Virus record (IMG/VR): IMGVR_UViG_3300013126_000208
Location: 1 to 26,342 of that record
Length of the DNA stretch: 26,342 nucleotides
Strand: one strand, 5' to 3'
Origin: a virus
A program made the position numbers and the translations under genes. The notes below the pieces were generated by a model, which saw only the letters and a program-made list of their open reading frames with translations, searched no databases and was not told the origin of the DNA. This document shows positions 1 to 26,342 of the stretch, piece by piece. Numbering within the stretch: position 1 is the stretch's first letter; each line of letters begins with the position of its first letter.

Positions 1-86
1 ATGTTCTTGAACACCTTGGCTGCTGCACTACGCATTGCGGAAGAGTTTGCTCCATACTTTACTTCGTTGATATCTTTCATGGTCAT
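1..86 (-). CDS. Unidentified protein, N-terminal fragment cut by the window edge
   Basis: Only the first 28 residues are present, beginning MTMKDINEVKYGAN and rich in Ala and Ser; the gene continues beyond base 1. The start at 86 overlaps the stop of the upstream ADP-ribosyltransferase-like gene in an ATGA arrangement, with AAAGG just upstream, so it is translated from the same message. A second ATG two codons later (base 80) is an equally possible start. It does not carry the MKSF-type capsid-targeting sequence seen in the three genes upstream. Too little is present to recognise a family. Confidence 0.6.
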   Translation of the reverse strand, partial: MTMKDINEVKYGANSSAMRSAAAKVFKN

Positions 87-1345
87 TTTCCTTTCTTGAG
101 TTTAACGGGTACTGCAACTTTGATTTGGGGGGTCTTGATGCCTGCTTGCTTGATGAGTTCTTGTATCTCTGCAACCAGTTTGGCGCCTTCAATTACTTCT
201 TTGGGGATCCATACGGTTGCAGCAATTGGATTGGATTCGATACGAGTCACTTCAAACTCAGAACTAAGTGCAACAACACTGGCAATCTTGTTTGAGAACA
301 GCGGATTCATCACGCAGTGCTGGTCAGGTGTAATCTGAAACACCACGGGTACTGGAGAATTTGATGACAAGTACGAGTTGATGTTGTCTTCAATGCTATA
401 CTTGATGCCATGGTTTGCGTATTGCATCTCGTATTTGTAATCTTCTCCGCGCTTGTCTTTGGGAAGGCTCTGTAGTTTCTGCTTATGAACAATGTATCGC
501 TTCAGTTCAGCAAGGTCACGCTTTAGAGCAGACAGACTAAACACATAGAATCCTCCCTTCCCTGAGTTCCCTGAGTTCTCACCTGTAGCAAATTTTAGTG
601 CAACGCTTGGATTAGAACTCCAACTCTCCACAGGATACAGCGGTTTGTATTTGGTGGCGTGACCGATCATCTGCTTGGTATGAATCTTGACAGTCTGATC
701 CAGTTTCTTGATATTAACCAGGCTCACTGCATCCTTCAGAGAGATATTTATGCCTCGATACACGGTCTTTACGCCGGGATCAAGTTGTTGTTTGTAGGCT
801 GCCTTGCAGCGTATCAGTTCTGCGTATGCTGTTTTGACCCTTCCATAGTTACCAGGCGAACTCACATAGTTGGATACCTGATCCCAAATCTGCGCTTCCT
901 TTGGAGTGTCTATTTCTCGTCCACCAGAACTCTGCACCGCCTGAAACAGTTTGGCTTGGAACATCCTTTTGCACGGGTCTTTTTCGTTTGCCCATCCTGC
1001 TGCGTATGCTTTGGATTTCGCCTCCAACTCAGCGAAGAGTGGTCCCGCGTTTTCTGTCCATGTTTTGTCCGCATACACCAGTTTCTTGAGGGTGCTTGAC
1101 CGTACTTTACCATTTCTGATATCCATATGCAGTCCATACACCATAGCATCGACCCATGTTTTGTTCCAAAGTTTTTCTAGTATCGAGTACTGGCCAGGAG
1201 TTTGCGCATATCGAGCAGCATTGTGTGCTTTTTCAGCCTTCGCATACTTTGCGTTCCATTGCTTGATGGTAAACTCTCCCACTTGCGTGGAGCCTAGTAG
1301 TTGCTTGTCTTTGGCTTCAGAGATGAACGATAGGAACGATTTCAT
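83..1345 (-). CDS. ADP-ribosyltransferase-like protein with T4-type capsid-targeting sequence
   Basis: The 420-residue product begins MKSFLSFISE|A, closely like the capsid-targeting sequence of T4 internal proteins (MKTYQEFIAE|A), with the gp21 protease consensus (L/I)xE|A after residue 10. The C-terminal half shows the signature of arginine-type mono-ADP-ribosyltransferases in order: Y-R-G at 196-198, an S-W-S-S block at 241-244 followed by NPSVALKFA, and an E-x-E pair at 363-365. By family knowledge such enzymes move ADP-ribose from NAD+ to an arginine of a target protein; T4 Alt is packaged, injected and modifies host RNA polymerase. I infer a packaged, Alt-like effector, but the target is unknown and overall similarity to Alt is not evident by eye. 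It lies 7 bases after the upstream capsid-targeted gene, with GAGACACC before the start. Confidence 0.72.
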   Translation of the reverse strand: MKSFLSFISEAKDKQLLGSTQVGEFTIKQWNAKYAKAEKAHNAARYAQTPGQYSILEKLWNKTWVDAMVYGLHMDIRNGKVRSSTLKKLVYADKTWTENAGPLFAELEAKSKAYAAGWANEKDPCKRMFQAKLFQAVQSSGGREIDTPKEAQIWDQVSNYVSSPGNYGRVKTAYAELIRCKAAYKQQLDPGVKTVYRGINISLKDAVSLVNIKKLDQTVKIHTKQMIGHATKYKPLYPVESWSSNPSVALKFATGENSGNSGKGGFYVFSLSALKRDLAELKRYIVHKQKLQSLPKDKRGEDYKYEMQYANHGIKYSIEDNINSYLSSNSPVPVVFQITPDQHCVMNPLFSNKIASVVALSSEFEVTRIESNPIAATVWIPKEVIEGAKLVAEIQELIKQAGIKTPQIKVAVPVKLKKGK

Positions 1346-1352
1346 TGGTGTC

Positions 1353-2405
1353 TCAGAATTCTATCTTGTTAGTGAACACAACATCCACATCAATGTCAAG
1401 AAACTCCATCAGGTTTTCCCATTTGGCTTGCAACCAACCTTTGATGCTGTTCCAAATCTCAGAGATGAAAGCGGTGATCTTGCCCCATATACCGCTCAGA
1501 ATACCTTCGGTCAGCACAGGTCCAGCAGAAGCAAACTCTTCTTCCACCTTGCCCATGATGAGAGAAACCACGCTCCAATAGCGATAGTATCCAGTACTCT
1601 TTCCACCCTTTTTCTGGGAGGTGGACTTGAATCGCACCTGTACTCTTGCTTTCTTGGCAACAGAAGCGCAGTATGCTGTGTCGTCAATGTCATACAGTTT
1701 CACTTGCTTACCGTCTGCACTCGTAGACAGAATGAACTTGGCGCGAGCAGGTGAGTTGCTTCCGAACTTCACCTCTCCACTCATGGCCTCATGTACGAAA
1801 GCAGCAGAGAATCCTGCATCGTTTGCAAACGCATCGCGCAGAGTATCCATCAATTCCTTGTGCGCTGCTTCGGCGCGATTGATTAGTTTGTCCTTACCTG
1901 CTTTAATCTGAGGACCAATCTGTCCCTTTTTGGAAGCAAGTGTGGAGTCAGCAAGTGCTTTGATTTGCTTCTCTATCCGACTTGCAAGATCGGCTTTACC
2001 GCCCTTTACCTTGTTCGCAGCAGCATAGAAAGTGGCGGCGCTTTCTTCTTTGGCACCAGACATGAGTTGTCCAATACCCATCTTTACGCTGCAACGATTC
2101 TTGCCGATCACCACATCGGTCTTGGCCGTTTTGGTTGAGGGTGGAACCTTTCCTCCCTCAAAGTGCTGACTCCATGCAGAAGTCACTTCGATGGCACTAT
2201 TTCCTAGCCTGGAAGCAACCCCGCTCTTGAATCCATACGACTGAAGTGCTTTCACAATCTCATGCCCGACTGCGATTGGCACAGCAGAAGTTCCTTTGCA
2301 AGTTTTCTTGCCTTCTTGCTTGCAGTTCCAAGCATTCACGATGACCACTTCGTAGTCTTCGCCTTTGTTTTCTGCTTCGGATAGATAAGATTTAAAACTC
2401 TTCAT
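1353..2405 (-). CDS. Probable packaged internal protein, function unknown
   Basis: The frame is open a little further upstream, but the start at 2405 is preferred: it has a strong GGAGGGA ribosome binding site and its ATG overlaps the HNH stop as TAATG. The 350-residue product then begins MKSFKSYLSE|A, a capsid-targeting and gp21-cleavage sequence. A second possible gp21 site, LTE|G, lies at 298-301, ahead of a tryptophan-rich amphipathic C-terminus. Conserved-looking blocks are TDVVIGKNRCSVKMG near 96-110, QLMSG at 113-117 and FVHEAMSGEVKFG near 203-215. The D97...S-V-K108 pattern faintly recalls PD-(D/E)XK nucleases, but the acidic residue before the lysine is missing, so I do not claim nuclease activity. 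It resembles proteins of unknown function in other T4-like phages, recalled rather than searched. Translation is coupled to the HNH gene. Confidence 0.7.
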   Translation of the reverse strand: MKSFKSYLSEAENKGEDYEVVIVNAWNCKQEGKKTCKGTSAVPIAVGHEIVKALQSYGFKSGVASRLGNSAIEVTSAWSQHFEGGKVPPSTKTAKTDVVIGKNRCSVKMGIGQLMSGAKEESAATFYAAANKVKGGKADLASRIEKQIKALADSTLASKKGQIGPQIKAGKDKLINRAEAAHKELMDTLRDAFANDAGFSAAFVHEAMSGEVKFGSNSPARAKFILSTSADGKQVKLYDIDDTAYCASVAKKARVQVRFKSTSQKKGGKSTGYYRYWSVVSLIMGKVEEEFASAGPVLTEGILSGIWGKITAFISEIWNSIKGWLQAKWENLMEFLDIDVDVVFTNKIEF

Positions 2406-2695
2406 TAGTCCCTCCACTTGTTGTTGTCTCGACCACGGTTCTTTCCGCGATCCATAACTCTGAGATTGCTTGGACGATTGTCAAGCGCGTCGCCGTTCTT
2501 GTGGTCCACATCTTTACCATCTCCCTTGCTCACCTTACCATCCCCTTCCAGTTTGCGTCTTGCCAGAACTCGTTTCACTTTCTTCTGTCGTGCTGCAAGT
2601 TGCTTGGGTGTAGGATTCTTGCCACCGTACAGTTTCAAGCGTTCTGCACGGTAGTCACGATCTGCTTCTGAGATGAACTGAAAGAATGTTTTCAT
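2405..2695 (-). CDS. Small HNH endonuclease with capsid-targeting sequence
   Basis: The 96-residue product begins MKTFFQFISE|A, matching the T4 internal-protein capsid-targeting sequence with a gp21 cut after residue 10. The rest is basic (RQKKVKRVLARRK at 36-48) and ends in a compact HNH core: D64-H65 in DVDHKNG, N77 in PSNLRV and N86 in KNRGR. HNH cores of this KGDGKDVDHK...NLRV type are common in T4-like phages, where they cut or nick DNA. The N-terminal signal suggests this one is packaged and injected, which is my inference. No clear ribosome binding site precedes the start; a CATAAATA box ends one base before the ATG. It is the first gene of a minus-strand operon with the unknown internal protein and the ADP-ribosyltransferase-like gene, and it is divergent from the ParB-like gene. 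Confidence 0.75.
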   Translation of the reverse strand: MKTFFQFISEADRDYRAERLKLYGGKNPTPKQLAARQKKVKRVLARRKLEGDGKVSKGDGKDVDHKNGDALDNRPSNLRVMDRGKNRGRDNNKWRD

Positions 2696-2696
2696 C

Positions 2697-2704
2697 TATT
2701 TATG
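2697..2704 (-). promoter_or_regulatory. Late-promoter-like box CATAAATA
   Basis: The minus strand reads CATAAATA, one base off the T4 late consensus TATAAATA. It ends only one base before the HNH start codon, so transcription from it would begin inside the gene. It is therefore either a chance match, a promoter for the downstream genes of the cassette, or a sign that the HNH start is further downstream. Confidence 0.25.
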
Positions 2705-2727
2705 TAGTCTCCGTCATAGATACAACA

Positions 2728-3213
2728 ATGGCAAACTGGACTCAACCAAGACCCTCAGACATCGAACAAGAGTACAGGGTAGAGTACAAGCACCACCTTG
2801 AACCTGAGTACGGTGACTTCTGGCCCACATTCGAGCATTTCAAGAAAGCACTCAGCAAAGCCAAAGTGGTCACGGTTACGCCCAGCATGGACGGCAAGAT
2901 ACAGAACCGATCAGGAACCAAATCGTTCAAAGAACTGCTGTCGCTCATCAAAGGGTACGCATCCTATCCCAAGTATCGCAATGAGAAAACTCTGAAGGCC
3001 TTGGAAGATCGCATCAAGAGCGGAGAACCAGTATCCATGCCAATTGTACTGAGATTCCCTTCTGGCGTCATGCGAATCATGGGTGGCAATACTCGCATGG
3101 ATATTGGATTCTGGCACGCCAGTTCTGTGAAGGTGCTAGTGGTAGATGTGCCAGAAATTGACGAAGAAATGACATATCTTGGGTTCAAAGAATGGGCATC
3201 CAAAAATATCTAA
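2728..3213 (+). CDS. ParB/sulfiredoxin-fold-like protein
   Basis: A 161-residue protein. The frame is open from 2686, but that would overlap the divergent HNH gene, so the ATG at 2728 (MANWTQPRPSD) is preferred; no good ribosome binding site is visible for either. The C-terminal part reads MPIVLRFPSGV...GGNTRMDIGF (104-127) followed by a hydrophobic strand VKVLVVDVP. This resembles the ParB/Srx fold, where a strand leads into a G-x-(N/H)-(T/H)-R motif that binds nucleotide or DNA. The actual activity (CTPase, nuclease, kinase or none) cannot be read from sequence. It heads a short plus-strand unit with the metallopeptidase gene and is followed by a weak hairpin. Confidence 0.5.
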   Translation: MANWTQPRPSDIEQEYRVEYKHHLEPEYGDFWPTFEHFKKALSKAKVVTVTPSMDGKIQNRSGTKSFKELLSLIKGYASYPKYRNEKTLKALEDRIKSGEPVSMPIVLRFPSGVMRIMGGNTRMDIGFWHASSVKVLVVDVPEIDEEMTYLGFKEWASKNI

Positions 3214-3227
3214 CTAAAACTTGTAAT

Positions 3228-3242
3228 GCCAGATAATCTGGC
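3228..3242 (+). terminator. Weak hairpin after the ParB-like gene
   Basis: GCCAGA and TCTGGC form a 6-bp stem with a TAA loop, 14 bases after the stop codon, followed by TTGATT. The T-tract is poor and doubles as the -35 box of the next promoter, so termination here is probably partial. Confidence 0.35.
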
Positions 3243-3270
3243 TTGATTCCTGTGGTACATAGGGTATACT
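3243..3270 (+). promoter_or_regulatory. Sigma70-like promoter for the metallopeptidase gene
   Basis: TTGATT (3243-3248), a 16-base spacer and TATACT (3265-3270) give a good vegetative-type promoter, with transcription expected to begin near 3277, 20 bases before the ATG at 3297. The spacing and the GTATACTT box match the promoter seen before gp32. The -10 lies inside an inverted repeat. Confidence 0.55.
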
Positions 3271-3288
3271 TACCTAGCAAACCACAGG
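3249..3288 (+). promoter_or_regulatory. Hairpin masking the metallopeptidase ribosome binding site
   Basis: CCTGTGGT (3249-3256) pairs perfectly with ACCACAGG (3281-3288); TAGG and CCTA inside can extend the helix. The right arm covers the first part of the AGGAGG ribosome binding site (3286-3291). A transcript arriving from the upstream gene would form the hairpin. One started at the internal promoter (near 3277) would lack the left arm and stay open. T4 gene e is controlled in this way, with a late promoter. Confidence 0.45.
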
Positions 3289-3296
3289 AGGATTCT

Positions 3297-3872
3297 ATGA
3301 CTACCACCGACCGTAAGGTACAAGAGTTTCTTCAAGTTGTGAAGCGGTGTTGCGACCTCACTAATGTGAAGTTGGTATGGGGGAAGGGCGCGAGCCTGAC
3401 CACACTTGGTGAACCAAGAGGAGAACTATCAGGATATTTCACTGCTCCCGCAGGCAGGTCGCCTGGTGTGCTTGCTGTTGCCCGCGGGCGGCCTCGCAGC
3501 AAGTGGCTTGCTGTACTAGCACACGAGTTTGGACACATGAGCCAATGGTTCTTCAGCGATCCTGCATGGAACATCACCACCATGTCAAATGGGCAAGATG
3601 CTCAAGAGATCATGGACAATTGGGTGGACGGCAAACTGGAACTGGATGCAGATGAGATTGCAGACATCTTTAATCGCGTTCGGTTGTGCGAACTGGATGC
3701 TGATGCCCGTGCCCTGCAATACATCAAGGACTACAAGTTGCCTGTGAACATTGCGGTGTACAAGCGCGAGGTTGCTGATATGGACTATTCGTATCGTCTT
3801 ATGCAACGCACTCGCATATGGAAGCGTACCAAAGTAAAACGGGGTAGACTACCATCACCAATAAAGGCATAG
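3297..3872 (+). CDS. Zinc metallopeptidase-like protein (HExxH)
   Basis: A 191-residue protein starting at the ATG 5 bases after AGGAGG; the frame is open further upstream, but that region holds the promoter and hairpin. H76-E-F-G-H80 is a zincin HExxH motif inside a hydrophobic helix (WLAVLAHEFGHMSQW), and the ELDADARAL segment near 132-140 offers the downstream glutamate expected as third zinc ligand in gluzincins. This pattern recalls ImmA/IrrE- and SprT-like peptidases, but I cannot assign a family. No signal peptide or membrane segment is seen, so it probably acts in the host cytoplasm. The C-terminus is basic (RTRIWKRTKVKRGR). Its own promoter plus a masked ribosome binding site suggests stage-specific control. 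Confidence 0.65.
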   Translation: MTTTDRKVQEFLQVVKRCCDLTNVKLVWGKGASLTTLGEPRGELSGYFTAPAGRSPGVLAVARGRPRSKWLAVLAHEFGHMSQWFFSDPAWNITTMSNGQDAQEIMDNWVDGKLELDADEIADIFNRVRLCELDADARALQYIKDYKLPVNIAVYKREVADMDYSYRLMQRTRIWKRTKVKRGRLPSPIKA

Positions 3873-3873
3873 C

Positions 3874-3945
3874 ATGAGCAACATATATGACTGGATCGTT
3901 CAAAATTTGAACCGCGATGGAGTGGTTGCAGAGCGCCCCATGTAA
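3874..3945 (+). CDS. Possible 23-residue peptide
   Basis: An ATG one base after the metallopeptidase stop, with AAAGG 6 bases upstream, opens a frame for MSNIYDWIVQNLNRDG... of 23 residues. Its last codons and stop lie inside the terminator hairpin. The ribosome binding site and tight spacing favour translation, but nothing else supports a function. Confidence 0.35.
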   Translation: MSNIYDWIVQNLNRDGVVAERPM

Positions 3946-3961
3946 GGGGCGTTTCTGTTTT
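3934..3961 (+). terminator. Intrinsic terminator of the plus-strand unit
   Basis: CGCCCC and GGGGCG form a 6-bp GC stem around a 6-base loop, followed by TTTCTGTTTT. It closes the ParB-like/metallopeptidase unit and sits between convergent genes. On the minus strand no T-tract follows the stem, so it is mainly a plus-strand terminator. Confidence 0.75.
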
Positions 3962-6900
3962 AGATTAACGCTGAGGTGTAGAAGCGTTCTTGCACACGGC
4001 GGAAAGTGTTCTCATCGTTGCGAAGTTTATTATCGCCCCTGACTTCACCATTGATTACTGCTGGCTGGAACGCGGTGTTGATGAGATTCACGATGGTTTC
4101 TGCTGCGCCGTTTCCACCACCGCCACCCTGTTGAATGATGTTGAATTCAGGGAAACTGAAAGGCCAGTTGTCAATGTCCATCTGGGCTACATTGTAGATG
4201 TTGGTTGATTCTGCTGGCTCAGGTGAAGGTAGAGGTGCTTGCGCTCCACCTGCAAGTGCCTTGAAGAAGGTCATTATCGCAAGAGCAAACAGCAACAGCG
4301 CGCCTCCTACAAGCAGCATGGGCAGCACAAGCGGCATTAGCAGCAGCACCATTGCACCGATTCCCAATGCAATCAAAGGCATCAGAGCAACAATACCAAG
4401 CAATCCCAACAATCCTTCTGACATCTGAGCGATTGCGATTGAGAACAGCAATAGACCTGTTCCGAGCAACACCATGGCTACTCCAAACAAGATGAAGCCA
4501 GGTGCAGCAAATCCTAGAGCAATCCCTGCAACAAACAAGAACGGAGCAAGCATTGCAAGTGCAGCAAGTGCAGCAATGGCAGGCAATACACCGGCAGCAT
4601 TCGCTGCAAACGCACCCAATGCAGATCCAAGTGTAAGCAAGGCAAGACTAAACAGCATGAGTCCAGGCGTTGCTGCTGCGAGGAATAGACTAGAGATAAA
4701 CAGAGCAGGTCCCATGAGCCCAAGTGCAAGCAACAGCGCAATGGCTGGAATGATTGCACCTGCGGTTCCAACAAAGGCAGCAAGTCCTGCTCCAAGCGAC
4801 ATCAAGGCAAATCCGAACAGCAAGAATCCAACAGATGCAACAGCAAGTAGAATGCTAGAAGCATAGAGCAATGGTGCAAGCAATCCAAGTGCGAACAGTA
4901 TGGCTATCGCAGGCAGAATCGCTCCTGCGGTTCCAATGAACATTTGCATACCAATGCCAAGCGAGATCAACGCAAGACCGAACAGCAAGAATCCAACAGA
5001 TGCAACTGCAAGTAGAATGCTTGCAACTGCAAGTAGCGGAGACAACAATGCAAGCGTACTAAGCAAAGCGATGGCAGCCGCAATCTCACCAAATCCAATG
5101 CTCGCAAACATCTGCAATCCAAATCCTAGTGCAGCGAGTGCTGCACCAAACAGGAAGTAGCCTGGAGCGGCTAGAATCAACAGCAATCCTCCGAGAGCAA
5201 GCCATGGTGCAAGCATTGCAAGTCCTGCAAGCAATCCAAGCACCACGGGCAGAGAAGCAAGGCCTACACTTGCAAACATCTTCATTCCCAAACCAAGCGA
5301 AACCAACGCTGCACCGAAGAGGAAGAATCCTGGCGCTGCGAGTAACAGTCCTATTCCTGCTATAGCCAGCATGGGGGCAAGCATTGCAAGTCCCGCAAGC
5401 AATATCAGCAGTACACCAACTCCTGCAAGTCCAACGCTTGCAAACAGTTGCATGGCTAGACCAAGCACATACATGGATGCTGCAAACACAAGCAATGCAA
5501 TACTCATCACAAGCAGAACATTAGCGAGCATGAACATGAGCGGCAACACAGGTGCTATGAGCGGTGCTATGAGTGCAAGAGCAACTGCAAACGCTACAAA
5601 CACACCGATACCAAGCAAAGCGCCCATCCAGTTGGTCTGTCCGAACAGATACATGGCGCCTGCAAATGCAAGCAACCCAACTGCAATGATTCCTAGTGCT
5701 GCCGCGCCTTGGATAACTTGAGCGTTTGCTAGTTTCTTCAGACCTTCAGCAAGCGCCTCGAAGATGGACTTTAGGCCTTCACCGAGGCCTTTCAGCGCAG
5801 AAGCCAGTCCACCTTTGAATGCTGCCAGACCATTCTTGATGCTGTCGAACAGTTTACCACCAAACAGTTTCTGCAAGAATCCTGTTTTGGCATCAGGTTT
5901 TTCTGTTTCTTTTGCTGCATCTTCGGTGACCTTTTGCTCAGTTTGCGCTGCTTCTTCTCGGGGACCCAAGACTCGATTTCCCAAATCAGTTGCGAACTCT
6001 GTTGCTTTCTCTTTGGCTGCGGAAGTAAACTGAGTGATGTTTCCTTTGATCTGATTGCCGAACTTGAGTGCGCGATCTTTGAGATCACCAAACATCTTTC
6101 CGAGAGTGCTACCCGTCATGTTCACTGTGACCGCAACTCCTCCCGCTCCAGCCACGGCGCCAGCAGCAGCAGGGCCTGCCGCAGTTGCCTCAGGTGCCGC
6201 AGTTTGCAAGGCTTCGCCGAGGGGTGGAGTTGGTACTGCGATGGTTGTCGCCGCAGTTGCCGCTGCTTGTGGTTGCTGTAGAGAAGCAGTATTGAGTGCA
6301 ATCTCAGCCAGGTTGTTGCTTGACAATTCCAAATGGCGTGTCATTGTCTGTGCTTGCGATAGCAAGTTTGATAGAACACTCGTGGTTTCGGGACTTGCAA
6401 GCGTTGTAGGTGTGGTGTCAAAAACGCTGTCAACTATAGGGTTTTCGAGAGGCTGAGCAACCATTGGTGCTTCGGTTGAAGAACCTCGTACCAAGTTTCC
6501 CTGAGCATCATACGACAGATTGCCCTTAGCAACCTCGCTCACTAGACCAGCATTGATTCCCATACCACTATTCACTTGCAGATTGCGAAATACCTGTTCT
6601 TGATTTAGTACAGGATTTGCTTGCAAGGCCGCTTGAATGTCTTCGTAGAGTTTCTTGACCTTCTCGTTTCCTTGCGCGCTTTCATCAAGTAACGAATCAA
6701 TGGATCGCTTTCTTGCTTCTATGAATGCGTTGTTTATTTGTTCTTCAGTTACACCAGCCTGAGTAGCACCTGTTCTAACCTTTTGCTGAAACTCGTTTTC
6801 GGCTTGTTGTCTAGCAGCCAACTCAGTTTGCATTTTGGCTTCTGCTTCAGCAATTCGCTGTTGATCTCCGCTGATTTTAGCATTGACCAGTTCTTCTTTG

Positions 6901-7775
6901 GCATCAGTAACTCGTTTCTCTTGCTCTCGCTTGACATCCGCCGCCGCAGTAATCTTTTTCTGCTCTGCTTCTATCATTGCAACCTTGGCAGTATCTCCTT
7001 GCACTTTGGCAAGTTCCAGTTCTGTTTGCATTCGCTCTTGAACCAGTTTAGCAGCCTCTGCATCCTGTCCAATGCGGATGTTTTGTGCAGCATTGGATGC
7101 TTCTACTTCAGTCTCATAGGCATCTCGATTTCTTCTTGCTTCTGCTTCTGCTTCTTTTGCTCTGATGTCTGCGGCTGCTCTGATATCGTTCAATCTACCT
7201 GCTGCAAATCGCTTCAGCATTCTACCAAAGAAGTTGCTGTCGAGTTTGTCAACAAATGGCGACAAATAGTTCGAGCGGATATCTTCCATTGTCTCGCCAA
7301 AGAATCCAACAGCGTTCTTTGACTGCTCTTTCAGCAATCTGCGAGATGATTTGATGTTGTCTAGGATGATTCGCTTCTGCGTTTCATCTTGCAGTCTTCT
7401 TGCATACTCTTCTCTGATCTCAAGGGTCTTGAATGCTCTAACAAAAGCACCGTCTGTACCATCGCGCATTGCTTCCGCAGCAACATCAAAGGTATCTCTG
7501 ATTTGATTCTTGGTTGCTTCGTCCAGTTTGCCTTTGCCTGCTGCTCGGAACTGAGCAGCGGCATCTCTTACTGCTTGTCTTTTCAACACATCAGTAACAG
7601 TATCTGCAATCTGTCTCAGCGGTTCAGCGCGTTCCAAACCTATACGGAAAGTCTTGACGCTGCTTCCTGCATCGCTTACCGCTTTGTTCATAGCGTCAGT
7701 TGACTCCATGGCGCGCAGGAAACTGTCTGCTAACGGTATGACATCTAGTGGTTGGTTTGGATTTGGTGGTGGCAT
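3960..7775 (-). CDS. Tail tape measure protein, very hydrophobic
   Basis: This is the longest gene, 1271 residues. Residues about 200-370 are charged heptad-like coiled coil (EAEAEARRNRDAYE, KREQEKRVTDAKEEL). About 500-560 is Ala/Thr-rich. About 690-1175 is a run of hydrophobic segments in degenerate units of roughly 55-57 residues containing (L/A)APxxLFGxALxxLGxGxxxF. The C-terminus (about 1190-1271) is soluble. Length, coiled coil, membrane-like repeats and position directly after the gp26-like/chaperone pair fit a tape measure protein, which sets tail length and is thought to enter the host membrane at infection. T4 gp29 is only about 590 residues, so this is a different or expanded type. 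The ribosome binding site is AAGG 7 bases before the ATG; the start is 4 bases after the chaperone stop. Confidence 0.8.
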   Translation of the reverse strand: MPPPNPNQPLDVIPLADSFLRAMESTDAMNKAVSDAGSSVKTFRIGLERAEPLRQIADTVTDVLKRQAVRDAAAQFRAAGKGKLDEATKNQIRDTFDVAAEAMRDGTDGAFVRAFKTLEIREEYARRLQDETQKRIILDNIKSSRRLLKEQSKNAVGFFGETMEDIRSNYLSPFVDKLDSNFFGRMLKRFAAGRLNDIRAAADIRAKEAEAEARRNRDAYETEVEASNAAQNIRIGQDAEAAKLVQERMQTELELAKVQGDTAKVAMIEAEQKKITAAADVKREQEKRVTDAKEELVNAKISGDQQRIAEAEAKMQTELAARQQAENEFQQKVRTGATQAGVTEEQINNAFIEARKRSIDSLLDESAQGNEKVKKLYEDIQAALQANPVLNQEQVFRNLQVNSGMGINAGLVSEVAKGNLSYDAQGNLVRGSSTEAPMVAQPLENPIVDSVFDTTPTTLASPETTSVLSNLLSQAQTMTRHLELSSNNLAEIALNTASLQQPQAAATAATTIAVPTPPLGEALQTAAPEATAAGPAAAGAVAGAGGVAVTVNMTGSTLGKMFGDLKDRALKFGNQIKGNITQFTSAAKEKATEFATDLGNRVLGPREEAAQTEQKVTEDAAKETEKPDAKTGFLQKLFGGKLFDSIKNGLAAFKGGLASALKGLGEGLKSIFEALAEGLKKLANAQVIQGAAALGIIAVGLLAFAGAMYLFGQTNWMGALLGIGVFVAFAVALALIAPLIAPVLPLMFMLANVLLVMSIALLVFAASMYVLGLAMQLFASVGLAGVGVLLILLAGLAMLAPMLAIAGIGLLLAAPGFFLFGAALVSLGLGMKMFASVGLASLPVVLGLLAGLAMLAPWLALGGLLLILAAPGYFLFGAALAALGFGLQMFASIGFGEIAAAIALLSTLALLSPLLAVASILLAVASVGFLLFGLALISLGIGMQMFIGTAGAILPAIAILFALGLLAPLLYASSILLAVASVGFLLFGFALMSLGAGLAAFVGTAGAIIPAIALLLALGLMGPALFISSLFLAAATPGLMLFSLALLTLGSALGAFAANAAGVLPAIAALAALAMLAPFLFVAGIALGFAAPGFILFGVAMVLLGTGLLLFSIAIAQMSEGLLGLLGIVALMPLIALGIGAMVLLLMPLVLPMLLVGGALLLFALAIMTFFKALAGGAQAPLPSPEPAESTNIYNVAQMDIDNWPFSFPEFNIIQQGGGGGNGAAETIVNLINTAFQPAVINGEVRGDNKLRNDENTFRRVQERFYTSALI
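4300..5720 (-). repeat. Degenerate internal repeats of the tape measure gene
   Basis: The hydrophobic part of the gene repeats with a period of about 165-171 bp. The clearest pair is near 4813-4860 and 4978-5025, offset 165 bp and almost identical over about 45 bases. Each unit codes for one or two membrane-like helices. The pattern looks like internal duplication with drift, kept in frame. Confidence 0.65.
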
Positions 7776-7779
7776 CTAC

Positions 7780-8001
7780 TTACCTTGTTCGTCTTGCGGG
7801 TCTAGAAACTCTGCCTGCGGACTTAGCCTTGGCAGCCTGAGCCTTCATCTGCTCATTCTCCTTCTTGATGCGCTCATTCTCTTTCTTCACCCACTCAACC
7901 AACAGGTGTACATAGATCGCCCTCTCCCACGGCATCATTTCTTCCAACTCAGTCAGCGAGTACTTGTGATGCTGAATGAGTTGAAAGTTCGTGTGCATCA
8001 T
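7780..8001 (-). CDS. Tail assembly chaperone C-terminal part (GT-like, reached by -1 frameshift)
   Basis: A 73-residue frame with LTELEEMMPWERAIYVHLLVEWVKKENERIKKENEQMKAQ and a basic tail (GRVSRPARRTR). An MPWER.IY motif followed by a helix is typical of the small ORF before tape measure genes. The two ATGs at 8001 and 7998 have no ribosome binding site. The frame is open upstream to 8034, where it joins the gp26-like gene at a U UUU UUC slippery site, so it is probably made as the C-terminal 84 residues of a 328-residue fusion. By analogy with lambda gpGT, the extended protein would bring the tape measure protein to the tail initiator. Independent translation coupled to the gp26-like stop is the alternative. 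Confidence 0.7.
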   Translation of the reverse strand: MMHTNFQLIQHHKYSLTELEEMMPWERAIYVHLLVEWVKKENERIKKENEQMKAQAAKAKSAGRVSRPARRTR

Positions 8002-8003
8002 GT

Positions 8004-8765
8004 TTACGATGCTGTCGTGGCAGAGGAGGATCGGAAAAAATCTTGGAGTCCCTTCAGAACAACCAACTGCTTTTGTTCTGTGCAGGGATTGAAGATTTCT
8101 GCTTCATGCTCTAGTTTCGGCATAGTCTCGAAGAACGATGTGATCTTTACGAACTGCTCTTGGGTCAGAGACTCCAAGAACGAGTCGATCTCTTTCGCTC
8201 CAACATCTTCGGCAGCGTGCATCTCTTCATTCTCAAAGATGTACTCTACGCATTCCTTGACCACCTCGAAAGCAAGCATGGGGTCTTTGCTGAGATCACC
8301 GCTCTTTGCGCCTTTGCCTGACATACGAGTAGCAAGATCGAGTTTCGGATAGCGCATGATGACTCCCACCTTGCGTTTCTTGTCTTCAAACACGGTGATC
8401 GTGTTGGTGTGATTTTCGGTGATCTTGGGGTGAACATCATCTAGATTCAGCGGCACCTTGACTTCTGCACCGCAGTCCAGTTTCACGACAGGCTCCACGG
8501 TGTTTCCAACCGACTTGGATCGTAGTTGCAAGAACAGCCATTCAATATCGAACAGAGGCAGTTCATCCACATCAAATCCTGGCGTTTGAACGCAATTGCT
8601 GATGATGGTTCTGAGGGCACTGATGGTTTCTTTGTCCTTTTTGGATTCCAATGCCATCAGTAGAATCTTCTCTTCCTTCACCAAGAATGGTCTGAACTTA
8701 ACAGATTTGCCAGTCGAGATGAGTTTTGTTTCATATGTTGGTGTGCCAATGATTGGTAATGCCAT
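8004..8765 (-). CDS. gp26: gp26-like baseplate/tail assembly protein
   Basis: A 253-residue protein starting MALPIIGTPTYETKL, with the STGKSVKFRPFLVKEEKILLMALES block (about 17-40) that I recognise from the T4 gp26/gp51-type baseplate family. T4 gp26 is assigned to baseplate hub assembly; here the position just before the tape measure gene also suits a tail assembly chaperone (lambda G role). GGAG 8 bases before the ATG supports the start. Near the C-terminus the codons GAT TTT TTC form a -1 slippery site; most ribosomes would end with RSSSATTAS, a minority would continue into the downstream frame. A 69-base gap with a hairpin separates it from the tube-family gene upstream. Confidence 0.75.
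   Translation of the reverse strand: MALPIIGTPTYETKLISTGKSVKFRPFLVKEEKILLMALESKKDKETISALRTIISNCVQTPGFDVDELPLFDIEWLFLQLRSKSVGNTVEPVVKLDCGAEVKVPLNLDDVHPKITENHTNTITVFEDKKRKVGVIMRYPKLDLATRMSGKGAKSGDLSKDPMLAFEVVKECVEYIFENEEMHAAEDVGAKEIDSFLESLTQEQFVKITSFFETMPKLEHEAEIFNPCTEQKQLVVLKGLQDFFRSSSATTAS
8034..8040 (-). other. Programmed -1 frameshift site (U UUU UUC)
   Basis: In the gp26-like frame the bases fall as T TTT TTC (last base of GAT, then TTT TTC), the canonical X XXY YYZ phase. A -1 slip continues CCG ATC CTC CTC TGC..., with no stop, straight into the 73-residue frame. AAGGGA lies 10 bases upstream of the heptamer, like the stimulatory Shine-Dalgarno of dnaX. A 5-bp hairpin GCATC/GATGC lies about 21 bases downstream, farther than usual. 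Confidence 0.65.
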
Positions 8766-8796
8766 GCTGTTCTCCTATAGGTGTATCGTCGAATCA

Positions 8797-8813
8797 CGCA
8801 TTGTAATAATGCG
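8797..8813. other. Hairpin in the gap between tube-family and gp26-like genes
   Basis: CGCATT and AATGCG form a 6-bp stem with a 5-base loop; no T-tract follows on the minus strand, so it is not a classic terminator. The 69-base gap (8766-8834) also holds ATACATAA and a possible 14-codon ORF ending at the gp26-like ribosome binding site. Confidence 0.3.
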
Positions 8814-8834
8814 ACTCATGTTATGTATGCTGCC

Positions 8835-9449
8835 TTATAGAAGTGATCCCAAGTCTGGAAGAGAGATGCCACCTCCACCTCCAAGACCCGACTGTATACG
8901 CATCTGTTCAATTCTATCTTGGACTTCTTCCAATGGAACAACTCCAGATGCCAGAAAGTTCTTGTAAGCGAACTTGACTTTCACCGTTACGAATGCAGCA
9001 TCTCCAGCCTCGTTTGCAAAGTCTATGGCTTCAATCTCGGTGGGGTATATCTCGTAGAATTTCCAGGCATATCGCATTACTCCTTTCTTGTCATACTGCT
9101 GTAGCCCAAGATCGCACACATAGTTCACATAGTAGTTTGGATTTCCACTTTTGGGATCAACCACCTGATCCATCCATCTATTGAACAGATCACGCTCGTA
9201 TCCGTCTTGTCCCAACAAGAACTCCATGGCAAGATCATCTGTGAACTCTTCTCTTGCTGCAATGGTTCGCTTTGGACCGTATGTTTGCAGATCGTTCCCT
9301 GCTACTTTTCTACCAGGCACAGATACATTCCGAACAGTTAGATTCAAGCGTTCGTTATCTGTGCCAGGTCTACCGATGAAAAGTCCCCATCGGGTAGGAT
9401 CCAATGGTTTGACTCTTGATATGGCTGCAATGAACTTGTCTATACGCAT
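8835..9449 (-). CDS. Tail tube-family baseplate protein (gp54/gp19 type)
   Basis: A 204-residue protein. VRNVSVPGRKVAGNDLQTYGPKR (about 40-62), FLLGQDGYERDLFNRWMDQVV (about 77-97) and YEIYPTEIEAIDFANEAGD with VTVKVKFAYKNF (about 132-165) follow the order of the T4 gp19 tube family: a strand with PGR, a (G/T)..ERxxFxxW helix, then the IYPxxI and final strands. In T4 the tube protein gp19 and the baseplate tube initiators gp48 and gp54 share this fold. Its place among baseplate genes makes a gp54-like initiator more likely than the major tube protein, but I cannot separate the two. The C-terminus is Gly-rich (GLGGGGGIS). The start has AAGGAG 5 bases upstream, overlapping the stop region of the upstream gene. 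Confidence 0.65.
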   Translation of the reverse strand: MRIDKFIAAISRVKPLDPTRWGLFIGRPGTDNERLNLTVRNVSVPGRKVAGNDLQTYGPKRTIAAREEFTDDLAMEFLLGQDGYERDLFNRWMDQVVDPKSGNPNYYVNYVCDLGLQQYDKKGVMRYAWKFYEIYPTEIEAIDFANEAGDAAFVTVKVKFAYKNFLASGVVPLEEVQDRIEQMRIQSGLGGGGGISLPDLGSLL

Positions 9450-9458
9450 GGTGTCTCC

Positions 9459-10082
9459 TTACAGATCCCTGATTTGCTTCAACATTTCTGTATTCACTGC
9501 ATTCTGTGTTCTGATTGTCCCACGATACTGTGCAACAGGAAGCAAAGATGCGGTGATCCATCCGTTCGTTGGAATCTCACCAACCACAGATCGAAAGCGC
9601 CTGAGTTTGTATGTTCGTACAGCAACTCGCATAAAGTTTAGTGTGGTTCCATTGATGTAATCGTAGTCCAGTTTAGATATGTGATTCTTCTTCGGTGGAA
9701 ATTGTGGATCAGTTTTATACAGCATCTCTGCGATGGCAAGCAGGCGATATCTCATCGGCAGATAGTGAAGATTGAATCCCACGATATGATTGCTCTTGAT
9801 CGTGAATGGCAGCACCACAGGAAACCGATCATAGTAGTCTTCCACTTTACTTGCTCTGTATTCAAACATATACAGTCTTCCAAACCCTATGTCTTCAGGA
9901 CTGATTTTGGTAGTACCTTCTATGGCTGTACGAAATGGAACAAACGACTTGGTTGTTGTTCCGTACAATGCTCGGATCTCTCGGTAGAACCAAATCATGG
10001 CCGCTTCGATGCTCTTGTCTTGCTTGAGCGCATCGGTGTATTCTTTGTATAGTTGCTCGTATATGTCTTGCTTCTTTGCCAT
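9459..10082 (-). CDS. Conserved T4-like phage structural-type protein, unassigned
   Basis: A 207-residue protein. The start at 10082 is chosen because its ATG overlaps the gp4-like stop as TAATG; 14 upstream codons in the same frame lie inside that gene. Segments GRLYMFEYRASKVEDYYDRFPVVLPF and VGFNLHYLPMRYRLL (about 70-120) are the kind of sequence I associate with a conserved T4-like virion/assembly protein found next to head completion genes, sometimes labelled DNA end protector, but I am not sure of that equivalence to gp2. No membrane segment or catalytic motif is visible. It is co-transcribed with the gp4-like gene before it and the tube-family gene after it. Confidence 0.55.
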   Translation of the reverse strand: MAKKQDIYEQLYKEYTDALKQDKSIEAAMIWFYREIRALYGTTTKSFVPFRTAIEGTTKISPEDIGFGRLYMFEYRASKVEDYYDRFPVVLPFTIKSNHIVGFNLHYLPMRYRLLAIAEMLYKTDPQFPPKKNHISKLDYDYINGTTLNFMRVAVRTYKLRRFRSVVGEIPTNGWITASLLPVAQYRGTIRTQNAVNTEMLKQIRDL

Positions 10083-10543
10083 TATGGTTTCAGATCCTTG
10101 TCGGTGATGATCTTGAACACCCAACCTCGTTCTTTACAGTACTGACTTGCTGCTGCCCACTTGGCAGAGTTGATACCCCAATCCTTTACGCTTCGCACAT
10201 AGTCTCGGTAGTCTCTTCTGCGGCGATCCACTTTGCCCTCAAATATCCGTATTTTCGGTGCAATGCATTGCCTGTATGGTTTAATCTCAACCATAATAGT
10301 CTGCTCCATCCCCCCTGAGTCATCAATAGCGATCACGAAATCAACAAAGTATCTATGCCATTTGCCATCTATTGGGGATACATAAGGAATGTACAGTTCC
10401 TCAGACGCCCACCATCTAACTGTTGCGTTGGTGTCACAGTAAACCATGAATCTGCGTTCCAATAAACTGCGATAGATGATGTTCGTGGAGTCTCCACGGT
10501 ACTTGGAAGTATTGGTTGGTTTGTACTTTCCCCTGTATGCCAT
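10082..10543 (-). CDS. gp4: Head completion protein, gp4-like nuclease fold
   Basis: A 153-residue protein starting MAYRGKYKPTNTSKYRGDSTNIIYRSLLERRFMVYCD, the hallmark beginning of the T4 gp4 (gp50) head completion family, and the same length as that protein. HRYFVDFVIAI (63-73) with D68, and MVEIKPY (84-90) with E86-x-K88, supply a PD-(D/E)XK-type active site; E29 may complete it. In T4 this protein finishes the DNA-filled head before tail joining, possibly by trimming DNA. In T4 the gene sits next to 53; here the gp53 gene is about 1 kb away on the other strand. It is the first gene of the long minus-strand tail operon, and its start codon is only 27 bases from the divergent gp48 start. Confidence 0.82.
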   Translation of the reverse strand: MAYRGKYKPTNTSKYRGDSTNIIYRSLLERRFMVYCDTNATVRWWASEELYIPYVSPIDGKWHRYFVDFVIAIDDSGGMEQTIMVEIKPYRQCIAPKIRIFEGKVDRRRRDYRDYVRSVKDWGINSAKWAAASQYCKERGWVFKIITDKDLKP

Positions 10544-10570
10544 ACATACCTATGTAGGGTAGGAGATCAA
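10544..10570. promoter_or_regulatory. Divergent intergenic region, gp4/gp48
   Basis: The 27-base gap between divergent start codons must contain or overlap signals for both operons. It reads CATACATACCTATGTAGGGT, a near-palindrome around CCTATGTAGG, then GGAGATCAA, the gp48 ribosome binding site. No exact TATAAATA is present. Some promoter elements may lie inside the opposing genes. Confidence 0.3.
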
Positions 10571-11536
10571 ATGCCAGACAACAACAATCGCGGAAGACTG
10601 TTGAATGACGGTCTAAACAGCGGCATATTTGCCAAACTTGAACGGGTCGAAACACCCGCAGGAACCATTGCAACCATGCAGTATCCTATGGAAGTTGGCA
10701 CAGAAGTCATGCAGAACTTCATCCTGCTTACAGCATACTCAGATCAACCAATGAAGTTTGATACTTCGGTGAAAGCATCAAGCAAGCGTGGAAATCTCTT
10801 TGGAGTTATCTCGGCCGGACTAGGTGGAACTCCAGGCTCTATCGTGAATGTTGCGGGTGCGCTGTTTGATCTTGCAGGATTCAATGCACGAAAGTCACAA
10901 AGCAATGAGTCGTTTGTAGCAACTACTCGTCTTGCGGGAAATGTTGCCAGACAACCACAAGAAAGCATTGCTTTGTACATTCCAGGCGGAATCGAGATCA
11001 GCATGAGTGCTGAATACGAGATGGTCGAATCAGAGAGAAGAGGATGGGGAGGAATGTTTACTGGTATGCTCAAGGGAGCCATGAATGCAGTTGGAGACTT
11101 CTTTACGCCTGGAGGAGAACAAAGTCGTCTGTTGAAGACCGGCAAAGCCAAGAACCCGAACAAAGAAGTGTCATTCAAAGAGGTGAAGGAACGCTCTTTC
11201 ACATTCGAGTACACCTTTGCTCCCAAGAGTGCAGATGAAACCGATATGGTTTATCAGATCATCAAAACTTGCCGTTGGCATTCGCATCCTTCATTAGATG
11301 GTGCTACTAGTTTCAAAGTTCCATCTGAATGGGAGTTGCAGTTCTTCATCAATGGCAGAGAGAACAGATACATTCCTAGACTACGCAGACTTGTTTGCAC
11401 CAAGTTCGATGTGACATACGGAGATGAAAGTGGATTTGTTTCGTTTGAAGATGGCGCACCAACCTATCTCACCGTTTCAATGGGATTCCAAGAAGTCGAA
11501 CCGTTGCACAGAGAGCATATCGAGAAAGGCTTCTGA
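10571..11536 (+). CDS. gp48: Baseplate tail tube cap, gp48-like
   Basis: A 321-residue protein. The C-terminal third is diagnostic: FTFEYTFAPKSADETDMVYQIIK (about 209-231), then WHSHPSL, VPSEWELQFFINGRENRYIPRLRR and the closing FEDGAPTYLTVSMGFQEVEPLHREHIEKGF, as in gp48 of T4-like phages. gp48 sits on the hub and, with gp54, starts tail tube polymerisation. The middle contains a Gly-rich region (about 78-115). The start has GGAG 7 bases upstream. It heads the plus-strand baseplate operon 48-53-hub; its stop overlaps the next start (TGATG). Confidence 0.85.
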   Translation: MPDNNNRGRLLNDGLNSGIFAKLERVETPAGTIATMQYPMEVGTEVMQNFILLTAYSDQPMKFDTSVKASSKRGNLFGVISAGLGGTPGSIVNVAGALFDLAGFNARKSQSNESFVATTRLAGNVARQPQESIALYIPGGIEISMSAEYEMVESERRGWGGMFTGMLKGAMNAVGDFFTPGGEQSRLLKTGKAKNPNKEVSFKEVKERSFTFEYTFAPKSADETDMVYQIIKTCRWHSHPSLDGATSFKVPSEWELQFFINGRENRYIPRLRRLVCTKFDVTYGDESGFVSFEDGAPTYLTVSMGFQEVEPLHREHIEKGF

Positions 11537-12447
11537 TGGGTTACTTCAACAAGTTTCCAAACCTGTACTACGATGTAAAAGGCAACAAGAACTATCAAGT
11601 TGCTGTCGATATACTTCGCAGAGTTCGTATCAATTCCAAAGCAGTTGAAGGGTCTTTGTATGGTGAATATACGGTTAAAGACACAGACCGTCCTGATACC
11701 ATTGCTCACAAACTGTATGGTGATTCGGAACTACATTGGGTGATCTTGCTGTTCAATGAGATACACAATCCATACTATGAATGGCCCATGGCATACCATG
11801 AGTTCTTGCGCTACTGCAAGAACAAATATCCAGGCAATGCGTTTCTGATGGAGATGCATCCAGTAAAGCAGAGTCCACTTCCATCTGTACGCAAGCGCAG
11901 AGATCACAAGATCATCGAAGGATACTATGCATTCGGTATAACAGGATCAACGCTAAACACAAGCAAGCGTGCCTATGTTGTGTGTTGGGACAGAACCATG
12001 AACAAGGCCATTGTAGTAGATGAAGTTGGTTCTTTCCAAGACAACGATCTAGTTGGGTTTGCTGTGACAGGTAATGAAGAAGCAACTGCAAGTGGCATCA
12101 TTCGTCGTATCCAACTAAACATCGAAGCAGTACACCACTTCGAGGATGACTCTGGAAACCAACTTGCTCCTCTTGCCTCTTATGACAATCTGATACAGCA
12201 AGGTACAGAAGTGCAAGCGACCTCCACATTCGATGACTATGGAAGATTCTCTACGCTTCCGTTCTCTGAAACATTGCTAGGTGCTTATCTTGCCAATCAA
12301 ACAGAAGCACAGACCATCAAAGCAGTAACCAATCTGCAATACGAAACCGAGATCAATGAGAAGCGCAGACAAATCAGACTGCCTGCTCCAGAGATCGTGG
12401 GAGAAATAGCAAACAGGTTTGAGCAGATACTGAATGAAGAATTTTAA
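11536..12447 (+). CDS. gp53: Baseplate wedge protein, gp53-like
   Basis: A 303-residue protein. MGYFNKFPNLYYDV, VDILRRVRINSKAVEGSLYGEYTV, DRPDTIAHKLYGDSELHWVILLFNEIHNPYYEWPMAYHEF (about 55-95) are characteristic of the gp53 family, with the LysM-like KLYGD...HWVILLFN block. T4 gp53 (196 residues) joins wedges into the baseplate; this one is longer, with an additional middle region (about 110-210) that I do not recognise. Translation is coupled to gp48 through a shared base in TGATG; AAAGG lies 8 bases upstream. Confidence 0.85.
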   Translation: MGYFNKFPNLYYDVKGNKNYQVAVDILRRVRINSKAVEGSLYGEYTVKDTDRPDTIAHKLYGDSELHWVILLFNEIHNPYYEWPMAYHEFLRYCKNKYPGNAFLMEMHPVKQSPLPSVRKRRDHKIIEGYYAFGITGSTLNTSKRAYVVCWDRTMNKAIVVDEVGSFQDNDLVGFAVTGNEEATASGIIRRIQLNIEAVHHFEDDSGNQLAPLASYDNLIQQGTEVQATSTFDDYGRFSTLPFSETLLGAYLANQTEAQTIKAVTNLQYETEINEKRRQIRLPAPEIVGEIANRFEQILNEEF

Positions 12448-12449
12448 GC

Positions 12450-13829
12450 ATGAGCAATACTACCAATCACTTTGATATTCTAAGTCTCAAACTCATTTCC
12501 TATGCGAGTGGAAGTGAGCAAGACATCACAAAGATGTGGGATGAGATTGAGATATTTGAGGATATGTACACCAACTGTCTCAGCGGACAAGTCACTATCA
12601 TTGATTCGCTGAATCTCATCTACCACTTCAGCATCTGTGGTAGAGAAAAACTTGAGATCAGTTTCAAGACTCCATTCTTCGACAACCTGTACGGTGGAAC
12701 AGCGGTCACTCGAACATTCAGAGTCTACAAAATTAGCGAACGCGAACCTCAAGCCAATGACAAGTCTTTACGATACACTCTTCACTTTGTGTCAGAAGAG
12801 TTCGTGAAGAGTCAGCAAACAAAGGTCAGCAAGGCATACGAAGGCCGAGTTGATGACATCATCGAAAAGATCTACACGGATTACTTGAAGATAGACTACA
12901 CAGGAAACAACAAGAAGGGTCTTGATGTAAGCAAGACCATGTTTCGCCACAAGTTCATCATCCCATACTGGAGTCCATTGTCTGCGATAAATTGGCTAAC
13001 TGCAAGAGCAGTCGATGCCGATAACAAAGAGAATTGCAACTTCATCTTTTACGAAGACCTTGAAGGATTCAAGATGAAGTCATTTGCCGAACTGGCTAAA
13101 CAGCAACCCATCGGCGAGTACGAGTACTTTCCCCAAGTGAGAGAAGATAAAGATGGAGTTCCTGCTTCTCGGGATCTAATGAAAGAGTATAGAACTGTGC
13201 GAGAGTTCTTGATGATGGAGTATCACAACACCATGAAGAACATCGAGAATGGCTTTTATGCTTCTCGTCTTCTGTTTCACGACATCGTGCGAAAGAAATG
13301 GGGATACATAGACTATGCATACAATGAAGAGTTCTTTGGTGCAGATCATATTGAAAAGCATCCACTTGTTGCAGCGAACAATGACAACTTGAGTCCACAC
13401 CCACTCAGCAACTTCAAGTACTATCCCAAGCACAAGTGGATGTACGGCAACGAAAACCAGTATGCCGACAATGACAAGTATCAGGAGTGGGTACTCAAGC
13501 GTAATGCCCAAATGCAGCAAATAGAAGGGGCGCGCCTACAGTTCACACTACCAGGCAACTCTAAGATCAGAGTTGGTCAGGTAATCAAACTCACAGTACC
13601 TTCATTTGAAGAGAAACTGAATCCATTCATAGATTGGTTAGATAAGTACATGAGTGGTAAGTACATCATCAGCGCAATCAGACATAATCTGAGATTACGG
13701 GATGGATACCGAATGAGGCTAGAACTGTCACGCGACTCTCTACCCACCGCAATACCAGACAGCAAGGTTTGGTACAAGGGCGTGTTCCCCGAGCAAGGGG
13801 ATTTCTTCTCATCAAGTGTAAAGGTATAA
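12450..13829 (+). CDS. Baseplate hub protein, probably gp27-like
   Basis: A 459-residue protein. The beginning (HFDILSLKLISYASGSEQDITKMWDEIEIFEDMYTNCLSGQVTIIDSLNLI) and the block GREKLEISFKTP followed by FRVYKISEREPQANDKSLRYTLHFVSEE fit the phage hub protein type that forms the first domain of a gp27-like ring. The C-terminal part (LQFTLPGNSKIRVGQVIKLTVPS...YIISAIRHNLR.DGYRMRLELSRDSL) is the usual closing domain. T4 gp27 has 391 residues. I base the gp27 assignment on pattern and on position in a baseplate operon, not on a search. No strong ribosome binding site is visible; the start is 2 bases after the gp53 stop, so translation is probably coupled. Confidence 0.7.
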   Translation: MSNTTNHFDILSLKLISYASGSEQDITKMWDEIEIFEDMYTNCLSGQVTIIDSLNLIYHFSICGREKLEISFKTPFFDNLYGGTAVTRTFRVYKISEREPQANDKSLRYTLHFVSEEFVKSQQTKVSKAYEGRVDDIIEKIYTDYLKIDYTGNNKKGLDVSKTMFRHKFIIPYWSPLSAINWLTARAVDADNKENCNFIFYEDLEGFKMKSFAELAKQQPIGEYEYFPQVREDKDGVPASRDLMKEYRTVREFLMMEYHNTMKNIENGFYASRLLFHDIVRKKWGYIDYAYNEEFFGADHIEKHPLVAANNDNLSPHPLSNFKYYPKHKWMYGNENQYADNDKYQEWVLKRNAQMQQIEGARLQFTLPGNSKIRVGQVIKLTVPSFEEKLNPFIDWLDKYMSGKYIISAIRHNLRLRDGYRMRLELSRDSLPTAIPDSKVWYKGVFPEQGDFFSSSVKV

Positions 13830-13839
13830 GGAGATTGAC

Positions 13840-13989
13840 ATGGATAACAAAATCAAACTCATCGAATCTGATAACAATGCAAGCATGACTGAACAAGAGT
13901 TGGTGGAGTGGAAACTATGGGCAGAGAAGTGTCTAACAGAAGACAACACTAACTCGGCTATGTCTAGTCAGGACTTGAAAACCAAGTGA
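13840..13989 (+). CDS. Small protein of unknown function
   Basis: A 49-residue frame (MDNKIKLIESDNNASMTEQELVEWKLWAEKC...) with AAGGAG 8 bases before its ATG, 10 bases after the hub stop. It is acidic to neutral, with one likely helix around residues 16-32. Its last 22 bases overlap the 3' end of the convergent RuvC-like gene. The good ribosome binding site and operon position support it; no family is recognised. Confidence 0.55.
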   Translation: MDNKIKLIESDNNASMTEQELVEWKLWAEKCLTEDNTNSAMSSQDLKTK

Positions 13990-14522
13990 TGCCCATACTT
14001 GCAGATGTAATATGCATCTGCCAAGTCTGCTACTGGACTCTTGATCTGATCTGAAGCAACCCCAAGAATCCCCTGCAAATCCAAACGGCATTCTGCTTTG
14101 AAAGCGGCGTACATATCTTCTTTGTTTGCATTGCCTCGACCTGTTGCAAACTTCTTTACCTGTGTGGGAGGAACACTCTTGTATTCGATCTTGCTTTCCC
14201 ACAGACGATACTTGAAGATGCCTGTGTTTTCTCCGATATGAAACACCTTGCCTTTGGCAGCAAACGCATAGTCTTCAATGCATACGAAGTCGCAATCTTT
14301 CACTATGTCTAATGTCCACGCCGATATGGAACCATACCGTTGGCACTCATGCTTGTGTTCTTGCATGAGAGTTCCGTGTATGTTGTTAGGGAAACTCTGC
14401 TCGTACTTCTTTGTGCCAGACATGAAGTGCATGGTGCATTCAGAGATGCAGAACTTCTTATCGCCTTCAAAGACGCACACAGCAGGGCAGCGCAAACTGT
14501 AATCCACGCCTGCAATTCTCAT
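13968..14522 (-). CDS. RuvC-like Holliday junction resolvase
   Basis: A 184-residue RNase H-fold nuclease. The four acidic residues of RuvC are in place: D7 in GVDYSL, E83 in CIEDYAFAAKG, and D166 and D169 in SPVADLADAYYI. The PPTQVKKFATGRGNANKEDM segment (118-137) is the typical RuvC PxxVKKxxTGxGxAxKxxM block. It would cut four-way junctions in replicating phage DNA before packaging, the role T4 gives to endonuclease VII (gene 49). It ends convergent with, and 22 bases inside, the small plus-strand ORF. Its leader (14523-14555) holds ATACATAA but no clear promoter; the gp32 terminator lies just upstream. Confidence 0.85.
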   Translation of the reverse strand: MRIAGVDYSLRCPAVCVFEGDKKFCISECTMHFMSGTKKYEQSFPNNIHGTLMQEHKHECQRYGSISAWTLDIVKDCDFVCIEDYAFAAKGKVFHIGENTGIFKYRLWESKIEYKSVPPTQVKKFATGRGNANKEDMYAAFKAECRLDLQGILGVASDQIKSPVADLADAYYICKYGHHLVFKS

Positions 14523-14555
14523 GCCTTATGTATGCAAAAAACGCTATGTTGACAG

Positions 14556-14592
14556 CGAAAAACGAAAGAACGCGGATTGCTCCGCGTCTTTC
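14556..14592 (-). terminator. Intrinsic terminator after gp32
   Basis: On the minus strand a stem of 11 bp with one bulge (GAAAG and ACGCGG pairing with CCGCGT and CTTTC) around a 6-base loop is followed by GTTTTT. It lies 37 bases past the gp32 stop. A second perfect 7-bp hairpin, CTGACGC/GCGTCAG at 14616-14632, covers the stop codon itself and may protect the message end. Confidence 0.7.
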
Positions 14593-14628
14593 TGCGATGG
14601 TTCTGAGTTGTTGCGCTGACGCAATGCG

Positions 14629-15588
14629 TCAGTCTTCTGAAGCAAGACGCTCGAAATAACTCATAGCGTCATCAGAATTATCTTCGTCTTCAGACTCCTG
14701 CACCTTTTTGGGCGCAGGCTCTGGCTTCCTGGCAGTAGCAGGTGCAGCAGGCTTTGCTGCGCCGCTCGGCTTGAAGGTAGCACGAGGAGTCTGTTCCTCT
14801 TCGTCCAAGTCTACATCTTCGGCTGAAGACTTACGCGGAATTCCCGCATCAGACAACCCCATCACCACATCGTAACGGGCCTTCAATTCCTCGAAAGACT
14901 TGTGAGTATCAGGAGAAGTGAACTCCTTAAGAGAGTGCTGCTTCTTCCAAAGTGACTCCAACTTGGCGTCATCTCCATCGAAGAGTTCAGATGGGGCATC
15001 AAACTCGCTCTTGTCGTAGTTGATGTACCCTGCAACCTTACGAATCTTCAGTTTGAAGTCTGCACCCTTCCAAAAGTCGAAAGGATTGATCGGCTTCTCG
15101 TCTTCAAACTCAGGCTGCATTGCTTGCACAATCTTGTCGTGAATCTTCTTACCGTACTTGAAGAGGAACACCTTGCCCTCGTTCTGTGGTGCGGACGGAT
15201 CGCTCACCACAAGAATGTTTGAGACATAGTGCAGTCGGCGCTTACGCTGCCGAGCAATATCCTTGTCTCCCTCATCTCCGCTGTTCCAAAGGCGTGAGTT
15301 GGCTTCACACACAGGACACTTCTTACCAACCGTGGTTGGGCAGTTTTCAATGAACCATCCACCTGGTCCTTGGAACCCATGAGAGAAGCAACGCGCCCAC
15401 GGAATGTCTTCTCCCTCAACTGGAGGCAAGAATCGAATAACAGCATACCCGTTGCTTGACTTGTCTAGTTCAGGACGCCAGAAGCGATCATCCTTGTAAG
15501 AGTCGCTTCCCTTCTTTGCGAGTTTGTTGAGTTCGCTGCTCAGTTTGTCGAATCCACCTGATGACTTCTTTAAATCTTTGAATCCCAT
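14629..15588 (-). CDS. gp32: Single-stranded DNA-binding protein gp32
   Basis: A 319-residue protein, starting MGFKDLKKSSGGFDKLSSELNKL. A further 22 in-frame codons upstream are rejected because they overlap the promoter. Domains in order: basic N-terminal cooperativity arm; core with zinc ligands H70, C83, C91 and C94 (T4: H64, C77, C87, C90) and aromatic strands (FWRPEL, GYAVIRFLPP, GGWFIENC); a Pro/Ala-rich linker (about 270-300); and a strongly acidic C-terminus (ESEDEDNSDDAMSYFERLASED region) that recruits replication partners. gp32 coats single-stranded DNA during replication, recombination and repair. It follows gp59 and gp33 as in T4, but has its own sigma70-like promoter and a terminator. 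T4 gp32 has 301 residues. Confidence 0.93.
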   Translation of the reverse strand: MGFKDLKKSSGGFDKLSSELNKLAKKGSDSYKDDRFWRPELDKSSNGYAVIRFLPPVEGEDIPWARCFSHGFQGPGGWFIENCPTTVGKKCPVCEANSRLWNSGDEGDKDIARQRKRRLHYVSNILVVSDPSAPQNEGKVFLFKYGKKIHDKIVQAMQPEFEDEKPINPFDFWKGADFKLKIRKVAGYINYDKSEFDAPSELFDGDDAKLESLWKKQHSLKEFTSPDTHKSFEELKARYDVVMGLSDAGIPRKSSAEDVDLDEEEQTPRATFKPSGAAKPAAPATARKPEPAPKKVQESEDEDNSDDAMSYFERLASED

Positions 15589-15626
15589 TGTTTCGTTTCC
15601 TTTCTGTTTTGTGTAACGATGTATCA

Positions 15627-15654
15627 AGTATACAGTATCTATCAGCAAAGTCAA
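15627..15654 (-). promoter_or_regulatory. Sigma70-like promoter of gp32
   Basis: TTGACT (15654-15649), a 16-base spacer and TATACT (15632-15627), expected to start near 15620, 32 bases before the gp32 ATG. The -35 box overlaps the stop codon of gp59. It gives gp32 an additional, probably early, source of transcript. Confidence 0.7.
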
Positions 15655-16310
15655 GCCTTGACATCATGCTTGCTGACTTTTTCTTTCAACAATTTCTTGA
15701 ACTTATTTGGGTTGGCGCACACAGATACAAATGGCTTGTACCGTATCACCTTCTTATAGAGTGTGTCCCAAGTGAAATCTCCCTTGAGTGTTTTGTCTGC
15801 TCTACGCATAAAGCCTAGAATGCAGTCTAGTAGCACAAGCGTTTCTATATGAATATCACCACTCATACACATCTGAAATGCTAGAGGATATTTGGTATGT
15901 TCTAGAGTGCCAATCTCGCGTACAACTGTAGGTGAGAACAAAGCATTGAAAGAGATGCCATTCTTTTCAAGATGATTCAGCATGAACTCACAGTCTTGCC
16001 CAAATGTATAAGTGATACTCTCTTGAGTCCGTTTCCAATCGGTATACACCTGATCGCATTGAGAGTCGAAGGCATCTCCGATCCATAACTGATCGTTCAT
16101 CAGAAAGTTGGATACGAAGAACTCTAGTAGTTCGCTTTCACTGTATCGCTTGGCTAACTTCTCAAAGAAGTAACGATCCTGCCTACGCTCAAATGTCTGT
16201 GCGCTTGCCCGTGTCTTTCCTCCGTACTTGAAATAGTCGTAACTATCGTGGGTAAAATGACTTTTCACGGCTAGATAGACTTTATATGCGGAGAAGCCTG
16301 TTGCTTTCAT
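15651..16310 (-). CDS. gp59: Helicase loader gp59
   Basis: A 219-residue protein, nearly the length of T4 gp59 (217). Shared pattern includes KVYLAVKSHF...YDYFKYGGK, a YQ(F)xRRxDxYFFxKL block (ERRQDRYFFEKLAKRYSE), LLEFFVSNFLMNDQLWIGD (about 60-79), and IETLVLLDCILGFM near 150-165 before a basic C-terminus. gp59 binds fork DNA and gp32 and loads the replicative helicase gp41. Its ATG overlaps the gp33 stop (ATGA) and its stop overlaps the -35 of the gp32 promoter. The order 33-59-32 is as in T4. Confidence 0.88.
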   Translation of the reverse strand: MKATGFSAYKVYLAVKSHFTHDSYDYFKYGGKTRASAQTFERRQDRYFFEKLAKRYSESELLEFFVSNFLMNDQLWIGDAFDSQCDQVYTDWKRTQESITYTFGQDCEFMLNHLEKNGISFNALFSPTVVREIGTLEHTKYPLAFQMCMSGDIHIETLVLLDCILGFMRRADKTLKGDFTWDTLYKKVIRYKPFVSVCANPNKFKKLLKEKVSKHDVKA

Positions 16311-16522
16311 ACAGGTAACTTTGGAGTTGCGGGAAGCAAGTTGATAGTTTCTCCCTCTGCTCTGATCTTTTCAATGATCGGTTTGGACAAATACTTGGCT
16401 GCTTGCTCAGGATCAATCCTCATCTCGTCACACACGGCAAGAACACTTTCAATGTATCCATTCTTGTGCTTGGCGAGATGCTTTTCTAGGCGATCAAGAA
16501 ACTGCTTCTGTGTTACTAGCAA
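16307..16522 (-). CDS. gp33: Late transcription coactivator gp33
   Basis: A 71-residue protein: KQFLDRLEKHLAKHKNGYIESVLAVCDEMRIDPEQAAKYLSKPIIEKIRAEGETINLLP. The pattern Y.(E/D)(A/S)V...C(D/E)E..I(D/E)(P/I)E.AA...SKP..EKI..E...(L/I)NLLP is that of the short gp33 coactivator in T4-like phages outside the T4 core; T4 gp33 has 112 residues. gp33 links the sliding clamp to RNA polymerase for late transcription with gp55. A TTG start is chosen, with AGGAG 9 bases upstream; no ATG fits. It begins inside the end of the glycosyltransferase gene (29 bases overlap) and overlaps gp59. The clamp-binding C-terminus of T4 gp33 is not evident; it ends LPATPKLPV. Confidence 0.75.
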   Translation of the reverse strand: MLVTQKQFLDRLEKHLAKHKNGYIESVLAVCDEMRIDPEQAAKYLSKPIIEKIRAEGETINLLPATPKLPV

Positions 16523-17645
16523 CTTGCATCGCTCCTGTTGGTTGGGGTTGCTGAACCATGTGCTGTAGTTTGCTGATGACCTCTACAAACTTGTCAACAC
16601 CTTCCTTGCTGTAGAACCTCGGAGGATCATCAAAGAATGTTGATTCGGGAATCTTTAATGCCGTTACTGCTGCCACAAGTCTCTCGTAGTCGCTTTTGGT
16701 AGTGCGAATGATTCCAACATAAGATCCTCGTAGTTTAGGATACTTGGCGATAGACATACGATAGAAGTTCGCGGCAATTTGCATTCCCTCCAACACCATT
16801 GCATCTTTGTTTGGATCTTCTGAGTTCTGAATTTGCTCAGTCTGATACTCAAAGAAGTTGCCAGCAAATACAGCGGCTTGTGCTGCTTCAGCAGGCCATT
16901 GAGAATTGTCGTACACGCTCTTCAAGACATCCAAACAAGCAGCGTCTTTGCGATAGTACAGTTGACGCCCATAGTAGTACTTGCGCGTGGGAGCATCAGA
17001 ATGCTCCACAGTATCCATACGCATCATCTCAAGAATTCTATCGTTGTCGTGATTCTTGCCCACATCATCAGGGTGATCTACGCTGTGGTCGATGACTACC
17101 TGAATACCTTTTGTTTCAGGAAGCAAGTGTTCGTGAAAACGATACATCCACTTCGCTTTACCTGGCCGCCAAATGCAGTTGCGCGGAAACTTATGCCCAA
17201 ACTTGGTTCGATGGAAGATGCTAACAACACCGATATGCGGGGTAACTCGCTGTAGTTTCCAACGCAAGTCTCTACCCTTTTCTAGCACTTCATCAGCATC
17301 AAACATTGCAATCCATGTTGCCTTGCCTGCATTTGCTAGTTCTACTGCCTTGTTTCGCGCATCGGAGAATGAATCAGGCCAAGGCATGGTATGCACTTCT
17401 GCGCCCAACTGCTTGGCAAGTTCAACCGTATTGTCTGTACTACCCGTGTCAACTATCACAACGCGATCAGCAAATCCTTCTAGGCTCTTCATAAGCCTGG
17501 ATATATTGTTTGCTTCGTTCTTTGTGATGAACACAGAAACAATGCTGAAGTTACGCAAATCGGTCAAGTACTTGTGTACTTGCTTGCCTCGTTCTAATCT
17601 TTGCTTTTGTGCTTTGTTCTGTTTGCGACGCTCATTCTTTTTCAT
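16494..17645 (-). CDS. Family 2 glycosyltransferase
   Basis: A 383-residue enzyme. After a very basic start (MKKNERRKQNKAQKQRLERGK) comes a GT-A domain: SIVSVFITKNEANNISRLMKSL (34-55), VDTGSTDNT (65-73) for nucleotide-sugar binding, SFSDARNKA (92-100) and the metal-binding FDADE (115-119). This is the WaaE/KdtX-like subgroup. The C-terminal half is helical and may mediate partner or repeat-type contacts. The sugar and acceptor (host envelope, phage protein or modified DNA) cannot be told from sequence. GGAG 8 bases before the ATG supports the start. It lies directly upstream of gp33 and overlaps it, placing a sugar transferase in the replication/late-transcription block. Confidence 0.85.
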   Translation of the reverse strand: MKKNERRKQNKAQKQRLERGKQVHKYLTDLRNFSIVSVFITKNEANNISRLMKSLEGFADRVVIVDTGSTDNTVELAKQLGAEVHTMPWPDSFSDARNKAVELANAGKATWIAMFDADEVLEKGRDLRWKLQRVTPHIGVVSIFHRTKFGHKFPRNCIWRPGKAKWMYRFHEHLLPETKGIQVVIDHSVDHPDDVGKNHDNDRILEMMRMDTVEHSDAPTRKYYYGRQLYYRKDAACLDVLKSVYDNSQWPAEAAQAAVFAGNFFEYQTEQIQNSEDPNKDAMVLEGMQIAANFYRMSIAKYPKLRGSYVGIIRTTKSDYERLVAAVTALKIPESTFFDDPPRFYSKEGVDKFVEVISKLQHMVQQPQPTGAMQVASNTEAVS

Positions 17646-17682
17646 AAAGGACTCCCATCGAGTAAATTATCATAGACACCAA

Positions 17683-18207
17683 TCAAGTCAACCATCTGCT
17701 CCAAATTGTTTTGTGATACTCGTCAGATATTTCCACAAACAGTAATCCCCGCTTCGGAGCAACTGGTTGTGTTCTGAGTTTCATGTTTGCTTCGTTCGGA
17801 GTGCGATTGCTTTTTTTGGCATTACACTTCTTGCACGACACTACAACATTTGTCCATTCGTGCTTGCCTCCACGAGACTTAGGCATCACATGATCTATGG
17901 TAGCACGCTCTCCGCTCACATGACATCCGCAATACTGGCATTCGTTGTTGTCTCTGCGAGTGATGTTGCGCTTGCTTGGGCGTGCCAATCTGTATGGGAT
18001 ATACACATAGTTCACCAGTACAAGTGCAGATGGTAGATGAAATACACCAGATCCTGTCTTGATCTCGTAGCAATGCTCGTAGTTAAATGGTGACCGCGCC
18101 TTGCCTTGTATGAGCATGGTTACTGCGCGCCACCAATCAATGACTCCGATGACCTGTTCTGATATGTTTAGAAGAAGAACTTTCCTGTTTTCAATTAGCG
18201 TGTCCAT
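17683..18207 (-). CDS. HNH endonuclease with zinc-binding cysteines
   Basis: A 174-residue protein. The start at 18207 follows GAGGAG by 7 bases and overlaps the end of the upstream nuclease gene; the longer frame is inside that gene. The first 75 residues (VLLLNISEQVIGVIDWWRAVTMLIQGKAR...) are the N-terminal region usual in this HNH subfamily. The HNH core reads CQYCG (C90, C93), TIDHVMPKSRGG (H106), N120 and SCKKCNAKKSNRTP (C125, C128), the classic zinc-knuckle ββα-metal fold. Close relatives occur widely in bacteria and phages. It is free-standing and not inserted in another gene; a homing role is possible but unsupported. Expression is coupled to the RecB/MGME1-like nuclease. Confidence 0.82.
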   Translation of the reverse strand: MDTLIENRKVLLLNISEQVIGVIDWWRAVTMLIQGKARSPFNYEHCYEIKTGSGVFHLPSALVLVNYVYIPYRLARPSKRNITRRDNNECQYCGCHVSGERATIDHVMPKSRGGKHEWTNVVVSCKKCNAKKSNRTPNEANMKLRTQPVAPKRGLLFVEISDEYHKTIWSRWLT

Positions 18208-18931
18208 TCTTGATCTCCTCAATGACCTCATCGGGATCAAACTCTGCATAGAACTCGTCAATGCGTTCTTTCAACTCGGGCACAAATCGTTTGGGCGATT
18301 CCACAAATGCTTGCTCTTCGCCTTCTGCGCTCACCATCATAATCACGATCTGTGGAACACGAGTACCAATCAACTCTTGAAACATGATGGAGTACGCGGT
18401 TGCTTGCAAGAAATAATCATGGCATCCTCGTGAGTCCTTCATACGCTCTGCTGTCTTGAAGTCGATGACGCTGAGTTTGCCATCAAACTCGGCAACACAA
18501 TCTGTTCTGCCAGCGAGTCGCATCATGTTGCTGTACAGAGGCACTTCCAATCCCGCCACATTGTTCACGAAACGATCAACCCTAGGCTTGATCTTCAAAA
18601 ACATCTCTTCCAGTTGTGGTCTACCAAACAACACCTGAAATGGATCACGATTTGAAAGGTAGTACTCCATAGTTAGGTGGAAGTTCTTACCTCGCTCAAG
18701 AATCATGCGGCTCTTGTCTGCATTATCTTCGCGCCACTTCTTCCACTTGTCACGATCTCTCCACCCCGTGACGGTGGTTACAGACGGATACCACACCAGT
18801 TCGCCTTCAGCGCCTGGAGTTTGGTAGAACCGTTTGCCGTTCACAATCTGATCTTTGAGATTGGGCAACTCAATCAAGTTCTGGCGAAAGTTGCCGATGT
18901 TATACTTTGGCTGTGCTTCTTTATTCATCAT
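18191..18931 (-). CDS. PD-(D/E)XK exonuclease, RecB/MGME1-like
   Basis: A 246-residue nuclease. PSVTTVTGWRDRDKWKKWR (49-67) precedes a G-x-x-x-H motif (ERGKNFH, H85), E129 in GLEVPLYS, D144 in LAGRTDCVAEFDG, the D157-x-K159 active-site pair in VIDFKTA and Q176 in DYFLQATAYS. These are the RecB-family motifs in order, as in the mitochondrial exonuclease MGME1 and Cas4-like enzymes. A role in trimming DNA ends during recombination-dependent replication is a reasonable inference; no iron-sulphur cysteines are seen. The start is either of two adjacent ATGs; there is no clear ribosome binding site, and the best promoter match upstream would give a leaderless message. Confidence 0.82.
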   Translation of the reverse strand: MMNKEAQPKYNIGNFRQNLIELPNLKDQIVNGKRFYQTPGAEGELVWYPSVTTVTGWRDRDKWKKWREDNADKSRMILERGKNFHLTMEYYLSNRDPFQVLFGRPQLEEMFLKIKPRVDRFVNNVAGLEVPLYSNMMRLAGRTDCVAEFDGKLSVIDFKTAERMKDSRGCHDYFLQATAYSIMFQELIGTRVPQIVIMMVSAEGEEQAFVESPKRFVPELKERIDEFYAEFDPDEVIEEIKNGHAN

Positions 18932-18934
18932 GTA

Positions 18935-18962
18935 AGTCTACTACAATTTCGAGAAAAGTCAA
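18935..18962 (-). promoter_or_regulatory. Possible sigma70-like promoter of the RecB-like nuclease
   Basis: TTGACT (18962-18957), a 16-base spacer and TAGACT (18940-18935). The -35 box and spacing are as in the gp32 promoter and again overlap the stop codon of the preceding gene. Transcription would begin at about the start codon, so either the message is leaderless or the match is fortuitous. Confidence 0.35.
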
Positions 18963-19249
18963 CCAAATCTATCTTTTAAACGCTGACGAGTTCCATCAAA
19001 TCGTGGTGCCCGTTTGGCAATCTCTTTCATTCTGTCTCGGAATCCTGCATCCAAGTTGCCGTATCCTAGTGGATCCATGCGAGAGTCTACTGCCACATTC
19101 GGGCCTTCTCCCCATATGGTTTGTTCGATCTTGCCTTTGTGTTTGCAAGCAGGACATGGCGCCTTACAAGGCTTAGTATGATCTGCCATCTTCAGAAACT
19201 CTTCAAACTTGTGTTCGCACTTGTGACACACATACTGATAAATTGGCAT
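18959..19249 (-). CDS. FmdB-type zinc ribbon protein
   Basis: A 96-residue protein. MPIYQYVCHKCEHKFEEFLKM with C8-x-x-C11, then CPAC (C32, C35), is the FmdB/CxxC regulatory zinc ribbon. The rest is a polar tail (DSRMDPLGYGNLDAGFRDRMKEIAKRAP). Such small zinc ribbons are common in T4-like phages; a role in transcription or assembly has been suggested, but no function is established here. The GAGAGGA ribosome binding site overlaps the stop of the upstream ParB-like gene, so the two are co-translated. Confidence 0.78.
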   Translation of the reverse strand: MPIYQYVCHKCEHKFEEFLKMADHTKPCKAPCPACKHKGKIEQTIWGEGPNVAVDSRMDPLGYGNLDAGFRDRMKEIAKRAPRFDGTRQRLKDRFG

Positions 19250-19251
19250 GA

Positions 19252-20028
19252 TTATCCTCTCGCGTATGGAGCCCTGATATCCAAGTCCCCGTGGGTCAGC
19301 AATGCGCTTGCTGTGTGGTGCTGCGCCTTATCTGCGTCTATCACTGGCATATCTTTACGCGCTGGCGCACCTGCGGGCGGCCTCTTTGCTTTCAGCGCAT
19401 TGAAACGCTTCTGCAATTCTTTCTCACCGATCTTGTTTAGCCATGCTGCTGCTTTGTTTTTGTCGTAGAACTTAGGACTAATATACTTTCCTGTCTTGAT
19501 GATGTCAAGTATATCTGCGAAAGAAGCGTCATAAAGGCTGATATCTCCACCTCCTGGCGCTCCGCGGCGTTCGTTTCCAAGCGCATCTCCCAATGCTCTG
19601 AGTACAGGAACCAAGTCTCCGATACCTAGATCGGCTTTGAGTCCTCCAACCTTTGCAGTTGGATTAGCAAGCATGGTTGCTGCCCATCGGTGATGCCCGT
19701 CCAAGATGTAGTTGTCTTTGGATATGACTGCTTTCAAGTCTCCACCAGCCACTCCACCAATTGCCATACCAATCACTTTACCCATGAAGATTTCACTTTG
19801 AGTTGGCATCAATTGACTCGCTGCGATATTAGCAGGGGATGTCTTAACCACATCGTCTTTGGAGTTTCCATCCTTATGTCCTTTGGTGAGAAACACCTTG
19901 GCGAGAGCAGTGGTAATGGGATTTGGAAACTGTGCGGGATCAACAACCTTTGTAGGAAGGTCTTCCATGAGTTCAACCGCGTGTTCGATGAGTCTGCTAA
20001 TTACGCAATAGTCTTTGAAACTCTTCAT
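19252..20028 (-). CDS. ParB/sulfiredoxin-like domain protein, possibly capsid-targeted
   Basis: A 258-residue protein. SQLMPTQSEI (71-80) resembles the ParB box I (xxPxQxxI), and YILDGHHRWAATMLA (107-121) is the ParB/Srx signature (I-x-D-G-H-H-R). The region after it is variable, with GERRGAPGGG-like loops, and the C-terminus is Lys/Ala-rich (ALKAKRPPAGAPARK). The first residues MKSFKDY match the capsid-targeting sequence of the left-hand cassette, but the (L/I)SE|A cleavage site is not kept (LIEH at 13-16 is the nearest). ParB-like phage proteins can bind nucleotide or DNA or act as nucleases; none can be chosen. AAAGG lies 8 bases before the start, and the upstream gene ends 3 bases away. 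Confidence 0.65.
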   Translation of the reverse strand: MKSFKDYCVISRLIEHAVELMEDLPTKVVDPAQFPNPITTALAKVFLTKGHKDGNSKDDVVKTSPANIAASQLMPTQSEIFMGKVIGMAIGGVAGGDLKAVISKDNYILDGHHRWAATMLANPTAKVGGLKADLGIGDLVPVLRALGDALGNERRGAPGGGDISLYDASFADILDIIKTGKYISPKFYDKNKAAAWLNKIGEKELQKRFNALKAKRPPAGAPARKDMPVIDADKAQHHTASALLTHGDLDIRAPYARG

Positions 20029-20031
20029 GTA

Positions 20032-20640
20032 TCATCCTTTTGTGTGCTTGAAGAATTCAATCTGACGCAAACGCTTCAGAGCCTTTTCTTCTGATCCATA
20101 CACACCAAAACTTTTGTCTCCGTCTTTGGACATGACTTCGTATTTACCATCATCGCGCTTCACAATCTTTTCTACCAGTTCTTCTGTTAGACGAATTGAA
20201 TGAACAGCGTTGATGATAACTTTCTTGGAGGTTGCTCTTGCATATGCCCATGTGACTCCACCCAGGCTACTTGTCTCAGGAACCACTTCTTTCTTGTTGC
20301 TCTTCAGAATGAATTCTGGCTTGCCTAGCATGATGCGTTTCAAGATGATGACCACATCTATTTCTTTGCTTTGATTGGCTGGGTCGAATCCCATGGCATC
20401 AATCTCTGCGGTCTTCTTCATGCTCATCAGTTTCTTGACTTCAGCAGCAGAATCATCTGTGTCTGCTTTGAGTTTCTTCTCCAACGCCTTGCGATCCTTG
20501 TCGCTGATTACTGGTTTAGTGGCAATGATATTACCAAAACGATCCGACTTCCGCTTCAGGGAGTTCATTGCACCTGCAAAGAATCCTGGCATTTCATCGG
20601 GAGGAGTAACTGGTGCTTCGTTTACGGTTGGGTCTTTCAT
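20032..20640 (-). CDS. Unidentified protein, possibly head-related
   Basis: A 202-residue protein starting MKDPTVNEAPVTPPDEMPGF. The N-terminal 70 residues are polar and probably disordered, with Lys/Asp-rich helices (DKDRKALEKKLKADTDDSAAEVKKLM). Residues about 75-140 look folded (IDVVIILKRIMLGKPEFIL, WAYARATSKKVIINAVHSI). The C-terminus, DGKYEVMSKDGDKSFGVYGSEEKALKRLRQIEFFKH, is a short module seen at the ends of several phage head and protease-type proteins (recalled, not searched). GAGG 7 bases before the ATG supports the start. The 5' flank contains CTACATATAG and, farther up, the rRNA-like element with the terminator. Confidence 0.6.
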   Translation of the reverse strand: MKDPTVNEAPVTPPDEMPGFFAGAMNSLKRKSDRFGNIIATKPVISDKDRKALEKKLKADTDDSAAEVKKLMSMKKTAEIDAMGFDPANQSKEIDVVIILKRIMLGKPEFILKSNKKEVVPETSSLGGVTWAYARATSKKVIINAVHSIRLTEELVEKIVKRDDGKYEVMSKDGDKSFGVYGSEEKALKRLRQIEFFKHTKG

Positions 20641-20670
20641 AGCGTCCTCACTTTGCTATATGTAGTCGCC

Positions 20671-20703
20671 AAAGAAAACCCACCCGTACCGAGTACGGGT
20701 GGG
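20671..20703 (-). terminator. Strong intrinsic terminator at the edge of the rRNA-like element
   Basis: An 11-bp perfect stem (20679-20689 with 20693-20703) around a 3-base loop, followed on the minus strand by TTTTCTTT (20678-20671). It is a textbook terminator for minus-strand transcripts, lying 31 bases before the start of the unidentified gene. On the plus strand the same hairpin stands where helix 69 would be in 23S rRNA. Confidence 0.75.
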
Positions 20704-20704
20704 C

Positions 20705-20793
20705 GGTAGCGAAATCCCTCTTCGGGTAAGTTTCCCGACACACGGCGAGTAGCGTAATCCGCCCTGCACCGTTCCAACGACTGACTCCGTGAA
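20705..20793 (+). other. 23S rRNA-like sequence (domain IV, after helix 69)
   Basis: Read on the plus strand, blocks match bacterial 23S rRNA in the same order and nearly the same spacing: GGTAGCGAAAT (20705-20715), CCT, TCGGGTAAGTT (20722-20732), CCGAC (20735-20739), GCGTAAT (20752-20758), CAACGA (20775-20780) and GACTC-GTGAA (20783-20793). In E. coli these lie at about 1928-2030 (helix 71 region and after). The helix 71-like stem is kept in changed form (TCGGG/CCCGA). Between the blocks the sequence differs, so this is not a recent copy or contamination by an rRNA gene. The comparison is from memory of the E. coli and Gram-positive sequences. Confidence 0.7.
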
Positions 20794-20812
20794 GTAGTGT
20801 TGGGGGACGCTT

Positions 20813-20820
20813 TATTTATA
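20813..20820 (-). promoter_or_regulatory. T4-type late promoter TATAAATA
   Basis: An exact match to the T4 late consensus on the minus strand, the only exact one I found in the window. It lies between the 3' end of the fucosyltransferase gene and the rRNA-like element, so its first product is that element. A gp33 homologue in the window supports use of gp55/gp33 late promoters. Confidence 0.65.
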
Positions 20821-20832
20821 TCGAAAGGCGCA

Positions 20833-21678
20833 TCAACCGCGAATGATTTTCCAGCCTGTCACATAAAGATCATGTCCTTTGGGGCCTCTAGGCCCGAACC
20901 ACGGATCAGGCATAGTTACAATCTTTCCTGGCGATTCGTTGAGCCATGCTCCCCACCAACTGAAACTGCTGTTCGAGATGATACAATGATCGGTTGCTCG
21001 TATAAAAGCAAGGTCTTGTGTCATTGATGTTCCTTCGGAATAGGTAAATGATCCAAACCTATTCATGGTTGGAAAGAATGATTTGCACCACGGGATATCA
21101 TCGCTCACCACAATGAAATGACACTTGCCGCCCAAACTTTGAGTTATATGCTCCATTGCTCGCTCGTAGTACACAGCAGAGAACGGGAAATTTAGAGGCA
21201 GTCGCAAGTAGTCTCCACGCCGAACATGAATTGATACGACCTTTCCAGTATCCGAACTGGATCGGCTAGACTCTATGCTTTCTGTTGCACAATCTCTGAT
21301 GCATGAATCTGCAAACGAAAATGCAGCACGAACTTCTTGTTCAGCGTGCTTGAAGTACTTCTCGCTCTGAAAATATCCAAAGAAATCAATGGAACCTTCG
21401 GCAGCAGTTAGTGCTGCAATGCGAGGAAGATACCTGATATCGTTGTGCGGTTCTCGAATCAAAATGTTTGGACGAAGTTGAGAGCAGTCAGCAACTTGGA
21501 TTCCAAACACCTCATCAATCGCCATGTTCGTCCATTGATTGCCTGGACTTTTGTTTGCATAAGGCAAACTAGGACGCAATCCTGTTTGCTTTGCGACTCC
21601 AAGCAGTAACGCATATTGGAACATTTGGTTTCCAAGTCTGCCCATTCTGCCTAAAGTTTTGCACATGATAAAGGACAT
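20833..21678 (-). CDS. Alpha-1,2-fucosyltransferase-like (GT11)
   Basis: A 281-residue glycosyltransferase of family 11. GRMGRLGNQMFQYALLLGVA (10-29) is the N-terminal GxLGNQMFQYA signature; SIHVRRGDYL (149-158) is the donor-binding HxRRGDY motif; NSSFSWWGAWL (236-246) is the third conserved motif. Family members transfer L-fucose from GDP-fucose, usually in alpha-1,2 linkage to galactose, in O-antigen or capsule synthesis. No membrane segment or signal is seen. It starts 5 bases after the Pro/Thr-rich virion-type gene, with no evident ribosome binding site, so translation is probably coupled; ATG at residue 5 is a possible alternative start. No GDP-fucose synthesis genes are in the window, so the donor would come from the host or another part of the genome. 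Confidence 0.85.
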   Translation of the reverse strand: MSFIMCKTLGRMGRLGNQMFQYALLLGVAKQTGLRPSLPYANKSPGNQWTNMAIDEVFGIQVADCSQLRPNILIREPHNDIRYLPRIAALTAAEGSIDFFGYFQSEKYFKHAEQEVRAAFSFADSCIRDCATESIESSRSSSDTGKVVSIHVRRGDYLRLPLNFPFSAVYYERAMEHITQSLGGKCHFIVVSDDIPWCKSFFPTMNRFGSFTYSEGTSMTQDLAFIRATDHCIISNSSFSWWGAWLNESPGKIVTMPDPWFGPRGPKGHDLYVTGWKIIRG

Positions 21679-21683
21679 GATGA

Positions 21684-23462
21684 TTATATGTTTGGATCAA
21701 AGATGATTGATTGATTTCTCTTTTTGAGATCTATGAGTTGAGCAATGTAATTCACGAAACTAGTTGAGGTTGGAAACCGAACTCCAAACTGCTTGCTCCA
21801 TCTTGGATCAGCAGAGTATGCTTCAGGCAAAACTTGCAACAGAGTGTTTGGAACCATGATGCCTTGTTTAGTGATGTTCTTTTCGGGATACGGTTCTTTG
21901 TATGAGTGTTGCTTTTCAAGCAAGTGAAAAGCAATGATTTGAGCATACAAATCTCCCCAATAGTAATTGTGGTTTGGAGCGCAACAGGTGCCTGGTGTTA
22001 GTCTCCGCTGTGTTTCATTTGGATCAAATGGACTTGTCACCGTTTGAATGGAACTAGTAACCGATTCCAAAAATGAATATCGTTCCAATGTCTTGATTCC
22101 ATTCTTCGTACTAGAAAGCAGAGGACAGGCCTGTGGAGATTGTTGCCAAATAGAGCGCCAAATTTCAACTTGCCCGTATTCGCTTGTTGAGTGAGGTCCT
22201 GCAAGACCCGTTATCTCAACAGGGCAACACTTGGATGTTGACCAATCATCATCTGCAATCACATTGTATCCCAAGTATGGATTACTGCGACCAGTTCCTT
22301 TTTTGAATGGATGAGATTCCACATACATTCTGTTTTTTCCGATACGAGTCTCAACCCATTTCCAAAAATTCCACCATCCACGCTGCAATGGTCTATCCAT
22401 ATTTGTCAATGCAACATTGTCTCCTGGCACAGGTCCTGGGGAAACAGCAGAGCCATCAAATCCAATCTTACAGTATGCACTAATCAGAGGTTGAACAGAT
22501 TCTCTGAGTCTTCTTGCTGCTGCTCGTGGATTGGTTGCAAATAGATTTTCCCATCTAGCAATATACGCCTCGTATCCCTCTTCACTTGATGCACCCACTA
22601 CGGTGTCTGGATCACCCATACCACCAACATACACAATTAGATCAATGGGTTCAGCAGGATTAAACCATGCATTAGGACCAGTGATCCAAGAATCCCAAGT
22701 TCCTTGATCTAATGTTCCGCGTTGTCCTGTAGTGAGCGCACGAATAACAGGAACAAAGTCATTAACCATCCACGGACATGGAGTGTTCTGCACCACTCCA
22801 TTAATGGTTAGTCCATCTCTTGCACACAAGTACTGGTCTACCTCAAACACAAGTTGCTGAACCTTTCCTCTAGCAACTTTGCCAAATGGACTGTGGAAGT
22901 GAAACTTTCTTGCTCCCCACTGATACCACTTTTTCAACGACCACGGATTCAACTCAGGAGCATATGGGTTGTATCCATTGTCTTCCAATGTAATAAATCG
23001 CTTCCATGTAAAGGTGCTGCGGTCTGCTCCCCATCCTGCTGCACGGCGGAACTCTCCAACATTCTGATTTGTTACAGTTTCCTGTCCATCAAATCCGATG
23101 ATAACTCTGAATTTCTCATCGAATAGCAGTCTGGCATCTGCAAGCGATGATGGTACAATTCCAACCAGTTGACTTGGTGTTGGAGTTGGAGTGGCAGTTC
23201 TAGTGGGAGATGGAGTTGGGGTTGGAGTACGAGTAACACCAACACTCGGAGTGATTGATGGTGTGATCGTGATTCCAGGCGTATTGGAAATTGTTGGAGT
23301 GATGGTTGGCGTAGGGGTTGGAGTTGTACCCGCCACTCTCCGTGCAACTCTGCTAGTCCCTGCGCCTGGACTTGGCTCTGATGTTACCGTAACCGTGATT
23401 GGTACTAGCACATTGCCGTCGCCAGGTTCGATAGGTAATGGTTGGTTCTTCGATACTGCCAT
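21684..23462 (-). CDS. Pro/Thr-rich virion-type protein with possible glycosidase-like domain
   Basis: A 592-residue protein. Residues 1-46 are a short head (PITVTVTSEPSPGAG), 47-97 a Pro/Thr linker (TPTPTPTITPT type), and 98-592 a large domain. The domain has repeated strand-like hydrophobic segments ending in polar or acidic residues (RKFHFHSPFG, IDLIVYVGGMGD, YCKIGFDGSAV, NRMYVESHPF, YNVIADDDW), an alternation that suggests a TIM-barrel glycoside hydrolase fold, with D in GFDGSA and E in YVES as candidate active-site residues. This is inference from pattern. Pro/Thr linkers are common in structural proteins of T4-like phages from water, so a surface decoration or receptor-processing protein is plausible. 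AAGGAG 6 bases before the ATG supports the start. It is co-transcribed with the fucosyltransferase gene. Confidence 0.6.
   Translation of the reverse strand: MAVSKNQPLPIEPGDGNVLVPITVTVTSEPSPGAGTSRVARRVAGTTPTPTPTITPTISNTPGITITPSITPSVGVTRTPTPTPSPTRTATPTPTPSQLVGIVPSSLADARLLFDEKFRVIIGFDGQETVTNQNVGEFRRAAGWGADRSTFTWKRFITLEDNGYNPYAPELNPWSLKKWYQWGARKFHFHSPFGKVARGKVQQLVFEVDQYLCARDGLTINGVVQNTPCPWMVNDFVPVIRALTTGQRGTLDQGTWDSWITGPNAWFNPAEPIDLIVYVGGMGDPDTVVGASSEEGYEAYIARWENLFATNPRAAARRLRESVQPLISAYCKIGFDGSAVSPGPVPGDNVALTNMDRPLQRGWWNFWKWVETRIGKNRMYVESHPFKKGTGRSNPYLGYNVIADDDWSTSKCCPVEITGLAGPHSTSEYGQVEIWRSIWQQSPQACPLLSSTKNGIKTLERYSFLESVTSSIQTVTSPFDPNETQRRLTPGTCCAPNHNYYWGDLYAQIIAFHLLEKQHSYKEPYPEKNITKQGIMVPNTLLQVLPEAYSADPRWSKQFGVRFPTSTSFVNYIAQLIDLKKRNQSIIFDPNI
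23172..23324 (-). repeat. Low-complexity Pro/Thr linker
   Basis: About 51 codons of alternating Pro and Thr with Ser, Ile and Val, seen on the plus strand as repeated GGAGTTGG-type units. It is degenerate, not an exact tandem repeat. It encodes residues 47-97 of the virion-type protein. Confidence 0.7.
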
Positions 23463-23561
23463 AGGAATCTCCTTGCTTGTATTCTATGTATCTCCTACGG
23501 CGCTAGCACTCCGTTGATTGTAACTCCGTTCTGCGCTCCATCATAATCTTCATAGGAACGG

Positions 23562-25499
23562 CTAATTACTTGATGTGAGATCGACTAGTTCGCACTTGTC
23601 TCCGCTGCACGCCAATGTTTGGGTTCCTGCGGTGTTATCTTCTTTCTCGTACTTGGCAAGACCCGTCCAATCAACATTGGTAGGAATCTTGGCTGCAAGC
23701 GATTCGTATTCTGTGACACCGCACTCTTGATACGGTGCTTGCTTGTATGTGTGATCGCTGTGTGGCAAGAAAGAGATGCCTGAAATCTTATCAAAGTGCC
23801 GATACACCCATGCTCCAACTTCCAACCATTCATGCTCTCGCACAGTAATCGTTACGCTAGGCTTGTGTTCGCACCAATTCTCCTGATACACCAACCACAT
23901 CTCTAGTTGCTGAATGGCAGTTAGATCATTGCGATACACGCTCTTGGGAGACTTGATCGGGAAAGAGAACACTGTGGTGTGATCTGGCTTCATGTTGTCC
24001 AGTTCCCACGGGAATCCGAGGTCTTTCATAAACTTGCACAGCGGGTCTTTGTTGTCTGCACGAACAGTACGAACATAGTACTCGCTGTGGCGAGCATGGA
24101 TACCTGATGCAGAATCGGTGAGTTGAGATACAGTTCCGCTTGGCTTTACACAAGTAATTGACGCAGACGGATTCACTCCAATCTTCTTGGCGTAATCTGC
24201 ATTGACCTTTACCGCCAATGTACGAAGATCGGCAAGAGCAGACTTTAGTTCTTGAACTCCTGCATCTCCGCGAGTCAACGGACAGTCCATGATTCCTGTC
24301 ATGGAAACTCCAAGCAGCGCCTCTTCTTCACAGTTCTTGCGCCACTCACTCGACAGATAGCGGAAGTCCACAAGAGTAGACTGCCATGTACCAAGAATGG
24401 TTGCAAGGCGTACCTTACGGGCAAGCGTATCAACTGTGTCGTTCTCACGAACAATCACTTCGCTGAGATTACAGAACTCGCGGTCACGCAGAATGATCTC
24501 GCTGCAAGGATTTGTTCCGAACTCGTAGTTTGGATCACGACGATCACCCAATTTCGCAACGGTCTTGCGAGTTGCTTCACGGTTAAAGATACCGCGCTCA
24601 CCGCTCTTGCTCTTGTACAGAGAAACCCATTCGTCCATGAATGTGCCAATCTCTGGCTTCTCTTTGTAAGCAACAGAGTTGTTTGCAAGTGCGCGTTGCG
24701 GATTGCTCACCCACCATTGCCCTGTTTTTGCTTCGCGCATACGCTCATCTGTGAGATTAGATAGTGAAATGAGAGCAGAACGGCGTACTCCACCAACCAC
24801 AACAATCTCGGCAATCTTGCATACCAAATCGTGCGCTTCGATGCTTGTAAGTTTGCGTCCTGCTGCTGTCTTGAATGTTTCCACGGTGAAATGAAACAGA
24901 TCATCAAGAGGACGAGGACCCGATGCGCGGCCTCCGAATGTCTTGAGTCTGGCTCCTGCGGGTCGTACCTTTGTTAGATCCCACTTTGGAATCTGTCCAC
25001 CGATCAACAAGGATACCAGTTCTTTATAGGCCTTTGCCCAACCGATCTTGCTGTCTTCCACGATAATGGTAGTGTTGCTATTGGTAAATTCTTCTGCAAT
25101 AGTAGGCAACTTCTCAACATACTGACGCTCTACAGAAAATCCAACACCAGTGCCACACATCAACACATACATGATTTCGTCAAACGCTCTGACACGATTC
25201 ACGGCGACATACGAACAATTGTAGCCAGCAACATGATCTCTGCGAAGTGCTTCTCCTGCGGTCATCAAACACCGCATGGATGGCATGATATCAAGATTCA
25301 GCACAGCATCTCTCAACTCTTTGCGTAGTTCTACTGGAACTTTGTACTTGTAGTTCTCACACAGATGCTCGTCAAAGAAATTGAAATAGCGATCAACCGT
25401 TTCTTCCCATGTTTCGCGTTTTCCTTTATCATCCATCCATCGTGAGTAGCGAGAAAGATGAATGAAGTTTTGATATTCGGTAGGTAAAGAGTGACTCAT
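23562..25499 (-). CDS. nrdJ: Adenosylcobalamin-dependent (class II) ribonucleotide reductase, monomeric type
   Basis: A 645-residue reductase. The half-cystine pair is C95 (GYNCSYVAV) and C343 (REFCNLSEV); the finger-loop radical site is N330-P-C332-S-E334; the C-terminal redox pair is C631 and C636 (ACSGDKC), the C-x4-C spacing of the Lactobacillus leichmannii enzyme. VLMCGTGVGFSVE (112-124) is typical of that monomeric triphosphate reductase type. It converts ribonucleotides to deoxyribonucleotides using a thiyl radical made by coenzyme B12, so the host must provide B12. The family member is usually about 740 residues; this one is shorter but has all key residues. GGAG 8 bases before the ATG supports the start. 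ThyX is directly upstream in the same orientation. The 99-base gap after it (23463-23561) holds no gene I can support. Confidence 0.9.
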   Translation of the reverse strand: MSHSLPTEYQNFIHLSRYSRWMDDKGKRETWEETVDRYFNFFDEHLCENYKYKVPVELRKELRDAVLNLDIMPSMRCLMTAGEALRRDHVAGYNCSYVAVNRVRAFDEIMYVLMCGTGVGFSVERQYVEKLPTIAEEFTNSNTTIIVEDSKIGWAKAYKELVSLLIGGQIPKWDLTKVRPAGARLKTFGGRASGPRPLDDLFHFTVETFKTAAGRKLTSIEAHDLVCKIAEIVVVGGVRRSALISLSNLTDERMREAKTGQWWVSNPQRALANNSVAYKEKPEIGTFMDEWVSLYKSKSGERGIFNREATRKTVAKLGDRRDPNYEFGTNPCSEIILRDREFCNLSEVIVRENDTVDTLARKVRLATILGTWQSTLVDFRYLSSEWRKNCEEEALLGVSMTGIMDCPLTRGDAGVQELKSALADLRTLAVKVNADYAKKIGVNPSASITCVKPSGTVSQLTDSASGIHARHSEYYVRTVRADNKDPLCKFMKDLGFPWELDNMKPDHTTVFSFPIKSPKSVYRNDLTAIQQLEMWLVYQENWCEHKPSVTITVREHEWLEVGAWVYRHFDKISGISFLPHSDHTYKQAPYQECGVTEYESLAAKIPTNVDWTGLAKYEKEDNTAGTQTLACSGDKCELVDLTSSN

Positions 25500-25561
25500 T
25501 AGGTTGTCTCCAAAATGTACTGGTGCTATAGTTATGTTGGATTACTTGTTCTTGTAAGAGA

Positions 25562-26299
25562 TTACTTTTTGCCTGTCAAGGCTTTCCATGACTCGGGAAA
25601 CAACGATTGAATGATTGATCCTACTGCTTCTGCATATTGTCTAATTTCCCATTGTGCATGGGGATCTGTGCGTTGATTATAGAAACGGCCGTAAGCGGCA
25701 AGAGAACCTGTCCAGTACCACTCGGTGTAAGTTCCTTGTGGTAAAACAAATCTTGCTTGCTCAGGTGCGACTCCTTCTGATAGCAGAGTCTTATATGCGT
25801 CTAGCGCATCATCTATTAGATTCTGATACACTTGATCCAACAGCGTTCGATGTTGTAAAAAATCTTCGCTGCCTTGTTTGGCTCCATTACTCGGCGCGCC
25901 GCGCCACTTTGGAGAATAAATCTGTGGCATATCTTGCACATACCGCCTAGAGATTTCATTCTCTACAAATCCTTGTTTGTGCTTGAAGAATTGAGTTCGG
26001 ATCGAAATGGGTGCCTTGATTCGCAAAGTAATTTGCGGATGGGCGAATGGTGTCCAATGGTTATGCTTTGCGAGATACGAGATTAGTTTCTCATCTCTCT
26101 CTGCAAGAATACCATCTCCATTGGTATCAATATCTTCCCATTCGCTTTCTTTGCTGAAAGAAACTCTGGCAGAATTCACGACCGTTAGATCAGAACCCAT
26201 GTAGTCCACAAGATGTACGAATCCGTGATCTAGTACAAATACTGCGTCAGTCGGTATCGTCTTCGAGTTTTTCCCATCCATCATTATCACTTTCTTCAT
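25562..26299 (-). CDS. thyX: Flavin-dependent thymidylate synthase ThyX
   Basis: About 245 residues from the chosen ATG at 26299 (MKKVIMMDGKNSK). The frame is open to 26341 through a tandem repeat (MKVMKVMKVMK), which I think is not coding in this frame; ATGs at 26284 and 26281 are also possible. The family blocks are LDHGFVHLVDYMGSDLTVVNSARVSF, WTPFAHPQITLRIKAPI, RTQFFKHKQGFVENEISRRYV (101-121) and ARFVLPQGTYTEWYWTGSLAAYGRFY. The classic RHRxxSxNExSxR motif appears here as K-H-K...N-E-x-S-R-R, the variant I recall from other aquatic phages. The enzyme makes dTMP from dUMP with FAD, NADPH and methylene-tetrahydrofolate. With NrdJ it forms a nucleotide-synthesis unit. Confidence 0.88.
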   Translation of the reverse strand: MKKVIMMDGKNSKTIPTDAVFVLDHGFVHLVDYMGSDLTVVNSARVSFSKESEWEDIDTNGDGILAERDEKLISYLAKHNHWTPFAHPQITLRIKAPISIRTQFFKHKQGFVENEISRRYVQDMPQIYSPKWRGAPSNGAKQGSEDFLQHRTLLDQVYQNLIDDALDAYKTLLSEGVAPEQARFVLPQGTYTEWYWTGSLAAYGRFYNQRTDPHAQWEIRQYAEAVGSIIQSLFPESWKALTGKK

Positions 26300-26342
26300 A
26301 TTGTTCGTCTTCATCACCTTCATCACCTTCATCACCTTCATC
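26247..26342 (-). CDS. Acidic C-terminal tail of a truncated upstream gene
   Basis: In the frame next to ThyX the last 31 codons read DEGDEGDEGDEDEQYEE... and end DDTD before a TGA at 26249-26247. The very acidic composition and the frame-keeping of the 9-base repeat suggest the 3' end of a gene that begins beyond the window and overlaps the start of thyX by about 50 bases. Identity unknown. Confidence 0.5.
   Translation of the reverse strand, partial: DEGDEGDEGDEDEQYEESDNDGWEKLEDDTD
26309..26342. repeat. 9-base tandem repeat CTTCATCAC, about 3.8 copies
   Basis: Copies are exact and continue to the window edge. On the minus strand the unit GTGATGAAG reads Asp-Glu-Gly in the acidic tail frame and Met-Lys-Val in the thyX frame. 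Confidence 0.85.

Follow-up and report, generated by a model that had tools for sequence, protein, structure and literature searches.

Many uncultured T4-like bacterial viruses encode a small RNA, inferred to be expressed late, that is complementary to one functional patch of the 23S rRNA of their probable hosts, the Planctomycetota; pairing with this target would be a new way for a virus to touch the ribosome. The RNA was encountered in a 26,342-nt stretch of viral DNA (IMG/VR record IMGVR_UViG_3300013126_000208, positions 1 to 26,342; hereafter the window). The original prediction had described positions 20705-20793 as an old, possibly selected segment of 23S rRNA on the plus strand, in which an 11-bp perfect hairpin takes the place of helix 69 (H69), and had suggested a decoy, mimic or guide role. 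The resemblance it described is real. Its interpretation is supported only in part: the element is 23S-derived, old, conserved in related phages and very probably selected, but the gene lies on the minus strand, and hence its RNA is the complement of 23S rRNA and not a mimic or decoy of it. Of the proposed roles, "guide" survives in the broad sense of a base-pairing RNA.

Resemblance to 23S rRNA and the strand of the gene

The plus strand at 20684-20793 aligned colinearly with 23S rRNA (Listeria 1980-2086, 67% identity over 110 nt, E 8e-8 for the window against two 23S genes). The 23S-wide local alignment score was 34, compared with a mean of 11.7 (SD 1.3, maximum 18 of 500) for dinucleotide shuffles, while the reverse strand gave background only. 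In an unbiased blastn search of 7.3 Gb of plasmids, the top-listed matches (E 0.03) all aligned to the same ~86-nt segment of loci that we read as 23S genes, although their features are not annotated. One further plasmid hit to the 23S region with low coverage (NZ_CP048737) looked like another element, but its sequence reads as a eukaryotic 28S fragment. The best alignment, to a planctomycete 23S, extended beyond the end given in the original prediction (Table 1). A covariance-model search had been put forward in advance as the test of the resemblance; the Rfam bacterial LSU model (RF02541) returned only 12.1 bits on the plus strand (E 0.1; gathering threshold 50) and nothing at gathering, and thus this search under-calls a diverged 23S relative that alignment detects.

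Reading the opposite strand explained the remaining features. From 5' to 3', the minus strand carries the T4-type late promoter element TATAAATA, about 140 nt of structured RNA, and a hairpin followed by TTTTCTTT that was called as an intrinsic terminator. The hairpin seen at the H69 position is this terminator; it still carries the CCGUA...ACGG of helix 69. The minus strand folded at -64.4 kcal/mol, below all 200 shuffles (z -3.6), compared with z -1.7 for the plus strand. The window and its relatives (seven distinct sequences) keep everything from ATAAATA to the terminator, with TATAAATA or CATAAATA at the promoter position, while the gene upstream changes from a GT11 glycosyltransferase to others. 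On their alignment, the minus-strand structure has 43 consensus pairs comprising 301 cells, of which 278 are Watson-Crick, 23 are G·U and none is broken; the same pairs read on the plus strand break in 23 cells, and the best structure of the plus strand itself has 3 G·U and 7 broken cells.

Absence of the element from close relatives had been named beforehand as grounds for rejecting it. Relatives that keep the downstream 202-aa gene were found to keep the RNA, apart from L013 (contig IMGVR_UViG_3300045010_000158, 2850-3000), a close relative with 76-80% protein identity in which the RNA was replaced; only the 3' half of the terminator (CCTCGGTACGGGTGGC TTTTCTTTGG) remains, joined to another gene with a GGGGGAGG/CCTCCCCC hairpin.

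Table 1. Positions of the antisense RNA gene, its parts and other features noted in the window
Position	Strand	Feature	Observations
20813-20820	-	T4-type late promoter element TATAAATA	Only exact copy in the window (0.21 expected)
20671-20812	-	Structured antisense-23S noncoding RNA	5' end not mapped (inferred about 20807-20812); 3' end in the T tract after the terminator; match to the window-clade model R1 at 20813-20671
20678-20704	-	Intrinsic terminator hairpin (12 bp) followed by TTTCTTT	Derived from 23S helix 69; aligned to H69 CCGUAACUAUAACGG
20705-20718	-	Block B, GGGATTTCGCTACC	Complementary to 23S ~1929-1942 (helix/loop 70); distant members have GGAACUUCGCUACC
20744-20758	-	Block A, ATTACGCTACTCGCC	Complementary to 23S ~1965-1979
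20684-20806	+	Whole stretch colinear with 23S rRNA (E. coli ~1908-2037; sense on +, antisense in the transcript)	Against a planctomycete 23S: 85 identical, 9 more G-U compatible, 26 mismatched positions
20032-20640	-	Downstream 202-aa gene of unknown function	Kept next to the RNA in close relatives
20833-21678	-	Upstream GT11 glycosyltransferase gene	Varies between relatives while the RNA stays
16494-17645	-	Glycosyltransferase gene (PHROG beta-1,4-glycosyltransferase)	
17683-18261	-	HNH endonuclease gene	Overlaps the end of a PD-(D/E)XK nuclease gene
23050-23420	-	592-aa protein with a Thr/Pro/Ser-rich low-complexity stretch	6-nt tandem repeat at 23174-23228; no Pfam family

A family of bipartite antisense RNAs

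Relatives recovered through the neighboring 258-aa gene lacked a convincing match to R1, the model built on the window clade. However, blastn against 23S rRNA revealed antisense copies of the same 23S patch in five of these contigs (L035, L037-L039 and L043), with the arrangement ...GUCGUUACGCCAUUCAU...AGGAACUUCGCUACCUU..GCCCGUCAUAG... followed by a terminator. A scan for GGAACTTCGCTACCTT then returned 66 viral contigs, of which 53 (about 40 distinct) were judged to carry this RNA; the others look like coding sequence. The antisense orientation relative to the terminator is constant in the family. A scan with a second, block-A pattern added one true member, L307, almost all of its extra hits being an unrelated prophage gene. 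A model trained on distant members without the window clade (R3) found L022, the window's sister, at E 3.6e-6 and the relative L017 weakly, which ties the window's RNA to the family.

The common parts of these RNAs are a late promoter, a closing stem (P1), a hairpin with block A, sometimes an extra hairpin, an exposed block B inside AAGG...CCUU, P1' and a terminator (T run in 31 of 39 distinct distant members). ATAAATA was present upstream in 18 of 39 distinct distant members and in 0 of 39 in a control stretch. In many freshwater members, the base about 5 nt after CATAAATA is the first base of P1, as expected for a late promoter start. In the window, the same rule would place the start near 20807 and leave the outer AGCG/CGCU pairs partly untranscribed; with no start site mapped, the motif and its conservation do not decide whether it lies at the fixed distance of a T4-type late promoter. 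P1 is compensatory, being GAUCG/CGAUC, GACGG/CCGUC, ACGGUCC/GGACCGU and CGGGCA/UGCCCG in different members, and own partners were better than swapped ones in all but 2 of 20,000 permutations. Helix 71, between the two blocks, is deleted or replaced by unrelated hairpins in distant members, so that the two flanks are what is kept. Several subfamilies (among L112-L175, for example L116, L126 and L145) differ in this insert; L161 has none, while L116 and L175 have an 8-bp hairpin with compensatory changes. In a short viral contig, L117 (1696-2030 and 2221-2236), a full tmRNA gene (113.9 bits, tag GNNSYSQAA) and two tRNAs lie about 200 nt or more upstream of an antisense-23S RNA.

Block B and the following GACCGUCAUAG match the antisense of 23S ~1912-1944 (E. 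coli numbering), and block A that of ~1963-1998. The members had been selected on block B alone, yet with that target masked, 36 of 40 placed their best complementarity to a whole planctomycete 23S at 1963-1998. A model trained only on phage RNAs (R2) found the antisense of the 23S gene as its best hit in a 5.1-Mb planctomycete genome, and gave matches in 115 of 392 planctomycete genomes; of 20 of these loci retrieved, 19 contain the 23S segment.

No known RNA family was found to account for these RNAs. Searches of Rfam with the window (at gathering and at E up to 10) and with ten loci from the family search returned only tRNA and tmRNA matches at gathering, and none to GOLLD, ROOL, HEARO, snoRNA or other known phage or guide families. 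Deposited phages hold no relative of the RNA or of the 202-aa neighbor, and no paper describing a phage RNA antisense to 23S was found in literature searches that did not reach most subscription papers. Compared with the bacterial 23S rRNA of RF02541, with which it shares colinear sequence in the region of helices 69 to 74, the RNA is encoded on the opposite strand and has its own closing stem and terminator. Like phage-encoded base-pairing small RNAs, it is short and structured, has promoter and terminator motifs on one strand and is complementary to a host RNA, but the target would be rRNA and not an mRNA or replication primer, with a bipartite match flanking one rRNA helix; as a kind of molecule it is a base-pairing phage RNA, and it is the target that is new. 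The box C/D and H/ACA guide RNAs of Archaea and eukaryotes also pair with rRNA through short antisense elements; here, 14-30-nt blocks flank a whole helix, and the element belongs to a bacterial virus. The antisense ribosomal small RNAs of nematodes (risiRNA), which were not tested here, are made by RNAi polymerases from cellular rRNA, whereas here a dedicated viral gene encodes the antisense sequence. With T4 late transcription units the RNA shares the TATAAATA element, although a start about 5 nt downstream of it has not been mapped, and the element would drive a noncoding RNA.

Probable hosts of the phages

The sequence GGAACUUCGC, with C opposite 23S position 1938, mismatches ordinary bacteria but matches Planctomycetota perfectly, and the search for its genomic counterpart returned nearly only planctomycete 23S genes. 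The base opposite 1918 is C in 39 of 40 RNAs, and positions (1918,1938) are (G,G) in 93 of 105 planctomycete-like 23S and (A,A) in 12 of 12 from other phyla; this 23S panel was selected on G1938, and hence 1918 is the independent part. L307 has U, not C, opposite 1938. The window's sister RNA, L011, scored 47-55 against its best planctomycete 23S (top named matches Phycisphaerae) and at most 34 against the 12 others; the shuffled null was 8.9 (SD 1.3), against 51-55 for L011 against planctomycete 23S. L011 shares the variant GAAUAGCGUAAUCAC with genome G386, and BLAST matched it to a planctomycete 23S antisense at E 2e-17, with 82% identity over 94 nt. An intended Actinomycetota control drew the same planctomycete genomes and was void; with Deinococcota in its place, only 1 of 111 genomes matched, itself a genome chosen for this signature. 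A MAG titled Actinomycetota (JAACET010000039.1) groups by phylum with Singulisphaera and its 23S has the planctomycete signature, so its title looks mislabelled. The cyanophage marker psbA was absent from 22 large contigs, most of them carrying the RNA.

Given these signatures, the Planctomycetota are the likely hosts (Phycisphaerae for the window's clade), but this is inferred from rRNA only and is not proven. A search of 392 planctomycete genomes with one phage fragment gave no CRISPR spacer-like match, while a genome drawn from the same phylum (G212) contains a contig (C27, 5271-5739) with a stretch 64% identical to the T4-like gp32 gene of the window; together these leave a spacer, prophage or culture link undecided. 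Because the RNA copies lineage-specific 23S bases, it would also give a direct host prediction for large uncultured T4-like phages, here of a phylum with few known phages.

Proposed function and alternative explanations

The sequences themselves establish the coding strand, the anatomy of the RNA gene, common descent from the antisense strand of a 23S gene segment, and a bipartite complementarity that is conserved across the family; expression, pairing in the cell, the identity of the host and the consequence for the ribosome are inferences. That the feature is a minus-strand RNA gene of antisense-23S origin is nearly certain. In the favored view, to which we assign a probability of about 0.6, the RNA base-pairs in trans with host 23S rRNA on both sides of helix 71, although no transcript, structure-probing or binding data exist. 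Helix/loop 70 is single-stranded, is cut by the toxins MazF-mt3 and MazF-mt6 at UUCCU, and is needed for the joining of 50S and 30S subunits (PMC5408214). An RNA occupying helix 69 and helix/loop 70 on the subunit-interface face could clamp naked or maturing 23S rRNA, or free 50S, and hinder 50S maturation or subunit joining late in infection, when new ribosomes only cost resources; this step is more tentative than the pairing itself, and such an RNA would have to spare working 70S. Within the window's own clade, the complementarity has decayed (26 mismatches in 120 positions), and changes that would stay pairable as G·U are no commoner than those that would not (11 against 10), so there is no signature of selection for pairing within that clade. 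In addition, block A is partly folded in cis in many members.

If the pairing is real, viruses attack or re-program bacterial ribosomes with an antisense RNA aimed at rRNA itself, a strategy that we know of in no phage. Helices 69-71 are central for tRNA contact, subunit joining and recycling, and the RNA would thus be a natural probe of when that surface is open. There is perhaps an even chance that these RNAs form a widespread class that acts directly on the ribosome by antisense pairing with 23S rRNA around helix 71 while tracking lineage-specific rRNA bases of its hosts, which would make them a new category of viral host-takeover RNA and a sequence-based predictor of host for uncultured phages.

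The main alternative, considered unlikely, is that the RNA keeps its sequence by descent only and works through its structure, by binding protein, by conferring stability or as a leader or attenuator of the downstream gene. The strong and conserved fold, the decayed complementarity without wobble bias in the window clade, and a terminator just before the downstream gene that looks leader-like are in keeping with this view. However, blocks A and B stay near-perfect across about 40 divergent members whose other sequence differs, with C opposite 1918 in all but one of 40, the downstream gene is not constant in distant members, and in L013 that gene is kept without the RNA. Less likely still is that the RNA pairs with helix/loop 70 to shield or re-program the ribosome, for example against a MazF-type toxin in an abortive-infection defense, or to steer rRNA modification. 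Block B covers UUCC of the UUCCU site, and the target patch holds several modified bases, but a duplex there should also inactivate the ribosome; no toxin or modification gene was found linked to the RNA, though these were not sought systematically, and no guide family in Rfam matches. A sense RNA from the plus strand acting as mimic or decoy is very unlikely: the plus strand keeps universally conserved 23S bases and a helix 71-like stem, but promoter and terminator lie on the other strand, the base pairs are strand-asymmetric and the helix 71-like loop changes in L011 and L017. Chance resemblance or an assembly chimera with rRNA, for which only the sub-gathering LSU score could be cited, is refuted by the presence of the same element in independent contigs and metagenomes, with a score about 17 SD above shuffles and a sequence too diverged to be a contaminant.
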